A stretch of DNA of 64,000 nt from Methylobacterium haplocladii (lineage in GTDB: Bacteria; Pseudomonadota; Alphaproteobacteria; Rhizobiales; Beijerinckiaceae), in assembly GCF_007992175.1 (NCBI RefSeq), contig NZ_BJZT01000014.1, forward strand, positions 62,001 to 126,000, given 5' to 3'. Each line of letters starts with the position of its first letter. Position 1 is the first letter of the stretch. The notes beneath the pieces were generated by a model. It was not told where the DNA came from and searched no databases. It saw nothing but the letters and a program-made list of their open reading frames with translations. Positions 1 through 64,000 of this stretch are shown piece by piece. A program made the position numbers and the translations under genes.

Positions 1-283
1 TTGCAAGTACATTCCGCCGCGTTCAGACTTCCTGCCGACCATGAGTACTCAAGAGAAAGGCTGGATGGCCGAACACGGCGCCTTCCTCGATGACCTGCTC
101 GAACAGGGCACCATCGTTGCGCATGGCCCGGTCATGGACCCGAACGGCGGTTATGGTGTCTCGCTCTACCGCATCGCCGACGACCAAGACATCGAGGCGT
201 TCACGTCGCGAGACCCCATCGTGAGGCATGGTGCCGGTCACTACGAGCATCATCCGATGCTGCATCTGAAGGCACGGGGTTGA
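1..283 (+). CDS. YciI-like (YCII domain) protein, 5' end outside window
   Basis: The frame is open from the first bases of the window, so the start lies upstream and only about the last 93 residues are seen. It reads CKYIPPRSDF, then a stretch typical of the second half of YCII-domain proteins: an EKGWMAEH helix, a GPV/DPNGGYG strand-turn and a C-terminal HHPMLHL segment. These are small dimeric ferredoxin-fold proteins of mostly unknown reaction. An ATG at 41 could start a shorter product, but the upstream in-frame residues fit the family and argue that it is internal. Confidence 0.65.
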   Translation, partial: CKYIPPRSDFLPTMSTQEKGWMAEHGAFLDDLLEQGTIVAHGPVMDPNGGYGVSLYRIADDQDIEAFTSRDPIVRHGAGHYEHHPMLHLKARG

Positions 284-675
284 TGTCCGGCGAGCCATCG
301 AACTGCTTGGTGGAAATTTCAGGAAATCAATAAAACCGCTAAATACACGCGGGGAAAGCTCATCGCTTTGTCGCACTTAAAAAACGCAACGCGAAAGCTG
401 CCTACCGTGTGAAATTATTCCATCAGATTTTTCGTCATGCAGATTTTTATATTCTAGCCGTCGACTAAAATTTATGAATAAAAACTTGGAGAAGCTCAAA
501 CTATGTCACTCGAAATATAAAACCATAAATAGTTCTACATATTCTGGCATTGCTTGCCTCGTCCCGAACAGCCGCCGAAACCCGGTCGACCCGTTGGGCA
601 ATGTGGTGAGGCCGCTCTCGACCAAGCTTACGAGAAGCGACCAGGTAGTCGAGCAGAGCTCTTACGTATATAGGA
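284..675. other. AT-richer stretch without a convincing gene
   Basis: This 390-base stretch between the YciI-like gene and the histidine kinase has clearly lower GC than the rest of the window, with many A/T runs between 300 and 540. A plus-strand frame at 474-707 encodes 77 residues with no recognisable domain and unlike codon use. On the minus strand, about 560-670, a stop-bounded frame reads VRALLDYLVASRK, which resembles a protein C-terminus without its body. It looks like a scar or remnant region. Confidence 0.45.
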
Positions 676-704
676 AAACTAGCACATCATCGGTATGCTG
701 TCAA
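676..704 (-). promoter_or_regulatory. Candidate sigma-70-like promoter
   Basis: On the minus strand TTGACA (699-704) is followed after 17 bases by TAGTTT (676-681). The -35 is perfect and the -10 weak. It points into the AT-rich remnant region, where no intact gene is seen, so it may be an orphaned promoter of a lost gene. Confidence 0.3.
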
Positions 705-810
705 TGAGTCTCGCGTGGAGGTCATTCGTTCCGAGCGAGGCCGTTCCGGAGCGTGGGACGGCCTGGGACGGGCGGGACATTCGTCCCGAACGTTCGGTAT
801 TCCGTCCGCC

Positions 811-2223
811 TCAGGCCGGGATCCGCACCGTCGCCCGCAGGCCTCCGAGGGGCGAATCGTGGAGCGAGACGTCGCCGCCGTGGGTCCGGGCGATGTCGCG
901 GGCGATGGCGAGGCCGAGGCCGGAGCCGCCGGCATCCTGGCGGGCGTCGTCGAGGCGCACGAAGGGCTTGAACACCTCTTCGCGACTTTCGGGTGGGATA
1001 CCGGGGCCGTCGTCGTCGATGGAGACGAGGAAGGAGCGCCCCTCGAGGCGCCCGCCGATGGCGACGGTGTCGCCGTAGCGGGCGGCGTTGGCGGCGAGGT
1101 TGAACAGGCAGCGCCGAAAGGCATCGGGCCGTACCGTCACCAGGGGCCGCCCGTCGAGAGTCACGGCGTTCACATGCGCCCCGAGGCGCTCGATGTCGGT
1201 GCGCAGGTCTTCGAGCAGGGCGCGCATGTCGGTGGCGGCGGCGGTCTCGGCCGAGTCGCCACGGGCGAAGGCGAGGTAGCCCTCCAGCATCCGGCTCATC
1301 TCGTCGACGTCGCGGCGCAGGTCCTCAACGTCGGGGCTCTGCTCGACGAGGGCGAGGGAGAGCTTGAAGCGGGTGAGGATCGTGCGCAGGTCGTGGCTCA
1401 CGCCGTTGAGCATCGTCGTGCGCTGTTCCATGGCCCGCTCGATGCGCCGCTTCATCTCGATGAAGGCATGCCCCGCCTGCCGGACCTCGCGGGCGCCACG
1501 CGGCTTGAACTCGATCTCGCGGCCCTTGCCGAAACTCTCGGCCACCGCCGAGAGCCGCAGGATCGGCTTGATCTGGTTGCGGAGGAACAGGATCGCGACG
1601 CCGATCAGCACCATAGACGAGCCGCTCATCCAGAGCAGGAAGATATGCGAATTCGAGGCGTAGGCCTGGCTGCGCCGGGCCGTCACCCGAAGCACCCCGT
1701 CGGGGATCGCGACGCGGATCTCGATGAGGTTCGAGCGGCCCACCGTGTCGATCCAGAAGGGGCGGGCGATCTGCTTCTTGATCTCGTCGGAGAGCGCCTC
1801 GTCGAGGATCGAGAAGAACGGCCGCGGCCCCTGCGGCGGCAGCTTCGCCCCCTTCAGGATGTCGAGATCGAGGTTGAGGCGGTTGCCGGCGATGCGGGCC
1901 AGCGTCTCGGCGTCCTTGTCCTGGGGGTAGGTCTCGTAGATGTCGATCAGCGCGGCGATGTCGGCGGTGACCGCCGAGGACAGCCGCCGGGTCACGAGCT
2001 GCCAGTGGCGCTCCATGAAGGTGTAGGCGATCACCGATTGCAGCAGCACCATCGGCGCGATGATGATGATCAGCGAGCGGGCATAGAGCCCCTTCGGCAG
2101 CACGTCGCCGATCAGCCGCGACAGCCGCCGCCACGGTCCGCGGTAGCGCGCCTCGGGCCTCTCAGGTGCGAGGGCGGCCTCGCCGACGATGGTGCCCTCG
2201 ATCGTGCGCCCCTCGGCCATCAT
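811..2223 (-). CDS. Sensor histidine kinase (EnvZ-type)
   Basis: Predicted inner-membrane sensor kinase of 470 residues. Two membrane segments (about 48-69 and 194-215) flank a periplasmic domain of about 125 residues. A HAMP-like linker follows, then a HisKA domain with SHDLR (phosphoaccepting His277), an N box near NLAANA, and the ATP-binding motifs DDGPGIP and GSGLGLAIA. The DLRT-I-LTR context is the EnvZ-like class. It lies 10 bases downstream of the response regulator gene in the same orientation and is very probably its partner. The periplasmic domain matches nothing I know, so the signal is unknown. Confidence 0.92.
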   Translation of the reverse strand: MMAEGRTIEGTIVGEAALAPERPEARYRGPWRRLSRLIGDVLPKGLYARSLIIIIAPMVLLQSVIAYTFMERHWQLVTRRLSSAVTADIAALIDIYETYPQDKDAETLARIAGNRLNLDLDILKGAKLPPQGPRPFFSILDEALSDEIKKQIARPFWIDTVGRSNLIEIRVAIPDGVLRVTARRSQAYASNSHIFLLWMSGSSMVLIGVAILFLRNQIKPILRLSAVAESFGKGREIEFKPRGAREVRQAGHAFIEMKRRIERAMEQRTTMLNGVSHDLRTILTRFKLSLALVEQSPDVEDLRRDVDEMSRMLEGYLAFARGDSAETAAATDMRALLEDLRTDIERLGAHVNAVTLDGRPLVTVRPDAFRRCLFNLAANAARYGDTVAIGGRLEGRSFLVSIDDDGPGIPPESREEVFKPFVRLDDARQDAGGSGLGLAIARDIARTHGGDVSLHDSPLGGLRATVRIPA

Positions 2224-2233
2224 GAGCCTCGGG

Positions 2234-2950
2234 TCAATCGACCGCGAGGCGATAGCCGACGCCGCGCACCGTTTGGAGATAGATGGGGTTGGCCGGATCG
2301 ACCTCGGTCTTGCGGCGGAGCCGATTGATCTGCACGTCGATGGTGCGCTCGCCCGCCCAGCCGCCGGCCAGCGCGTCTCGCTCGACGTTGCCGCCGCGAG
2401 CTTCCGCCAGCATGGTCAGGATCTCGCGCTCGCGCTCGCTGATCTTCACGGATTCGTCGTCGCGCCGGAGTTCGCCGCGGTCGATCTTGTAGGTGAACGG
2501 GCCGAAGCTGACCTCGCCCCCGGCGCTGCGGATCGGGCCCGTGGGGACGCCGCGCTTGATGATGTTGTTGAGCCGCAGGATCAGCTCGCGCGGCTCGAAG
2601 GGTTTTGGCAGGTAGTCGTCGGCGCCGATCTCGAGCCCCATCACCCGGTCGTTCGAGTTGGAGCGGGCGGTGAGCATCAGGATCGGCACCCGCGACGTCT
2701 CGCGGACCTGCCGCGCATAGTCGAAGCCGTTCTCGCCCGGCATCATCACGTCGAGCACGAGGGCGTCGAACACGAAGGATTGCGAGCGGGCCCGCGCCTC
2801 GGGGACGTCGGCGGCGGCGGTGACGCGAAAGCCCTGCTCGGCGAGAAAGCGCGTCAGCAACTCGCGCACCCGGCGGTCGTCGTCGACGACGAGCACATGG
2901 GGTGCGTGGTCCGGCAGCTCGGCGCGCGGCTTCGGGGAGGGGCTCGCCAT
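2234..2950 (-). CDS. OmpR/PhoB-family response regulator
   Basis: 238-residue DNA-binding response regulator. The receiver domain (about 18-130) has the acidic pair VVDDD, phosphoacceptor Asp67 (VLDVMMP) and Lys116 (LPKPF). A winged-helix Trans_reg_C domain follows, ending in the RRKTEVDP and TVRGVGYRL motifs. The chosen ATG at 2950 overlaps the stop of the MarR gene (TGATG), implying coupled translation. The frame stays open further upstream but there it runs opposite the true MarR frame. MarR plus OmpR-type pairs are known in alphaproteobacteria as PetP/PetR; that assignment is by analogy only. Confidence 0.93.
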   Translation of the reverse strand: MASPSPKPRAELPDHAPHVLVVDDDRRVRELLTRFLAEQGFRVTAAADVPEARARSQSFVFDALVLDVMMPGENGFDYARQVRETSRVPILMLTARSNSNDRVMGLEIGADDYLPKPFEPRELILRLNNIIKRGVPTGPIRSAGGEVSFGPFTYKIDRGELRRDDESVKISEREREILTMLAEARGGNVERDALAGGWAGERTIDVQINRLRRKTEVDPANPIYLQTVRGVGYRLAVD

Positions 2951-3576
2951 CAGGCTACGGCCTTGGCGCGCCGCGCCATCAGCCGGGTGACGACGGCGCG
3001 CTCCTCCGGCTCGATCATCGCGAGCAGAAAACCTTGCGCCGAGGCCAGCGCCTCGCCGGGATCGTCGTTGGCGCCGCGCGGCGACTGGTCGACGAGCGCG
3101 CGGGCGACGCGGCGCATCTGCACGCGGCTCAGCTCCTCCGCAAAGCGGATGCCGAGCTCGGTGCAGAACAGCAGCCTCTGGCGCCGGTCGCTCGTGCCGG
3201 TACGCTGCGCGATGTAGCCCTGTTCGATCAAATCCTTCAGCACCCGGTTGAGGCTCTGCTTCGTGATCCGGAGGATATCCAGGAGTTCGGCGATCGTGAG
3301 ACCGGGGTAGCGGTCGACGAAGTGTAGCACCCGGTGATGCGCCCGTCCGAAGCCGTATTCCGCCAGGATGCGGTCGGGGTCGGCCACGAAGTCGCGATAG
3401 GCGAAGAACAGGAGCTCGATCAGGTCGTCGCCGTCGTTGCGGTCGGGAAAATGCGGCTCCATGATCGGAGCCGGCTCGGTGCCGGCGGCGGCCTGTGTCG
3501 TCGCGCGATGGGACAAGGCGATGGCGACCTCGGCGGAGAAGGCGGTGCGACGCGGATAAGTCAGTGTTATTGACAT
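2950..3576 (-). CDS. MarR-family transcriptional regulator
   Basis: 208-residue regulator with a MarR winged helix in the central region. It shows a YGFGRAHHRVLHF helix, a recognition segment around LLDILRITKQSLNRVLKDL, and a wing with TGTSDRRQRLL. The N-terminal 40 residues are low in conservation, and an in-frame Met39 (MEPHF) is a possible alternative start. First gene of an operon with the response regulator (1-base overlap) and the kinase. It is divergent from ilvE, with 112 bases between them to hold both promoters. PetP of Rhodobacter is the closest named analogue of this arrangement. Confidence 0.88.
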   Translation of the reverse strand: MSITLTYPRRTAFSAEVAIALSHRATTQAAAGTEPAPIMEPHFPDRNDGDDLIELLFFAYRDFVADPDRILAEYGFGRAHHRVLHFVDRYPGLTIAELLDILRITKQSLNRVLKDLIEQGYIAQRTGTSDRRQRLLFCTELGIRFAEELSRVQMRRVARALVDQSPRGANDDPGEALASAQGFLLAMIEPEERAVVTRLMARRAKAVA

Positions 3577-3688
3577 ATCTCAGCCCCATCGTTAGGCGTC
3601 AACCCTTCCGGCGCAGCCCCTCGGATTTCCCCCTCCGGCCCGCCGTTCGAACCCGCGGTTTCGCGATGCCGCGCAAGAGGAAGCCGAC

Positions 3689-4576
3689 ATGTCCGTGATC
3701 CCCTTCGACGAGCGCGAGGGCACCATCTGGTTCGACGGCGTCATGGTGCCGTGGCGGGATGCCAAGATCCACGTGCTGAGCCACGGGCTGCATTACGGCT
3801 CGTCGGTGTTCGAGGGCGAGCGGGCCTATGGCGGCGTCATCTTCAAGAGCCGCGAGCATGCCGAGCGCCTGAAGCGGTCCGCGCAGTATCTCGATTACGA
3901 GATCCCGTTTTCGGTCGAGGAGATCGAAGCGGCGAAGGAACTCGTGCTGAAGACCAGCGGCCTCAGCGACGCCTATCTGCGCCCGGTCGCGTGGCGCGGC
4001 TCGGAGATGATGGGCGTCTCGGCGCAGGGCAACACCATCCACCTCGCCGTCGCCGCTTGGGAATGGCCGAGCTACTTCGACCCGGCCACCAAGATGAAGG
4101 GCATCCGCCTCGACATCGCCGATTACCGCCGCCCCGATCCGCGCACGATCCCCTCGGCCTCGAAGGCCGCGGGCCTCTACATGATCTGCACGATCTCGAA
4201 GCACCGCGCCGAGAACAAGGGCTATGCCGACGCGCTGATGCTCGACTGGGAGGACAACGTCGCCGAGTGCACCGGCGCGAACATCTTCTTCATCCAGGAC
4301 GGCGCGATCCATACGCCGCTCGCGGACCGCTTCCTCAACGGCATCACCCGCCAGACGGTGATCGAACTGGCCAAGCGCCGCGGCTTCGACCTCGTCGAGC
4401 GCCGCATCCGGCCGGAGGAGATGGAAGGCTTCTCGGAGTGCTTCATCACCGGCTCGGCCGCCGAGGTGACGCCGGTCTCCGAGATCGGCCCCTACCGCTT
4501 CACGCCGGCCGCGATGACCAAGACGCTGATGAACGACTACACCGCCGAAGTGCAGCCGCGGGCGCAGGCGGCGTAA
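3689..4576 (+). CDS. ilvE: Branched-chain amino acid aminotransferase
   Basis: PLP-dependent class IV aminotransferase, 295 residues, making or degrading leucine, isoleucine and valine with 2-oxoglutarate/glutamate. It has the N-terminal VHVLSHGLHYG-like segment typical of IlvE, the lysine that binds PLP (Lys159 in SASKAAGLY), the EDNVAECTGANIFF phosphate-binding loop region and the SAAEVTPV motif. Start ATG at 3689 is preceded by GAGGAAG. Monocistronic by appearance, divergent from the MarR operon. Confidence 0.95.
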   Translation: MSVIPFDEREGTIWFDGVMVPWRDAKIHVLSHGLHYGSSVFEGERAYGGVIFKSREHAERLKRSAQYLDYEIPFSVEEIEAAKELVLKTSGLSDAYLRPVAWRGSEMMGVSAQGNTIHLAVAAWEWPSYFDPATKMKGIRLDIADYRRPDPRTIPSASKAAGLYMICTISKHRAENKGYADALMLDWEDNVAECTGANIFFIQDGAIHTPLADRFLNGITRQTVIELAKRRGFDLVERRIRPEEMEGFSECFITGSAAEVTPVSEIGPYRFTPAAMTKTLMNDYTAEVQPRAQAA

Positions 4577-4711
4577 GGATCCGGCAGGATCTCCGGGTGG
4601 TCTGACCGTATCGGTGCCGCTCCGACGCGAGCGACGCCGCTACGACAGCGAGCGTGGGAACCCACCTGTCACCACGGCGTTCTCCAGAACGTTTCATGAA
4701 CAGGTGACCCG

Positions 4712-4954
4712 ATGGCCAAAACGACCCACGATGCTCCCGAGAACCCCAAGGTCGATCCCGACGACTCTTCCAACCAGATCAAGGATCCGGACGAGTGGAC
4801 CACGGGCGGCGAGCCGATGACCGGCGCGCAGGCCTCCTACCTCAAGACGCTCTCCGAGCAGGCCAAGGAGCCGAAGGCCTTCGAGCCCGACCTCGACAAG
4901 GCCGAGGCTTCCAAGCGGATCGACGCCCTGCGCAAGGCCGTCGGCACCGCCTGA
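4712..4954 (+). CDS. DUF3072 domain protein
   Basis: 80-residue acidic, soluble protein. The N-terminal half is rich in Asp, Pro and Asn with an NQIKDPDEWTTGGEPMTGAQ core, then a short LKTLSEQA helix and a C-terminal helix ending in IDALRKAVG. This is the pattern of DUF3072, a small family in Rhizobiales and actinobacteria without known function. It is a single gene between ilvE and the Flp pilin. No cysteines or membrane segments. Confidence 0.8.
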   Translation: MAKTTHDAPENPKVDPDDSSNQIKDPDEWTTGGEPMTGAQASYLKTLSEQAKEPKAFEPDLDKAEASKRIDALRKAVGTA

Positions 4955-5127
4955 CGGAGCGTCGAACCCAGCACATCCGGGGAGAACGGCGGGGTCGCGC
5001 TTCCCGTTAAGAACTTTGCAACGCGTCGTCCGCGAGGATGACGAGTTGCGGGTCCCGGTAAGGTTCGATCGACGTGAGCACTCCATCGCGGAACACGCAG
5101 GCCAAACAGCCGATACGATGGCGTTTC

Positions 5128-5292
5128 ATGCCGTTGCGGCTCTTGCGGGATTGCCGCGGCGAGATGGCGATCGAGTACGGTCTGATCGCGTCGCTCGTCG
5201 TCGTCGCGATTCTCGCGAGCCTCGGGCAGTTCAGCGGCGCGACCAACAAGCTCTACAACAAGATCACGAATGCGATGCAGACGGCGCCCTGA
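5128..5292 (+). CDS. Flp/Fap-type pilin
   Basis: 54-residue prepilin. A short basic leader (MPLRLLRDCRG) precedes a Gly cleavage site, then EMAIEYGLIASLVVVAIL, with Glu at +5 of the mature protein and a hydrophobic helix, which is the Flp signature. Mature pilins of this class form tight-adherence (Tad) fibres after TadV/CpaA cleavage. The ATG at 5128 puts the leader at the usual length; the frame is open to 5074. No tad or cpa genes are in the window, so the secretion apparatus must be elsewhere. Confidence 0.85.
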   Translation: MPLRLLRDCRGEMAIEYGLIASLVVVAILASLGQFSGATNKLYNKITNAMQTAP

Positions 5293-5376
5293 CGTCGGCC
5301 GGCGGGACGGCCGCGTAACATCCCACGCGGCGTATCGATCGCTCGCCAGCATTGGCGCGGGCGCCGGGATCCGGTG

Positions 5377-6252
5377 TCAGTGTTCTTTGGGACGGATCGG
5401 ACGTTTGCGGCTCGCAGCCTCAGCGGGCGCAACAGGGGCGTCCGCCGGTCGGCCCTGATCGCGAGCATCCTTCGAGCCGGCGGCGGATGCGGAGCCCGGC
5501 ACGTCCGCCTCGGCCGGCGGGCTCCAGAACGCTTCGAAGATGTCCTGCATGGCCTTGGCGTTTTGCTCCTGCACCTGAACGCCGGTCTGGAACATCTGCT
5601 GGAAGGCCTCGAAGGGCGCATCATCCTTGTCGCCCAGCGTCATATCGCCGGGTTTGGGCAGCTCGGCCGCGGCCGGCTGCGGGGCCGGAGCAGCCTCACG
5701 CGGCTTCGATGTCGTCGCCGCCGGGCCGGAAGACGCCGGCGCACCGACGAACTGGTTGATCCAGTCGTTCCAGAACGTCGCCACGGGGAAGCCGGCATCC
5801 GGCGCAGGCGGAGGGGTCTGCCGCTGAGGCTGTGCGGGAGCGGGCGGCGGCTGGTTGACCAGCACGTGGACGATCCCGGCGACCACCATCCCGGCCATCA
5901 CGGGCAGCATCTGGCGCAGAGCCTGCTGGCCGATGCCGCTGGTCGCCGATGCCTGTTGCAGCACGGCCTGGCTGAGCATGGACGATCCGAAGATCTGATT
6001 GAGAAAGTCGGGCTGCGCGGCGGCCTGCGGCTGGGGCGGTGCGCCGAAATACGGATTGGCGCCCGCCATGCCGAGCATGCGGCCGAAGCCCATCGGGTCG
6101 CTCGCCGCGCTGCGTTGCAGGCCGGTCGCGAGCGCCGGCAGGAGCGCGTTCATCGCGCTCCGGCTCTGTTCCGGTGTCAGACCGAACTGCTGTCCGATCG
6201 ACTGCATGCCGGGGCCGGCTTGACTCTGCAGGATATCGAACAGGTTGAACAT
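5377..6252 (-). CDS. DUF937 domain protein
   Basis: 291-residue protein starting MFNLFDILQSQAG. The N-terminal about 140 residues carry the DUF937 helical-repeat pattern (FGLTPEQSRSAMNALLPALATGL, SQAVLQQASATSG). A hydrophobic segment PVMAGMVVAGIVHVLV (about 150-165) follows, and then a Pro/Ala-rich tail with a conserved FEAFQQMFQTG block and a phasin-like flavour. The frame is open 38 codons upstream, but the ATG at 6252 matches family N-termini. Function unknown; faces the Flp pilin gene convergently. Confidence 0.75.
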   Translation of the reverse strand: MFNLFDILQSQAGPGMQSIGQQFGLTPEQSRSAMNALLPALATGLQRSAASDPMGFGRMLGMAGANPYFGAPPQPQAAAQPDFLNQIFGSSMLSQAVLQQASATSGIGQQALRQMLPVMAGMVVAGIVHVLVNQPPPAPAQPQRQTPPPAPDAGFPVATFWNDWINQFVGAPASSGPAATTSKPREAAPAPQPAAAELPKPGDMTLGDKDDAPFEAFQQMFQTGVQVQEQNAKAMQDIFEAFWSPPAEADVPGSASAAGSKDARDQGRPADAPVAPAEAASRKRPIRPKEH

Positions 6253-6395
6253 CACGCGGCACTCGTGCTCGGACGCTCCGCTTGCCGACAGGCGCGGATC
6301 TTCGCTTGCGGAATCTGTCCCATCCGAAGCCAATGTACCAGCGGCATCCCGCCGAAGGGCTAACAAAGCGCGGGAATTCTACCTGAGGTCGGCGT

Positions 6396-7868
6396 TCAGA
6401 GAGCCATTTCGGCCGGTTTCGATGCTTCGATCGCCGGTTGTGGGACGCCCTTGGCCTTCGCCGTTTCCGCGCGTCGCTCCAGCGTCCCGATCGTGCGGAC
6501 GGCCAGGGTGATGCCGACGAGGCCGAAGGCGAGCGAGCCGAAGCCGATTCCGGCCAGCACTCCGCGAGGCCCGTAGAGCGCTCCGCCGAGAAGCGCAGGC
6601 GGCATCGTCCCGAGCGTCGCCCGGCCCCAGTTCAGGCCCGTCGACATCAGCGGGAAGCCGAGATTGTTGAAGGAGGCGTTCCCGAGAAAGAGCAGGCCGT
6701 TGCAGAACCAGATCGGACCGCTGACGAAGCAGAAGAACACCAGGAGGTCTGCTGCCACGCCGTCGAGTTCGAACAGCCGTGTCAGCGGCCATGCACCGAG
6801 CGCCAGCGCCAACCAGACCACCAGCACATAGCCCGCCCCGACGACGGCCCCGTCGCGCAGCACGCCCCGCATGCGGTCGAAGCGGTGGGCACCCCAGTTC
6901 TGTCCGAGGATCGGGCCGATCGCGCCCGACATCGCGAAGAGCCCGCAGAACGCCACCGGCGAGAGCCGGTCGATCACCACGTTGGCGGCGATCGCCGTGG
7001 TGCCGAAGCCCGACAGCGCATGGGCAACGAACGCGCTTGCCATGGCCGGTGCGAGGTTGGTGAGGATCGCCGGCAGGGCGATGCGGCCCACGGTCGATCC
7101 GTCGTCGAGGACCTCGTGGAGCCGCGGCGATTTCAGCATCCGGTACTTGCGCACGCCGATCCAGCCGACGAGCACGAAGGTCGCCCGCGCAAGGCAGACG
7201 GTGATCGCAGCCCCGTCGACGCCGAGACCGGCCGTGAAGATCAGCAGCGGATCGACGAAGGCGGTGACGACGGCACCTCCCAACGTCACGTACATCGCCT
7301 CGCGCGCCGCCCCCACTGCGCGCAATAGGCCGGTGAAGAGCATACCCGGCGCCATCAGCAGGTTCGAGGGCAGGGCGATCCAGAGGAAGCGCTTGGCGAT
7401 GGGCAGCGTATGCGCGTCCGCCCCGATCGCCCGCAGCAGCGGATCGAGCAGCGGCAGCAGCGCCAGGACCAGGAGGCCCGAGACGATGATGGTGTGGATC
7501 AGGATCGAGCTTGCGATCCGCCGGGCCTGGGCGCCGTCGCCTGAGCCGATCGCGCGGGAGACGAGGGCGCCCGCCGCGATCATCAGGCCGATATTGATCG
7601 AGATCGCGAAGAACTGGACGATCGAGGCGAAGCCGACGGCGGCCGTGAGCGTCGAATCGCCGAGTTTGGAGACGTAGAGGAGCGAGAGCAGGTCGACGAG
7701 GAAGATCGCCATCAGGCCGACCGCCCCGGTCGCGCTCATCACGACGACGTGGCGGAGGATCGAGCCCGAGACGAAGCGTGCCTCCGAACCGGAGGCCTCC
7801 ATACCGGCCGGGGCAACGGTCTTGATATCAAGCGGCATGCGCTCGCCGGCGGAGTGCTGGCTATCCAT
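6396..7868 (-). CDS. MATE-family multidrug/toxin exporter
   Basis: 490-residue integral membrane protein with about 12 hydrophobic segments in two similar halves of six. The halves show the family patterns RFLWIALPSNLLMAPGM and GAIGPILGQNWGAHRFDRM. MATE carriers export cationic drugs or metabolites against Na+ or H+ inflow. The start ATG at 7868 lies 8 bases inside the end of the antiporter gene, so the two are translated as an operon. Substrate cannot be told from sequence. Confidence 0.9.
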   Translation of the reverse strand: MDSQHSAGERMPLDIKTVAPAGMEASGSEARFVSGSILRHVVVMSATGAVGLMAIFLVDLLSLLYVSKLGDSTLTAAVGFASIVQFFAISINIGLMIAAGALVSRAIGSGDGAQARRIASSILIHTIIVSGLLVLALLPLLDPLLRAIGADAHTLPIAKRFLWIALPSNLLMAPGMLFTGLLRAVGAAREAMYVTLGGAVVTAFVDPLLIFTAGLGVDGAAITVCLARATFVLVGWIGVRKYRMLKSPRLHEVLDDGSTVGRIALPAILTNLAPAMASAFVAHALSGFGTTAIAANVVIDRLSPVAFCGLFAMSGAIGPILGQNWGAHRFDRMRGVLRDGAVVGAGYVLVVWLALALGAWPLTRLFELDGVAADLLVFFCFVSGPIWFCNGLLFLGNASFNNLGFPLMSTGLNWGRATLGTMPPALLGGALYGPRGVLAGIGFGSLAFGLVGITLAVRTIGTLERRAETAKAKGVPQPAIEASKPAEMAL

Positions 7869-9753
7869 CGGCGGCAGCGTCTTGCGGCTCCAGTTCCCGC
7901 ATCGCGGCCTCGCGACGCTCCGATTCGATCAGTCCCCGCGTTTCTGCCGAAAGCGCCCGCGACGGCCGCTGCGGCTCGGTCAGCGGCTCGGGGCGAAGCT
8001 CCGTCGACGCGCCGCGCATCCAGCCGGCCCCATCGGGCAGGGCGCCAGCCTGCTGCAGCACGAGCCGCGCGAGGTCGCGCTTACGCACGTCTTCGACGCG
8101 GGCCAGGGCCGCCTGTTCCGAAAGCCCTAGGCCCTCCAGGGCGGCACGGCCGAAGCGAAGCGCGGATTCGAGGGTTTCGCGGATCTGGAAGTCGACGTCG
8201 CGGTTCATCAAGTCGATGGCGTGGTTGCGGTCGTAGGCCCGCAGATAGGTCCGAACGCTCGCGAATTCCTCGTGGACGATGTCGACGATCTTGAGAGCCG
8301 ATGCCGGGTCGTCGATGCAGATGCAGATCAGCTCGGCACGCCCGATGCCGGCCGCGCGCAGCACGTCGAGCCGGGTCCCGTCGCCGTAATAGACCCGGAA
8401 ACCGAAGCGGGCGGCGTTGCGGATCTGCTCGACGTCCTTGTCGATGACGGTGACGTTCACCCCCTCGGCCAGGAGGACCTGCGTCAGGAGGTGGCCGAAC
8501 CGGCCGAAGCCGACGACGAGGACGCGGGCATCGGAGGATTCGATCGTATCGGCCTGCACGTCCGCGACCTCGGACCGGCGTGCCAGCGCCGTGTCGAGGC
8601 CCTTGGCGGCGATCGGGCCGACGATCATCGTCAGCGCCGCGAGCGCCACGGAGAAGCGCGTCGCCGCCGTGTCGAGCAGGTGCAGTTCGCCCGCCGCCGG
8701 CAGGATCACGAAGGCGAATTCGCCGGCCGGCGCCAGGACCGCCCCGCCACGCACCGCATCGAGCCAGGACGAGCCGAACAGCCGGAACAGCCCGGCGACC
8801 AGGGCGATCTTGATCAGGATCGCGGCGGCGGTGGCCCCGAAGAGTTCGGGCCAATGCGCCTTGAGCAGGCCGCCGTCGATCGACATGCCGACGCTCATGA
8901 AGAACAAACCGAGCAGCATGCCGCGGAACGGCTCGATGTCGGCTTCGAGTTGGTGGCGGAAATTCGATTCGGCGAGCATCACGCCGGCGAGAAACGCGCC
9001 CATCGCCATGGAGAGGCCATCCTCCTCCATCAGCAGCGCCGTGCCGAGCACCACGAGAAGGGCCGCCGCCGTCATCACCTCGCGGCCGCCGGAGGCAGCG
9101 AGCAGGCGAAAGAACGGGTTGAGGCCGTAGCGCCCGACGAGGATCACCGCGACGATGCCGAGGCCGGCGATCGCGGTCGAGCGCAGCGCCCCTTCGATCC
9201 AACCGTTTTCCGGCGTCGCCCCAGCCGAGGCCAGCAGCGGCAGCACGGCGAGGATCGCCACCACCGAGATGTCCTGGAACAGAAGCACTGCGAAGGAGCG
9301 GCTGCCATACGCGCTGCCGAGATCGCCGCGCTCCTCCAGCAGTTGCAGCGCCACCGCCGTGGCCGAGAGAGCGAGCGCGATGCCGATCACGGCGGCCGCT
9401 GCGACCGACAGCCCAAAGATCAGCCCGGCGCCTGCGAGAACCAGGGAGCACAGCGCCAACTGCGCTGCGCCTAGCCCGAAAATATCCCGCCGCATCGAGA
9501 CGAGGCGGGAGAGCTCGAGTTCCAGTCCGACGATGAAGAGCAGGAGCACGACGCCGATCTCGGCAACGCTGGCCGCCGTCTCCGGCTCGGCGATCAGCGA
9601 GAAGCCGAACGGCCCGATCACCACCCCGGCCACGAGATAGCCGAGCACGGCGCTCTGTCCGAGCAGCCGAAAGATCGGCACGCCGACCACCGCGGCCGAC
9701 AGGAAGGTCAGGACCGGCGGCAGAAAGCTCGCATGCGTCGTGGCGCTCGCCAT
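7861..9753 (-). CDS. CPA2 cation/proton antiporter (KefB/KefC-like) with RCK domain
   Basis: 630 residues. The first about 390 form a Na_H_Exchanger domain with 12-13 membrane helices and the motif [10 protein letters not shown] TrkA-N/RCK nucleotide-binding domain follows (about 408-525) with the Rossmann turn VVGFGRFG. The last 100 residues are a charged tail. Such proteins exchange K+ or Na+ for H+ and are gated by NAD(H) or glutathione adducts in E. coli Kef. Gene order with the MATE exporter suggests a shared transport operon. The tail is weakly conserved. Confidence 0.9.
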
Positions 9754-9960
9754 GGGGCCCCCGGGGCTGCGTCGTCCCGCGAGAGGCGGGGAACGCGTCC
9801 CTTAGCCCGCGTGAACGCGGCATGCGAGCATGATCCGGTGCCGTTCGACACGCGGGGGTCCCGTCGGCGACGGATTGTGCTAGGGAGCCACTGCCATCTC
9901 GGAATTCACCCGCGACGCCGGTTGACAGCCCGCCCCCAGCCTCTCCACATCCGCGAGACC

Positions 9961-10983
9961 ATGAGCGCCGATACCATCAACCTGACCGCGGATCCCGACC
10001 GGATCCCGCATCCCGCCATCACCGGCGAGAAGCCGCCGCTGGAGATTTTGCTCTGCGCGCCGCGCGGCTTCTGCGCCGGCGTCGTCCGCGCCATCGACGT
10101 GGTCGAGCGCGCGCTCGCGATCTACGGGCCTCCGGTCTATGTCCGCCACGAGATCGTCCACAACAAGTACGTGGTCGAGACGCTGAAGCGGAAGGGCGCG
10201 ATCTTCGTGCGCGAGCTCGACGAGGTGCCGGATTCCGGGGCGCCCGTCATCTTCTCCGCGCACGGCGTCGCCAAGACGGTGCCGAGCAATGCCGACAGTC
10301 GCGGCCTGACCACGATCGATGCGACCTGCCCGCTGGTGACCAAGGTCCACCGCGAGGCCGAGATCCATCACAAGCGCGGGCGCCACGTGCTGCTCGTCGG
10401 CCATTCGGGCCATCCGGAGGTCGTCGGCACCATGGGCCAGCTACCCAAAGGTTCGATCACGCTGGTCGAGGACCTCGAGCAGATCTCGCGGCTCGAAGTG
10501 GCAGATGCCAAGAATCTCGCCTGGGTGACCCAGACCACGCTCTCCGTCGACGACACCAAGCACATCGTCGCCGCACTCAAGGCGAAGTTCCCGCTGATCA
10601 CCGGGCCACACAAGGACGACATCTGCTACGCCACCACCAACCGCCAGGAAGCGGTGAAGGAAGTGGCTCCGCAGGTCGACGCGTTGATCGTGGTCGGCTC
10701 CTCGAACTCCTCGAACTCGCAGCGCCTGCGCGAAGTCGCCGAGCGGGCTGGCTGCCCGATCACCCGGCTCGTCCTGCGGGCGGAAGAGATCGACTGGGAG
10801 GCCTTCGGCAACATCCGCCGGCTCGGCCTGACCGCGGGCGCTTCGGCGCCGGAGGTCCTGGTCGAGGAGATCATCGACGCCTTCGCCGCGCGCTACGACG
10901 TCAGCGTCGATCAGGTCTCCGTGACGGTCGAGGACATGTCGTTTCCGCTGCCGCGCGAGCTGCGCAGTGAAGCCGCCGAGTAA
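9961..10983 (+). CDS. ispH: 4-hydroxy-3-methylbut-2-enyl diphosphate reductase
   Basis: Last enzyme of the MEP isoprenoid route; it reduces HMBPP to IPP and DMAPP using a [4Fe-4S] cluster. The three cluster cysteines are visible: Cys38 (PRGFCAGV), Cys123 ([11 protein letters not shown]) and Cys222 ([10 protein letters not shown]). [10 protein letters not shown] near 245 is the diphosphate-binding segment. 340 residues from ATG 9961; the open frame upstream to 9733 is non-coding by composition. A rho-independent terminator follows at 11008. Confidence 0.97.
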
Positions 10984-11007
10984 ATCGGCCGGGACACGAC
11001 GACGGAC

Positions 11008-11036
11008 AAGGGCGCCTCGACGGCGCCCTTTGTTTT
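11008..11036 (+). terminator. Rho-independent terminator after ispH
   Basis: Perfect 9-bp stem AAGGGCGCC / GGCGCCCTT with a 5-base loop, followed by TGTTTT. It lies 24 bases after the ispH stop and 28 bases before the thrB start, so thrB may depend on partial read-through or a very short promoter region. Confidence 0.85.
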
Positions 11037-11063
11037 GAGCGAGAAGCGAGAGGCAGGCACTCC

Positions 11064-12029
11064 TTGGCCGTCTATACCGAGGTTTCCGACGAGGCGCTGA
11101 CCGCCTTCCTGAGCGAGTACGATCTCGGATCGCTCCTGTCCTACAAGGGCATCGCGGAAGGCGTCGAGAACACGAACTTCTTCCTGCACACCACGGCCGG
11201 CTCCTACATCCTCACGCTCTACGAGAAGCGCGTGCGGGAAGAGGACCTGCCGTTCTTCCTCAATCTCATGGGCCATCTGTACCGGGCTGGTCTGTCCTGC
11301 CCGCAGCCGGTGCGCAACCGCCGCGACACCGCGCTCGGATCGCTCTGCGGCCGGCCGGCGGCGATCATCAGCTTCCTCGAAGGCATCTCGGTGAAACGCC
11401 CGACCGCGCATCACTGCCGTGAACTCGGCCGGGCACTCGCCGGTTTTCACGAGGCCGGTCGAGACTTTGCGATGAGCCGGGCGAACAGCCTGTCGGTCGA
11501 TGCCTGGCGGCCGCTGTTCGAGCAGGCCGGCGATCAGACCGACACCGTCGCCCCCGGCCTCGCCGGGCGCATACGGACCGATCTGGCTCTGCTCGAATCT
11601 TCGTGGCCGCGCGATCTGCCGAGCGGCGTCATCCACGCCGATCTCTTCACCGACAACGTGTTCTTCATCGGTGATGACCTGTCCGGGATCATCGACTTCT
11701 ACTTCGCCTGCACCGACGCGCTCGCCTACGATCTCGCGATCTGCCTCAACGCGTGGTGCTTCGACGCCGAGGGCCGCTATCAGCGCGAGATGGGCGAGGC
11801 GATGATCGCCGGCTATGAGAAGCGCCGCCGCCTCGAGCCGGGCGAGGTCGAGGCCCTGCCGATCCTCGCCCGCGGCGCAGCGATGCGCTTCCTGCTGACG
11901 CGCCTCGTCGACTGGCTGAACGTGCCGTCCGGCGCCCTGGTGCAGCCGAAGAACCCGCTGGACTACGACCGTCGTCTCGCCTTCCACCGTCATGCGGGCC
12001 ATGCTCGCGACTACGGCTGGTCGGGCTGA
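11064..12029 (+). CDS. thrB: Homoserine kinase (type II, APH fold)
   Basis: Phosphorylates homoserine for threonine synthesis. 321 residues with the kinase-like APH fold. MAVYTEVSDEAL is the standard N-terminus of alphaproteobacterial ThrB. The glycine-poor ATP loop is at YKGIAEGVENTNFF, the catalytic loop is HADLFTDNVFF (His191, Asp193, Asn198), and IDFYF supplies the metal-binding Asp. Start codon is TTG at 11064, chosen because it gives the conserved N-terminus. Usual alphaproteobacterial neighbour ispH is upstream; rnhA, often next, is absent here. Confidence 0.95.
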   Translation: MAVYTEVSDEALTAFLSEYDLGSLLSYKGIAEGVENTNFFLHTTAGSYILTLYEKRVREEDLPFFLNLMGHLYRAGLSCPQPVRNRRDTALGSLCGRPAAIISFLEGISVKRPTAHHCRELGRALAGFHEAGRDFAMSRANSLSVDAWRPLFEQAGDQTDTVAPGLAGRIRTDLALLESSWPRDLPSGVIHADLFTDNVFFIGDDLSGIIDFYFACTDALAYDLAICLNAWCFDAEGRYQREMGEAMIAGYEKRRRLEPGEVEALPILARGAAMRFLLTRLVDWLNVPSGALVQPKNPLDYDRRLAFHRHAGHARDYGWSG

Positions 12030-12058
12030 CCGTTCGACGGTCGCCCCGGGTGTCCGGG

Positions 12059-12340
12059 TTACTGTCCAAACAGTTTTTCGGTTGCCGTGATCAAGCCGAT
12101 GCTCGGATTTTTCGCGCAGTACTCGCCGAGCTTCTTGGCGTTGGCAACCAGCTTGTCGGTGTCGATCACTGCCGGGTCGTCCTCGCCCTTATAGTAGCCG
12201 TCGAGCCAAGCCAGCGTCGTTCTGATCTCGTCGTCACCGCTTTCCAAGAATTTCTTGCAGCTGGAGGTCGACAGATCGATCTGATCGGCATGCGCCGGTG
12301 ATGCGAGCGCGAGGACGCACAAGAGAACGAGACGCTTCAC
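12059..12340 (-). CDS. HdeA/HdeB-like periplasmic acid-stress chaperone
   Basis: 93 residues with a signal peptide cleaved after about AHA (residue 18). The short mature protein has two cysteines (CKKFLE and YCAKNP) able to form the single HdeA-type disulfide. The segment TLAWLDGYYKG is typical of HdeA-family proteins, which unfold at low pH and hold periplasmic clients. Convergent with thrB, 29 bases between stops. Family call is by motif; true acid protection is inferred. Confidence 0.75.
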   Translation of the reverse strand: MKRLVLLCVLALASPAHADQIDLSTSSCKKFLESGDDEIRTTLAWLDGYYKGEDDPAVIDTDKLVANAKKLGEYCAKNPSIGLITATEKLFGQ

Positions 12341-12565
12341 GACGACCTCCCCCGAAGAGCGACCGCGTCACACGCAGGCGCTGTAAAGACGATTGAATAA
12401 AACGCCTATGATGCGTCGCGCCGGCCAGCTTGTCTTGAGTGAGCTGAATTCCGTGGTGACCGACTCGCAGGCTCCAAGGATTTACGATTTTCGCAGCTGC
12501 CGAGTCCAAGAAAATCGCGAGCGTGGGCGATGTGAATAGCCTCGGCACCGCGTTGATGCGCATGA

Positions 12566-12592
12566 AAAAGGCCGGGGGACATGCCCCCGGCC
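12566..12592 (-). terminator. Rho-independent terminator after the peroxiredoxin gene
   Basis: On the minus strand GGGCCGGGGG-CATGT-CCCCCGGCC is followed by TTTTTC. Strong stem with a T run, starting about 29 bases past the peroxiredoxin stop. Confidence 0.85.
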
Positions 12593-12620
12593 CAGCGCCG
12601 CGCTATCGGTCCCGACGACG

Positions 12621-13103
12621 TCAGAGCACCTTGAGGAGTGCCTCTGCGCTGGAGACCTCGGCCTTCGAGGGCGAGTCCTCGACGTTGAGCACGCGGACCA
12701 CGCCGTCGTCGACGAGCATGGCGTAGCGCTGCGAGCGGGGGCCGAGGCCGAAGCCGCTGCCGTCGAGTTCCTGGCCGATCGCCCTGGCGAACTCGGCATT
12801 GCCGTCAGCGAGGAATTCGAGGCTCTGGGCGCCGGTGGCCTCCTGCCAGGCGTTGAGCACGAAGACGTCGTTCACCGCGGTGATGGCGATGGCGTCGATG
12901 CCGCGGGCGAGGATCTCCTCCTTCTTCGCGACGAAGCCGGGTAGGTGGTTGCGGTGGCAGGCCGGGGTGAAGGCGCCCGGCACGCCGACGAGCACCACGC
13001 GGCGGCCCTTGAATACGTCGTCCGTGGTCTTCGCCTGCGGGCCGTCCGGGCCGTTCACGCGGAAGGTCACCTGGGGCAGGTGGTCGCCAACCTGAATGCT
13101 CAT
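12621..13103 (-). CDS. Peroxiredoxin (Prx5/AhpE-like, glutaredoxin or thioredoxin dependent)
   Basis: 160-residue thiol peroxidase reducing H2O2 and alkyl hydroperoxides. Peroxidatic Cys49 lies in VPGAFTPACHRNHLPGF, the Prx5 signature, and the conserved Arg is in the RSQRYAMLVDDG strand. There is no obvious resolving cysteine, so a one-Cys mechanism with external thiol is expected. ATG 13103 is preceded by GAGGAGA; the frame is open further upstream but lacks a better start. Divergent from yqgE-like gene. Confidence 0.93.
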   Translation of the reverse strand: MSIQVGDHLPQVTFRVNGPDGPQAKTTDDVFKGRRVVLVGVPGAFTPACHRNHLPGFVAKKEEILARGIDAIAITAVNDVFVLNAWQEATGAQSLEFLADGNAEFARAIGQELDGSGFGLGPRSQRYAMLVDDGVVRVLNVEDSPSKAEVSSAEALLKVL

Positions 13104-13240
13104 TCTGTCGTCTCCTCGATCGTGCGGCAGCGTTAGCGTGGCCAGATGACGCTGTCGAGGCGATCGGATCGAGCCTCCGTGGATCGAGGGAGCCGCCGTT
13201 GCCTTATGGACAAAACCGGCCCCGGGGCTAGCATGCCGCC

Positions 13241-13870
13241 ATGCAGCGATTTCCACCGTCACCCGACGATTCCGCACCGGCCGACGACGGGGTGAGTTAC
13301 CTCGACCGGCAGTTCCTGGTCGCGATGCCGGGCATGGGCGACGAGCGCTTCGCCCGCTCGCTGATCTACCTGTGCCACCACTCCGCCGACGGGGCGATGG
13401 GCATCATCGTCAACAAACCGGCCACCGACCTCACCATGCCGGACCTCCTGATGCAGCTCGACATCGCGCCGGAGACGGATGCGATCCGCCTGCGCGAACG
13501 GGTCGGGCACATGCCGGTGCTGATGGGAGGACCCGTCGACGCCAAGCGCGGCTTCGTGCTGCACTCGTCCGATTTCCGCATCGATCAGTCGACGCTGCTA
13601 ATCGACGATGGGGTCTGCCTCACCGCGACGGTCGAGATCCTGCGCGCGATCGCCGAGGGAAGCGGGCCGGCCAGCGCCGTCCTGGCCCTGGGCTATGCCG
13701 GCTGGCAGGCGGGGCAGCTCGAAAACGAGATCATGGCCAATGGCTGGCTCACCTGCACCGCCGACCCGGAACTGATCTTCAACACGGCCCTCGACGACAA
13801 GTACGACCGCGTGCTGCGCATGAACGGGATCGACCCTGCCATGCTCTCGCCGATCGCCGGCCGGGCTTGA
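13241..13870 (+). CDS. YqgE/AlgH family protein (UPF0301)
   Basis: 209 residues. Family marks: [22 protein letters not shown] at the start, the [13 protein letters not shown] block, [17 protein letters not shown], and a C-terminal [14 protein letters not shown] segment. Conserved in proteobacteria; AlgH was named from alginate regulation in Pseudomonas but no biochemical activity is settled. Single gene, 138 bases divergent from the peroxiredoxin. Confidence 0.9.
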
Positions 13871-13998
13871 GCCCTTTGGTCATCGCGGGCGCAGAGCAGT
13901 GATGAGGGGAATGCGCCCAACGGTGCGAAGCATTTCGTAAGGCAATTCGGTCAGGCTTCGACGCCGCGCGGGCTCGGAGCCCGTGCCAGTTTCCCTCC

Positions 13999-15204
13999 GT
14001 GGAACCGCGCATGTCGCCAGCAGAGGCCAACGAGGCGCCGGTCGTCCGCTCGGCCGCCGACCGGACCGGGCCGCCGCGCGCTGCGTCCAGGTCCCCGGCG
14101 GCCAGCCTGCACCTGCTCGGTGCCGGCCAGCCGCCTTGCGGCATCGGCGATTTCAGCCGGCTTCTCCTCGAAACCCTGCGGGAGGCCGAGCCGGGGTCGC
14201 ACGCCGCCCTCACCATCGCGCCGCGCGCGTTCCGCCTCTCCGAGGTCTGGCACCGTCTCGGGCAGACGGACGCGGTGGTCGCGAATTTCCCCGTCGTCGC
14301 CTGGAAGCGGGCCCTGTTCGGTCCCCTCGCGGTCTATGCCCTCGCGAAGCTGCGTCGCCGCGACTGCATCACCGTCCTGCACGAGTGGGCCGGACTGCAT
14401 CGGCTGCGCCGTCTGGTGCTCCGACCGCTTCTGCTCCTGTCCGACACGATCTTTCTGGTTTCGCCGCAGGTGCGCGAGGAGTTGGCGGCCGACCCGCTCG
14501 TCGGGTTCCTGGCGCGCAGGGCCGCCCTGATGCCGGTCCCGCCGAACCTCGCAAGGCCGGCCGGGATCGCCGACAGCCCCTTGCGCCAGTGCCTGCTCGC
14601 CGCACGTCGGGAGGGCCGTCTGGTGCTCGGACATTTCGGATCGATCTATCCGGGCAAGCAGCCGGAGGCCGTGATCGAGATCGCGGCGGCGCTGAAGGCG
14701 CGCGGGGAAAAGCCGCTTCTGGTCTTCATCGGCTCGTTCATCAAGGCGTCCGACGGCATCGAGGACGTATTTCGGGCAAAGGTCGCGGCCCTTGGCCTGA
14801 CGGACGACGTCATCGTCTCCGGCTACGTCGCCTCGGCCGAAGAGCTGTTCGGCCTGTTCGAGACGGTGGACGCCTTCGCCTATGTATTGCCCGAGGGGTT
14901 GACGGCGCGGCGCGCCAGCGTGCTCGCCTGCGTCCAGGCCGGCCGGCCGGTGGTCGTCACGGCGCCGGTGCTCGCCGACGAGTTCGACCATCATCCCCGT
15001 TACCGAGCGCTTCTCGACGCGGGCGCGATCCTGCCGGTGCCGCGCGAAGCGCAGGCAGAGGCCTATGCAGAGCGCGTGCTGGCTGCGCGGACGCGTCAGA
15101 CCCGGTTGCCGGAGCTCGACCGGGCGACGTGGTTCCGGGACGCGGCAGCCTGCCTCCGGGCACGGATGGCGGTCCGCGGCCGGAGGCGGACGCGCCAGGC
15201 TTGA
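13999..15204 (+). CDS. Glycosyltransferase (GT4-like), exopolysaccharide locus
   Basis: 401 residues, GT-B-type. The N-terminal half has LLGAGQPPCGIGDFSRLLLETL, a donor/acceptor glycine loop seen in GT4 enzymes. The C-terminal half has LVLGHFGSIYPGKQPE (start of the nucleotide-sugar domain) and LPEGLTARRASVLACVQAGRPVV, the EX7E-like region. Start is GTG 13999 with ATG 14011 as alternative; the first 35 residues look unstructured. It opens the polysaccharide locus and converges on the acyltransferase gene. Confidence 0.8.
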   Translation: MEPRMSPAEANEAPVVRSAADRTGPPRAASRSPAASLHLLGAGQPPCGIGDFSRLLLETLREAEPGSHAALTIAPRAFRLSEVWHRLGQTDAVVANFPVVAWKRALFGPLAVYALAKLRRRDCITVLHEWAGLHRLRRLVLRPLLLLSDTIFLVSPQVREELAADPLVGFLARRAALMPVPPNLARPAGIADSPLRQCLLAARREGRLVLGHFGSIYPGKQPEAVIEIAAALKARGEKPLLVFIGSFIKASDGIEDVFRAKVAALGLTDDVIVSGYVASAEELFGLFETVDAFAYVLPEGLTARRASVLACVQAGRPVVVTAPVLADEFDHHPRYRALLDAGAILPVPREAQAEAYAERVLAARTRQTRLPELDRATWFRDAAACLRARMAVRGRRRTRQA

Positions 15205-15210
15205 GCCGGA

Positions 15211-16470
15211 TCAGGCCAAGGCGGCGGGCGCCACCGGCGCGGCGTTCGGGGTGGCCCGGCCGGGTCGTTTGAGCAACCGCCAGGCCGACGGCGTCATCGC
15301 GGGCCTCTCGATCCAGCGATAGGTGAAGGCGGCCAGCGGCACGACCAGCGCGATGGACAGGATGATGGCCGGCAGAAGTGCCTGTTCCGGCGTGCCGATC
15401 TGCACCAGCTTCTCCTGATTGTGCCAGACGACAAGGTCGAGGCCCGTCTTGCGGCCGATGAAGGTCATCGCCGTCTTCGCGACCTGAAACACGAAGCAGT
15501 GGATCATGTAGACTGAGTACGACCACAGGCCGAGCGATTGCAGCCAACGGGTGCGGAATACGCGCGAGACCACGCCGTCGTCGAACGAGAGAACGTAGAT
15601 CAGCCCGCAGATCGGCGGCAGGAGCAGGATCTGCAGGCCTCCAACGGGCAGCAGCACTGCGCAACCGACGAGGACCGCGAGGAAGCCCGTCTCCAGCAGG
15701 CTCGCCCGCCTCAGCGGGCCGCTCGCGGGCCGGCGCATGGCGCAGACGAGTCCGCCGGCGAAGACGCCGACGACGGCGCGCAGCACGCCCCAATCGGTGG
15801 ACGCCGAAAGCGGCGTCGGCGTGAGGGTATGGAGCGCCAGGGCGGCCGCGATGCCGAGGATCAGAAACACCGGCAGATGATGGCGCGGAAACGCTAGAAT
15901 GAGCGCCGCGAACAGGATCGAGACGTAGAACTCAACCGCCGCGCTCCAGGCCGGACCGTTCCAGCTCATGCCCGGATGTAGACCGAAGGATTGCAGGAAA
16001 GCGAGGTTGGTGACGATCTCCCAGGCCGAATGCCCCTGGGAGAACGGTTGCGCGTCCATCGCAAATCCGGTGTCGGACTGTCCATAGGCCAGCTTGGCGA
16101 GATCGAGCAGGGCCAGCAGGCCGAGCATCACGACGTGTAGCGGCCAGAGGCGCAGGAAGCGCCGCGTCATGAAGCGAACGCCGTCGGTGCGGCTCGTCAG
16201 GCGCTGCCCGTAAGCGTGGTACAGCACGAAGCCCGACAGGACGAAGAAGACGTCGACGCAGACTTGGAGGTTGGCGAACGTCGGAACGTCTTTGAGGACG
16301 TGATGAACCGGGATGTGAAAGAAGACGATCAGCAGCGCACAGATGCCGCGCAGCGCATCGAGCGCCTCGAAGCGGTGCGGATGCCCTGAATTCTGTGTCA
16401 TTTTGACGGATCCGTCCGGTTTCACTCCCATCAGAGCGAAATCCGGGCCGAGTTTCGAAACCGATGTCAT
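15211..16470 (-). CDS. Acyltransferase 3 family (OafA/YrhL-like) membrane protein
   Basis: 419 residues with about 10 membrane segments. RFEALDALRGICALLIVFFH is the acyltransferase-3 start with its catalytic His, and MTRRFLRLWPLHVVML is the second conserved block. These enzymes O-acetylate surface glycans. The likely start is ATG 16401 (MTQNSGHPHRFEALD), as the preceding 23 residues are not conserved in the family; 16470 is the longest frame. Last gene of the minus-strand polysaccharide group; 39 bases after the polymerase. Confidence 0.88.
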   Translation of the reverse strand: MTSVSKLGPDFALMGVKPDGSVKMTQNSGHPHRFEALDALRGICALLIVFFHIPVHHVLKDVPTFANLQVCVDVFFVLSGFVLYHAYGQRLTSRTDGVRFMTRRFLRLWPLHVVMLGLLALLDLAKLAYGQSDTGFAMDAQPFSQGHSAWEIVTNLAFLQSFGLHPGMSWNGPAWSAAVEFYVSILFAALILAFPRHHLPVFLILGIAAALALHTLTPTPLSASTDWGVLRAVVGVFAGGLVCAMRRPASGPLRRASLLETGFLAVLVGCAVLLPVGGLQILLLPPICGLIYVLSFDDGVVSRVFRTRWLQSLGLWSYSVYMIHCFVFQVAKTAMTFIGRKTGLDLVVWHNQEKLVQIGTPEQALLPAIILSIALVVPLAAFTYRWIERPAMTPSAWRLLKRPGRATPNAAPVAPAALA

Positions 16471-16509
16471 TCAAGTCGGCATCGATGAGTGCCAATCTCG
16501 GGCGCGATG

Positions 16510-17889
16510 TCAGCGTGTTCGAAAGCGTGCGAGATAATGCAACCCGAACACCGCGAACAGGAACGTGATCCAGATCGGATCGGCGCGGTCGAAGAAGAAG
16601 CTCTCCATCGACGAAAGCATCAAGCCGAAGAGCCAGATCTGCAGAAACATCGTCGCGAAGGGGCCGGCATTGCCGGTTTCCGTCTGCAGCTTCTGGTAGT
16701 TGCGCAGCGGACCAAGCACGAAGACCAGCAGCAGCAGGACGAGCCCCACTGCGCCGAGGGTCAGGGTGGTGTCGATGTAGCCGTTGTGGCTGTGGCTGGC
16801 ATAGCCGGCCCAGGTTGCGCCTTCGTCCGAGACGTCGCGGACCGTCTGGGTTCCCCAGAACGCCGCATAGCCGTAGCCCGCGATCGGGCGCGCGGCGATG
16901 GTCTGGATCGCGAACCGCCAGATATCCGTGCGCCCCGTGAAGGTGGCGTCGATCGGGAGCGCGGCGACGATGGAGGCGAGGGCATCGCTCATCACCGATC
17001 CGACCGTGAACAGGTTGAGCAGCAGGATCGGGCCGATCGCGATCAGCAGACGGCCGCGGAAGCTTCGCACAACGGAGAATGCGCCGGTCAGCGCGAACAC
17101 CACGAGGCTCAGAGCGAAGGCGCTCTTGCCCTCGGAGCCGACCAGGAATGCGCAAGCGAGGCCCAGGATCGCAAGCCCGGCGACGCGCCCGCCCGCCCGG
17201 AACACCGCCACGCCGATGAACAGCAGCATCGCCATCACGGCGGCGGCGGCGTTCTTGTGGCCGAAGCTGCCACGCCAGTTGCCGGCGAGCCCGGGCTCCT
17301 GGAGGTCGCGCGGCTGGTGGATCGCGAGATCCGGCGCGACGACCATCCCGAGGTAGCAGACCGTCAGCAGCCCCAGGGCCGCAATTGCCGTGAGGTTGCG
17401 CAACTCCGTACGGGTCTGCGCCAGCAGCGGCAGGCAGGCGGTCAGCAGCATCACCGCCGCGGTCAGCGCCAGCCGTTTGGCAGAGGTGGCATGGTCTTGC
17501 GACAGGATCACGCTGAGAACCAGCCAGCCGGCGAGCACGAGATGCGTTGGCGACGCCAGTGATGCGAGCGCGCGGCCGTGCTCGCGCGCCACCAGCACGA
17601 GCCCGACGAATGCCAGGATACCGAAAGCGCCGTAGGTCAGGGCCTCCTGGCCGGTCACGAGGTCCGCGATGTCGAGCCGCGACAGGTCCGGGAAGGGTTT
17701 CAGCGAGATCCAGGCGATCAGGAGCGTCGCCAGAAACAACGCCTGCCGCAGCAGGCGCAGAACGGACAGCCCGCCGGCGCGTCCACGCAGATGACCGAGC
17801 ATGCCGGCCGCCGACACGGCGTCGCCGAGCGGCAGCGCCGCATCGGCCGTCGCGCGGCGTGCCCCGAACTCGGATGGCCGCGCGATCAT
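16510..17889 (-). CDS. O-antigen ligase/polymerase (Wzy/ExoQ-like)
   Basis: 459-residue polytopic membrane protein with about 11 helices. The Wzy_C-type periplasmic loop carries FTGRTDIWRFAI and later SHSHNGYIDTTL, the two hallmarks of ExoQ-type polymerases and ligases; GSFGHKNAAA is a third. It joins repeat units of the exopolysaccharide. The ATG at 17889 overlaps the stop of the upstream glycosyltransferase as ATGA, so translation is coupled; longer in-frame starts are less likely. Confidence 0.88.
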   Translation of the reverse strand: MIARPSEFGARRATADAALPLGDAVSAAGMLGHLRGRAGGLSVLRLLRQALFLATLLIAWISLKPFPDLSRLDIADLVTGQEALTYGAFGILAFVGLVLVAREHGRALASLASPTHLVLAGWLVLSVILSQDHATSAKRLALTAAVMLLTACLPLLAQTRTELRNLTAIAALGLLTVCYLGMVVAPDLAIHQPRDLQEPGLAGNWRGSFGHKNAAAAVMAMLLFIGVAVFRAGGRVAGLAILGLACAFLVGSEGKSAFALSLVVFALTGAFSVVRSFRGRLLIAIGPILLLNLFTVGSVMSDALASIVAALPIDATFTGRTDIWRFAIQTIAARPIAGYGYAAFWGTQTVRDVSDEGATWAGYASHSHNGYIDTTLTLGAVGLVLLLLVFVLGPLRNYQKLQTETGNAGPFATMFLQIWLFGLMLSSMESFFFDRADPIWITFLFAVFGLHYLARFRTR

Positions 17890-18842
17890 TTGGGCGCCGC
17901 CGCGCGATAGGGCTGCGGCTCGATGCCGGCGGCGGCGAGGCACCGCCCGAGCGCCACGGCGATGGGATGCAGCGCGAAGGCCGGCTGGCGGGTTTTGACG
18001 AAGAGCCTCAGGCTGCGCACCACCGAGAGGCCGAGAACCGCCACGGATTTCGCGGCGATGGCGAGCCGGTCGGCGCCGCTCAGCGCGTGTTTCAGCTCGA
18101 TCCGGTGATTGATCGCGCCGATGCGCAGGCCCCGCGCGGCGAGCCAGCGCAAGGTCGTGCGGGTGAGCGGCACGGTCTCATTGATCACGGCCTCCTGCAC
18201 CCACTGGAACGGGATTCCGGCGTGACGGGCACGCGTGAAGAAGTCGGTGTCGCCGCCGCCGAGGAAATTGTAGGCGACGTCGAAGGCCGGCAGCCCGAGC
18301 CGCTCGAAGGTCGTGCGCGCAATCAGGCAATTGCCGCTGCCATAGATCATCGGCACCGGGCCGCTGGTGTCGAAGGCGGGACAAAAGGCCGGGTGTCCTG
18401 CGAGCGCCGCCGAGCCGCCGAGCGCGATCTGCGGCATGACCGGGCCGCCGACGACGCCAGCACCGGTGCGTTCGGCCGCGGCGACCATGGTTCCGAGCCA
18501 GTCCGGGTCGGCCCACTCGTCGTCGTCGATCATCAGGAGGTATAGTGCTGCCGGATAGGCAGCGAGCGCCGTGCCGAAGGCAGCGTTGATCGCGTGGCAA
18601 TTGCCCTGCTTGCCCTCGACCAGCGAAAGCCCGTGCAGCTGCCCCGACGCGAAGAACGCCTGCGCCACGGCAACGCCCTCCCGCCCAACGGCGTCGTTCT
18701 CGACGACGACGACGGCGAAGGGACGTCGGCAGGTCTGCGCGACGAGGGACTCGAGCGTCCGGGTCAGCCATTCCGGCCGGCGGAAGGTCGGTACGCAGAC
18801 GACGATCTCGATCGCGCTGCCGGGTTCGCGGTTCGGGATCAT
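17886..18842 (-). CDS. Family 2 glycosyltransferase
   Basis: 318 residues, GT-A fold. IEIVVCVPTFRRPEWLTRTLESL is the GT2 opening, VVVENDAVGREG the nucleotide-binding segment, and MIDDDEWADPDWL the DXD metal motif. GGGDTDFFTRARHAG near 230 holds the acceptor-side Asp pair. The start ATG (18842) overlaps the GH10 stop by one base (TGATG), and its stop overlaps the polymerase start, so gh10, gt2 and wzy are tightly coupled. Confidence 0.92.
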   Translation of the reverse strand: MIPNREPGSAIEIVVCVPTFRRPEWLTRTLESLVAQTCRRPFAVVVVENDAVGREGVAVAQAFFASGQLHGLSLVEGKQGNCHAINAAFGTALAAYPAALYLLMIDDDEWADPDWLGTMVAAAERTGAGVVGGPVMPQIALGGSAALAGHPAFCPAFDTSGPVPMIYGSGNCLIARTTFERLGLPAFDVAYNFLGGGDTDFFTRARHAGIPFQWVQEAVINETVPLTRTTLRWLAARGLRIGAINHRIELKHALSGADRLAIAAKSVAVLGLSVVRSLRLFVKTRQPAFALHPIAVALGRCLAAAGIEPQPYRAAAPK

Positions 18843-19921
18843 CACGCGCTCCGCGTAAAACGTTCGATGACGGCCATCAGCGGCTTCGGGCGCATGTTCG
18901 CGTCGAGGGGCAGCGGCCGGTTCGGCAGGCCGTCGGTCCGCGTGAAGTACATCGGCACCCAGGTGTAGCGGTCGCTGATCCCCCAGGTCAGGATCGCGCT
19001 CGGCGGCAAGACCTCGGAGACCGCCGACAGGAACGTCCGCGCCGTCTCGGCGACACGCAGGTCGCGGGCGTCCACAGCGCTGGGCAGGGTGGCGTCGATC
19101 ACGTCGAGCTCCGTCACGAGCACGTCGAGATTCATCGCACGGATCTCGCGAAGAAAGCCTTGCAGTCCGTCCCGGTCGATCGATCGGTCGGCGGGGAGAT
19201 GGGCCTGGAGGCCGATGGCGTGGAGCGGTGCGCCGGAATCGACCAGGTCCCGCGCGATCCGCAGCAGGGCATCCCGCTTCTGCGCGAAGCGCCCGCCGAC
19301 GAATTCGACGTCGTATTCGTTGAGCACGAGCCGGGCCGTCGGGTCTGCCGCGGCGGCGGCGCGAAAAGCGATCGGGATGTAGTCGGCCCCCAGCGTCCGG
19401 CTCCAGACGAAGGAGCGCAAATTCTTCGGGGAGGACGGGTCGTCCGAGATCGGCTCGTTCACCACGTCCCAGGACGTGATTAGCCCGGCATAGCGCGAGA
19501 CCACCGTCTCGATGTGGTCGGTCAGCACCCGCTCGGCCTCGGCGCGCGACGTGATCGCATCCGTCCAGGCCGGCATGCCGCCGTACCATGCCAGCGTGTG
19601 CCCACGCAGGCCGATGCCGCGGCGGCCCGCGAAGGCGGCGATGCGGTCGGCTTCCCCAAAGTCGAAGGTCTCGCGGTTCGGGCGGATCACCGGCCATTTC
19701 AGGCCGCCTTCGGGCACCAGCACCCGGCAGCGCGCCGCCAGGGCCTCGGCATAGGCGGGGTCGTTCGCGAGCGCATCGCCCCGCACCGCCGCACCGTAGG
19801 AGGCACGAGCGGGGACGCCCGTTCCGGTGGCCGCATGGGCCGACGGATCGAAGGCGAGCAGACCGGCACCGACCAGCCCTCCGGCGATCATCTGCCGCCG
19901 CGTGGGACAGGGTTGTATCAT
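18842..19921 (-). CDS. GH10 endo-beta-xylanase-like glycoside hydrolase, Tat-exported
   Basis: 359 residues. The N-terminal RRQMIAGGLVGAGLLAF with Ala-rich cleavage region is a twin-arginine signal (short RR motif). The catalytic (beta/alpha)8 domain shows GHTLAWYGGMPAWT, the acid/base Glu156 in WDVVNEP, LNEYD, QAHLPAD and nucleophile Glu271 in VTELDV, plus TWGISDRYTW at the end. All GH10 catalytic residues are present. First gene of the minus-strand polysaccharide operon with 1-base overlap to the glycosyltransferase, so it more likely trims the cell's own polymer than plant xylan. Confidence 0.9.
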   Translation of the reverse strand: MIQPCPTRRQMIAGGLVGAGLLAFDPSAHAATGTGVPARASYGAAVRGDALANDPAYAEALAARCRVLVPEGGLKWPVIRPNRETFDFGEADRIAAFAGRRGIGLRGHTLAWYGGMPAWTDAITSRAEAERVLTDHIETVVSRYAGLITSWDVVNEPISDDPSSPKNLRSFVWSRTLGADYIPIAFRAAAAADPTARLVLNEYDVEFVGGRFAQKRDALLRIARDLVDSGAPLHAIGLQAHLPADRSIDRDGLQGFLREIRAMNLDVLVTELDVIDATLPSAVDARDLRVAETARTFLSAVSEVLPPSAILTWGISDRYTWVPMYFTRTDGLPNRPLPLDANMRPKPLMAVIERFTRSA

Positions 19922-20068
19922 CGCGAAACCTCAGTGGATCTCATGGACCCCGGACTGCAAGTTCGGGTCCGTCCATGAGGCCTCGGCGCTGTCCCTCAGA
20001 CACGACATGTGTCGGACGGTTCGATGTCGGAGCGGCGGCTTGGCACGCGGTCTGCGGACAGGCCGATC

Positions 20069-21412
20069 ATGAGTGCCACTCTGTCCCAAAATCCGACCCT
20101 CATCGGACCGACGACCGTCCCGGAGCGTCCCGTCTCGAGACGACGCTTCAATCCGACACCCCTGATCCTCGCCAGGTTGGCGGGGCATCGGACGGCTCTC
20201 CTCGGCTATTCCCAACTGCTGGTGGGGTCCGGCGGTCGCCTCGTTCTGCAGGTGGTCTATTTCTTCCTGCTCGCGAACACGCTCAGCCTCGCCGACATGG
20301 GCGTCTTCGCCACCGTCTCGGCGGCCGGGGTGCTGATCGGCTGCCTCGCCGGCTTCGGCTTCCAGGCCTTCGTGATGCGGTCGGCCACCGGCCGGCGCTC
20401 ATCGCTCGGCGGTTATCTCGCGGCCTATTACGTCTGCTTCGCCGCTGCGCTTCCGATCATGCTGGCGCTGGCCGGCGTGCTCTACCTCGTCCTGTTCCGC
20501 AACGTAATCGCGCTGCCGGGCTACCTCGCGATCATCCTCGTCGAGGTTGCGCTCTGGCGCCAGATCGAGCTGCTCGTTCAAGTCAACAACGGCCTCGGCC
20601 GCTTCGGCGCGGCCTCGACATTGGTCTCGCTGCCGGTCGGCTTCCGCGCCGCGGCGGTGGTCGCGTTCTGGGCCATGGGCGGCGGCAGCGCCGAGACCTG
20701 GAGCCTCTATTACCTCGCCGGCAACGCCGTCGCCGTCGCCGTCCTGGTCGTGGCTTTCCACCCCCGCATCCGGATGCGGTTCCGTCCGACGCTGCTCAAG
20801 GCGAAGATCCGCGACGCCCTGTTCTTCGCGGTGTCGTATTTCATGTTCCTCGCCCAGGGCGAGATCGACAAGCTGATCATCCTGTCCCTGGCGGGGGAGC
20901 GCACGGCCGGCATCTACGCGATTGCGATCCGGCTCATCGACCTCACGGCCGTGCCCCTGCGGCCGATGTTCATGATGTACTCGCGCAAGCTGATCCATGC
21001 CGGGCGCGCCACCCGGTCGCTGCTGCGGGAGAGCGTCAAGATCGAGGCGCTCGTCGCGGCCGTCTCCACGGGGGGACTGCTCGCGCTGGTCGGGCTCCTG
21101 ACCCTCTGGCCGACCATCCTCGGCGCCAACGTCTCGGCCGCCTACGGCATGCTGACCGTCATCATCCTGGTGCCGGCGGTGAGGAACCTGCTCGAGTTCC
21201 ACAGCGAACTCACCTTCGCCTTCGGCCACATGGGCCTGCGCGCTGCCCTGACGGCCAGCCTCGTGCTGATCAAGGCCGTCGCGGTCGCCCTCCTGATCAC
21301 GATGGTCCCGTCGGTCGAGTCGTGGAGCCTGTGGCTGAATGGTGTTTTCGCGGCGATCTATGGGCTGTCGTTCGTCGCCGTGTACGGCTTGTTGACGAGG
21401 AGCGCCGCATGA
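20069..21412 (+). CDS. Polysaccharide flippase (Wzx/MurJ-like, MOP superfamily)
   Basis: 447 residues from ATG 20069; GTG 20009 and ATG 20024 are alternative starts giving a longer soluble leader. About 12 membrane helices; the first has YSQLLVGSGGRLVLQVVYFFLL and ANTLSLADMGVFATV, a typical Wzx opening. Central FAVSYFMFLAQGEIDKLIIL carries the charged helix of MOP transporters. It flips lipid-linked repeat units to the periplasmic face. Divergent from the GH10 operon, and its stop overlaps the next gene start (ATGA). Confidence 0.85.
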   Translation: MSATLSQNPTLIGPTTVPERPVSRRRFNPTPLILARLAGHRTALLGYSQLLVGSGGRLVLQVVYFFLLANTLSLADMGVFATVSAAGVLIGCLAGFGFQAFVMRSATGRRSSLGGYLAAYYVCFAAALPIMLALAGVLYLVLFRNVIALPGYLAIILVEVALWRQIELLVQVNNGLGRFGAASTLVSLPVGFRAAAVVAFWAMGGGSAETWSLYYLAGNAVAVAVLVVAFHPRIRMRFRPTLLKAKIRDALFFAVSYFMFLAQGEIDKLIILSLAGERTAGIYAIAIRLIDLTAVPLRPMFMMYSRKLIHAGRATRSLLRESVKIEALVAAVSTGGLLALVGLLTLWPTILGANVSAAYGMLTVIILVPAVRNLLEFHSELTFAFGHMGLRAALTASLVLIKAVAVALLITMVPSVESWSLWLNGVFAAIYGLSFVAVYGLLTRSAA

Positions 21413-22437
21413 CCGTCGCGGGCGAGAGGCTTTTCGGGGTGTCCGGTGCGAGACCGGTGCCGCGCAACGGTGCGACGGAGACACGTATGCAGAGCCAGGC
21501 CGGAGCAACCGATCGCGGACGACCCGAGACGGTCGGCCTGATCACGATCAGCCATCGCGGCGATCTCAAACGTTGCGCCCTGCTGTTCGACAGCATCGAC
21601 CGGCATGTCCCGCGGCGCGGGCAGCACTACGTCATCGTCGACGACGAGGACGTAGTGCTCTTTGCGCCCTATGCCCGGGACGACCGCCGGATCCTGCCGC
21701 TCTCGCAGTTCGTGCCGCGTTGGCTGCGGCCGATCCCGGCCCTGCGCTGGCGCGGTCGCCGCTACTGGTGGTCCCTCTACGGCAAGCCGATCAGCGGCTG
21801 GCACATGCAGCAGATCGTCAAGATCGAAGCGGCGCGCGTGCTACCCGAGGAGCGCTTCTGCCTGATCGATTCCGACATCTACTTCTTCAAGGATTTCGAT
21901 CTCGCCGGGATCGCCCATCCGAACCCGACGCCGTTCCACGTCCATAGCCGCGGCGTCACCGAGCATCGGCCACGCCACATGCTCTGGGTCGCCACCGCGG
22001 CCCGGCTTCTGGCGACGCCGCCACCGCGGCTGCCGGCCGACGATTACATCGACCAGATCATCGTCTGGGACCAAGCCACCGTTCGGGCGATGATCGCACG
22101 CATCGAGAGCGTCTCGGGCCGGGGCTGGATCGCGGCGTTGTGCCGGGACCGCGACTTCTCCGAATACATGATCTACGGCGCCTTCGTCGCAACCTCGGCC
22201 GCCGCCAAGCCGCGCCACGCGGTCACGCACGAGAGCTTCACCCGCACGCATTGGGAGGCCGACGAACTGAGCGTGGCCGACATCCTCGCGATGCTGTACG
22301 CGGCGACCCCGCGGGAGCGGGCCTTCTGCATCCAGTCCTTCGGCTCGACACCGCTCGCGACCATCCGCACGGCTCTCAATGCGTTTTATTCCGAAAAATC
22401 GGATGGTACGCACGAAAATCACCCGGAAGCTGCTTAG
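21409..22437 (+). CDS. DUF6492 family protein, putative glycosyltransferase
   Basis: 342 residues. VGLITISHRGDLKRCALLFDSI (about 42-63), HYVIVDDEDVVLF, and CLIDSDIYFF with a DXD-like Asp154-Ser-Asp156 suggest a GT-A type nucleotide-sugar fold. HMQQIVKIEAARVL and a C-terminal HESFTRTHWEADEL are also family marks as I know them. ATG 21409 overlaps the flippase stop, implying coupled translation and a role in making this polymer. Activity has not been established for the family to my knowledge. Confidence 0.75.
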   Translation: MTVAGERLFGVSGARPVPRNGATETRMQSQAGATDRGRPETVGLITISHRGDLKRCALLFDSIDRHVPRRGQHYVIVDDEDVVLFAPYARDDRRILPLSQFVPRWLRPIPALRWRGRRYWWSLYGKPISGWHMQQIVKIEAARVLPEERFCLIDSDIYFFKDFDLAGIAHPNPTPFHVHSRGVTEHRPRHMLWVATAARLLATPPPRLPADDYIDQIIVWDQATVRAMIARIESVSGRGWIAALCRDRDFSEYMIYGAFVATSAAAKPRHAVTHESFTRTHWEADELSVADILAMLYAATPRERAFCIQSFGSTPLATIRTALNAFYSEKSDGTHENHPEAA

Positions 22438-22805
22438 TCGCCACATGTATTGCTGCGACGGCCTCGACCGGAAGTAGAACTTCGCCGTCCGATGATCCGT
22501 GCGTGCAGAAGCCCTGATCCAGAGATGAAAAAGTAACGCTCCATCTGCAAAGGAGGAGTCTGGGTACTTCAGCCTCGGGCACAGCTGAATCCGGCGAACA
22601 CGGATGTCCGAGGCAGACTGGTCGACAGGGGAGGGAATGGTGCAACGGACAAGCGCAGCGGCCTGCCTGATGGCCTTTATGCCAGCGCGCGCCTCCGAGA
22701 CGGTCTGCGAGGGTCTACGCATCGCCGGGATGCGCCTTCGCCACGGAAATCATCATCGCGTCCTACGCCAGCGCGCCGGCGCGCTGGCGGCGGCGGAGTA
22801 GGTCC
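22438..22805. other. Intergenic stretch inside the polysaccharide locus
   Basis: 368 bases between the DUF6492 gene and the deacetylase with somewhat lower GC at its left end. A 65-codon frame (22604-22801) is open but has no recognisable features and a poor Shine-Dalgarno. It probably carries the promoter of the deacetylase and length-regulator group; no convincing -35/-10 pair was found. Confidence 0.4.
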
Positions 22806-23579
22806 TTGCTCACCGTACCTCCGGATGGCGATGTCGCGCGTATCGCGACCCTGCGGGTGCGTCTGGCCCATCGCCTCGCCCGGCACCTGCGGACATCGCC
22901 GGCAGTGCTCGCTCCGGCGACGCCGCTGGTCAGCTTCACCTTCGACGATGCCCCGGTCTGCGCCTGCACCGTCGGCGCTGACATGCTCGACGCCTCCGGC
23001 GCCAAGGGCACATTCTACATTTCCGGCGGGCTGATCGACACGCGCGCCCTGCACTGGCGCACGGCGGACGAAGCCCGCATCGCCGCCCTCCACGCGGCCG
23101 GCCACGAGATCGGCAGCCACACCTACTCGCATGTCTTCGTGCCGAATCTCGGTCCCGACGCGATCGCCGCGGAGTCGCGGCGCAACGACGAGCGCCTGCG
23201 CACGATCGTGCCGGGTCTCGCGTTGGAGAGCTTCGCCTTCCCCTACGGTTTCGGCTCGATCTCGGCCAAGCGCGCGCTGTCCGGCCTCTACCGTACCAGC
23301 CGCGGGATCGTGCCCGGCATCAACGTCGGCCGGACCGACCTTCACTTCCTGCGGGCCAACCCGCTGATGGACGGGCATTTGGACATCGAGGGAATCGCCG
23401 GGTTGATGGACGCCGCGTGCGCCTGCAACGGCTGGCTGATCTTCTACGGACACGACGTCGTCGACGACCCGAGTCCCTATGGCTGTTCGCCGGCGCTCCT
23501 CGAAGCGGCGCTCCGAGCCGCTTCGGACCGGGGCATCCCCTGCGTGTCCGTCGCAGAGGGCCTGCGCCGCTCGCTCTGA
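22806..23579 (+). CDS. Polysaccharide deacetylase (NodB domain, CE4)
   Basis: 257 residues, start TTG 22806 after GGAGTAGG. NodB fold with metal-binding Asp in VSFTFDDAP (Asp47/Asp48) and His105/His109 in GSHTYSH, plus FAFPYGFGS as motif 3 and GWLIFYGHDV near the end. Removes N- or O-acetyl groups from polymer sugars. No signal peptide is evident, so it may act on lipid-linked or cytoplasmic intermediates, which is unusual for export-side CE4 enzymes. Confidence 0.85.
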   Translation: MLTVPPDGDVARIATLRVRLAHRLARHLRTSPAVLAPATPLVSFTFDDAPVCACTVGADMLDASGAKGTFYISGGLIDTRALHWRTADEARIAALHAAGHEIGSHTYSHVFVPNLGPDAIAAESRRNDERLRTIVPGLALESFAFPYGFGSISAKRALSGLYRTSRGIVPGINVGRTDLHFLRANPLMDGHLDIEGIAGLMDAACACNGWLIFYGHDVVDDPSPYGCSPALLEAALRAASDRGIPCVSVAEGLRRSL

Positions 23580-23785
23580 CGTAACGTGGATCATTAACCA
23601 CCTCGCGATGCGGCGGGCGGTCATGCGCCTCCGCCCAGCACGATGGACCCGCGGTTGCGACATCCGGTCTGTCGCGGCTCTCGAACGCGCTCCCCGTCTC
23701 GCCGTGAGACAGGTCCGTTCGAGAGCGGCGGCGACGATCCGGTTCCGGGACATGTCCCGCGTCCGGTCTCCACCGGAGCCGCTCG

Positions 23786-25345
23786 ATGCTGGTGTACGAC
23801 GACTTCCTTCCCCGCGACCGCCGATCTGCGGCACGTCAGGGAAACGCGAGCGAGAGCGGCAGCCGTCGCGGCCCGTCCGTGCGCCGCGTGCTCGACCTGC
23901 TGCGACGGCGCGCAGTCCCGATCGCCACCTGCGCGCTGGTCTGCGCTTTGTTGGCCTTCGGCATCGGCAAGGTGGTGACGCCGCGCTACACGGCTGAGGC
24001 GCAGCTCTACATCGATCCGCGCGATCTGCGGCTCCTCGACAAGGAGCTGACGGCAGCGGGCCAGGATGCAACCGGTCTCCTCACCATCGTCGAGAGCCAG
24101 GCGCAGGTGATCACGTCGAGCAACGTGCTCGGCCGTGTCGTCGGAGCCCTGGATCTGGCGCACGATCCCGAATTCGGCGATGCTGCCGGCCCGTTCGGCC
24201 AATTCGCGCAATCCCTCGGCCTTTCGCATCCGACCGTGTCCGATGCCGACGCCGACTTCGCCGCAGCCCTCGACGCCCTCGCCAAGCGCGTCGCCGTGCG
24301 CCGGACCGGCCGCACCTTCATCGTCGACGTCCAGGCAACGTCCCGCGACGCCGACAAGGCCGCGAAGATCGCGAACGCCGTGGTCGATTCCTACCTCGCG
24401 GAGGAGGCCGCCAACCGGGCCGAATCCGCGAACCGTGCCAGCGCCGGGCTGTCTTCCCGACTCGTGGAGCTGCGCGCGGACGTCAACAGCGCCGAGAGCC
24501 GGGTCCAGGCCTACAAGGCCGAGAACGGGCTGGTCGGCACTCGCGACGTGCTGGTCACCGACCAGCAGCTGACCCAGCTCAATGCCCAACTCGCCGGCGC
24601 CCGGGTCCGTGCCGCGGACGCGCAGGCCCGCGTCGATCAGGTCCAGCGCATGCAGGCCGCGGGCCTCGACGCCGGCGCCACCGAGGACGCGCTCGCCTCC
24701 CAGGCGATCGGCGCCCTGCGCAGCCAGTATGCCGAGCTGTCCCGCAAGCAGGCCGAACTCGCCAACGACCTCGGCCCGCGCCACCCCCAGGTCACCTCGA
24801 TCGCCTCGCAGCTCCAGCTTTCCCGGCGCCTCATCGACCAGGAACTCGGCCGCTACGGGCAGGCCGCCAGGACCGATCTCGCCCGTGCCCTCGCCACGGT
24901 GACGTCGCTGGAGAAGAGCTTCGATGCCGCAAAGGGCAAGACCGTGGGCCTCGCCCAGGCCTCGATCCGGCTGCGCGAACTCGACCGCGAGGTCGAGGCG
25001 AGCCGTGCCGTCTACGAGGCCTTCCTGGTGCGCGCCCGCGAGACGGGCCAGCAGGCCCGCCTCGACGTCGGCAATGCCCGCGTCATCACGCAGGCGGTCA
25101 AGCCGATCAGCCGAAGCTACCCGCCGCCGGCCCGCACGCTCGCCCTGCTCGGCCTTGCCGCAGGCCTTCTGCTCGGCATCGCACTAGCGCTCGCGGAGGA
25201 ATGGCTGAGGCAGGAGATGCGCTCCCCCGGCGAAGCGGGCCAGGGCACCCTCGACGCGATCTCGGCCGCGCGCCGCCGGCACAGCGGCGCCGTCGCGATC
25301 ATGGGTCCCGAGCGGGCACACGCGGCTTTGGGGGGCTTCCGGTGA
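23786..25345 (+). CDS. Chain-length regulator (Wzz/GumC-like), no kinase domain
   Basis: 519 residues. A cytoplasmic leader is followed by a membrane helix (about 45-63), a Wzz domain (TPRYTAEAQLYIDPRDLRLL), long periplasmic coiled coils (about 200-420) with the GNVR-like LDREVEASRAVYEAFLVRA, then a second membrane helix near 450-472 with the Pro-rich ISRSYPPPARTLAL ahead of it. No Walker motifs or tyrosine cluster, so the autokinase half of Wzc-type proteins is missing. GGAG precedes the ATG. Confidence 0.9.
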   Translation: MLVYDDFLPRDRRSAARQGNASESGSRRGPSVRRVLDLLRRRAVPIATCALVCALLAFGIGKVVTPRYTAEAQLYIDPRDLRLLDKELTAAGQDATGLLTIVESQAQVITSSNVLGRVVGALDLAHDPEFGDAAGPFGQFAQSLGLSHPTVSDADADFAAALDALAKRVAVRRTGRTFIVDVQATSRDADKAAKIANAVVDSYLAEEAANRAESANRASAGLSSRLVELRADVNSAESRVQAYKAENGLVGTRDVLVTDQQLTQLNAQLAGARVRAADAQARVDQVQRMQAAGLDAGATEDALASQAIGALRSQYAELSRKQAELANDLGPRHPQVTSIASQLQLSRRLIDQELGRYGQAARTDLARALATVTSLEKSFDAAKGKTVGLAQASIRLRELDREVEASRAVYEAFLVRARETGQQARLDVGNARVITQAVKPISRSYPPPARTLALLGLAAGLLLGIALALAEEWLRQEMRSPGEAGQGTLDAISAARRRHSGAVAIMGPERAHAALGGFR

Positions 25346-26256
25346 GCGCCGGCCTCGCGATGACTCGCCCCGAACATCTCTCGCGCGACCTCGTGCGCGA
25401 CGTGCCGACGACGAGGCTCGGCGGCATGCCGATCGCGGTTCTCGGCATGCAGGAGAGCGCGGATCTCATGCTCTCTGCCGCCGAGAGCCATCCGCGACCG
25501 AACCTGCCGCTGTTTCTCACCTCCGCCAACGGCGAGGTGCTCTCGCGCTACGCCCGCAATCCGGATTTCGCGCGCATCGTCGCGCAAGCCGATCTGGTGC
25601 ACGCGGACGGCCAGCCCATGGTGGTGGCCTCGCGCTTCGTGGGCGAGCATGCCCTGCCGGAGCGCGTGGCGACGACGGATCTCTTTCACAGCGTCGCTCG
25701 CGGCGCCGTGGCCCGGAACATCACCTTCTACCTGTTCGGATCGAGCGAGGAGGAGAACCGCCGGGCGGTGGAGAACGTCCGGCGGCAGCATCCCGGCCTC
25801 CGGATCGTCGGGCATTCGCACGGCTACCTTCAGGGCGAAGCGCTGCGCCGGAAGGTGATCGAGATCGACGCGCTGGCGCCGGACATCCTCTGGCTGGCGC
25901 TGGGCGTGCCGCGCGAACAGCTCTTCGTCTACGAATTCGGCCCGCTGCTGACGAATGTCGGGCTCATCAAGACCTCGGGCGGCCTGTTCAACTTCCTGTC
26001 CGGCAGCCGGACCCGTGCTCCCGGCTGGATGCAGCGCGTCGGCCTCGAATGGCTGTGGCGCATCAAGGAAGAGCCGACGCGGCTGTTCTGGCGCTACCTC
26101 ACCACCAACCCGCACGCGATGCTGCTGCTGCTCGCCGAGAGCGGCGCGATCTCTCAGCTCCGCGCATCGTTACGGCGGCTGTTACGGCCGTTCCGTCACG
26201 CAGTCGCACCCGCCCCGTTGGGGCTGGATGTCCCGGCCGATGCGAACCGGACCTGA
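25342..26256 (+). CDS. WecG/TagA/CpsF-type glycosyltransferase (GT26)
   Basis: 304 residues from GTG 25342, which overlaps the length-regulator stop as GTGA; ATG 25360 is an alternative. Family marks are LTSANGEVLSRYARNPDF, DLVHADGQPMV, FYLFGSSEEENRRAV, PDILWLALGVPREQLF and the C-terminal APGWMQRVGLEWLWRIKEEPTRLFWRYL, which anchors to the membrane. GT26 enzymes transfer ManNAc(A) or glucose to lipid-linked acceptors. It closes the plus-strand polysaccharide group. Confidence 0.92.
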   Translation: MSAGLAMTRPEHLSRDLVRDVPTTRLGGMPIAVLGMQESADLMLSAAESHPRPNLPLFLTSANGEVLSRYARNPDFARIVAQADLVHADGQPMVVASRFVGEHALPERVATTDLFHSVARGAVARNITFYLFGSSEEENRRAVENVRRQHPGLRIVGHSHGYLQGEALRRKVIEIDALAPDILWLALGVPREQLFVYEFGPLLTNVGLIKTSGGLFNFLSGSRTRAPGWMQRVGLEWLWRIKEEPTRLFWRYLTTNPHAMLLLLAESGAISQLRASLRRLLRPFRHAVAPAPLGLDVPADANRT

Positions 26257-26304
26257 GCGCCCTATCCCAGCGACCACGCACGGCTTCCAGGGAGTCCCGT
26301 TTCC

Positions 26305-26478
26305 ATGGCCGGCCCTTCGAAACCCCCAACCGGAGAAGATCCGATGCAGATGCAGGCGGCAGGCTTTCAGGATCGCCTTCTGAAGGTCGGTCTCATCGGT
26401 GCCGGCGTTCTCACGCTGACATGGTGGACGCTGATCGCGTGCGGCCTGTGGCGCGCGATCGAGTGGGTCGGGGTCTAG
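26305..26478 (+). CDS. Small single-helix membrane protein
   Basis: 57 codons from ATG 26305, or 44 from ATG 26344, which has the better Shine-Dalgarno (GGAGAAG, 8 bases before). After a short amphipathic start (FQDRLLKVGL) there is one hydrophobic helix with IGAGVLTLTWWTLIACGLW and a short tail. Not recognised. It follows the WecG-type gene by 48 bases and its stop overlaps the convergent aminopeptidase stop by 3-4 bases. Coding status rests on composition and RBS. Confidence 0.5.
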   Translation: MAGPSKPPTGEDPMQMQAAGFQDRLLKVGLIGAGVLTLTWWTLIACGLWRAIEWVGV

Positions 26479-28310
26479 GCTCCCGCCTCTCCGATCGGCC
26501 GCGTCGCGTCCTCCAGCCAGGCACGCGTATCCGGGTCGAGATCGGGGCCGAGCGTGGTCCGCACCCGATCATGATAGACGTCGAGCCACGCCGTTTCGGC
26601 CTGAGACAGGAGCTCGAATACGATCAGGCTGCGGTCGATCGGGACGAGCGTCAGCGTCTCGAATCCGAGCATCGGCCTCTCGGCCCCCTCGATCGTGCGT
26701 TCCTCGACCAGGATCAGGTTCTCGATCCGGATTCCGTAGGCGCCGGCGCGATAATAGCCGGGCTCGTTCGACAGGATCATGCCGGGCTCCAGCGCCACGG
26801 TTCCGGTCTTGGCGATGCGCTGCGGTCCCTCGTGGACCGACAGGAAGGCGCCGACGCCATGGCCTGTGCCGTGATCGAACTCGAGCCCGGCCTCCCAGAG
26901 CGGCCTGCGGGCGAAGGCGTCGATCTGCGCGCCGGTCGTGCCTTTGGGAAACACCGCGCGGGCGATGGCAATGTGGCCCTGCAGCACCCGCGTGAACCGG
27001 TCCCGCATCTCGGCCGAGGGCGTGCCGATCGCCACGGTGCGGGTGATGTCGGTGGTGCCGTCGGCGTATTGCGCGCCGGAATCGATCAGGAAGAGTTCGC
27101 CCGGACCGGCCCGGCGATCGGTCGCCGTGGTGACGCGGTAATGCACGATCGCGCCGTTCGGCCCCGACCCGGAGATCGTCGGAAACGACACCTCGCGCAG
27201 CAGGCCGCTTTCGGCGCGGAAATCCTCCAACGCCTCAACGGCCTCGATCTCGCCGACGCCGTTGCATCCCTCGCGCTGGAGCCACGCCAGGAAGCGCGTG
27301 ACGGCGATGCCATCCCGTTTGTGGGCGGCGCGCGAGCCGTCGATCTCCACAGCGTTCTTAACCGCCTTCATGCCGGTGATCGGATCCGGCCCGACATCAG
27401 CGCTGCCGCCCGCCGCGACGATCCCTTCCTTCAGAGCGGCCCCCGCGGTCCCGGCATCGAGCCGGATCTTCGAAGGCCTGCCGCCCAGTGCCGCGAGCGC
27501 ATCCTCGAAGGAAATTCGCGGGTTGAGGTCCGCGAGTGCGCTGAGACCGGCCCGTGCCTCCGGCGCAAGATCCGTCGAGCTCAGGAACAGGCCCGGCCGG
27601 CCCTCGCAGGGCACGATGGCGTAGCCGAGCGCGAGCGGCGTGTGTGCCACGTCCGATCCGCGCAGGTTGAAGGCCCAGGCGAGGTTGTGCGGGTCCGAGA
27701 TCACCAGCGCATCGACCTTTGCCGTCGCAAGCTTTTCGCGGATCCGGTCGAGCTTCGCCTCGGCCGTCTCGCCGGCATGCTCGATCGGCTGGAGCACGAC
27801 GCGACCCGCGGGCTGCCGCGGCCGTCCGGCCCAGACGGCATCGACGAGGTTCGCGACCGGCGCCAGTGAGGCACCTGCCTTGGCCGCGGCCCGTTCCAGC
27901 CGTGCTACGCCGTCGGCTGTGTGAAGCCAGGGGTCGTAGCCGAGCACCTTGTCCGCCCCGAGGTGCTCGCCGATCCAGGCATCCGGCGTCGTCTCGGCCA
28001 GCGGCACGACCGTGACGACGTCGGTATCAACCTGTTCCGGCGCTTGCAGGGTGTAGCGGCCGTCCACGACGAGGGCCGCCTTGTCGGCCAACACGACGGC
28101 CGTGCCGGCCGATCCGGTGAAGCCGGTGAGCCACGCCAGGCGCTCGGCATTCGCCGGGACGTATTCCGATTGATGCTCGTCGGCGCGCGGCACCACGAAG
28201 GCGTCGACGCCCGCCTCGCGCATGGCCGCGCGGAGTGCGGCGATGCGCTCGGGACCCTTGCGATGGCTCGGATCATCGAAGGTCTGGAAGCGGCGGCGCG
28301 GGCTCGTCAT
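26475..28310 (-). CDS. Xaa-Pro aminopeptidase (M24B, long form)
   Basis: 611 residues, the size of the APP1/XPNPEP1-type enzyme that has two creatinase-like N-terminal domains before the pita-bread domain. Metal ligands are visible in LIDSGAQYADGTTDITRT, HGTGHGVGAFLSVHEGP and the two late Glu blocks (MILSNEPGYY, RIENLILVEE). It removes N-terminal residues ahead of proline. ATG 28310 chosen; it lies 10 bases after prmA, with which it forms an operon. Confidence 0.92.
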   Translation of the reverse strand: MTSPRRRFQTFDDPSHRKGPERIAALRAAMREAGVDAFVVPRADEHQSEYVPANAERLAWLTGFTGSAGTAVVLADKAALVVDGRYTLQAPEQVDTDVVTVVPLAETTPDAWIGEHLGADKVLGYDPWLHTADGVARLERAAAKAGASLAPVANLVDAVWAGRPRQPAGRVVLQPIEHAGETAEAKLDRIREKLATAKVDALVISDPHNLAWAFNLRGSDVAHTPLALGYAIVPCEGRPGLFLSSTDLAPEARAGLSALADLNPRISFEDALAALGGRPSKIRLDAGTAGAALKEGIVAAGGSADVGPDPITGMKAVKNAVEIDGSRAAHKRDGIAVTRFLAWLQREGCNGVGEIEAVEALEDFRAESGLLREVSFPTISGSGPNGAIVHYRVTTATDRRAGPGELFLIDSGAQYADGTTDITRTVAIGTPSAEMRDRFTRVLQGHIAIARAVFPKGTTGAQIDAFARRPLWEAGLEFDHGTGHGVGAFLSVHEGPQRIAKTGTVALEPGMILSNEPGYYRAGAYGIRIENLILVEERTIEGAERPMLGFETLTLVPIDRSLIVFELLSQAETAWLDVYHDRVRTTLGPDLDPDTRAWLEDATRPIGEAGA

Positions 28311-28320
28311 GCCCGCAGGG

Positions 28321-29259
28321 TTACGCGGCGGCTCGGCGACCTGCAACAACGCGAGGGGCCGCCCCGCCACGCCGAAGCACGAGTGTGGCCCAGCCCTCGA
28401 TCACCCCCATCCGGGCGAGATGGAAGCCGCGGTGCCGGTAGGTCGAGAGCACACCGGGCACGTCCCGCTCGATCAGACCGGACAGGATCAGCACGCCATG
28501 ATCCGCTACGACGGCCGTCAGTGTCGGCGCGAGCCGCTTGAGCGGCCGGGCCAGGATGTTGGCGAAGACGACGTCGAAGCGGCGCGGGCGGTCGGCGAGG
28601 GCGTGACGAACGCCGGGACCCTCGTAGAGCCGCAGGTTCCCGCCGATGCCGTTGAGGCGGGCGTTGCCCTTGGCGGTCCAGACCGCCTCCGGGTCGAGAT
28701 CGCCGGCGATCACCGTGGAGCGCAGGGCCTTCGCCGCCGCGAAGGCGAGGATGCCGGTGCCGGTGCCGACGTCGAGCACGTGGCGTGGGCGCCCGCGCTT
28801 CAGGACGTCGGCCAGTGCCCGCAGGCACCCGAGCGTGGTGCCGTGGTGGCCGGTGCCGAAAGCGAGCGCCGCCTCGATCTCGATGGCGAGGTCGTTGGGG
28901 CGGATATGCTCGCGGTCGTGCGAGCCGTGGATCAGGAAGCGTCCGGCGCGGACCGGCTTCAGACCTTCGAGTGAGGCCTTGACCCAGTCTTTGCGCTCGA
29001 TCGTGTCGAACACGGCTTCGTCCGCCTGGTTCCCGATGATCGGCCGGATCAGCTCGCGGATGAAATCCGCATCCGGCTCCTCCGAGAAATACGCTTCCAG
29101 GCGCCATGTCGTCGTGCCATCGACCTCGAAGGCGGCGACGGCGGTCTCCGTCGGCTCGAACATCTCGCCGAGCACGTCGGTCATGGCGCGCGCGGATGAT
29201 TCGTCCGTCGACAAGCGCAGGACGTGGGTCGGGCGATGGGGAGGCAGGCCTTCGAGCAT
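28321..29259 (-). CDS. prmA: Ribosomal protein L11 methyltransferase
   Basis: 312 residues. SAM-binding motif I is HVLDVGTGTGILAFAAAKAL, motif IV is VFANILARPL. AFGTGHHGTTLGCLRAL, just before motif I, is the PrmA signature. The N-terminal about 100 residues form the L11-binding domain. Methylates lysines and the N-terminus of L11. Operon with the aminopeptidase downstream. Confidence 0.94.
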   Translation of the reverse strand: MLEGLPPHRPTHVLRLSTDESSARAMTDVLGEMFEPTETAVAAFEVDGTTTWRLEAYFSEEPDADFIRELIRPIIGNQADEAVFDTIERKDWVKASLEGLKPVRAGRFLIHGSHDREHIRPNDLAIEIEAALAFGTGHHGTTLGCLRALADVLKRGRPRHVLDVGTGTGILAFAAAKALRSTVIAGDLDPEAVWTAKGNARLNGIGGNLRLYEGPGVRHALADRPRRFDVVFANILARPLKRLAPTLTAVVADHGVLILSGLIERDVPGVLSTYRHRGFHLARMGVIEGWATLVLRRGGAAPRVVAGRRAAA

Positions 29260-29438
29260 GGCGCGCGGAGTAGCACCGACGCGGCTCGCCCTCCACGGCT
29301 TTTCCGAAACGGTGTGGGAACGCTTAACGGTGATGCAAATTGTTTAATCTTTGGGCGGTAGACGCGAGGCGGAATTCCGCTTGGCATCGCCGGCCAGCAT
29401 CCCCAGATCGATCCGGCGCCGAAACAACCGTTTGCGTC

Positions 29439-29642
29439 ATGAAAGCCAGAAAAGCTCTGCGCCTTGGTCCGGTCGTCGTGACAGGGAATCGTGCCCGCGG
29501 CCGCCGTGTTCGCTCGCCGCACGGGGAAGTGCTCGGCGCCGAGGCGCTGGATAGCCCCATGCCCGGGTCTCTGCTCGTGTTGCTCAGCCGTCTCGCGCGC
29601 TCCGAGCGCAAGGTGTCGACGGACGACGACGACACCCGCTGA
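29439..29642 (+). CDS. Small basic hypothetical protein
   Basis: 67 residues from ATG 29439 (MKARKALRLGPVVVTGNRARGRR), Arg/Lys-rich in the first half and ending in DDDDTR. No recognised domain. The frame is open back to 29340 but the upstream part lacks a good start. Placed alone between prmA and modA. It may be real because of its clean start and balanced composition, but no homology can be claimed. Confidence 0.4.
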   Translation: MKARKALRLGPVVVTGNRARGRRVRSPHGEVLGAEALDSPMPGSLLVLLSRLARSERKVSTDDDDTR

Positions 29643-29823
29643 TCGGCGCATCGGCCGTGCCGGGCGCGCAAGGCCGTTGCTATGGTCACGCTGTTCCCGA
29701 TTGAATATAACGCCGGTCGAGGCCGGGGCTTCTTGGTCGGCGGCTTCATCCTAGTCACCGCTGCGCCAAGGGGGGCACGGCCGAGCCGTCCCTGGCCTGC
29801 GCTCCGATCGAGGCACGATCATC

Positions 29824-30627
29824 TTGACGCACATCGTATCGACCCGCCGCTTCTGGCTCGCGAGCCTTCTCGGTCTCACGTTGGCGCTCGGACCGTTGCC
29901 GGCGCGCTCGGCGGATGCGCCGGTCGTGGTCTTCGCGGCGGCGAGCCTGAAGAATGCCCTCGACGAGGCGACGGCCGCCTGGGGCAAGGAGACGGGAAAA
30001 ACCGCGAAGATGTCCTATGCCGGCTCGAACGCGCTGGCCAAGCAGATCGAGTCCGGCGCGCCTGCGGACCTCTTCCTCTCGGCCGACCTCGCATGGATGG
30101 ATTACGCGCAGAAGGCCGGCACCATCCGACCCGACACGCGCGTCGATCTGCTGCGGAATGCCATCGTGCTGATTGCGCCGAAGGACTCGTCCGCCACGCT
30201 CGACCTCAAGCCGGGCGTCGATCTCGACCGGGTGCTCGGCGACGGGCGGCTGGCCATGGGTAATGTCGATGCGGTGCCGGCCGGCAAGTACGGCAAGGCC
30301 GCGCTGACCGCGCTCGGCGCTTGGGATGCCGTGAAGGACAAGGTCGCACAGGCCGAGAACGTTCGGGCGGCCCTGTTGCTCGTCGCCCGCGGCGAGGCTC
30401 CCCTCGGCATCGTCTACGCCTCGGACGCGATCTCGGATCCGAGCGTGAAGGTGATTGCGGCCTTCCCGGTCGACAGCCACCCACCCATCGTCTACCCGAT
30501 CGCCCGCATGAAGGACTCAGCCAACGAGGATGCCGCCGGGCTGCTGACCTGGCTGCGCAGCCCGGCGGCGAGGCCGTTCTTCGAGAAGCAGGGTTTTTCG
30601 GTCGTCGGGTCCGAGAAGAAGTCTTAA
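29824..30627 (+). CDS. modA: Molybdate ABC transporter substrate-binding protein
   Basis: 267 residues, start TTG 29824. Signal peptide with RRFWLASLLGLTLALGPLPARSA. Mature protein begins APVVVFAAASLKNALDEAT, the ModA opening with the oxyanion-binding Ser, then YAGSNALAKQIESGAPADLFLSAD and GNVDAVPAGKYGKAAL, which supply the remaining molybdate ligands. Delivers molybdate or tungstate to ModB. Followed by a TAXI gene and modB on the same strand. Stop overlaps that of a convergent small gene by 4 bases. Confidence 0.95.
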   Translation: MTHIVSTRRFWLASLLGLTLALGPLPARSADAPVVVFAAASLKNALDEATAAWGKETGKTAKMSYAGSNALAKQIESGAPADLFLSADLAWMDYAQKAGTIRPDTRVDLLRNAIVLIAPKDSSATLDLKPGVDLDRVLGDGRLAMGNVDAVPAGKYGKAALTALGAWDAVKDKVAQAENVRAALLLVARGEAPLGIVYASDAISDPSVKVIAAFPVDSHPPIVYPIARMKDSANEDAAGLLTWLRSPAARPFFEKQGFSVVGSEKKS

Positions 30628-30857
30628 ATCCGAAACTCGACAGGCCCGGTCGCGATCAGGATCGCGTCCGGCCGGCGCAGGGTCTGGGCCAGCGCGTAAT
30701 GCACGGCGTCCTTCCGGCTGCGGAACAGGCCGCCGCCGAGGCCGTGGGTCTCGACGGCGACCCAGCGGCCGGATGTATCCTGGCCGACGACGAAGCTCGC
30801 CAGAGGGATGCCGGCCGGTTCGCGAACGGGCTCGGCGACGGTTTGGAGAACGGACAT
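30624..30857 (-). CDS. Small conserved-looking hypothetical protein
   Basis: 77 residues (MSVLQTVAEPVREPAGIPLASF...). The centre has a beta-rich VVGQDTSGRWVAVETHGLGGGLF followed by RSRKDAVHYALAQTL, resembling DUF2188-like small beta/alpha folds where a Trp-containing strand is followed by an A-rich helix. Start ATG 30857 chosen; ATG 30875 adds six residues. It lies on the opposite strand between modA and the TAXI gene, so it splits the mod reading direction. Confidence 0.55.
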   Translation of the reverse strand: MSVLQTVAEPVREPAGIPLASFVVGQDTSGRWVAVETHGLGGGLFRSRKDAVHYALAQTLRRPDAILIATGPVEFRI

Positions 30858-31039
30858 CACAGGTTCGGGGTCCACGCGATCCGACCGCGGACCGCACAGC
30901 TAAGCTGGGGGCTCACCCGTTAGGATGCGAGCCATCGCAGCCGGCCGCCGCATAAGGGTCGCGTGAGGATCCGCACGGTGCTCTCACGCCGTCGGCCCGC
31001 TCGCCCTATCTCGAAGCTTCACTGGCGACGGGGAGGCCG

Positions 31040-32419
31040 ATGGCGCGGCGGGTGATCAGGCGGGAGGCGATCGTTCTGGTCGTGGCGGCGGCTTTGGCCG
31101 TTGCGGGAGGCGCGGCCTACTACTTTTCACGGGCGACGACGCTGACACTCGCGGTGGCGCCACAGGGCGGCACCGAACCGGCGCTGCTCCAGGCCTATGC
31201 CGACGCCGTCAGGGCCGCCAACAAGGATATCCGTCTCAAGATCCTGTCCTTCGACGGCGTGAGCGAGAGCGCCGAAGCCCTGAAGACCCGCAGGGCCGAC
31301 CTCGCCGTGGTCAGGCCGGACGTCGCCCTGCCGGGGAACGGCCTGACGCTGGCTGTCCTGCGCGAGCAGGCGGTGCTCGTAGTCACGCCGGACGCCTCCG
31401 GCATCAAGACGATGCCCGAACTCGCCGGCAAGCGTCTCGGCTTCATCGCCCAACGCATCGCCGACAAGGCTCTGATCGCCCGAGTGCTCGAGCATGACGG
31501 CCTGAGCCTCATGGACACGCCACCGGACGCGACGATCCCGATCGACGCCGTCGCCCTGGTCGCGCTGGAGGAAAAGGACCTCGCGGCGGCATTTTCGGAG
31601 AAGCGCATCGACGCGGTGGTCGTGGTCACCACGCCGACGACGCCGGCGGCGAAGCGGATCGTCGGCCTCGTCGCACGGGCGAGCCCCGATCGCGATGCGC
31701 GGCTGATCGGGGTGCAGGATGCCGCCGCGCTGAGCCAGCGGAACCCCAAGCTCGCCACCGTCACCATCCCCGCCGGCCTCTTCGGCGGAACTCCGAAAAT
31801 TCCGGCCGAGGATGTGACCACCGTCGGCGCGTCCTATCGGCTGATGGCGCGTGCGAACCTGTCGCGGAGCGTGGCGGCCTCGGTGACGCAACACCTGTTC
31901 GAGATGCGCGCCGCCCTGGCGGAGACGAGCCCCGCGGCGAACGCCGTCCGCGCGCCGCACTACGAAACTACAGCCGACGCGACCAGCGCCACGCTGCCGA
32001 TCCATCCCGGGGCGATCGACTATTTCGAGCGCGAGCAGGAGAGTTTCATCGAGCGCTACGAGACCTGGATCTATCTCGTGGCCTTCTTCGGCGGCGGCAT
32101 CGGTTCGATCCTCGCGTGGCTCAAGCAGCGCCTGTCGCGGGTGAGACGCGAGCGGATCGAAGTCGCGACGGAACGCCTCCTCGACATCCGCGACCAAGCC
32201 CGGGCAACCGCCGATCCGGGACGGCTCGCGGCGTTGGCCGACGAGGTCGACGGGCTCGCCTCCGACATCGCCCGCTTCACCCTGCACCGGCACGCGGAGG
32301 CCCGAACGATCAATGCCGCCAAGATCGCCATCGAGGCGGCGCGCTCGACAGTGATGCGCCATGTCGCCGCCCGCGAGTCACGGCAAACGTCGACGGCGAG
32401 CGCCCATGACGTTGACTGA
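31040..32419 (+). CDS. TAXI-type solute-binding protein anchored by two membrane helices
   Basis: 459 residues. Helix 1 (about 9-29) is followed by a periplasmic solute-binding domain of TAXI/TRAP type (TLAVAPQGGTEPALLQAYADAV, LKILSFDGVSESAEALKTRRADLAVVRPD, LAGKRLGFIAQRIADKALIARVLE). A second helix (YLVAFFGGGIGSILAWL, about 347-365) leads into a charged cytoplasmic coiled-coil tail of about 90 residues. No TRAP permease is near. It sits between modA and modB on the same strand, 55 bases before modB. Stand-alone versions occur in Rhizobiales; role unknown. Confidence 0.8.
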   Translation: MARRVIRREAIVLVVAAALAVAGGAAYYFSRATTLTLAVAPQGGTEPALLQAYADAVRAANKDIRLKILSFDGVSESAEALKTRRADLAVVRPDVALPGNGLTLAVLREQAVLVVTPDASGIKTMPELAGKRLGFIAQRIADKALIARVLEHDGLSLMDTPPDATIPIDAVALVALEEKDLAAAFSEKRIDAVVVVTTPTTPAAKRIVGLVARASPDRDARLIGVQDAAALSQRNPKLATVTIPAGLFGGTPKIPAEDVTTVGASYRLMARANLSRSVAASVTQHLFEMRAALAETSPAANAVRAPHYETTADATSATLPIHPGAIDYFEREQESFIERYETWIYLVAFFGGGIGSILAWLKQRLSRVRRERIEVATERLLDIRDQARATADPGRLAALADEVDGLASDIARFTLHRHAEARTINAAKIAIEAARSTVMRHVAARESRQTSTASAHDVD

Positions 32420-32474
32420 GGGGTTCTGCACGGGCTGATACAGCGCCATCGCTGTTGAGAGCCGACGAGACGCC

Positions 32475-33170
32475 TTGGACCGCCTCGGACTGACCCCCGA
32501 CGAATGGATCGCCGTCGCCCTCAGTCTGCGGGTCGCGGCGGTCGCGACGATCGCCAGCCTGATCCCCGGCCTCGCCGTGGCGTGGGTCCTCGCGCGGAAG
32601 CGCTTTCCGGGCCATGCCCTGCTCGACGGGCTGGTCCACCTGCCGCTGATCCTGCCGCCGGTGGTGACCGGCTACCTGCTGCTGCTGACCTTCGGGCGAA
32701 AGGGGCTCGTCGGCTCCTGGCTCGCCGAGATCGGCATCGTCTTCTCGTTCCGCTGGACCGGCGCAGCGCTCGCCTGTGCGATCATGGGCTTTCCGCTGAT
32801 GGTGCGGGCGATGCGCCTCTCGATCGAGGCGGTGGACGCCAAGCTGGAACAGGCCGCCGCGACCCTCGGCGCGCCGCCCTTCGCGGTGTTCCTGGCCGTC
32901 ACCCTGCCGCTGAGCCTGCCTGGCATCCTCGCCGGCGCGGTCCTCGCCTTCGCCAAGGCGATGGGCGAGTTCGGCGCGACGATCACGTTCGTCTCCAACA
33001 TCCCCGGCGAGACGCAGACGCTGCCGTCGGCGATCTACACCCTGACCCAGGTCCCGGGCGGCGAGGCGGCGGCCCTCCGCCTCACGCTCATATCCATCGC
33101 GCTTTCGATGTCGGCGCTGCTGCTCTCCGAGTTGCTGGCCCGGCGGCTCGGGCGAAGGCTCGGGGCATGA
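32475..33170 (+). CDS. modB: Molybdate ABC transporter permease
   Basis: 231 residues, five to six membrane helices. Start TTG 32475 yields DRLGLTPDEWIAVALSLRVA, the usual ModB N-terminus. The EAA loop EQAAATLGAPPFAVFLAVTLPLSLPGI couples to ModC, and MGEFGATITFVSNIPGETQTLP is the ModB signature. Forms the channel for molybdate with ModC. modC is not directly downstream: a GST gene on the other strand lies between. Confidence 0.95.
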   Translation: MDRLGLTPDEWIAVALSLRVAAVATIASLIPGLAVAWVLARKRFPGHALLDGLVHLPLILPPVVTGYLLLLTFGRKGLVGSWLAEIGIVFSFRWTGAALACAIMGFPLMVRAMRLSIEAVDAKLEQAAATLGAPPFAVFLAVTLPLSLPGILAGAVLAFAKAMGEFGATITFVSNIPGETQTLPSAIYTLTQVPGGEAAALRLTLISIALSMSALLLSELLARRLGRRLGA

Positions 33171-33175
33171 AGGTG

Positions 33176-33832
33176 TCACGCATAGGCATACGGCCCACCC
33201 CGCTCCAAAGCCCGCCGATAGGCCGGCCGCGCATGGATGCGGGCGAGCCAATCCCGCACCTTCGGTCCCGCCCCCGTGCCGCGGGAGGCGAAGGCTTCGA
33301 GGGGAAAGCTCATCTGGATGTCGGCCGCGGTGAAGGCGTCGCCGGCGAACCACGGCCGCTCGGCGAGTTCGCCCTCCCAATAGGCGGCGTGGCGGCGCAG
33401 GTCCGGATCGACGAAGCCCGTGGTGACCTTGGCCGCGATGGCCCGGACCAGGGGGCGCAGCAGCGCCGGACTGCCCGGCGCCAATCGCGAAAACACCAGC
33501 TTCAGCAGCAGCGGCGGCATCGCCGAGCCCTCGGCGTAGTGCAGGAAATAGGTGTAGCGCCGGTGCTCGGGGGTGCCGGGCGCGGGCGCGAGGGCGCCCC
33601 CCTGCCGGGCCGTCAGGTATTCGACGATGGCTCCGGATTCCGCAACGACCGTACCGTCGTCGTCGAGCACAGGGGACTTGCCGAGGGGATGGACGCTGCG
33701 CAGTTCGGGGGGCGCCAGCATCGTCTTGGCATCGCGGGCGTAGCGCTTCACATCGTAGGCGAGCCCGAGTTCCTCCAGGAGCCACAGCACCCGTTGCGAG
33801 CGGCTGTTCTCCAGGTGGTGGAGGATGATCAT
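33176..33832 (-). CDS. Glutathione S-transferase family protein
   Basis: 218 residues. Thioredoxin-like N-terminal domain with MIILHHLENSRSQRVLWLLEEL, the catalytic Ser in ENSRSQRV, cis-Pro in GKSPVLDD and the glutathione gamma-Glu site ESGAIVEYL. All-helical C-terminal domain with FAGDAFTAADIQMSFPLEA. It lies on the minus strand between modB (5 bases between stops) and modC (53 bases between starts), so it interrupts the mod cluster. Confidence 0.92.
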   Translation of the reverse strand: MIILHHLENSRSQRVLWLLEELGLAYDVKRYARDAKTMLAPPELRSVHPLGKSPVLDDDGTVVAESGAIVEYLTARQGGALAPAPGTPEHRRYTYFLHYAEGSAMPPLLLKLVFSRLAPGSPALLRPLVRAIAAKVTTGFVDPDLRRHAAYWEGELAERPWFAGDAFTAADIQMSFPLEAFASRGTGAGPKVRDWLARIHARPAYRRALERGGPYAYA

Positions 33833-33885
33833 TCGGAACTCCTGCGCTTTCGAGCCGACAACGCGTCGCGCGGGGCAGTCGGTTC

Positions 33886-34998
33886 ATGACGATCGAGATC
33901 GACGTCGCGCTCCACCGCGGAAGCTTCGCCCTCGACGTCGCCTTCCGTGCGGGAGCGGGACTGACCGCCCTGTTCGGGCGCTCTGGCTCCGGCAAGACCA
34001 CGGTGATCGACCTCATCGCCGGCCTCGCCCGGCCGGATCGTGGCCGCATCAGCGTCGATGGTGTGGTGCTCCTCGACACCGCGAACCGCATCCGCGTGCC
34101 GGTGCATCGGCGGCGGATCGGCTGCGTGTTTCAGGAAGCGCGACTGATGCCGCATCTCAGCGTGCGGCAGAATCTCGGCTTCGGCCGCTGGTTCGCACGC
34201 CGGCATGGCGTCGCGACGTCGGGTGCCGAGGTCTCGAACCTGGTGGACATGCTCGGCATCGGTCCGCTGCTCGACAGGCGTCCGGCGGGGCTGTCGGGCG
34301 GCGAGCGGCAGCGCGTGGCGATCGGCCGGGCTCTCCTGTCGCGTCCGCGCCTTCTCCTGATGGACGAGCCACTCTCGGCTCTGGACGAGGCGCGAAAGGG
34401 CGAGATCCTTCCGTATATCGAGCGCCTGCGCGACGAATCCGGCGTGCCGATCGTCTATGTCAGCCATGCGGTGGCGGAGGTGTCGCGGCTGGCTTCGACG
34501 GTCGTGGTGCTGGAGGGGGGCCGCGTCGTGGCGAGCGGATCGGCGGATGCGGTGATGCGCCGGCCGGACCTGATCCCCGATGCGGCCGAGGCCGGTGCGG
34601 TTCTAGCGATGACGGTGGCCGCGCATGACGATACGAACGGGCTGACGCGGCTGACGGGACGAGCCGGCCAGCTCTCGGTTCCGCGCCTCGCGGTCTCACC
34701 GGGCAGTGCCGTTCGGCTGCGGGTACCGGCTCGCGACGTGCTGGTGGCAACCGAGACGCCGCGCGGCTTGAGCGCTCGCAACGTGTTGTCGGGCCAGGTC
34801 AGATCGCTCACCGAAACGGGCGCCTCGGTCATGATCGAGATCGATTGCAATGGGGCGATCCTCGCTGCGCGGCTGACCCGAGCCTCGGTGCGCGATCTCG
34901 ATCTGGCGTCGGGACGCGCGGTCTACGCCATCGTGAAGAGCGTGGCCTTCGATCCGCAAGGTGTTGGGGTGGGGCAGGGCGCTCCCGTCGAGATCTGA
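33886..34998 (+). CDS. modC: Molybdate ABC transporter ATP-binding protein
   Basis: 370 residues. Walker A FGRSGSGKTT, Q-loop CVFQEARL, signature LSGGERQR, Walker B LLLMDEPLSALD and switch His in YVSHA are all present. The C-terminal about 110 residues hold a TOBE/Mop-like domain (LSARNVLSGQVRSLTETGASVMIEID) that senses molybdate. Start ATG 33886 is divergent to the GST gene with 53 bases between, so it either has its own compact promoter there or is read through from modB. Confidence 0.95.
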   Translation: MTIEIDVALHRGSFALDVAFRAGAGLTALFGRSGSGKTTVIDLIAGLARPDRGRISVDGVVLLDTANRIRVPVHRRRIGCVFQEARLMPHLSVRQNLGFGRWFARRHGVATSGAEVSNLVDMLGIGPLLDRRPAGLSGGERQRVAIGRALLSRPRLLLMDEPLSALDEARKGEILPYIERLRDESGVPIVYVSHAVAEVSRLASTVVVLEGGRVVASGSADAVMRRPDLIPDAAEAGAVLAMTVAAHDDTNGLTRLTGRAGQLSVPRLAVSPGSAVRLRVPARDVLVATETPRGLSARNVLSGQVRSLTETGASVMIEIDCNGAILAARLTRASVRDLDLASGRAVYAIVKSVAFDPQGVGVGQGAPVEI

Positions 34999-35064
34999 TC
35001 CTGTGAAGTCGCTGATCCGCCGGCAGTGACGGCGGCGGTTTCGGGAGCGTCGACGAAAACGGCC

Positions 35065-35979
35065 TCAGACGGTGCCGTCCAGAAAATCCCGCAGCAGCAG
35101 GTGCGCGATGGCGAGCGGCTGCGGAGCCGTGATGCCCTCGGGATGGCACGCGTCGAACATGGTTCGCAGCTCGGCCCTCGACACCCAGCGGGCTTCCGCC
35201 AGTTCGAGCGGATCGCGGGTGATCACCTCGGTGGTCGCTTCGGCGACGCAGCCGATCATCAGCGAGGACGGGAACGGCCAGGGTTGCGAGGCGCGGTAGC
35301 GGACCGAACCGACGGCGATGCCGGTCTCCTCGAAGGTTTCGCGGCGAACCGCGTCCTCGATCGTCTCGCCGGGCTCCACGAATCCGGCGAGGCAGGAATA
35401 CATGGTGCCGGGGAAGTGCGGGCCGCGGCCGATCAGGCAAGCATCGCCGCGGTGGACCAGCATGATCACCACCGGATCGGTGCGCGGGAAGTGATGCATC
35501 CCGCAGGCCGGGCATTCGCGCCGGAAGCCGCCGGCCTTGGGCTCGGTGGCCGTTCCGCAATTGGAGCAGAAGCCGTTGCGGCCGTGCCAGGCGAGGACCG
35601 ACTTCGCCGTCGCGAGGAGGCCGAGTTCCTCCGCCGCCACCGCGCCCTGGGCCGCGATGCCGCGCAGGTCGGAGATGCGAAAGTCCGGTTCGGGAAACGA
35701 CTCGGCCGCGTCTTCCGGCAGCGCGGTCGCGAAGACCGGGCGGTCTTCGAAGCGGCCGAGGAAGATCGTCAGCGGCCCATCCGGCCTGCGCGCTGCCTCG
35801 TCCGGAGTGAGCAGTGCGGTCGGCGTCTCGCCTGGGCGCAGGATCACGCGATCACCGGCGAAGAGCAGAATGCCGGTGCCCGGCGCGTCGACCGGCGGGA
35901 CCGCGACATGCTCGCGCTCCGCGCCGTGGCGGACCAGCCGGCTCTTCACGAAGCCGAGGCGGTCGTAGGCGTCCGCCAT
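35065..35979 (-). CDS. nudC: NAD(+)/NADH diphosphatase, Nudix
   Basis: 304 residues. N-terminal domain, then a zinc ribbon (CSNCG ... CPACG) and the Nudix box in GFVEPGETIEDAVRRETFEETGI with the downstream SQPWPFPSSLMIG motif that is specific for NudC. Hydrolyses NAD(H) to NMN(H) and AMP and removes NAD caps from RNA. ATG 35979 chosen; it follows the HIT gene stop by 2 bases, so the two are an operon. Confidence 0.95.
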   Translation of the reverse strand: MADAYDRLGFVKSRLVRHGAEREHVAVPPVDAPGTGILLFAGDRVILRPGETPTALLTPDEAARRPDGPLTIFLGRFEDRPVFATALPEDAAESFPEPDFRISDLRGIAAQGAVAAEELGLLATAKSVLAWHGRNGFCSNCGTATEPKAGGFRRECPACGMHHFPRTDPVVIMLVHRGDACLIGRGPHFPGTMYSCLAGFVEPGETIEDAVRRETFEETGIAVGSVRYRASQPWPFPSSLMIGCVAEATTEVITRDPLELAEARWVSRAELRTMFDACHPEGITAPQPLAIAHLLLRDFLDGTV

Positions 35980-35981
35980 CG

Positions 35982-36398
35982 TCAGGCCGCCGCGAACAGG
36001 GCGCCGGCGCGCTCGATGAGCTGAGCCCTGGCATGAGCCGGGTAGGGCTTGGCCGTCCCGACGCCCCAGATCGGGCTCGGCCAGGCGGGGTCGGAGCGGA
36101 AGCGTCCGATCACGTGGACGTGGAGCTGCGCCACCACGTTGCCGAGCGCCGCGACGTTGACCTTGTCCGGCTTCGAGAGCGTCTGCATCACGCGCGAGGC
36201 GAGGCGGATCTCCTCCATCAGCGTGGCCGAGTCCTCCGGCGTGAGGTCGGTCAGTTCGCTCAGGCCCTCCCGGCGCGGCACCAGGATCAGCCAGGGGAAG
36301 CGGGAATCGTCCATCAGCAGGACGGAGCACAGGGCGAGGTCGCCGAGTGCGGCGGTGTCGGCCTGGAGGCGGGGGTCGAGGGTGAAGTCGGTGCTCAT
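35982..36398 (-). CDS. HIT-family nucleotide hydrolase/transferase
   Basis: 138 residues with the histidine triad region QLHVHVIGRF. The first position of HxHxH is Gln and the catalytic second His is kept, the form seen in many alphaproteobacterial HIT proteins annotated as Ap4A-type hydrolases. FPWLILVPRREGLSELTDLT is the substrate-binding strand-loop. Co-transcribed with nudC, 2 bases apart, suggesting shared dinucleotide clean-up. Confidence 0.85.
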   Translation of the reverse strand: MSTDFTLDPRLQADTAALGDLALCSVLLMDDSRFPWLILVPRREGLSELTDLTPEDSATLMEEIRLASRVMQTLSKPDKVNVAALGNVVAQLHVHVIGRFRSDPAWPSPIWGVGTAKPYPAHARAQLIERAGALFAAA

Positions 36399-36615
36399 GA
36401 CGCTGCGATGTAGGACGCGGCGCGCCGAGTGGGAGCCGGTTTCGCAAACCCTCTGCCTTGCACAGGCAGGATCGCGCGCTTAGGCGTCGCGTGTGGCCGA
36501 GCACGACGGAGCCATCATCGATCTGCGACGACACGCCTGCGCAATCGAGTTCCGCCAGAGTTCGCGCGATCACAGCTTCGGCAAGCAGCCGGGCCGGATC
36601 GACCGAGGGGTTCCC

Positions 36616-36708
36616 ATGGTTTCCAGCGTTCAATACACGTGGATGCTCGCGGTAGCCTTCCTGGCGGGCCTCGTGCTGGCGCCGATGATCGACACGGTGT
36701 TGCCATGA
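36616..36708 (+). CDS. Very small membrane protein
   Basis: 30 residues from ATG 36616, which has GAGGGG six bases upstream. MVSSVQYTWMLAVAFLAGLVLAPM forms one hydrophobic helix; the C-terminus is IDTVLP. The frame stays open to a GTG at 36493 giving 71 residues with a charged N-terminus. Too short to classify. It precedes the GCG_CRPN gene by 88 bases on the same strand. Confidence 0.4.
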   Translation: MVSSVQYTWMLAVAFLAGLVLAPMIDTVLP

Positions 36709-36796
36709 TCGGCTCAGCAGGCGTTCAGGGAAAAATGTGTTTCATTCCACCTCCGGCAGCGGCGGCTCCGCGTCGGATGGTCGAGGAGGTCCCAGA

Positions 36797-37099
36797 ATGA
36801 CGAACCTGACAATCTTCGTGACCGCGGCGACGCTCGCGGGCGGTCTCGGTCTCGCATCCGCGGCCAGTGCCGCCCCGCTCAGCCCGGCGCTGCTCGGCGC
36901 GACGGACGGCGCCCGGATCGAACGCGTCGCCGGCGGCTGCGGCCCCGGCTTCCACCCGAACCCGTGGGGCGAGTGCCGCCCGAATTTCTACGGCCCGCGG
37001 CGGTTCTACGGCGGCCCGGTCTATCGTCCCTACGCCTATTACCGCCCGCGCCCGATCTACCGGCCCTACGGCTTCTACGGCCCCCGTCCGTTTTTCTAG
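36797..37099 (+). CDS. GCG_CRPN-type secreted repeat protein
   Basis: 100 residues from ATG 36797 (GAGGAGG before it). Signal peptide cleaved after SAASA (about residue 26). Then comes the GCG_CRPN block: GGCGPGFHPNPWGECRPN with Cys pair, followed by a Tyr/Pro/Arg-rich tail with YRPYAYYRPRP and YGFYGPRPFF repeats. NCBI recognises this prefix-to-repeats architecture in Bradyrhizobium and relatives; function unknown, perhaps envelope-associated. Confidence 0.75.
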   Translation: MTNLTIFVTAATLAGGLGLASAASAAPLSPALLGATDGARIERVAGGCGPGFHPNPWGECRPNFYGPRRFYGGPVYRPYAYYRPRPIYRPYGFYGPRPFF

Positions 37100-37141
37100 G
37101 ACGGGCCTCACGAGGCGGATCCGTCTCGCGGCATGACACGC

Positions 37142-37178
37142 AAAAAAAAGCCGGCGAGCGTAGGCTCGCCGGCTTTTT
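37142..37178. terminator. Bidirectional rho-independent terminator
   Basis: Perfect 10-bp stem GCCGGCGAGC / GCTCGCCGGC with a 4-base loop, preceded by eight A and followed by five T. It serves the GCG_CRPN gene on the plus strand and the RND pump operon on the minus strand. Confidence 0.92.
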
Positions 37179-37204
37179 CGGGCCTGTCGTCGCGCGCGCC
37201 GGCA

Positions 37205-40200
37205 CTACCCGTGTGCGGGATGCGCGCCCGAAGGCTCATCGGTCGGCTTGCCGCGCTTCTTGCCGAGCCAGATCACGAAGCGGCGGATCACCACGTAGAA
37301 GACCGGTGTCAGGAACAGGCCGAAGAAGGTCGCGCCGATCATCCCGAAGCACACCGCGGTGCCGAGCGCCTGGCGCATCTCGGCGCCGGGCCCGGTGGCG
37401 ATGACGAGCGGCACGGTGCCGAGGATGAAGGCGAAGGCCGTCATCAGGATCGGCCGTAGGCGCAGGCGGCAGGCATGCACCGCGGCGTCGACCGGCCCCT
37501 TGTGCTCCGCCTCCTCGATATCGTGCGCGAACTCGACGATCAGGATGGCGTTCTTGGCGGCGAGACCGATCAGCACGATCAGTCCGATCTGGGTCAGGAT
37601 GTTGTTGTCCTGCCCCCGCAACTGGACGCCGAACAGGGCGGCGAGCACGCCGGTCGGCACCACGAGCAGGATCGCCAGCGGGAGCGCCCAGGATTCGTAC
37701 TGCGCGGCGAGCACCAGGAAGACGAGCAGCACGCCGAGCGCGAAGACGTAGATCGCCGTGTTGCCCACCGCCTTCTGCTGGTAGGCGATCTCGGTCCAGT
37801 CGTAGGCATAGCCGTCGGGCAGCGCCTTGGTGGCGATCTGCTCCATGGCGTCGAGGGCCTGGCCCGTGGAGATGCCGGGCTTCGCCACACCCTGAACCGG
37901 CACCGAGTAGTACAGGTTGAACCGCTGCACGATCTGCGGACCGGTGATCTCGCGGATCGTGGCGAGCGTCCCCATCGGCACCAGCGCACCGGTGGAGGAG
38001 CGGACCTTCAGCTGCTCGATGTCCCGCTGCGACATGCGGAACTTGGCGTCGCCCTGCACGCGGACCTGATAGATGCGGCCGAGCGTGTTGAAGTCGTTGA
38101 CGTAGGTGCCGCCGAGCGCCGCCTGCACGGTGCTGAAGACGTTGGTCAGCGGCACGTTCAGCATGCGCGCCACGGTGCGGTCGATGTCGAGATAGAGTTG
38201 CGGCGTGTCGTTGGCGAAGGTCGTGAAGACCCGCTGCACGTCGTTGCTCTGATTGGCCTGTCCAAGCACCTCGTTCACCGCCGCCAGGAGCGGCGCGATA
38301 TCGGACGACTGCCGGCTCTCGATCTGCATCTTGAAGCCGCCGCCCTGGCCGAGTCCGCGCACCGGCGGCGGCGGGATCACGATCACGCGGGCCTCTTGAA
38401 TGCCGGCGGTCGCCTTGAGGACGTCGCCGGTGATGACGGCGGCGCTGCGGCCGACGGCGGCCCTCTCCTTGGCGCCCTTGAGCGTGAGGAACATCACGGC
38501 CGCGTTGGTGGTGTTGGTGAAGGTCGCGCCGTCGAAGCCGGCGATGATGACGGTGTTGGTGACGCCGTCGACACCGCGCGCGATCTCGGCGGCGTGGTTG
38601 ACCACCGCCGTGGTGCGATCGAGCGAGGCGCCCGAGGGCAACTGCACCACGCCGATCAGGTAGCCCTGGTCCTGATCCGGAATGAAGCCCGTCGGCGTCG
38701 TCTGGACGAGGTGGATCGTCCCGGCGATCACCGCCGCGTAGACGACGAGCATGGCGAGCAGCCCGATCGTATAGGTCGTCAGCACGCGGATGGTGCCGGC
38801 ATAGAAGTTCGACAACGCGTCGAAGCCGCGATTGAACATGTGCGCCAGCCAGGCGACGAAGCGGGCGAGGAAGAACTTCGGCTTCTTCTGCTCGTGGTGC
38901 GGCTTGAGCAGGATCTTGCAGAGCGCCGGCGAGAGCGTCAGCGAGTTGAAGGCCGAGATGATGGTCGAGGCCGCGATGGTGAGCGCGAACTGCTTGTAGA
39001 ACTGGCCCGAGATCCCGGGGATGAAGGCGGTCGGGATGAACACCGCCGCCAGCACCAGCGCGATGGCGAGCACGGCGCTGCCGACCTCGTCCATGGTCTT
39101 GTGCGCGGCCTCGCCCGGCGAGAGCCCTTCCGCCATGTTGCGCTCGACGTTCTCCACCACGACGATCGCGTCGTCGACGACGATGCCGATCGCAAGCACC
39201 AGCCCGAACAGGGTGAGGTTGTTGAGCGAGAAGCCGAAGGCCGCCATCGCCGCGAAGGTGCCGATCAGCGACACGGGGATCGCGATCACCGGGATCAGAG
39301 CCGTGCGCCAGCTCTGCAGGAAGACCAGGATCACGATGACGACGAGGCCGACCGCCTCGAACAGCGTCTTGTAGACCTCGTGGATCGATTCCTCGATGAA
39401 CTCGGTCGGGTTGTAGGCGATCCGGTACTCGACGTCGGGCGGAAAGTTCTTCTTGAGGCTCTCCATCGTCGCCTTGACGGAGGCGGCCGCCTCGAGCGCA
39501 TTGGTGCCGGGACGCTGGAACGCGCCGATGCCGACGGCCGGCGTCGCGTTCAGGAACGAATTCGTCGTGTAGTCCTTCTGGCCCATCTCGACGCGGGCGA
39601 CGTCCTTGATGCGCACCAGACGCCCGTCGCGCGCCTTGACGATGACCTCGGCGAATTCCTCCGGCGTCTTGAAGCGCCCCTGCGACTGCACGACGAGCTG
39701 GAAGGCCGCGCTCGGATCGGCCGGCGGCCCGTTGAGCTGGCCCGCCGCGACCTGCACGTTCTGTTCCTGCAGAGCGGTGGTGATGTCGGTGGTGGTCAGG
39801 CCGTAGGCGGCGAGCTTGTTCGGATCGAGCCAGACGCGCTCGGCGTATTCGTTGCCGCCGAAGATCGTGATGTCGCCGACGCCCTCGAGGCGCAGCATCT
39901 CGTCGCGGATGTTCAGGTAGATGTAGTTGGCGAGGTAGTTCTGGTCGTAGGTCTTGTTCGGCGAGAGCAGGTGCACGACCAGCATCAGGTCGGGCGAGGC
40001 CTTGCGGACGATGACGCCGAGGTTGCGCACGTCGGGCGGCAGGCGCGGCTGCGCCACCGAAAGCCGGTTCTGGACGAGGACGTTCGCGATATCGAGGTTG
40101 GTGCCGACCTTGAAGGTGACGGTGAGCAGCATCGCGCCGTCGTTCGTCGACAGCGACGTCATGTAGAGCATGTTGTCGACGCCGTTGATCTCCTGTTCGA

Positions 40201-40399
40201 GCGGCGTCGCGATGGTGGCGGCCACGGTCTCGGCATTCGCGCCCGGGAAGGACGCGCGCACGGTCACGGTCGGCGGCACGATCTCGGGATATTGCGAGAC
40301 CGGCAGCTTCTCGTAGGCCACGATGCCGAGGATCAGGAAGATGATCGACGTGACCGAGGCGAAGATCGGCCGGTCGACGAAGAAGTGGGCAAAACGCAT
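37205..40399 (-). CDS. RND multidrug efflux permease (HAE-1, AcrB/MexF-like)
   Basis: 1064 residues. 12 membrane helices with two large periplasmic loops. MRFAHFFVDRPIFASVTSIIF is the HAE-1 N-terminus, and VLAIGIVVDDAIVVVENVER carries the proton-relay pair Asp409/Asp410. The closest named relatives by motif are MexF and BepE. Works as a trimer with the adaptor encoded upstream (110-base gap) and an outer-membrane channel not found in the window. No regulator is adjacent. Confidence 0.96.
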   Translation of the reverse strand: MRFAHFFVDRPIFASVTSIIFLILGIVAYEKLPVSQYPEIVPPTVTVRASFPGANAETVAATIATPLEQEINGVDNMLYMTSLSTNDGAMLLTVTFKVGTNLDIANVLVQNRLSVAQPRLPPDVRNLGVIVRKASPDLMLVVHLLSPNKTYDQNYLANYIYLNIRDEMLRLEGVGDITIFGGNEYAERVWLDPNKLAAYGLTTTDITTALQEQNVQVAAGQLNGPPADPSAAFQLVVQSQGRFKTPEEFAEVIVKARDGRLVRIKDVARVEMGQKDYTTNSFLNATPAVGIGAFQRPGTNALEAAASVKATMESLKKNFPPDVEYRIAYNPTEFIEESIHEVYKTLFEAVGLVVIVILVFLQSWRTALIPVIAIPVSLIGTFAAMAAFGFSLNNLTLFGLVLAIGIVVDDAIVVVENVERNMAEGLSPGEAAHKTMDEVGSAVLAIALVLAAVFIPTAFIPGISGQFYKQFALTIAASTIISAFNSLTLSPALCKILLKPHHEQKKPKFFLARFVAWLAHMFNRGFDALSNFYAGTIRVLTTYTIGLLAMLVVYAAVIAGTIHLVQTTPTGFIPDQDQGYLIGVVQLPSGASLDRTTAVVNHAAEIARGVDGVTNTVIIAGFDGATFTNTTNAAVMFLTLKGAKERAAVGRSAAVITGDVLKATAGIQEARVIVIPPPPVRGLGQGGGFKMQIESRQSSDIAPLLAAVNEVLGQANQSNDVQRVFTTFANDTPQLYLDIDRTVARMLNVPLTNVFSTVQAALGGTYVNDFNTLGRIYQVRVQGDAKFRMSQRDIEQLKVRSSTGALVPMGTLATIREITGPQIVQRFNLYYSVPVQGVAKPGISTGQALDAMEQIATKALPDGYAYDWTEIAYQQKAVGNTAIYVFALGVLLVFLVLAAQYESWALPLAILLVVPTGVLAALFGVQLRGQDNNILTQIGLIVLIGLAAKNAILIVEFAHDIEEAEHKGPVDAAVHACRLRLRPILMTAFAFILGTVPLVIATGPGAEMRQALGTAVCFGMIGATFFGLFLTPVFYVVIRRFVIWLGKKRGKPTDEPSGAHPAHG

Positions 40400-40509
40400 C
40401 GGCTCAACCTTCCGCCGCCGCGCCGGAGGGTCCGGATCGTCGGCTCATGTCTTCGTCTGCGGCCGCGCCGGTGGCATAGCGGATCTTGGCGCGGCGAATG
40501 GTGCGGTCG

Positions 40510-41667
40510 TCAGCTCTTGGTCGGCGGCAGCTGCTGGGTCTCTGGCTTGACCTTGGCGCCGGGGCGCACCTTGGCGACGCCGTTGATCACCACCGTGTCG
40601 TCGCCCTTCAGGCCATCGCGGATGACGCGGTAGCCATCGACGATCGGCCCGATCTTCACGGGCTTCGCCTCGACCTTGTCCTCGGCGCCGAGCACGTAGA
40701 CGATGCGCTTGTCCTGGTTGGCCGAGATGGCCTCGTCCGGGATCATGATCGCTTCGTAGGGCTTCGTCGCCGGCATCGAGACGATGCCGAACAGGCCGGG
40801 CTTGATGAAGCCGTTGGCGTTCGGGACCGTGGCGCGCAGCAGGATGGTGCCGGTCTGGCCGTCGACGCGGTTGTCGACGAAGTCGAGCGTGCCCTTGTGG
40901 GTCGGCTTGTCCTCGCCGGTGAGCGCGATCATGATCGGCGCGCCCTGGCCGCGCTGGGTCACGCCCATGCCGATGCCGAGCGCCGTCTGGTATTTCAGGA
41001 ACGACTTCTCGTCGACGGTGAAGCCGAAATAGATCGGGTCGAGCGAGACGATCGTCGTCAGCAGCGTCTGGTCGGTGATGACGATGTTGCCCTCGGTCAC
41101 GGCGCGCTGGCTGATCCGGCCGTTGATCGGCGACTTCACCTCGGTGAAATCGTAGTTGAGTTGGGCGTTGCGCAGGGCCGCCTCGGCGCTGTCGACGTCG
41201 GCTTGCGCGGTCTGCGAGGCCTGCCGGCGCTGGTCGGTGACCTGCTCGGAGATGTTGCCGCCCTTCGACAGCACCTGCGCACGTTCGAGGTCCGTCTGGC
41301 TGAAGGACAGCCGCGCCTTGGCCGAAGTCAGTGTCGCCTGGGCCTGTTCGAGGGCCGCCTTGTAGGGCCGGCGGTCGATGACGAAGAGCACCTCGCCCTT
41401 CTTCACGGTCGCGCCGTCCTGGAACATGATCTTGTCGAGATAGCCGGTGACGCGGGCGCGCACCTCGACGAACTCGATCGGGTCGAAGCGCCCCGTATAC
41501 TGGTCCTGCTCGACGATCTCACGGACGACGGGCTTGGAGACAGTGACGCCGGGCGGCGGCGCGCCGGGAGCCTGGGCGAGCGCGGGCGGCGCGGCAAAAG
41601 CTGCGGTCAGACCGATCGTGACGAGGCTGTACAGCCGAGCGTTGCGCATTCTTTGGGTTCCCTTCAT
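40510..41667 (-). CDS. RND efflux periplasmic adaptor (membrane fusion protein)
   Basis: 385 residues. Signal peptide LYSLVTIGLTAAFAAPPALAQ; then biotinyl-lipoyl-like halves (DGATVKKGEVLFVIDRRPYKAALEQA and the coiled-coil hairpin with DLERAQVLSKGG), the beta-barrel, and MIPDEAISANQDKRIVYVL in the membrane-proximal domain. No lipobox cysteine, so anchored differently from AcrA. ATG 41667 or ATG 41649 are both possible starts. Transcribed before the pump gene. Confidence 0.94.
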   Translation of the reverse strand: MKGTQRMRNARLYSLVTIGLTAAFAAPPALAQAPGAPPPGVTVSKPVVREIVEQDQYTGRFDPIEFVEVRARVTGYLDKIMFQDGATVKKGEVLFVIDRRPYKAALEQAQATLTSAKARLSFSQTDLERAQVLSKGGNISEQVTDQRRQASQTAQADVDSAEAALRNAQLNYDFTEVKSPINGRISQRAVTEGNIVITDQTLLTTIVSLDPIYFGFTVDEKSFLKYQTALGIGMGVTQRGQGAPIMIALTGEDKPTHKGTLDFVDNRVDGQTGTILLRATVPNANGFIKPGLFGIVSMPATKPYEAIMIPDEAISANQDKRIVYVLGAEDKVEAKPVKIGPIVDGYRVIRDGLKGDDTVVINGVAKVRPGAKVKPETQQLPPTKS

Positions 41668-41773
41668 CCCGCGCTAGAGGCTCGGGACGGGTCGCGTTGT
41701 GCGGTGTCGCACACAACCGCCGGAATGAGCGGCCTGGAGCGGGGACGGATTTGGAGCAGCATGCCCGATCGTC

Positions 41774-42097
41774 TCAGCGTTCGATCGGCTCTCCCGAACC
41801 GTACCAGTCCTTGAACGCGCCCTCGTAATGCTCGCTCACGTCGAGCCCGGCCTGCCGGGCGGCGGCGATGGCGTGGACCGAGCGGACGCCCGAGGCGCAG
41901 GAGAAGACCGGGCGGCGCCCGTCGCCCTCGATCAGCGCCTTGAGCGTCGCAGGATCGAAGTCCGAGAGCGGATACGAGACAGATCCCGGGATGTGCCCGC
42001 CCGCGAATTCGTGCTCCTCGCGGACGTCGATCAACAGGATCGAGCCGTCGGCCAGTCCCTGCTTCACGGCATCCCGGTCGACATCGACGATGGTCAT
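41774..42097 (-). CDS. Rhodanese-like domain protein
   Basis: 107 residues from ATG 42097 (MTIVDVDRDAVKQGL). Single rhodanese domain with IDVREEHEFAGGHIPGSVSYPL and the active-site loop FSCASGVRS with catalytic Cys and a six-residue loop, the size that accepts sulfur. Transfers sulfane sulfur to thiol acceptors, or detoxifies. Frame extends to 42142 but this start fits the family. Upstream neighbour is a glycosyltransferase, downstream the adaptor gene; no clear operon. Confidence 0.9.
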   Translation of the reverse strand: MTIVDVDRDAVKQGLADGSILLIDVREEHEFAGGHIPGSVSYPLSDFDPATLKALIEGDGRRPVFSCASGVRSVHAIAAARQAGLDVSEHYEGAFKDWYGSGEPIER

Positions 42098-42242
42098 CGC
42101 GTGCGAGCCTCGTTGTTGGGAACGGTCCAGCGCGTGGACCAAGACTACGACCGGCGGAGACCACAGGCCGGCGACCGCGAATGCTGACGGTTTCCCATAT
42201 TCGTCAGCACAGCCCGAAGCAAGTTGGCGCGCCGGGGTGGCG

Positions 42243-43520
42243 TCACGGCCCGTCGAGAGCCGCGATGGCGGTATCGAGCGTTCGGAGGTGGTCTGGCCAA
42301 GTCGGGGCCCGGTATCCGTCGAGACGCGCCGCGAGGGATATTCGCAGCGGAGAGTCCGGCACGCTCAACGCCTCGATCGCGCCTCGCCAGCCTTGGCCGT
42401 CGAGCGGGTCGAGCAGATGCGCGAACGCTTCGCCTATCTCGCGATGGACGGCGATGTCGGAGGCGACGACCGGCAAACCGCTCGCCGCCGCCTCCACCAC
42501 CGGCAAGCCGTAACCCTCGATGAAGGAGGGCATCAGCAGAGCCGTCGCGCCGCGCATCAGCCGGGCGAGGCCGGAAGTCGAAAGACCCGCGACCTCCGTG
42601 ACATGCGGGGCGATCGCCGTGCAGCGCTCGAGCAGGTCGATGACGTTCTCCACCTCCCAGCCGCGCCGGCCGACGATGACGAGATGCGGCGTCCCGGCGC
42701 CGTGCCGCTCGGCGAGATCGCGCCAGAGCTGGAGCAGCATCAGGTGGTTCTTACGGGATTCGATGGTTCCGCAGATCAGGAAGGTCGGCCGCGAAAAACG
42801 CGGCGCTGCGCCGTCGCGCGCGGAAAACACCGGTTCGACGCCGAGCGGAGCCACCGTGATCGGCTTGGCGGAAAAGCCGCGCGTGGCGAGGTGCTCCGAG
42901 AACCGCGCGCCGACGTCGGTCGAGTTCACGATCACCGCGGCCGCGTGGCGGGCGATGGTCTCCATGCGTCGCGCGTGACGGACCGACTCGCCGGGGCGCC
43001 CGTATTCGGGATGCGAGATCGGGATCAGGTCGTGCACGAAAAAGACCGGCCGGATGTCGCGGCGGCCGTAGAGCCAGTCGAAGCGGCCCGGCAGGTCGAG
43101 GCGCAGATGGGCGCTGTGCAGGTACACCGTGCCCGGCGGCAGCGCCTCGATACCCCGGCCACGCAGCGTTCGGAGCGCCGTCCCGGCCTGAACCCGCCGG
43201 CGCCGGAGCGCGTCGCGGCGCGCGCCGGCCGGCGTCGCCTGCTCGCTCGGACCGCCGACGAGGCGGCGATAGACCGGATCGTCCTCGGCGCGAACGTCCT
43301 CGACCCAGCCGGCGGCAACGGCCTCCACGACGGCGTGCGCCTGCTCCCGGTCGATCACCCGCGGCCCGAACGCACTCGTCACCAGCCCGAAGCGCGGCCC
43401 CTCGCCGGCGAGCACGTGGCGGGCATAGGCGAGATCGACCCGGTCGATGCCCGTCGGGCTGGCATGACGCAGACGGACGATCAGCCGCGTCAGGTCGAAG
43501 GCGATGGCGCGTGCAGTCAT
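42243..43520 (-). CDS. Family 4 glycosyltransferase
   Basis: 425 residues, GT-B. C-terminal nucleotide-sugar domain with FLICGTIESRKNHLMLLQLWRDL, HLVIVGRRGWEVEN, and SFIEGYGLPVVEAAASGLPVVASD (EX7E motif). N-terminal part has LTRLIVRLRHASPTGIDRVDLAYARH, typical of mannosyl or rhamnosyl transferases that act on polysaccharides. Isolated from the main polysaccharide locus by about 16 kb. No membrane segment. Confidence 0.92.
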   Translation of the reverse strand: MTARAIAFDLTRLIVRLRHASPTGIDRVDLAYARHVLAGEGPRFGLVTSAFGPRVIDREQAHAVVEAVAAGWVEDVRAEDDPVYRRLVGGPSEQATPAGARRDALRRRRVQAGTALRTLRGRGIEALPPGTVYLHSAHLRLDLPGRFDWLYGRRDIRPVFFVHDLIPISHPEYGRPGESVRHARRMETIARHAAAVIVNSTDVGARFSEHLATRGFSAKPITVAPLGVEPVFSARDGAAPRFSRPTFLICGTIESRKNHLMLLQLWRDLAERHGAGTPHLVIVGRRGWEVENVIDLLERCTAIAPHVTEVAGLSTSGLARLMRGATALLMPSFIEGYGLPVVEAAASGLPVVASDIAVHREIGEAFAHLLDPLDGQGWRGAIEALSVPDSPLRISLAARLDGYRAPTWPDHLRTLDTAIAALDGP

Positions 43521-43784
43521 GGGTCTCCGTTGGCGCAGGGCTGGACGATGGTCCTTATACCAGTGGCCTTTGACCGTGACCGGTCAAAGGCGCTCGCAGC
43601 AGGGGCTGCGGCGCGCGTTCGCGCTTGCCAATGGCCGAAAGCTGGAAGAGTCAAAGTCCACGGCCGTTGGTATTGGACCGGCCTGCCCGCCGCGGCGACC
43701 GTGTCCCGACGCCTTTCGGGCTTGCGCCGGACCCGGCCGAAAGCTAAGAGCGCCGAGCCCTTCGGGGCGCCGGAACGGATGTGA

Positions 43785-43861
43785 CGGAGTATAGCGCAGC
43801 CCGGTAGCGCACCTGTCTGGGGGACAGGGGGTCGCAGGTTCAAGTCCTGCTACTCCGACCA
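43785..43861 (+). tRNA. tRNA-Pro (anticodon GGG)
   Basis: 77-base cloverleaf: acceptor CGGAGTA/TACTCCG, D arm GCGC-AGCCCGGTA-GCGC, anticodon stem CCTGT/ACAGG around loop CTGGGGG (anticodon GGG), T arm GCAGG-TTCAAGT-CCTGC. CCA is encoded at 43859-43861. The GG of the D loop and TTCAAGT are intact. Followed by a terminator. Confidence 0.97.
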
Positions 43862-43907
43862 ATGCGACGCGGATCGGCGACGAGCCGATGGTTCCGTTCC
43901 GAGGAGA

Positions 43908-43934
43908 GGCCGGGTGCGAAAGCCCCGGCCTTTT
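43908..43934 (+). terminator. Terminator after tRNA-Pro
   Basis: Stem GGCCGGG / CCCGGCC with a 9-base loop and four T directly after; located 47 bases after the CCA. Confidence 0.75.
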
Positions 43935-44139
43935 CCATGTCGGTCGGACCCTTTGCGACCGAGCTCGTGCCGGCCCCTGACATTCCGCCGCATCGGATGT
44001 CGCCCGGAGCCTACCCGACTCCGTACGTCACGTCTCTTTTCGGCATTCGGCAACTCGGCTGCGCACCGCCCGGTTTCAGGACTGTTGCAACCTAGAATTT
44101 TGTGGCAGCACTGTCGAACGAGCGCTGTTGGAGTCGACG

Positions 44140-45234
44140 ATGCGGGGTGTGTTGGGTGTTGCACTGGCTTTAACTTTGGCTTCGCCAGTCATTGCAGCTC
44201 AAAGACCCGCCACGTTCTTCGTTGCGGAGCAGATCTTCAACGCATCGCTGGATCTACGCGAACGTATAGTCGCACAGGTGTCGTTGATTGCCGCCGGTCT
44301 GCAGAATGCGGTGCCGACCGAGCGCTTTCAGATGACGACGTTCAACGCGATACAGGCATTCCAGGCGAGCAATTCCCTCGCGGCAACGGGCTACCCGGAT
44401 GCCGGCACGCTCGATCGGCTCTCCGTGGCGACGCGGCCCCTGTTCGACCAGTGGGGCTTTCGAGAGGTTCCGCATCCCTATCGCGGACGACCGATCTGGA
44501 TTCCGCAGGGAATGGGCTTGCGGCCGATCCCGAACAGCAACGGCGTCTCGTTCCGCGATCCCGACGAGCGGCTCGAGATCCACTACAATTACTTTGCAGG
44601 GAAATACATCGATAAGGAGTACTTCGACACCCTGCAGGCGCTGCGCAGCAAGGGCGCCATCGTCCACTATTCGGTGATGAAGGACGATTGGTACGTGATC
44701 TCGTCGACGTCGCCGCAAGGGATCGACGCCTACCGTCGCTATCACATCGATGGAACCGGAATCCTCGGCTTCACCGAGTTCTGGAACAACGCGCGCGGCA
44801 ACCTCAACGGCGAGCGTATCGCCATCCTGATGTCGGCCTCGCTCGGTTCGGCGATGGGCGGACGTCTTTTCGTCGATCCGGGCAGCGTCGGCGGCTTCGG
44901 CAGTCCATCTCCACATGGGTCGCCGCCGCCGACCTACACGCCGCCACCCGGCATGACCTTGCCTCCGTCATCGGCCTTGAGCGCAGGAGACAAACTGCGG
45001 GTCGTCAGCGTCGCGTCGAACGACGCGCTGAGCGTGCGCGAGTTGCCCGATCAGCTGAGCAAGGTCGTCGGCATCATCCCGCCCGATGGCCGGGGCATCG
45101 ACTTCGACGGGGACCGCAAGGGAAGTTGGCTGTTCGTGCGATACGACCGCATCGAGGGTTGGGTGCCGAGCCAGTTCGTCGTCTCCGAGCCTCCCCCGCT
45201 GAAGAAGGGCCGCAAGCTCGACGACGGCGAATAG
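44140..45234 (+). CDS. Secreted peptidoglycan-binding-like protein with SH3 tail
   Basis: 364 residues from ATG 44140. Signal peptide MRGVLGVALALTLASPVIAAQ. A PG_binding_1-like helical domain follows (about 45-95, NAIQAFQASNSLAATGYPDAGTL). An unassigned central domain comes next (about 120-250) with YNYFAGKYIDKEYFDTLQAL and YVISSTSPQGIDAYRRYH, then a Pro-rich linker and an SH3_3-type C-terminus (VRELPDQLSKVVGIIPPDG, WLFVRYDRIEGWVPSQFV). Presumed cell-wall protein of the periplasm. The central domain has no name that I can give. Monocistronic. Confidence 0.75.
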   Translation: MRGVLGVALALTLASPVIAAQRPATFFVAEQIFNASLDLRERIVAQVSLIAAGLQNAVPTERFQMTTFNAIQAFQASNSLAATGYPDAGTLDRLSVATRPLFDQWGFREVPHPYRGRPIWIPQGMGLRPIPNSNGVSFRDPDERLEIHYNYFAGKYIDKEYFDTLQALRSKGAIVHYSVMKDDWYVISSTSPQGIDAYRRYHIDGTGILGFTEFWNNARGNLNGERIAILMSASLGSAMGGRLFVDPGSVGGFGSPSPHGSPPPTYTPPPGMTLPPSSALSAGDKLRVVSVASNDALSVRELPDQLSKVVGIIPPDGRGIDFDGDRKGSWLFVRYDRIEGWVPSQFVVSEPPPLKKGRKLDDGE

Positions 45235-45810
45235 GCTTGGTTGCGGCTCTTCGACAGTTCGCGAGCCATGTCGATGCCGAAGACGTGTCACCACCGAGCG
45301 GCCGGCGCATGGCTGACATAGCATTGCGCAAACGATGCGGTCGGCACCGGCGATTCGCCTTTCGCTAAGCCTGCGATCAGACGATCGTGATGAACGGCCC
45401 ACGACCTTCGGGATGAATCGGCAATCGATCCCAGGACTATTCGGAAACATGCAGCCCCGGTCAACGCCGTGTTTCGAATAACAGTTTGGAATCACTCTGA
45501 CATTCGCGGCTGCCCTTGATTGCTTTCCCCCTTCTCGGTTAGTGCAGCGAACAGCCGCCGACGCCGCATTCCGCAGCGCCGGACAACTCTGCTTATTCGA
45601 TCCATCGCTCCCGAGCAGGCCGGCGCAGCCCCTGCAGGACCGGATACCGGCGGTTTCCTCCGGTGCGGTTTTGGGTGGATCGGTGGGTCCCGAATGACGA
45701 CCCAGGGCGCGGTTGCAGCGATCCGGCCTCGGACGGGGCGACAGCGCGGCCGGGCACGTTCGACAAGGCAGGCTCGATCAAGGGCCGCCGTTGGTAGGAG
45801 GACAGCCATC
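45235..45810. other. Long intergenic region upstream of the TonB-system genes
   Basis: 576 bases without a supported gene. A plus-strand frame is open through 45520-45810 into the next gene but is Arg-rich and has no start before GTG 45811 with an RBS. It probably holds the regulatory region of the TonB-system genes. No iron-box palindrome could be identified by eye. Confidence 0.45.
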
Positions 45811-46308
45811 GTGGTGCAGGGATTCGAAGTGGCCAGGACCGCACGGCACAACGGACAGCTCTTTCGTCGGATCGGACGTGCCGCCGCCGCAGGTTCCCTG
45901 TTCGCCGTCGCGCTGGCAGCGCCCGCTTCCGCGCAGGACGGCAGGACGGCCGCCGCCGGATCGCCCCTGAAGCTCGAACTCAACCGCCTCGAGCCCGCCG
46001 GCGACAATTGCCGCACCTACCTGCTGGTCGACAACGGCAAGGGCACGGCGTTGAAGTCGCTCAAGGTCGATCTCTTCGCCTTCGACACCGAGGGCGTGGC
46101 CCAGAAGCGCCTCGCTGTCGAACTCGGACCCGTTCAGGAGAAGAAGACCGTGGTCCGCCTGTTCGATTTCCCCGGCATAGCCTGCCCGAAGATCGGCCGC
46201 GTCCTGCTCAACGACGTCCTCGCCTGCGAGGGCGGCGATTCAAGCCGCGAAAGCTGCCTCGAACGGATCGAGACGGCGACCAAGACCAGCGCCGAGTTCG
46301 CTCGCTAA
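45811..46308 (+). CDS. Secreted conserved hypothetical upstream of exbB
   Basis: 165 residues from GTG 45811, with AGGAGGA eight bases upstream. Long basic N-region then a hydrophobic signal core AAAAGSLFAVALAAPASAQ. Mature part is beta-rich: LKLELNRLEPAGDNCRTYLLVDN, DLFAFDTEGVAQKRLAVEL and a C-terminal CEGGDSSRESCLERIE with four cysteines in all, two disulfides likely. It is transcribed ahead of exbB with 94 bases between. No function known; probably envelope-associated. Confidence 0.7.
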   Translation: MVQGFEVARTARHNGQLFRRIGRAAAAGSLFAVALAAPASAQDGRTAAAGSPLKLELNRLEPAGDNCRTYLLVDNGKGTALKSLKVDLFAFDTEGVAQKRLAVELGPVQEKKTVVRLFDFPGIACPKIGRVLLNDVLACEGGDSSRESCLERIETATKTSAEFAR

Positions 46309-46402
46309 CGCGCATCGTATGCGCCGGGTCCGGCGCAGAGTGTCATGACGTGGGCCGGCCAGGGCCCCCGTCGCCTGTGAACCGATCTTGAGGAGCCTGC
46401 CC

Positions 46403-47098
<696 letters not shown>

Positions 47099-47240
47099 CC
47101 GCCGCCCGGCCGCGCCCATCGGGCGCCGGCGCGCACTTCGCACGCACGAGCATCGGCGACCCGTCCAAGGACCGGAATCGCCTCGGATACCTGTTGCGGC
47201 AGCCTGAGCGGCGCCGCCGACGCCCAGGAGGGCAGACACC

Positions 47241-47741
47241 ATGGCGATGGGCTCGATCCGCAGCGGCGGAGACGACGAGGACGACCTCGACGCGACCCCC
47301 ATGTCGGAGATCAACGTCACGCCGATGGTCGACGTGATGCTGGTGCTGCTGATCATCTTCATGGTCGCAGCGCCGCTGATGACGACCGGCGTGCCGGTGC
47401 AGCTGCCGAAGACCTCGGCGGCGAAGGTGGCGCAGGCCCAGAAGCCGCTCGAAGTCTCGATCGACAAGGACGGCCATCCCTTCATCGCCAAGGACGGCTT
47501 CACCACCGAGACGCTGATGCCGCGCCTGCGCGAACTCAAGGCGCAGAATCCCGAGCAGGTCGTGCTCGTGCGCGGCGACCGCGAGGTGCCCTACGGCAAG
47601 ATCATGGAAGTGATGGGTCTCGTCGGGCAGGCCGGCTTCACCAAGGTATCGCTGATCGCGCAGTCTCCGGGAGCCGCCGCGCCGGCTGCCGCTCCTGCGG
47701 CGCCGGCTGCAGCCGCACCGGCCGGCGGGGCGGCGCGCTGA
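47241..47741 (+). CDS. exbD: ExbD/TolR biopolymer transport protein
   Basis: 166 residues. One membrane helix after MSEINVTPMVDVMLVLLIIFMV with the essential Asp in PMVDVM, then a periplasmic domain (SIDKDGHPFIAKDG, VLVRGDREVPYGKIMEVMGLVG). An unusual Ala/Pro-rich tail ends the protein. 142 bases after exbB, 4 bases before tonB. Confidence 0.93.
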   Translation: MAMGSIRSGGDDEDDLDATPMSEINVTPMVDVMLVLLIIFMVAAPLMTTGVPVQLPKTSAAKVAQAQKPLEVSIDKDGHPFIAKDGFTTETLMPRLRELKAQNPEQVVLVRGDREVPYGKIMEVMGLVGQAGFTKVSLIAQSPGAAAPAAAPAAPAAAAPAGGAAR

Positions 47742-47745
47742 GCCC

Positions 47746-48876
47746 ATGACCACGTCCGTTTCTACAGATTTGACCGAACGCGGCGGCCAGGGCGGTCTTC
47801 TGCCGGCGCTGGCCGTGGCGCTGGTGCTACACGCCGCCGCCCTCGTCGGCCTGATGTTCCTGCATCTCACTCCGCCCGCTCCGCCCGGCGAACAACAGAT
47901 CTCGATCGACCTGTCGCCCGAGATGACGGCGATGGAGACGCTGGCGCCGTCCGAGCAGGCCGCCTCGCAGGAAGCACCCGAGGAGGCGAAGCCCGTCGGC
48001 GATCCGCCCGATGCGACGGCCCCCGATGTCGCGGAGACCCCGACGGAGGCGAAGCCGGAGGAGACCGCGAAGGTCGAGCCGCCGGTGACCGAGGAGGTGC
48101 CCCCGGAGGAGGTCAAGCCGCCGGAGGTTGCCGAGGTGCAGCCCGAGACGCCGCCCGACGTGGTTCCGCCGCCGCCCCAGGACGCGATCATCACGTCCGC
48201 GGCGCCGGAGGCCGAGCCTCTGGCACCGCCGCCTCCGCCGGTGATCGCACAGGCTCCCGAGCCGCCGAAGCCCGTCGAGCCTGACCCGGCCAAGGTCGCG
48301 GCCCAGCAGGAGGCCAAGCGCAAGGCGATCCTGGAAGCGCGGCGGAAGGCCGAGGCCGAGGAGCGGCGCAAGGATGCGATCGAGGCGCGGCGTGATGCCG
48401 CCGCCGAGGCCAAGCGCAACGCGGCGCGCGAAGCTGCCCGGGAAGTCCGTCGCGCAGCTGCGGCCGAGGCTCGCTCGAAGCAGGATGCGGCGCGCCGTGC
48501 GGCGGCCGCCAGCGCCGCGACCGGGCGTCAGAATGCGTCGCAGGCCGCCTCGCAGGCGAATGGTGGCCGAACGGGCGCCAGCGGCAACGATCCGAACGCG
48601 ATGGCGGCGTGGAAGGCGGCCATCGCGGCCTCGATCCGCGGCCGCATGAACCGCAACGCCGCAGCCGGCACCTCCGGCGGCGTCGCCACGGTGCGGTTCA
48701 CGGTGAGCCGTTCGGGCGCCGTCAGCGGGGCCGGCCTCGCCGGCAGCAGCGGGGTCGGCGCCATCGACAGCGCCGCACTCGCCGCCGTTCGGGGCTCGCT
48801 GCCCCCGGCGCCGGCCGGGTTCGGCGGCGCGAGCCTCTCGGTCACCGTGCCGCTCCGGTTCAGCCCCGGCGGCTGA
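47746..48876 (+). CDS. tonB: TonB-family energy-transducing protein
   Basis: 376 residues. Short N-terminus, a membrane helix (LLPALAVALVLHAAALVGLMFL, about 19-40), a very long Pro/Glu then Lys/Arg/Ala-rich periplasmic spacer with strong helix potential (about 175-270), and a TonB C-terminal domain (VRFTVSRSGAVSGAGLAGSSG, SLSVTVPLRFSP). TolA could look similar, but the proline-rich linker and the exbBD neighbourhood favour TonB. Start ATG 47746, 4 bases after exbD. Confidence 0.85.
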   Translation: MTTSVSTDLTERGGQGGLLPALAVALVLHAAALVGLMFLHLTPPAPPGEQQISIDLSPEMTAMETLAPSEQAASQEAPEEAKPVGDPPDATAPDVAETPTEAKPEETAKVEPPVTEEVPPEEVKPPEVAEVQPETPPDVVPPPPQDAIITSAAPEAEPLAPPPPPVIAQAPEPPKPVEPDPAKVAAQQEAKRKAILEARRKAEAEERRKDAIEARRDAAAEAKRNAAREAAREVRRAAAAEARSKQDAARRAAAASAATGRQNASQAASQANGGRTGASGNDPNAMAAWKAAIAASIRGRMNRNAAAGTSGGVATVRFTVSRSGAVSGAGLAGSSGVGAIDSAALAAVRGSLPPAPAGFGGASLSVTVPLRFSPGG

Positions 48877-48931
48877 TCCGGGAGCCTCGTGGCCAGGGCG
48901 ACGTTGTTCCGGATCGGGTTGGAGCGTGGCC

Positions 48932-49471
48932 GTGGCCGTCCATTTCACGAGCGACACGCATTTCGGCGATCCGAGGGGCCTGCGCATCGACCGCAGGCCC
49001 TTCCCCGATCTGGCCGCGCACGACGCCGCGTTGGTCGAAGCCTGGAACGCCGTCGTCGAGCCCGACGACGAGGTCTGGCATCTCGGCGACTTCGCCCTCG
49101 GACCGCCGCCGGATCGCGTCCATGCGCTTCTGGGATCGCTCGCCGGCCGAAAGCACCTGATCGTCGGCAACAACGACGGGCCGTCGACCCTTGCGGCGCC
49201 GGGTTGGGCCTCTGTCGGGCACTATGCCGAAATCGTCGTGGACGAGCGGCGGCTGGTGCTGTGCCACTACGCCTTCCGGACCTGGAACGGCATGGGGCGC
49301 GGCGCCCTCAACCTGCATGGACACTCGCATGGCCGGCTGGCGCCGATGCCGCGCCAATACGACGTCGGCGTCGACCCGATGGGGTTCACGCCGGTGACGC
49401 TCGACGGGTTGCTGACATCACGCCGACGTCGCCGCACTGCGAAGAAGCTGCCGGATAAAGCCGGAACCTAA
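48932..49471 (+). CDS. Calcineurin-like metallophosphoesterase
   Basis: 179 residues from GTG 48932 (GGAG seven bases upstream; GTG 48926 also possible). Motifs: FTSDTHFGD, WHLGDFALG, VGNNDGP, LCHYAF and LNLHGHSHG, the order of the dimetal phosphoesterase fold. The third motif has Asn where GNHD usually has His, which would alter the general acid. 55 bases after tonB; could be a cotranscribed gene. Confidence 0.85.
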   Translation: MAVHFTSDTHFGDPRGLRIDRRPFPDLAAHDAALVEAWNAVVEPDDEVWHLGDFALGPPPDRVHALLGSLAGRKHLIVGNNDGPSTLAAPGWASVGHYAEIVVDERRLVLCHYAFRTWNGMGRGALNLHGHSHGRLAPMPRQYDVGVDPMGFTPVTLDGLLTSRRRRRTAKKLPDKAGT

Positions 49472-49573
49472 CGGCAGCTTGGCCGTTCATGGGTTCGGAA
49501 CCGCAACCATCGGTCACGCCGTTACTGACGGATACGGACCGATCCCGCAGTCACCGCTTCGAGTGTTACGACC

Positions 49574-49888
49574 ATGCGTCACACGATCCTCTCCGCCGGC
49601 CTCGCCACGATCCTCCTCGCGGCCTTCGCCGTCCCGGTCTCCGCCTTCCCGTCCTGCGTGGAAGGCGAGCGCAAAGTCCAGGAGGCGAGTGCGCTCCGCT
49701 ATCAGGCTCGCCAGGAAGCACGCCTCGGCAACCACGACCGCGTCTGCGACACCCTCGACGAAGTCGGCGACCGCTACCACGACGCGCAAGGCGCGTTCGA
49801 GGATTGCGGTAGCGCCATCACCTCCATCGATATCCGCGGCGAGTTGCGAAACCTTCGTCTCGCCAAGCGCGTAAACCGCTGCGATTGA
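49574..49888 (+). CDS. Small secreted hypothetical protein
   Basis: 104 residues with a signal peptide (MRHTILSAGLATILLAAFAVPVSA). Mature part is helical and charged with four cysteines (PSCVEG, RVCDTL, EDCGS, NRCD) and a ARQEARLGNHD segment. Not recognised. Start ATG 49574 follows TACGACC, a weak RBS. Confidence 0.6.
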   Translation: MRHTILSAGLATILLAAFAVPVSAFPSCVEGERKVQEASALRYQARQEARLGNHDRVCDTLDEVGDRYHDAQGAFEDCGSAITSIDIRGELRNLRLAKRVNRCD

Positions 49889-50013
49889 TCCCTGTTTTCC
49901 GCCTCCGGTTCCGGTCGGGTGTGCCCCCGCACGCCGGACCGGACCGGATTGCGGCACGGTCAAGTTCGTATCCACGTCGATCCGCCCGACGCACCGACCT
50001 CAAGAGCACCGCG

Positions 50014-50136
50014 ATGAACACCCTCAGCCCCTCCGAGACGATCTCGACCGGCCCATCCTTCGCGGCGGCCCTGTGCGGCTTCCTCAGCACCACGGCCGCC
50101 ACCACGATGTTGATGCTTCTCGTCCGCAGTTTCTGA
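50014..50136 (+). CDS. Very small membrane protein
   Basis: 40 residues from ATG 50014 (AAGAG before it). After a Ser/Thr-rich start there is one hydrophobic helix: FAAALCGFLSTTAATTMLML and a short RSF end. Frame opens back to 49885 overlapping the previous stop. Speculative. Confidence 0.35.
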   Translation: MNTLSPSETISTGPSFAAALCGFLSTTAATTMLMLLVRSF

Positions 50137-50148
50137 GCGCGTCGAGCG

Positions 50149-50400
50149 TCAGGGCGCCACGTACCAGAACCGGCGGCGGGAGAAGAGCGCATCGGTCTGC
50201 GCCGCCGTGGCCTGCACAGGTTCGGTCTTCGCAGGCACCACACAGCGGACGTCCTTGCGGGTCGGCGCCTCGACGAGCGCAGCCGGCGCGGGCGGGATGA
50301 GTCCCAGGCGGGCCTGGATGTCCGGATGGCGTGCTGCAGAGATCGTCGCGATACAGGCGATCAGGCTGCCGGCCACGAGACCGAGCAGGAAGTTCATCAT
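50149..50400 (-). CDS. Small membrane-anchored hypothetical protein
   Basis: 83 residues from ATG 50400. N-terminal hydrophobic helix MMNFLLGLVAGSLIACIATI, then a basic/Pro-rich tail with APTRKDVRCVVPAKTEPV. Divergent to flaF, from which it is 171 bases apart. No domain recognised; longer frame upstream (to 50580) is not supported. Confidence 0.5.
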   Translation of the reverse strand: MMNFLLGLVAGSLIACIATISAARHPDIQARLGLIPPAPAALVEAPTRKDVRCVVPAKTEPVQATAAQTDALFSRRRFWYVAP

Positions 50401-50571
50401 GCAGGCCGGGTCCAGGCTCGATCGCGCCGCACGCTCTTGAGTCTTCGTATGGCTTACCAAGCGGGCGCCATTGCGGCAGGCGTTCCATTGGTGCGGATTT
50501 TTTAACATCCGGCATGCGAGATCTGAATACACCGGGCGGGCCAACCCTCCGGGCGAGGAGACGCCAGGGCG

Positions 50572-50952
50572 ATGATGCAAGGGGCGAACGCATACGCAAA
50601 AGTCGCGCGGAGCGCGTTGTCGCCGCGGGAGGCCGAGGCCGCGGTGCTCCTGAAAGCCGCAGGCCGCCTTCAGGCATTTTCAGGACAGGAACTGTCGAGT
50701 TCGGCCGGGCTGAACGAGGCGCTGATGTTCAATCAGAAGGTCTGGACGATCCTGGCCGGCGCCGTCGCGGATCCCACCAACCCGCTTCCCGATGAAATCC
50801 GCCAGAACGTCACGAACATCGCCGTGTACGTGTTCCGCACGATCATCGACGTGATGATCGAGCCGTCGGCCCGTAAGCTCGACGCCCTCGTTTCCCTCAA
50901 CCACCATCTCGCCGCGGGCCTGCAGGGCAGCCCGGTGCCGTCGGCCTCCTGA
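50572..50952 (+). CDS. flaF: Flagellar biosynthesis regulator FlaF
   Basis: 126 residues. NAYAKVARSALSPREAEAAVLLKAAGRL, then LNEALMFNQKVWTILAGAVADP and NVTNIAVYVFRTIIDVMIEP are FlaF family segments. In Caulobacter FlaF opposes FlbT in controlling flagellin synthesis and is needed for secretion. No flbT or flagellin gene is in the window, so this one is orphan, with a FlaG-like gene facing it. Confidence 0.9.
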   Translation: MMQGANAYAKVARSALSPREAEAAVLLKAAGRLQAFSGQELSSSAGLNEALMFNQKVWTILAGAVADPTNPLPDEIRQNVTNIAVYVFRTIIDVMIEPSARKLDALVSLNHHLAAGLQGSPVPSAS

Positions 50953-50979
50953 TCCGCGACGAACACGGAAGCGCGCCGC

Positions 50980-51318
50980 TCAGGCGCGCTTCTCGACCCG
51001 TTCGCCGGTCACGGGAGGGTTCTGCTCGCGCCCGTAGACGCGCGCCTTGATGACGATCTCGTTCGGAATCTGCACGATGACATCGCCGCTGATCGAATCG
51101 GTGATGCGGTAGACCAAGGCCTGGCTGTCGAGATCGCGCTCGAAGCCCCGGCGCTCGGTCTCTGCCCTTTGCGACTTGCCGGCGTTCGGGCTGATGTCGA
51201 GGGAGACGGCCGGGTCGAGCCGGCGTTCATCGCTGCCGCGGTCGGCGTCGCCGACGCGCGGGGGCGGATCGATGGCCGCGAGCGGCGGCAAACTGATGAC
51301 GGGACGAATCGGATCCAT
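50980..51318 (-). CDS. FlaG-like flagellar protein
   Basis: 112 residues from ATG 51318 (MDPIRPVISL). The N-terminus is Pro/Asp-rich and disordered; the C-terminal third has ALVYRITDSISGDVIVQIPNEIVI, matching the FlaG pattern in which a beta hairpin ends in an IP-E-I-K-like motif. FlaG affects filament length in some bacteria. Convergent to flaF, 27 bases between stops. The N-terminal part is unusual for the family. Confidence 0.6.
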   Translation of the reverse strand: MDPIRPVISLPPLAAIDPPPRVGDADRGSDERRLDPAVSLDISPNAGKSQRAETERRGFERDLDSQALVYRITDSISGDVIVQIPNEIVIKARVYGREQNPPVTGERVEKRA

Positions 51319-51505
51319 GACATGCTCCCGGAATACGAGGGGCAACGTCGGAGGATTTACCGCTCGGGGTCATCCGATTCTTAACGCCACTTGATTGTCC
51401 CCCGGCAACCTCGAGTAGTGCTTACGCGGCGTTAACGGCGTCGGGACATTTGTAGCGAGATCGAACCGGCCCGCCTCGGAGGGCGCGCCGATGCGATGTT
51501 CGAGG

Positions 51506-53580
<2,075 letters not shown>

Positions 53581-53631
53581 TCCAGATTCGGGCGGCGGGC
53601 CAGGTTTGTCAATGCAGTGGAGGCGATCGGC

Positions 53632-54417
53632 CTACCAGAGCCGCATCAGCCGATAACCGGCCACCACGTCCTGCGGCGCGAAGCCGAAATTGGCCGTGAT
53701 GGTCAGGCCGGCCCCGAAGATTGCGCGGGTGAAGGCCCCCGAGAGCAGGAACAGGCCGGTGATGACGAGGCCGGAATAGCGGCCGATCTGGTCGCCGGCC
53801 GCGCGGGCGCCGTCCGGGATCCACGGCCGAATGATGCCGTAGCCGTCGAGGCCGGGGATCGGCAGCAGGTTCAGGACGATGGCGGTGGCCTGATAGAGCG
53901 CCGAGACGGCGAGCACCGCGCGGATCGTGTCGGCATCCGCGCTCGCGAGCCGGTAGAGCAGCACGAGGAACACCAGAAAGACGAGGTTCATGGCCGGCCC
54001 GGCGAGCGAGACCGCCGACTGCCAGCCGGACGACCGCAGCAGGTCCCGGTTCACGAACACGGCGCCGCCAGGAAAGCCGATGCCGCCGAGGATCGTGAAC
54101 AGCACCGGCAGCACGATCGAGGTCAGCGGATCGATGTAGAGGCGCGGATCGAGGGTGAGGTAGCCGGTGCCGGCGATCGCGTGGTCGCCGCCCTTCCAGG
54201 CCATGAAGGCATGGCCGAACTCGTGCAGGCAGAGCGAGAGCACCCAACCGGCCAGCACGAAGACGAAGGCGAGGCCCTTTTGTCCGCCGATGCCGAACTG
54301 GATCGCCAACCCCGCGCCCGCGAAGGTCAGCAGGATCATCAGAAAGTTGAAGCTCGGGATGGCGGCGTCGCTCGCCCCGCCGGATCGCGGCATCTGCACT
54401 ACAGTCACCCGGCTCAT
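53632..54417 (-). CDS. Site-2 protease family (M50) membrane protein
   Basis: 261 residues from ATG 54417. About six helices. Zinc motif HEFGH is in SLCLHEFGHAFMAWKGGDHA, and the second ligand in NLLPIPGLDGYGIIRPW. Such proteases cut membrane-anchored regulators. Resembles stand-alone alphaproteobacterial M50 enzymes without PDZ domains. Upstream frame (to 54546) is not supported. Divergent from the alpha/beta hydrolase by 118 bases. Confidence 0.9.
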   Translation of the reverse strand: MSRVTVVQMPRSGGASDAAIPSFNFLMILLTFAGAGLAIQFGIGGQKGLAFVFVLAGWVLSLCLHEFGHAFMAWKGGDHAIAGTGYLTLDPRLYIDPLTSIVLPVLFTILGGIGFPGGAVFVNRDLLRSSGWQSAVSLAGPAMNLVFLVFLVLLYRLASADADTIRAVLAVSALYQATAIVLNLLPIPGLDGYGIIRPWIPDGARAAGDQIGRYSGLVITGLFLLSGAFTRAIFGAGLTITANFGFAPQDVVAGYRLMRLW

Positions 54418-54535
54418 GGCGGAAACGATGGGCGAGGGTTTGCCCGATCCGATACATCGTTGGAAAGGGCCATGACGCCTCCCCGCGGCTCCCGCCCCGG
54501 TGTAAGCACGCGCCGGTCGGCGAACTGACGGGGCC

Positions 54536-55360
54536 ATGCGCATCATCGGATACGGTCTGCTCGCGATCCTCTGCCTCTACGGGGCTGCGGCCGGCGTCCT
54601 GGCCTTCTACCAGCGCCGCCTGATCTATCCGGGCGCCTTCGAGGCGATCCCGCATGACGACACCGTGCCGGCGGGAGCCGAAACCGTCGTCGTGACGACC
54701 TCCGACGGCGAGCGGCTGCACGGATTGTGGACGGCGCCGAGGCCCGGCTGCGGCGTGGTGCTCAGCTTCCACGGCAACGCCTCGTTTCCCGAACCCTACG
54801 CCGCGCGCTTCGGCGGCTCACCGTGGCGGGAGGCGGGCTGGGGCGTGCTCTCGATCGCCTATCGCGGCTATCCCGGCTCGACCGGATCGCCCAGCGAGGC
54901 CGGGCTGATCGAGGACGCGTCTTCCGCCTATCGCTTCGTCTCGGAGAAAGCGCCCGGCGCGCCGGTCCTGCTCCACGGCCACTCGCTGGGGGCTGCCATC
55001 GCCGTGGCTTTGGGCGCGCGCGAGCCGAATCTCGGCCTCTATCTCGAAGCCCCGTTCGATTCCATGAGCCACGTGGTCCGGGTGCATTTCCCTTACGTGC
55101 CCTCGGGCCTCTTTCTGCTCGATACCTACCGCTCGGACCTGCGCGTGGCGCGCGGCACGGCGCCGGTGCTGATCGTCCACGGCGACGACGACGACGTCGT
55201 CCCGGCCGAGCTCGCCCGCGAACTGGCCTCCGCTGCCGGGACGCGAGCGCGGATCGAGGTGATCCCCGGCGACCACGTGTCGATCCTCGGCAGTCGCGAC
55301 GCCGAGGCCGAAGTCTTGTTCCGGGAGACGATGCCGGCGCCTTGCGTCGCTGGCCGATAG
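54536..55360 (+). CDS. Membrane-anchored alpha/beta hydrolase
   Basis: 274 residues. One N-terminal helix (IIGYGLLAILCLYGAAAGVLAF), then an alpha/beta hydrolase domain: FHGNASFPEPYAARFGG (oxyanion region), nucleophile Ser in GHSLGAA, acid in HGDDDDVVP and His in IPGDHVSI. YRGYPGSTGSPSEAGL is a family block seen in BEM46-like hydrolases of the periplasmic face. Substrate unknown. Confidence 0.88.
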   Translation: MRIIGYGLLAILCLYGAAAGVLAFYQRRLIYPGAFEAIPHDDTVPAGAETVVVTTSDGERLHGLWTAPRPGCGVVLSFHGNASFPEPYAARFGGSPWREAGWGVLSIAYRGYPGSTGSPSEAGLIEDASSAYRFVSEKAPGAPVLLHGHSLGAAIAVALGAREPNLGLYLEAPFDSMSHVVRVHFPYVPSGLFLLDTYRSDLRVARGTAPVLIVHGDDDDVVPAELARELASAAGTRARIEVIPGDHVSILGSRDAEAEVLFRETMPAPCVAGR

Positions 55361-55383
55361 CCCGCCATTCCCCGGACTACCCG

Positions 55384-56208
55384 TCAGAGCGTCCAGGGTG
55401 TCCGGGGCCGGGGAGGGCCTGACGCCGTCGCCTGCATCGTCCGCGGCCGCGCTCGTCGGGACCGGTTCCCCAGTCCTGCCATGCTCCGCATCGCCGGCAG
55501 ATCCAGATCGCCTGATAAGAATTCGGAATCGCCGAAGTGGAGCGCCGTCACGATCAGCCGGTAGAGCACGAGCGCGTTGAGCAGGTGCCAGAGGAAATGG
55601 GTGCCGCTGGCGAGAACGGCGCAGACGCTGCGGTCGATCGTGCGGAAGGTCAGCGAGAGCAGAAAGAGCGCGGCGATGCCGAGCAGCGACAGCCCGGCCC
55701 TCCGGCGCGCAGGCGTTGTCGAGCGCGTCAGCACGCCGCCGACTCCGAGCAGCGCCAGCACCGCCGGCACGTAATCGATCGAGCCGTTGGTGAGCGCCGC
55801 GCTCGATTGCCCGAGGACCCTATCCGCCATCGCCGCGAAGCCGAGGTTGAGTCCGGCAAACGCCAGCGTGATCGCCACTGCCGGAAAACTCGGCAGGCCG
55901 AGGAATCGGCGCATGGCGAGGAGCACGTAGGCGTAGATGAACAGCCCGATCGGGATCACGTCGGCGAGCATCGACCAGCGGTTGGCCAGGGTGTGGAACA
56001 GGAACGAGCCGATCCCGACCACGGCGACCAGCGCGGCCAACACCAGGGCCGCTGGATCGCGATGGTGAGCCCGACGCTCGCGCAGCACCGCCGCGCCGGC
56101 AGCCGCGATAAAAGCGCCGTTCGAGACCGCGTTCAGCGGCTCGGCCCAGAAGCCGCCGTCGAGGCGTTCGCAATAGGCCATCACCGGCGCGAACCAGGAT
56201 GCATCCAT
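55384..56208 (-). CDS. Ceramidase-like (CREST) membrane protein
   Basis: 274 residues with seven membrane helices. CREST-superfamily marks: GIGSFLFHTLANRWSMLADVIPIGLF with Ser, His and Asp, and the late GTHFLWHLLNAL with the zinc His pair. These are the three conserved regions of alkaline ceramidases and related hydrolases. N-terminus has ENAYCERLDGGFWAEPLNAVSNGAF-like order, typical of bacterial members. The 45-residue basic tail is unusual. Convergent with the hydrolase, 23 bases between stops. Confidence 0.82.
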   Translation of the reverse strand: MDASWFAPVMAYCERLDGGFWAEPLNAVSNGAFIAAAGAAVLRERRAHHRDPAALVLAALVAVVGIGSFLFHTLANRWSMLADVIPIGLFIYAYVLLAMRRFLGLPSFPAVAITLAFAGLNLGFAAMADRVLGQSSAALTNGSIDYVPAVLALLGVGGVLTRSTTPARRRAGLSLLGIAALFLLSLTFRTIDRSVCAVLASGTHFLWHLLNALVLYRLIVTALHFGDSEFLSGDLDLPAMRSMAGLGNRSRRARPRTMQATASGPPRPRTPWTL

Positions 56209-56299
56209 CGTCCCAAGCCCTTCGCTGTGGCCGCCTTGCCAGCGCGGCGCGAAGGCCCGATGACGGTCGCCTCAACCGAAGTGGCTGGCACCGGACCCG

Positions 56300-57097
56300 A
56301 TGCGGATCACCACCTGGAACGTCAACTCGATCAAGCAGCGGCTCGGCCACCTCCTCGCCTTCCTCGGCGAGGCGAAGCCCGACGTGGTCTGCCTGCAGGA
56401 GCTGAAATGCCAGGATGCCGGCTTTCCACGCGAGGAGATCGAGGCGGCGGGCTATGCCGTCGAGACCCTCGGGCAGAAAGCCTATAACGGCGTCGCGATG
56501 CTGGTGCGCCAGCCTCTCCGGATGACCCAGGTGCTGCGCGGGCTTCCGGGAGACCCGGAGGACGAGCAGGCCCGTTACCTCGAAGCGCTGGTGGTCGGCG
56601 AGGATGCGCTGCCGGTGCGCGTCGCCACGATCTACCTGCCGAACGGCAATCCGGCCCCGGGTCCGAAGTACGAGTACAAGCTCGCCTTCATGGAGCGACT
56701 GCGGCGACACGCGCGCCGGCTGATGGAGACCGAGGAGGCGCTGGTGCTCGCCGGTGACTACAACGTCATCCCGATGCCGGAGGACGCCTCCAACCCCGAG
56801 GCCTGGACCGAGGACGCGTTGTTCCTGCCGGCGACCCGCCGCGCCTTCCGCGCGCTGCTCGCCGAAGGCTTCACCGAGGCGGTGAGGGCCTGCGACCCGC
56901 GAGCCGAGCTCTACACGTTCTGGGATTATCAGGCCGGCTGCTGGCAGCGGAATGCCGGCATCCGCATCGACCACGTGCTGCTCTCGCCCCAGGCGGCCGA
57001 CCGGCTGGTCTCGGCCTCGGTGCAGAAGCACCTGCGCGGCCTCGAAAAGCCCTCGGACCACGTGCCGGTGACGGTCGAGCTGACCGCGGCCGCTTGA
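56300..57097 (+). CDS. xthA: Exodeoxyribonuclease III
   Basis: 265 residues. Endonuclease/exonuclease/phosphatase fold: MRITTWNVNSI, VCLQELKC with the metal Glu, LAGDYNVIP, GIRIDHVLLS and SDHVPVTVEL at the end. Acts at AP sites and 3' blocked ends in base-excision repair. Start ATG 56300. Its last 4 bases overlap nothing real downstream; the next gene starts at 57160. Confidence 0.95.
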   Translation: MRITTWNVNSIKQRLGHLLAFLGEAKPDVVCLQELKCQDAGFPREEIEAAGYAVETLGQKAYNGVAMLVRQPLRMTQVLRGLPGDPEDEQARYLEALVVGEDALPVRVATIYLPNGNPAPGPKYEYKLAFMERLRRHARRLMETEEALVLAGDYNVIPMPEDASNPEAWTEDALFLPATRRAFRALLAEGFTEAVRACDPRAELYTFWDYQAGCWQRNAGIRIDHVLLSPQAADRLVSASVQKHLRGLEKPSDHVPVTVELTAAA

Positions 57098-57159
57098 AAG
57101 CGCGGCGCCGGGTACCAAGACTCACCGCAACGATCCCGAAGGACACGGATTTTCACGCC

Positions 57160-57648
57160 ATGACGACGACGTTCCTGCGCGCGGCGCTCGCTCTCACCGC
57201 CCTCGCGGCCTCCGCCGGTTGTGCCCAGGCGCAAACCGCCGTGAAGATGGAAGGGCGCTGCGAGAAGCTGGTCATCGCCGGCCTCGACGTCACGCAGAAC
57301 TGCAAGGAGAGCCTGACCAACATGGTCGTCGGCAACCGCACCAGCTTCGATTTCTCGGCCTGGGACGGTCAGACCTTGAGCTTCTCCGGCACCGGCTCCG
57401 TGCAGGAGGCGACCGAACTCACCGAGCAGCTTCAGCCGGTCAACCTCGTCACGCCCGGCCAGTCGAGCAAGGAGGGCATCGCCCGCTCCCCGGCGCCGGC
57501 CGTCGGGGCGTGCCGGTTCTCGACGCCCGCGCCCAACAAGTCGGCGATCACCTGTGAGGCGACATCCCAGGGGAAGACCTACGCCGGCACCTTCGTCACC
57601 GATGCGAAATCGGCCGACGGCGCGGCGAAGGACGCGCCGAAGCCCTGA
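57160..57648 (+). CDS. Secreted hypothetical protein
   Basis: 162 residues from ATG 57160. Signal peptide with LRAALALTALAASAGCAQAQ; the Cys in ASAGC could be a lipobox but the context favours cleavage after AQA. Mature domain begins VKMEGRCEKLVIAGLDVTQNC with two cysteines, then beta strands (TSFDFSAWDGQTLSFSGTG) and two further cysteines at ACRFS and ITCEA. Not recognised. Confidence 0.65.
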   Translation: MTTTFLRAALALTALAASAGCAQAQTAVKMEGRCEKLVIAGLDVTQNCKESLTNMVVGNRTSFDFSAWDGQTLSFSGTGSVQEATELTEQLQPVNLVTPGQSSKEGIARSPAPAVGACRFSTPAPNKSAITCEATSQGKTYAGTFVTDAKSADGAAKDAPKP

Positions 57649-57756
57649 GCCGCAGCGCACGCCAGGAGCGCGGACCGGCAGGCTGGTCAGACGCGCGTCC
57701 AACCCCATCTATCCGCTCGTAAACCCGACACCGTGCGTTCCGATACAGAGGGCTCC

Positions 57757-58674
57757 ATGCTCACCGACATTCCCGCAACCGGCGCCAAGGCCGGAGCATC
57801 AGGCGGGGTGGTCAAGGACACGACGACGGCAGGCTTCCGGCAGGACGTCATCACCGAGTCGATGAACCAGCCCGTCCTCGTCGATTTCTGGTCCCCGCGC
57901 TCACCCGCGTGCAAGGCCCTGTCCGCTGTTCTCGAACGCATCGTCGCGGGTGCCGGCGGAAAGGTGAAGCTCGTCCGGCTCAACGTCGACGAGCATCCGG
58001 CCGTGTTCAGCCAGATCGGCCAGCAACTCGGGCTCGAAGGCGTGCCGGCGGTGATCGCGCTCGACCGTGGGCGTCCCGTCGACATGTTCAGCGGCGCGGT
58101 GCCGGAGGCGGAGGTGAAGGCCTTCGTGATGCGCCTGATCGGTCCGTCCGAGATCGACCAGCTGCTCCAAGAGGCCGACCGTCTCGCGGGCGAGGGCGAC
58201 CACGCCCAGGCCTCCGAGATCTTCACGCACGTCATCCGCGAGGAGCCGGACAACGTCCGCGCCTATGCCGGCCTCGCCAAGGGTCAGCTCGATCTCGGCC
58301 AGCCGGCCAATGCCCGGCAGGTGCTCGAGATGGTGCCGGCCGAGAAGACCGCCGATCCGGCCCTGGCCGGCGTGCGTGCCGCCCTCGAACTCGCCGAGCA
58401 GGCCGAGAGCCTCGGAGACCTCACCGCGCTCCAGCAGAAGGTCGAAGCGAACGGCGACGACTATCAGGCGCGTTTCGATCTGGCCCTCGGCCTCAATGCC
58501 AACGGCCGGCGTGACGAGGCCGTCGACCAGCTCGTCGCCATCGCCCGACGCGACCGTACCTGGAACGAGGAGGCCGCGCGCAAGCAGCTGCTGCAGTTCT
58601 TCGAGGCCTGGGGCCTGATGGATCCGGCCGCGATCCGCGGGCGTCGCCAGCTCTCGACCCTGATCTTTTCGTGA
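57757..58674 (+). CDS. CnoX/YbbN-like thioredoxin-fold co-chaperone
   Basis: 305 residues from ATG 57757. Thioredoxin domain (about 15-115) with SPRSPACK where the usual CxxC is SxxC (Ser49-Cys52), then a helical TPR-like region with LAGEGDHAQASEIFTHVIREEPDN and a final C-terminal domain. E. coli CnoX has the same substitution and holds oxidised proteins for GroEL or DnaK. GTG 57733 is an alternative start. Followed by the Lon-N protein after 46 bases. Confidence 0.85.
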   Translation: MLTDIPATGAKAGASGGVVKDTTTAGFRQDVITESMNQPVLVDFWSPRSPACKALSAVLERIVAGAGGKVKLVRLNVDEHPAVFSQIGQQLGLEGVPAVIALDRGRPVDMFSGAVPEAEVKAFVMRLIGPSEIDQLLQEADRLAGEGDHAQASEIFTHVIREEPDNVRAYAGLAKGQLDLGQPANARQVLEMVPAEKTADPALAGVRAALELAEQAESLGDLTALQQKVEANGDDYQARFDLALGLNANGRRDEAVDQLVAIARRDRTWNEEAARKQLLQFFEAWGLMDPAAIRGRRQLSTLIFS

Positions 58675-58720
58675 GCCCCGTCGGGCGCACGTCCAATCGT
58701 CGCCTCCGGGAGGCGAATTC

Positions 58721-59386
58721 ATGAGCCTGCATTCGGGCTACAAGTCTCCGGGCGATTGTCCGGCCATCATCCCCGTGTTTCCGCTGCCGGGGGCGCTTCT
58801 CCTCCCGCGCGGGCAGATGCCGCTCAACATCTTCGAGCCGCGCTACCTGACGATGGTCGACGATGCGCTGCGCACCGATCGGATCATCGGCATGATCCAG
58901 CCGGAGGCCGACGGCGGCGGACCGCCAATGGCACCGCGGCTCTACCGGGTCGGTTGTGCCGGCCGCATCACGCAATATGCCGAGACCGGCGACGGCCGCT
59001 GCCTGATCTCGCTGACCGGCGTCGCCCGCTTCCGCGTCGAGAGCGAGATCGCCGCTACCGGCTATCGCCGCTGCCAGGTTTCCTACGACGACTTTTTCTC
59101 GGATTTCGAGCCGCGGGCCGGCGAGGAGGCCGTCGATCGCGAGGCCGTGCTGAAAGCGCTCCGCGAATTCGTCGAGGCCAACGATCTGAAGGTCGACTGG
59201 GCCGGTATCGAGGAGGCGCCGAACGAGGCCCTCGTCAACGCGCTCTGCATGATGAGCCCCTTCGGCGTCCGCGAAAAGCAGGCGATGCTGGAAGCGCCCG
59301 ATCTCAAGACCCGCGCCGAGGTGCTTGTCGCTGTGACCGAGATGGAACTGGTGCGCGGCGACGGGTCCGAGCCGACGCTGCAGTGA
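58721..59386 (+). CDS. Lon N-terminal-domain protein (LonN/COG2802)
   Basis: 221 residues with [25 protein letters not shown], the stand-alone Lon substrate-binding domain opening, GCAGRITQY, and [15 protein letters not shown]. No ATPase or protease part. Role in substrate selection is inferred from the Lon family only. In a run of same-strand genes with the CnoX-like and Trm112-like genes. Confidence 0.9.
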
Positions 59387-59456
59387 TTTTCAGGATCCCG
59401 CGCGGCTGCCCGTCAGGGTATACGCGCCGGGCAGCCCCAACAACGAGACCCGTTCC

Positions 59457-59663
59457 ATGGCCGACGACACCGACCCGACCGTCGAAGCGACCCGCGTCGA
59501 TCCCAAGCTCCTCGAATTGCTGGTCTGTCCGCTGACCAAAGAATCGCTCGACTACGATGCCACGCGCCAGGAGCTGATCAGCCGATCCGCCAAGCTCGCC
59601 TATCCGATCCGCGACGGCATCCCGATCATGCTGCCGGAAGAGGCGCGTGCGCTGACGGATTGA
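59457..59663 (+). CDS. Trm112-like protein (UPF0434)
   Basis: 68 residues. [26 protein letters not shown] and [14 protein letters not shown] are the family marks. Only one Cys remains of the zinc-ribbon type used by Trm112, so metal binding is doubtful. Bacterial members are annotated as YcaR-like. Start ATG 59457. Confidence 0.9.
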
Positions 59664-59710
59664 TCGGAGCGCGCCATCGTCACTGCAGGCGAAGCGACGG
59701 TGGCGATAAC

Positions 59711-60538
59711 TCACGCCGCCGCGTTCTGGTCCGTTTCCGGAAGCGCAGTCCTCCCGATGTACCGCCGTCCGAAGATCGACCGTGCGAAGTCGTCGAGCGG
59801 CAGCATGATCGGCAAAACATATTCCTTGAAGGTCGGCTCGAAGATGGGCTGCCCGACGAAGCACAGGCCGATCCCGAGGAGGAAGCGCACGATGGCCGGT
59901 AGCGGCAGCGTCTCGAACGCACCCTCCGCCGCGAGGCGGCGCTGCTCCTCGGTGTAAAACGGCCGACAGGGGATGTGGTCCGGTTCGGGCAGCGTCGAGC
60001 GCAGGCAGGGTTTTGAGGCGGTGCGGCCCTTCCGGCCGAGGATCGCCAGGACGATGTCGGTGTCCAGGCGCAGGTCGGTCTCGGTCAGGCTGAATCCGAT
60101 CCAGTGGGTGATGCCGCCTCGGCGGGAGGCCTCGTAGGCCGCCTTGTAGAGCTTGCCGATGGCCGGCGAGCCCCGGTGCGCTTTCAGGATCGCGGCTCGG
60201 CCGAGCTCCGCCACATGAGCGCGGGGCGGCATGTCGTCGATCCGGCATTGCAGCTCGAGGGGCAGGCCGAGCGGCAGCTTCTGAACGCGGGCGACGGCCG
60301 GGTTCGGCCGCAGCAGCCTGATCGTGCCGATGGCTTCGTCGCCCTTGTAGCAGACGAAGTTGTCGGTGGTGTCGAGCACGTCGAAACCGTTGATCTCGCG
60401 GAGCGCCGGCAGCAGGCCGGGCTCCAACTGCATGGCCTCCGAAAACACCTGCCAGCGCACCTGGGCGGCAGCGTCGAGTTCGGTCACCGTGCATGCCTTG
60501 ACGACGCGGTAACCGGTGATGGGGTCGCTCGTCGACAT
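59711..60538 (-). CDS. LuxI/FeeM-like acyl-transferring GNAT enzyme
   Basis: 275 residues. N-terminal GNAT fold with the LuxI/FeeM residue set: Arg28-x-x-Val-Phe32, Glu48, Asp53 and Asp56 (FDVLD), Arg74 (TIRLL) and the pair Glu111-x-x-Arg114 (ELGRAAI). C-terminal half is predicted alpha-helical with LPLPAIVRFLLGIGLCFVG and FARSIFG. LuxI makes acyl-homoserine lactones, FeeM N-acyl amino acids; which of these, if either, is made here cannot be told. No luxR is near. A haem-oxygenase-like enzyme is upstream. Confidence 0.7.
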   Translation of the reverse strand: MSTSDPITGYRVVKACTVTELDAAAQVRWQVFSEAMQLEPGLLPALREINGFDVLDTTDNFVCYKGDEAIGTIRLLRPNPAVARVQKLPLGLPLELQCRIDDMPPRAHVAELGRAAILKAHRGSPAIGKLYKAAYEASRRGGITHWIGFSLTETDLRLDTDIVLAILGRKGRTASKPCLRSTLPEPDHIPCRPFYTEEQRRLAAEGAFETLPLPAIVRFLLGIGLCFVGQPIFEPTFKEYVLPIMLPLDDFARSIFGRRYIGRTALPETDQNAAA

Positions 60539-60596
60539 CGCCCGGGTGCCTCGTGATCGGTGCTGGAGGTGGTGGCGGTTCGATCAGGTCGGGAAC

Positions 60597-60720
60597 GCCG
60601 GTCCCCGCGCGCGGGGAGGGGTCGGAGGGTGGGGGCGGCTCAGGATCGGGCGTCGCGGTGCCGTCTGCCCACCCCCACCGACAGCTCCTCCCGGCAAGGA
60701 GGAGAGGAGCGACAGCTCCG
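60597..60720. repeat. GC-rich imperfect inverted repeat (REP-like)
   Basis: GGGGAGGGG-TCGGAGGGTGGGGG is followed, about 60 bases on, by CCCACCCCCACCGACAGCTCCTCCC, so the two arms can pair, with a small CTCCTCCC-GGC-AAGGAGGAG hairpin inside the second arm. It fills most of the 209 bases between the GNAT and haem-oxygenase-like genes. Similar G-rich elements recur in alphaproteobacterial intergenic regions. Confidence 0.5.
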
Positions 60721-60747
60721 ACCGTCTCCTCGTCCGGGAGGCCGTGG

Positions 60748-61458
60748 CTAATGCGCCGTCGAGCGCGTTCGTGCGACCTCGTCGAGCATGCCGAGATAGG
60801 CGCCGCGGGTGGCCGCCGCCGTCATGACGATGGCGTCGCACTCGGTGGCGTCTTCGAGGCCGGCGAGGATGCGCTCGAGGTCGTCGACATGGCCGATATC
60901 CGCTTCGGCGTGCAGGTCGAGGAAGGTGACGGCGTCCGCGATCTTCGGAATGCTGCTCGTCGCCACCAGCGCTTTCGCCACCTTGCCGGCGCGTTCCACC
61001 GCGAGCCCTTCGAGGATGTAGGCGCTCCCGAGGAAGGCCGCCGGATGACGTCCGTTCGTCGCCGCCGTGATCCAGCTGTTGTAGGCGGTAATCCACTCGC
61101 CCGGCGGGTGCGCCGCGAGCGTCGCCTCGGGGTCCAGGCCCAGCGCGCGCAGGTCGTCGTCGACGAGGATATCGTGGCCGGCCTCCTCGTCGGCCTTCTG
61201 GAAGAACAGTTCGGCCAGCTCGGGATGCTCGCCGAGCTCCTTGAGACGACGACCGGCCGCTTCGAGGCAGGGCGCCGTCAGCGCGACGTAGTGCCGGGTC
61301 TGGACGAGGAAATCGACGTAGAGGGCCTTGTCGGCCGAACCGTCCTTGAAGGCCTTGATCGCCGGTTCCTGATCGAGGCCGGCGACGAGCCTGTCGAGCT
61401 CGTTGCGCAGGTCGGCGACGACCCCGCGCGGTGACAGATCGCCTGCAGCTTCACCCAT
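60748..61458 (-). CDS. Haem-oxygenase-like diiron/iron redox enzyme
   Basis: 236 residues, all-helical. Likely iron ligands: Glu92-x-x-His95 (DEEAGH), Glu150 (YILEGLAVE) and Asp187-x-x-His190 (ADIGH), the order seen in the HDO family (UndA, BesC, SznF central domain) and PqqC relatives. LYVDFLVQTRHYVALTAPCL is a typical first block. Reaction unknown; family members oxidise fatty acids or amino acids using O2. Same strand and just upstream of the GNAT synthase. Confidence 0.75.
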   Translation of the reverse strand: MGEAAGDLSPRGVVADLRNELDRLVAGLDQEPAIKAFKDGSADKALYVDFLVQTRHYVALTAPCLEAAGRRLKELGEHPELAELFFQKADEEAGHDILVDDDLRALGLDPEATLAAHPPGEWITAYNSWITAATNGRHPAAFLGSAYILEGLAVERAGKVAKALVATSSIPKIADAVTFLDLHAEADIGHVDDLERILAGLEDATECDAIVMTAAATRGAYLGMLDEVARTRSTAH

Positions 61459-61671
61459 TCCAACTCTCCTGGTTCTTGCGTCGGACAGAGCCTCCGAGGG
61501 GCAGGGCGCCCCTGCCGCTGCCGGCGCATCCGAACGAACCCGAGGCTAGGATGCGCACGGTGCGTGCGTCCAGGAAAATCTACCTGAGATGCGTGTATTT
61601 CTGCCTTTCAGTCGAATAAATGTAACCTAGAGTTATTTATGCCATGCCATTCCGGCAGCTCGACGCACACG

Positions 61672-61699
61672 AAAAAGGGCGCCGGTCTGCCCGGCGCCC
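61672..61699 (-). terminator. Rho-independent terminator after the Tim44-domain gene
   Basis: On the minus strand GGGCGCCGG-GCAGA-CCGGCGCCC is followed by TTTTT; 9-bp perfect stem 32 bases after the stop. Confidence 0.9.
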
Positions 61700-61730
61700 T
61701 CCGATCGATTCGTACGTCCGAAAGCTGCGC

Positions 61731-62687
61731 TCAGCGGCCCTGCTGGATCGCGGACAGCTGCCAGGCCCCGCCGCGCTCGCGGGCGAAGGTCCAGAACTCC
61801 TTGGCCTCGGACGGACCGTTCTCGACGACACGCTGCGAGTTCCGTTCGATGGTGACGTCCTTCAGGGCGAACCGCATGGCAACGGTGGCGTACTCTACGT
61901 TGCCCTCGCGCCAAGCCTCCGACAGGTCCCCCTGCAGGAGCTTCACGTCGGAGATCCGGTTCACGACGCCGCGCTGGGCGTTGGCCCGCAGCTCCTCTTC
62001 GAAATAACCGACCATCTCCGGCGTCGCGACCCGGCGCAGGGCGCCGAGATCCTCGCGGCCATAGGCGGTCTGGACCTCGCCGAGGTTGCGCTCGAAGGCC
62101 TCGTAGTCTGCCGGCTGCACGGTGACCGGCTGCGCCGCCTGCGGAGGGGCGGAGCCGCCACCGCCATAGGGAGCCGCACCACCCACGCCCGCGCCATTGA
62201 GGTGCGAGCGGGCGTAGGGCGCGTTACCGGCCATGGCCGGCTGGCCGCCGCCCTGGCGGCGACGGAACAATCGCACCGCCAGCATCACCAGACCGACCAG
62301 CAAACCGACCTGCAGGAGCAGGCCGAGGAACGAGGCGATGCCGCCGAGGCCCCCGAAGAAGCCGCCGCCGACGAGCGCGCCGAGAAGCCCCGCGCCCAAC
62401 AGACCCGCGAAGAAGCCGCCGCCGAAGCGACGGCCGGGGGCTGCCTGCATGCCGGGATTGGTCATGCCCGGGCTCGGCGCCGTCTGCGAGCGCTGGATCG
62501 GCGCCGTGGCGCCGGGAGACGTATTGGTGCTCGGCGGCGGGCTGTAGGTGCGCGAGCCGCGCGAACCAAAGCTGCCGCCACCGCCGCCGGGACGGGCCTC
62601 GACGACCGGCGCGGCGGTGACCGCCAGTGCTGCGGCAAGGGCGAGCATGGTCGCCATGCGCCTGCGACCGGTGGTGGGGGTTGCCAT
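61731..62687 (-). CDS. Tim44-domain membrane protein
   Basis: 318 residues from ATG 62687 (AGAGGA before it). Signal-like helix (MLALAAALAVTAAPVVEA), a Gly/Pro-rich low-complexity region, two Gly-rich membrane helices (FFAGLLGAGLLGALVGGGFFGG and IASFLGLLLQVGLLVGLVML), and a C-terminal Tim44/MBA1-like domain (DLGALRRVATPEMVGYFEEEL, WTFARERGGAWQLSAIQQ). Bacterial members sit in the inner membrane; role unknown, perhaps assembly of membrane proteins. Confidence 0.88.
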   Translation of the reverse strand: MATPTTGRRRMATMLALAAALAVTAAPVVEARPGGGGGSFGSRGSRTYSPPPSTNTSPGATAPIQRSQTAPSPGMTNPGMQAAPGRRFGGGFFAGLLGAGLLGALVGGGFFGGLGGIASFLGLLLQVGLLVGLVMLAVRLFRRRQGGGQPAMAGNAPYARSHLNGAGVGGAAPYGGGGSAPPQAAQPVTVQPADYEAFERNLGEVQTAYGREDLGALRRVATPEMVGYFEEELRANAQRGVVNRISDVKLLQGDLSEAWREGNVEYATVAMRFALKDVTIERNSQRVVENGPSEAKEFWTFARERGGAWQLSAIQQGR

Positions 62688-62813
62688 GGAGATCCTCTGA
62701 AAAAGTTCGAGTCGGGCGGAATTCGCCCACTCTTGATATGGAGACGTTCTCAATCGAGTTTTAGTCCCGACTGATTTCATGCCGACCGCCGATCGCGACC
62801 GGATCGGTCGATT

Positions 62814-63923
62814 CTAAGGAGCAGCGGGGAAGATCAGGCGAACGGTGGTTCCCTCGCCCTGCCGACTGTCCAGGGAGATCGTGCCGTTCTGGCGCTTCAT
62901 CAAGCCGTGAACGATCGCGAGCCCGACGCCGCGGCCGGCCTCGCGGCTGGTGGCGAAGGGCGCCAGCGCACGGGTCAGCATCTCCGGCGACATGCCGTGT
63001 CCGCGATCCGAGATCGCGATGCCGACGGCACCGTCGGAGGGGCGCTGGAGGGTGCGGTCGCCGGGGGCGACGGCAAAGGTCGCGACGGTGATCGTGCCCG
63101 AATCCGTTATCGCCTCGGCGGAATTCGCCAGTATGTGCCGGAGCGCGAGTTCCACCTGCGTCGGATTGCACAGGGCGGGCGCCAGATCCTGCGTCGTACT
63201 GATCGTCAGGTCGATCCGTGGCGGCAGCGACGTGCGTAGCGACGCGCCAATCGATCCGATGAAGGCATCGAGGTCGACGGCGCGCACGTCCGGCGCGATC
63301 CGGCGCGAATGGGTCAGGAGATGGCGGGTCAGGATGGCGGCACGCTCCGCGGCCTCGGTCGAGCGGGTCACGGCGCGCTGAATGAAGGGCTCCTGCCGGT
63401 CGGCGAGGCGGCGCTTCAACCCGTCGACATAGCCGATCAGGATCTGCAGGAAGTTGTTGAACTCGTGCGCCACGCTGTTGGTGAGCAGCCCCAGCGCCTC
63501 GCGCTGCTGCGACAGGAAGAGCGCGCCCTCGGCGTCGACGCGCCGAGTGATGTCGACGACCTGGCCGAGCAGCGTCGCGGTGCCCGCGAGCGGCACCACC
63601 TGGATCGTCGCCCAGAACGAGGAACCGTTCTTGCGCAGGCAGAGCAGGTCGCCGGCGCCCCCCCGGCCGGCCGCCACCGCTTCCCGCAGGGCGCCCCAAG
63701 CGGCCGTATCGCCCTGCTTGCTCTGGAAAAGCTCGAGGCCGCCGGCGAGGAGTTCGGCATCGGCATGACCGGTAAGCGTGGCGAGCGCCGGATTCGCTGC
63801 GGTCAGAACGCCGTCGGCGATGACGAAGGCCGGGACCGGCGATGCGGCCAGAAGCGCGAGCGCATCCGGCGACAGAATGGCGGAGTGGTTGTCCGATGTG
63901 CCGTGCTCGTCGGGCGAAGGCAT
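62814..63923 (-). CDS. PAS-domain sensor histidine kinase, soluble
   Basis: 369 residues from ATG 63923. N-terminal PAS domain (about 25-130: LLAASPVPAFVIADGVL, LRKNGSSFWATIQVVPL) then HisKA with phosphoacceptor His in SVAHEFNNFLQILIGY, N box RHILANSAEAI and ATPase motifs ISDRGHGMSPE and GRGVGLAIVHGLM. No membrane segment, so a cytoplasmic input is sensed. No response regulator is next to it within the window; its neighbour toward the right edge is out of view. Confidence 0.93.
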   Translation of the reverse strand: MPSPDEHGTSDNHSAILSPDALALLAASPVPAFVIADGVLTAANPALATLTGHADAELLAGGLELFQSKQGDTAAWGALREAVAAGRGGAGDLLCLRKNGSSFWATIQVVPLAGTATLLGQVVDITRRVDAEGALFLSQQREALGLLTNSVAHEFNNFLQILIGYVDGLKRRLADRQEPFIQRAVTRSTEAAERAAILTRHLLTHSRRIAPDVRAVDLDAFIGSIGASLRTSLPPRIDLTISTTQDLAPALCNPTQVELALRHILANSAEAITDSGTITVATFAVAPGDRTLQRPSDGAVGIAISDRGHGMSPEMLTRALAPFATSREAGRGVGLAIVHGLMKRQNGTISLDSRQGEGTTVRLIFPAAP

Positions 63924-64000
63924 GGCCGTTGTTCCTGACTGCATCCCGTCACGCGTGCACGCCCGGAGCCGGCTCGCATCGCCGCGATCGATACCTGCAT

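What the first reader, a model, noticed from the sequence alone, without database searches (positions are those of the whole stretch)
59711..61458. Acyl-synthase-like GNAT enzyme next to a haem-oxygenase-like iron enzyme
The GNAT protein keeps the LuxI/FeeM catalytic set (Arg28, Phe32, Asp53, Asp56, Arg74, Glu111-x-x-Arg114) in a 275-residue protein whose second half is not like LuxI. The upstream same-strand gene has HDO iron ligands (Glu92, His95, Glu150, Asp187, His190). A pair making and then oxidising an acylated small molecule, possibly a signal, would fit and I know of no described system of this form. No LuxR lies in the window. That the two genes act together is inference from order and strand.
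Basis: partly seen in the sequence, partly recalled or inferred. Interest (0 to 1): 0.7.

Follow-up and report, generated by a model that had tools for sequence, protein, structure and literature searches.

The report
Two-gene acyltransferase and iron-oxidase operon
A small group of Methylobacterium species carries an always-together pair of genes, one for an enzyme related to those that attach fatty acids to amino acids and one for an oxygen-using iron enzyme, which probably make an unknown modified fatty amide; there is no sign that it is a quorum-sensing system.

Summary
Both genes are real, and the listed residues are at the stated positions. The pair occurs in 4 of 111 Methylobacterium genomes, always together and in the same place between tim44 and trm112. 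Five species without it have those neighbours side by side, so the two genes behave as one ~2 kb cassette. A tim44 terminator-like hairpin and one conserved 20-bp block lie upstream of the oxidase gene; the gap between the two genes is poorly conserved. This fits one transcript.

The GNAT is not a LuxI protein. It is a very divergent sister of OlsB (ornithine N-acyltransferase), and its 'unlike-LuxI' second half is OlsB-like. One Asp of the usual pair is Asn50. The other protein has the complete 3-His/3-carboxylate HDO ligand set (E92, H95, E150, H183, D187, H190).

Own genome and two of the three relatives lack LuxI and LuxR-type (Autoind_bind) proteins, which argues against classical quorum sensing. 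Relatives of the HDO sit overwhelmingly in thermostable-hemolysin/AMP-ligase/HDO/SDR operons (57 of 65 regions); two other genomes have an HDO beside a FeeM-family synthase.

Most likely: N-acylation of an amine coupled to HDO oxidation. Substrate and product unknown; chemistry inferred. No description of this pair was found in the papers searched.

The parts
60748..61458 (-). Haem-oxygenase-like dimetal oxidase (HDO), 236 aa, first gene of the cassette; ligands E92, H95, E150, H183, D187, H190
   Evidence: PF14518 5.3e-16; PDB 3dde 3.7e-13; Foldseek to 3dde, CADD and UndA; six ligands invariant or nearly so in 28 relatives; 84-87% identical in three relatives
59711..60538 (-). GNAT N-acyltransferase of the OlsB/FeeM/AHL-synthase group, 275 aa, sister lineage of OlsB, second gene of the cassette
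   Evidence: Acetyltransf_5 1.5e-7; profile match to OlsB over residues 8-252, E 3e-15; tree places it with OlsB 95/85 on a long stem; 80-83% identical in three relatives
60539..60747 (-). HDO-GNAT intergenic spacer, poorly conserved, no conserved promoter-like block
   Evidence: Alignment A3: the non-coding part has at most about 7-8 of 20 invariant columns per window
61567..61586 (-). Conserved upstream block CAGGTAG-N-TTTT-N-CTGGACG, probable promoter/-35 region or operator of the pair
   Evidence: 17 of 20 columns invariant in four species in an otherwise diverged region
61543..61548 (-). TAGCCT, possible -10 element 18 nt after TGGACG (inferred)
   Evidence: Conserved in four species; not found by the sigma-70 consensus scan
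61671..61700 (-). Terminator-like hairpin followed by T5 behind tim44, separating it from the cassette
   Evidence: Fold -26.6 kcal/mol, z -4.2; hairpin region seen in all four species; the pattern scan did not list it
61731..62780 (-). Tim44-like flanking gene, conserved left boundary of the cassette site, not part of it
   Evidence: PF04280 9e-24; synteny
59457..59663 (+). Trm112-like flanking gene, convergent, right boundary of the cassette site, not part of it
   Evidence: PF03966 5e-16; synteny

Best explanation
The two genes are a two-enzyme metabolic operon acquired or kept as one cassette by a small Methylobacterium clade. The GNAT (OlsB sister lineage) joins a fatty acyl group, probably from acyl-ACP or acyl-CoA, to the amino group of a small acceptor (amino acid or polyamine). 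The HDO uses a dimetal site and O2 to oxidise either the N-acyl product or its amine/acyl precursor (hydroxylation, desaturation, decarboxylation or N-oxygenation). The product is an oxidised acyl amide or aminolipid-like metabolite. Shown: gene identity at family level, complete HDO ligand set, purifying selection, co-occurrence, single insertion site, one conserved upstream element. Inferred: co-transcription, N-acylation, order of steps, substrates, product.
For: Co-occurrence and synteny: close homologues of GNAT and HDO are found in the same genomes and never apart. Empty site: five species have tim44 directly facing trm112-lon. One conserved block upstream of HDO, none between the genes, and a hairpin closing off tim44. 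GNAT in the OlsB group by profile and tree, with R28, F32, D53, R74, E111, R114 matching invariant OlsB positions. HDO 3H/3C set complete, as the HDO review defines it (PMC13108848). Parallel pairings: FeeM next to HDO in L119 (same strand) and L118 (convergent), RpfF-like crotonase next to HDO, and HDO in fixed operons with an AMP ligase. Precedent for N-acyl-amino-acid synthase plus O2-dependent oxidase in one cluster: TrzAS/TyzACB oxazolones (PMC12856293), which use a flavin oxidase instead.
Against: N50 replaces an Asp conserved in OlsB/FeeM. The GNAT branch is very long, so its substrate class could have changed. GNAT structure model too poor to test (pLDDT 41). The HDO-GNAT gap is about 160-210 bp, longer than in a tightly coupled operon. 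Of 40 regions around FeeM-model hits in the phylum sample, none held an HDO, so GNAT-HDO pairing is not a general rule. No other pathway gene or exporter was identified among the flanking genes checked.
Confidence: 0.5

Rival explanations
1. The pair makes a variant membrane aminolipid: the GNAT is a neofunctionalised OlsB making a lyso-aminolipid, and the HDO hydroxylates or desaturates it, with ester acylation by an OlsA-type enzyme elsewhere.
For: Nearest family is OlsB, including the C-terminal half; the genome also has a normal OlsB-type protein (strong Acetyltransf_5 match on contig 8), so the second copy is free to diverge.
Against: No OlsA/PlsC gene was identified beside the pair; known ornithine-lipid hydroxylases (OlsC, OlsD, OlsE) are not HDOs as far as I recall; sequence scores to OlsB models are far below their cut-offs.
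Confidence: 0.25
2. It is a signal-making (quorum-sensing-like) system: the GNAT makes an acylated signal that the HDO modifies.
For: The GNAT lies in the wider group that includes AHL synthases and FeeM; a neighbouring PAS-histidine kinase exists; two replicons pair an HDO with an RpfF (DSF synthase)-like crotonase.
Against: No LuxI or Autoind_bind LuxR in own genome, M. brachythecii or M. gnaphalii; the GNAT groups with OlsB, not AHL synthases; the PAS kinase and tim44 are conserved in species without the pair.
Confidence: 0.08
3. The two proteins are unrelated functionally: a two-gene insertion in which neighbours happen to be retained.
For: Narrow distribution in one clade; a long gap between the genes; HDO relatives elsewhere have other partners.
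Against: Both retained in all four species at substantial synonymous divergence (dS 0.39-0.83 between pairs) under purifying selection, never apart; single conserved upstream element; independent FeeM-HDO adjacencies.
Confidence: 0.17

Closest known systems
OlsB, L-ornithine N(alpha)-acyltransferase (NF052555/NF052554; Acetyltransf_5)
   Same: Near whole-length profile match, catalytic positions R28, F32, D53, R74, E111-x-x-R114, sister position in the tree
   Different: About 24-28% identity, 23.7 bits against a 320-bit cut-off, N50 for Asp, paired with an HDO, long separate branch
FeeM N-acyl amino acid synthases (PF21926)
   Same: GNAT core; an HDO lies beside a FeeM gene in L119 and L118
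   Different: Window protein scores 19.2 bits against a cut-off of 27; not in the FeeM group of the tree
HDOs of thermostable-hemolysin/AMP-ligase/HDO/SDR operons
   Same: Closest relatives of the window HDO by sequence (about 30%), same six ligands
   Different: Four-gene operon with AMP ligase and SDR; the window unit has neither and has an OlsB-like GNAT instead
TrzAS/TyzACB/OxzAB oxazolone pathways (PMC12856293)
   Same: N-acyltransferase followed by an O2-dependent oxidase in one small cluster
   Different: They use a flavin oxidase and a ThiF-like cyclase; neither was found beside the window pair
UndA, SznF, CADD and other characterised HDOs
   Same: Fold (Foldseek) and 3H/3C ligand set (UndA, CADD; SznF has 3H/4C)
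   Different: No sequence-level match to a characterised HDO in the PDB search (only 3dde); reaction unknown

Membership tests
HDO superfamily (Haem_oxygenas_2, PF14518) | Pfam model over curated cut-off | tested here: met
   59.4 bits against 28.9
HDO superfamily (Haem_oxygenas_2, PF14518) | 3-His/3-carboxylate primary ligand set | tested here: met
   E92, H95, E150, H183, D187, H190 aligned with invariant or near-invariant columns in 28 sequences; motif as in PMC13108848
HDO superfamily (Haem_oxygenas_2, PF14518) | Haem-oxygenase-like helical fold | tested here: met
   Foldseek best hit 3dde, TM 0.72, also CADD and UndA; the model has low confidence, pLDDT 57
HDO superfamily (Haem_oxygenas_2, PF14518) | Dimetal cofactor and O2-dependent oxidation | not testable with these tools
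   Needs purified protein
LuxI AHL synthase (PF00765) | Match to Autoind_synth model | tested here: not met
   No PF00765 match to the protein at E up to 1 and none in the own genome
LuxI AHL synthase (PF00765) | Cognate LuxR with Autoind_bind domain | tested here: not met
   None in own genome, G033, G025
FeeM N-acyl amino acid synthase (PF21926) | Model over curated cut-off | tested here: not met
   19.2 bits against 27; no own-genome match at 1e-5
OlsB (NF052555/NF052554) | Equivalog model over cut-off | tested here: not met
   23.7 of 320 and 12.5 of 350 bits
OlsB (NF052555/NF052554) | Near full-length homology and catalytic residues | tested here: met
   231 aligned columns, E 3e-15; residues except N50
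Acetyltransf_5 (PF13444) | Model over curated cut-off | tested here: met
   32.4 bits against 22.4
PEP-CTERM/exosortase acyltransferase (TIGR03694) | Model over curated cut-off | tested here: not met
   30.6 bits against 111.95

The most novel reading that the evidence does not exclude
A minimal two-gene pathway in which a new lineage of long-chain N-acyltransferase and an HDO make a new class of oxidised N-acyl amide (for example N-hydroxylated, dehydro or decarboxylated acyl amino acid). It would be one of several independent pairings of acyl-group enzymes with HDOs across Pseudomonadota.
Probability: 0.25. Interest if true: 0.7.

Novelty: new variant of a known kind. Interest (0 to 1): 0.42.

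Why it matters
Of more than 10,000 predicted HDOs only about a dozen had been functionally validated at the time of the 2026 review (PMC13108848), and their substrates are hard to guess from sequence. A two-gene cassette with an N-acyltransferase narrows the substrate guess to an acyl amide or its amine, and is small enough to express whole in a laboratory strain. It also gives an OlsB-sister acyltransferase lineage that may act outside ornithine-lipid synthesis.

Tried and rejected
AlphaFold of the GNAT from four sequences gave pLDDT 41 and was not used for fold search. GNAT profile against PDB: no hit. GNAT in plasmids: none. Widening the GNAT search to 385 Alphaproteobacteria and 398 Pseudomonadota found only OlsB-level relatives. 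General FeeM-HDO association: rejected, 0 of 40 FeeM-hit regions. T_hemolysin as a homologue of OlsB/FeeM GNATs: inconclusive, best profile probability 31% against under 1% for decoys. OlsB replacement: rejected, the genome has its own strong Acetyltransf_5/OlsB-type match. The first neighbour scan failed on a gap character and was redone. A repeat element in the HDO-GNAT gap was looked for in the window and not found elsewhere. Papers with both a GNAT-type acyl synthase and an HDO: none describing this pair.

Full report
OBSERVATION. The two ORFs are as described: 59711-60538 (-) 275 aa and 60748-61458 (-) 236 aa, and every listed residue is there. Pfam gives Acetyltransf_5 (32.4 bits, cut-off 22.4) for the first and Haem_oxygenas_2 (59.4 bits, cut-off 28.9) for the second; FeeM and OlsB models match the GNAT only below their cut-offs. 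The window lies in a 4.63-Mb genome whose nearest named relatives are Methylobacterium brachythecii, M. gnaphalii and Methylobacterium sp. C25.

CONSERVATION OF THE PAIR. In 111 genomes of the genus only four carry the GNAT, and among the relatives searched with each protein the close homologues of both occur in the same genomes. In the four species the order pas-kinase, tim44, HDO, GNAT, convergent trm112, lon, thioredoxin is the same. In five species lacking the pair (L225, L226, L228, L229, L231) tim44 is followed directly by trm112 and lon. The two genes therefore came or went as one cassette. Both are under purifying selection (dN/dS 0.12-0.18 for the GNAT and 0.07-0.16 for the HDO; the neighbouring lon gene 0.03-0.10). 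GC content does not stand out.

TRANSCRIPTION. Behind tim44 is a terminator-like hairpin followed by T5 (61671-61700, -26.6 kcal/mol, z -4.2); the pattern scan did not list it. Between it and HDO lies a 20-bp block CAGGTAG-N-TTTT-N-CTGGACG (61567-61586) with 17 invariant columns in four species, followed after 18 nt by TAGCCT. The consensus scan finds no sigma-70 promoter, so calling it a promoter is inference from conservation. The 209-bp HDO-GNAT gap has no such block and is poorly conserved. The simplest reading is one promoter in front of HDO and a shared transcript; this is inferred.

THE GNAT. Profile-profile comparison aligns it with 49 OlsB-type proteins over residues 8-252 (E 3e-15) and with 39 FeeM-type proteins over 120 columns (E 1.3e-6). 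The C-terminal segment PAIVRFLLGIGL...FEPTFKEYVLPIMLP aligns with OlsB PPLIKGYLRVGA...HQFGTTDVFVVLP, which explains the 'second half not like LuxI'. A maximum-likelihood tree puts the four window-type proteins next to OlsB (95/85) on a stem of 3.1 changes per site, apart from AHL synthases and FeeM; long-branch error is possible. In the joint alignment R28, F32, D53, R74, E111, R114 match invariant OlsB positions, but the first Asp of the pair is N50. No closer relative was found in 385 Alphaproteobacteria or 398 Pseudomonadota. The genome separately holds a strong Acetyltransf_5 protein of the OlsB type. No LuxI and no Autoind_bind LuxR is found in own genome, G033 or G025; G527 has one of each elsewhere.

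THE HDO. The six ligands of the 3H/3C set are E92, H95, E150, H183, D187, H190, invariant or nearly so in 28 relatives; the review PMC13108848 gives 3H/3C as the majority HDO set. Best PDB sequence match is 3dde, of unknown function. The low-confidence model (pLDDT 57) finds 3dde, TenA, CADD and UndA by fold.

CONTEXT OF HDO RELATIVES. Of 398 Pseudomonadota genomes 83 have an HDO match to the window profile at 1e-6. Of 65 regions long enough to judge (three of them from the earlier search of relatives), 57 hold T_hemolysin + AMP ligase + HDO (54 also SDR), three HDO + SDR, two HDO + FeeM, one HDO + RpfF-like crotonase and two others (families checked). In L119 FeeM and HDO are on one strand and, from the likely Met start of the HDO, about 15 bp apart; in L118 they converge. 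Conversely 0 of 40 regions around FeeM-model hits had an HDO (the two known pairs were not among these 40). So HDO next to an acyl-amino-acid synthase recurs but is rare.

MECHANISM. Most likely the GNAT N-acylates an amine and the HDO oxidises the product or a precursor. A described parallel is TrzAS/TyzACB, where an amino-acid N-acyltransferase is followed by an O2-dependent flavin oxidase and a cyclase (PMC12856293). Shown here: families, ligands, selection, co-occurrence, single site. Inferred: transcript, reaction, order, substrates. A quorum signal is not supported. An aminolipid is the strongest alternative.

NOVELTY. Both enzyme kinds are known. The combination of an OlsB-sister GNAT with an HDO as a two-gene cassette was not found in the paper library, which lacks most subscription journals. 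I rate it a new variant of a known kind.

Noticed in passing
L100-L106, L108-L111, L113, L252-L291 and others (Pseudomonadota): Proteins annotated 'thermostable hemolysin' (PF12261) that lie beside these HDOs sit in a fixed four-gene operon with an AMP ligase, the HDO and an SDR (54 of 65 regions), which suggests a biosynthetic pathway rather than a hemolysin; the ligase and HDO are sometimes one fused protein (L023, L104, L109). No description found in the papers searched.
   Followed up: partly
L156:6890-8565 (Methylibium plasmid RPME01) and L121:5578-7280: An HDO gene directly followed by an RpfF (DSF synthase)-like crotonase in two replicons (NF006452 over cut-off; RpfF model 172-183 bits, below its cut-off).
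   Followed up: partly
L119:6523-7787: FeeM-family N-acyl amino acid synthase (103.5 bits, over cut-off) immediately upstream of an HDO on the same strand: an independent GNAT-HDO pair.
   Followed up: partly
L118:6192-7582: HDO and FeeM-family gene adjacent but convergent.
   Followed up: no
G527 contig 4, loci L220 and L221: One carrier of the cassette (G527, the same placement as Methylobacterium sp. C25) has a LuxI/LuxR pair elsewhere in its genome, unlike the other three carriers.
   Followed up: no
window:60640-60760: G+C-rich self-complementary sequence in the HDO-GNAT gap of the own genome, not shared with the other three species.
   Followed up: partly
window:55384-56208: Membrane protein with a Ceramidase-family (PF05875) match.
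   Followed up: no
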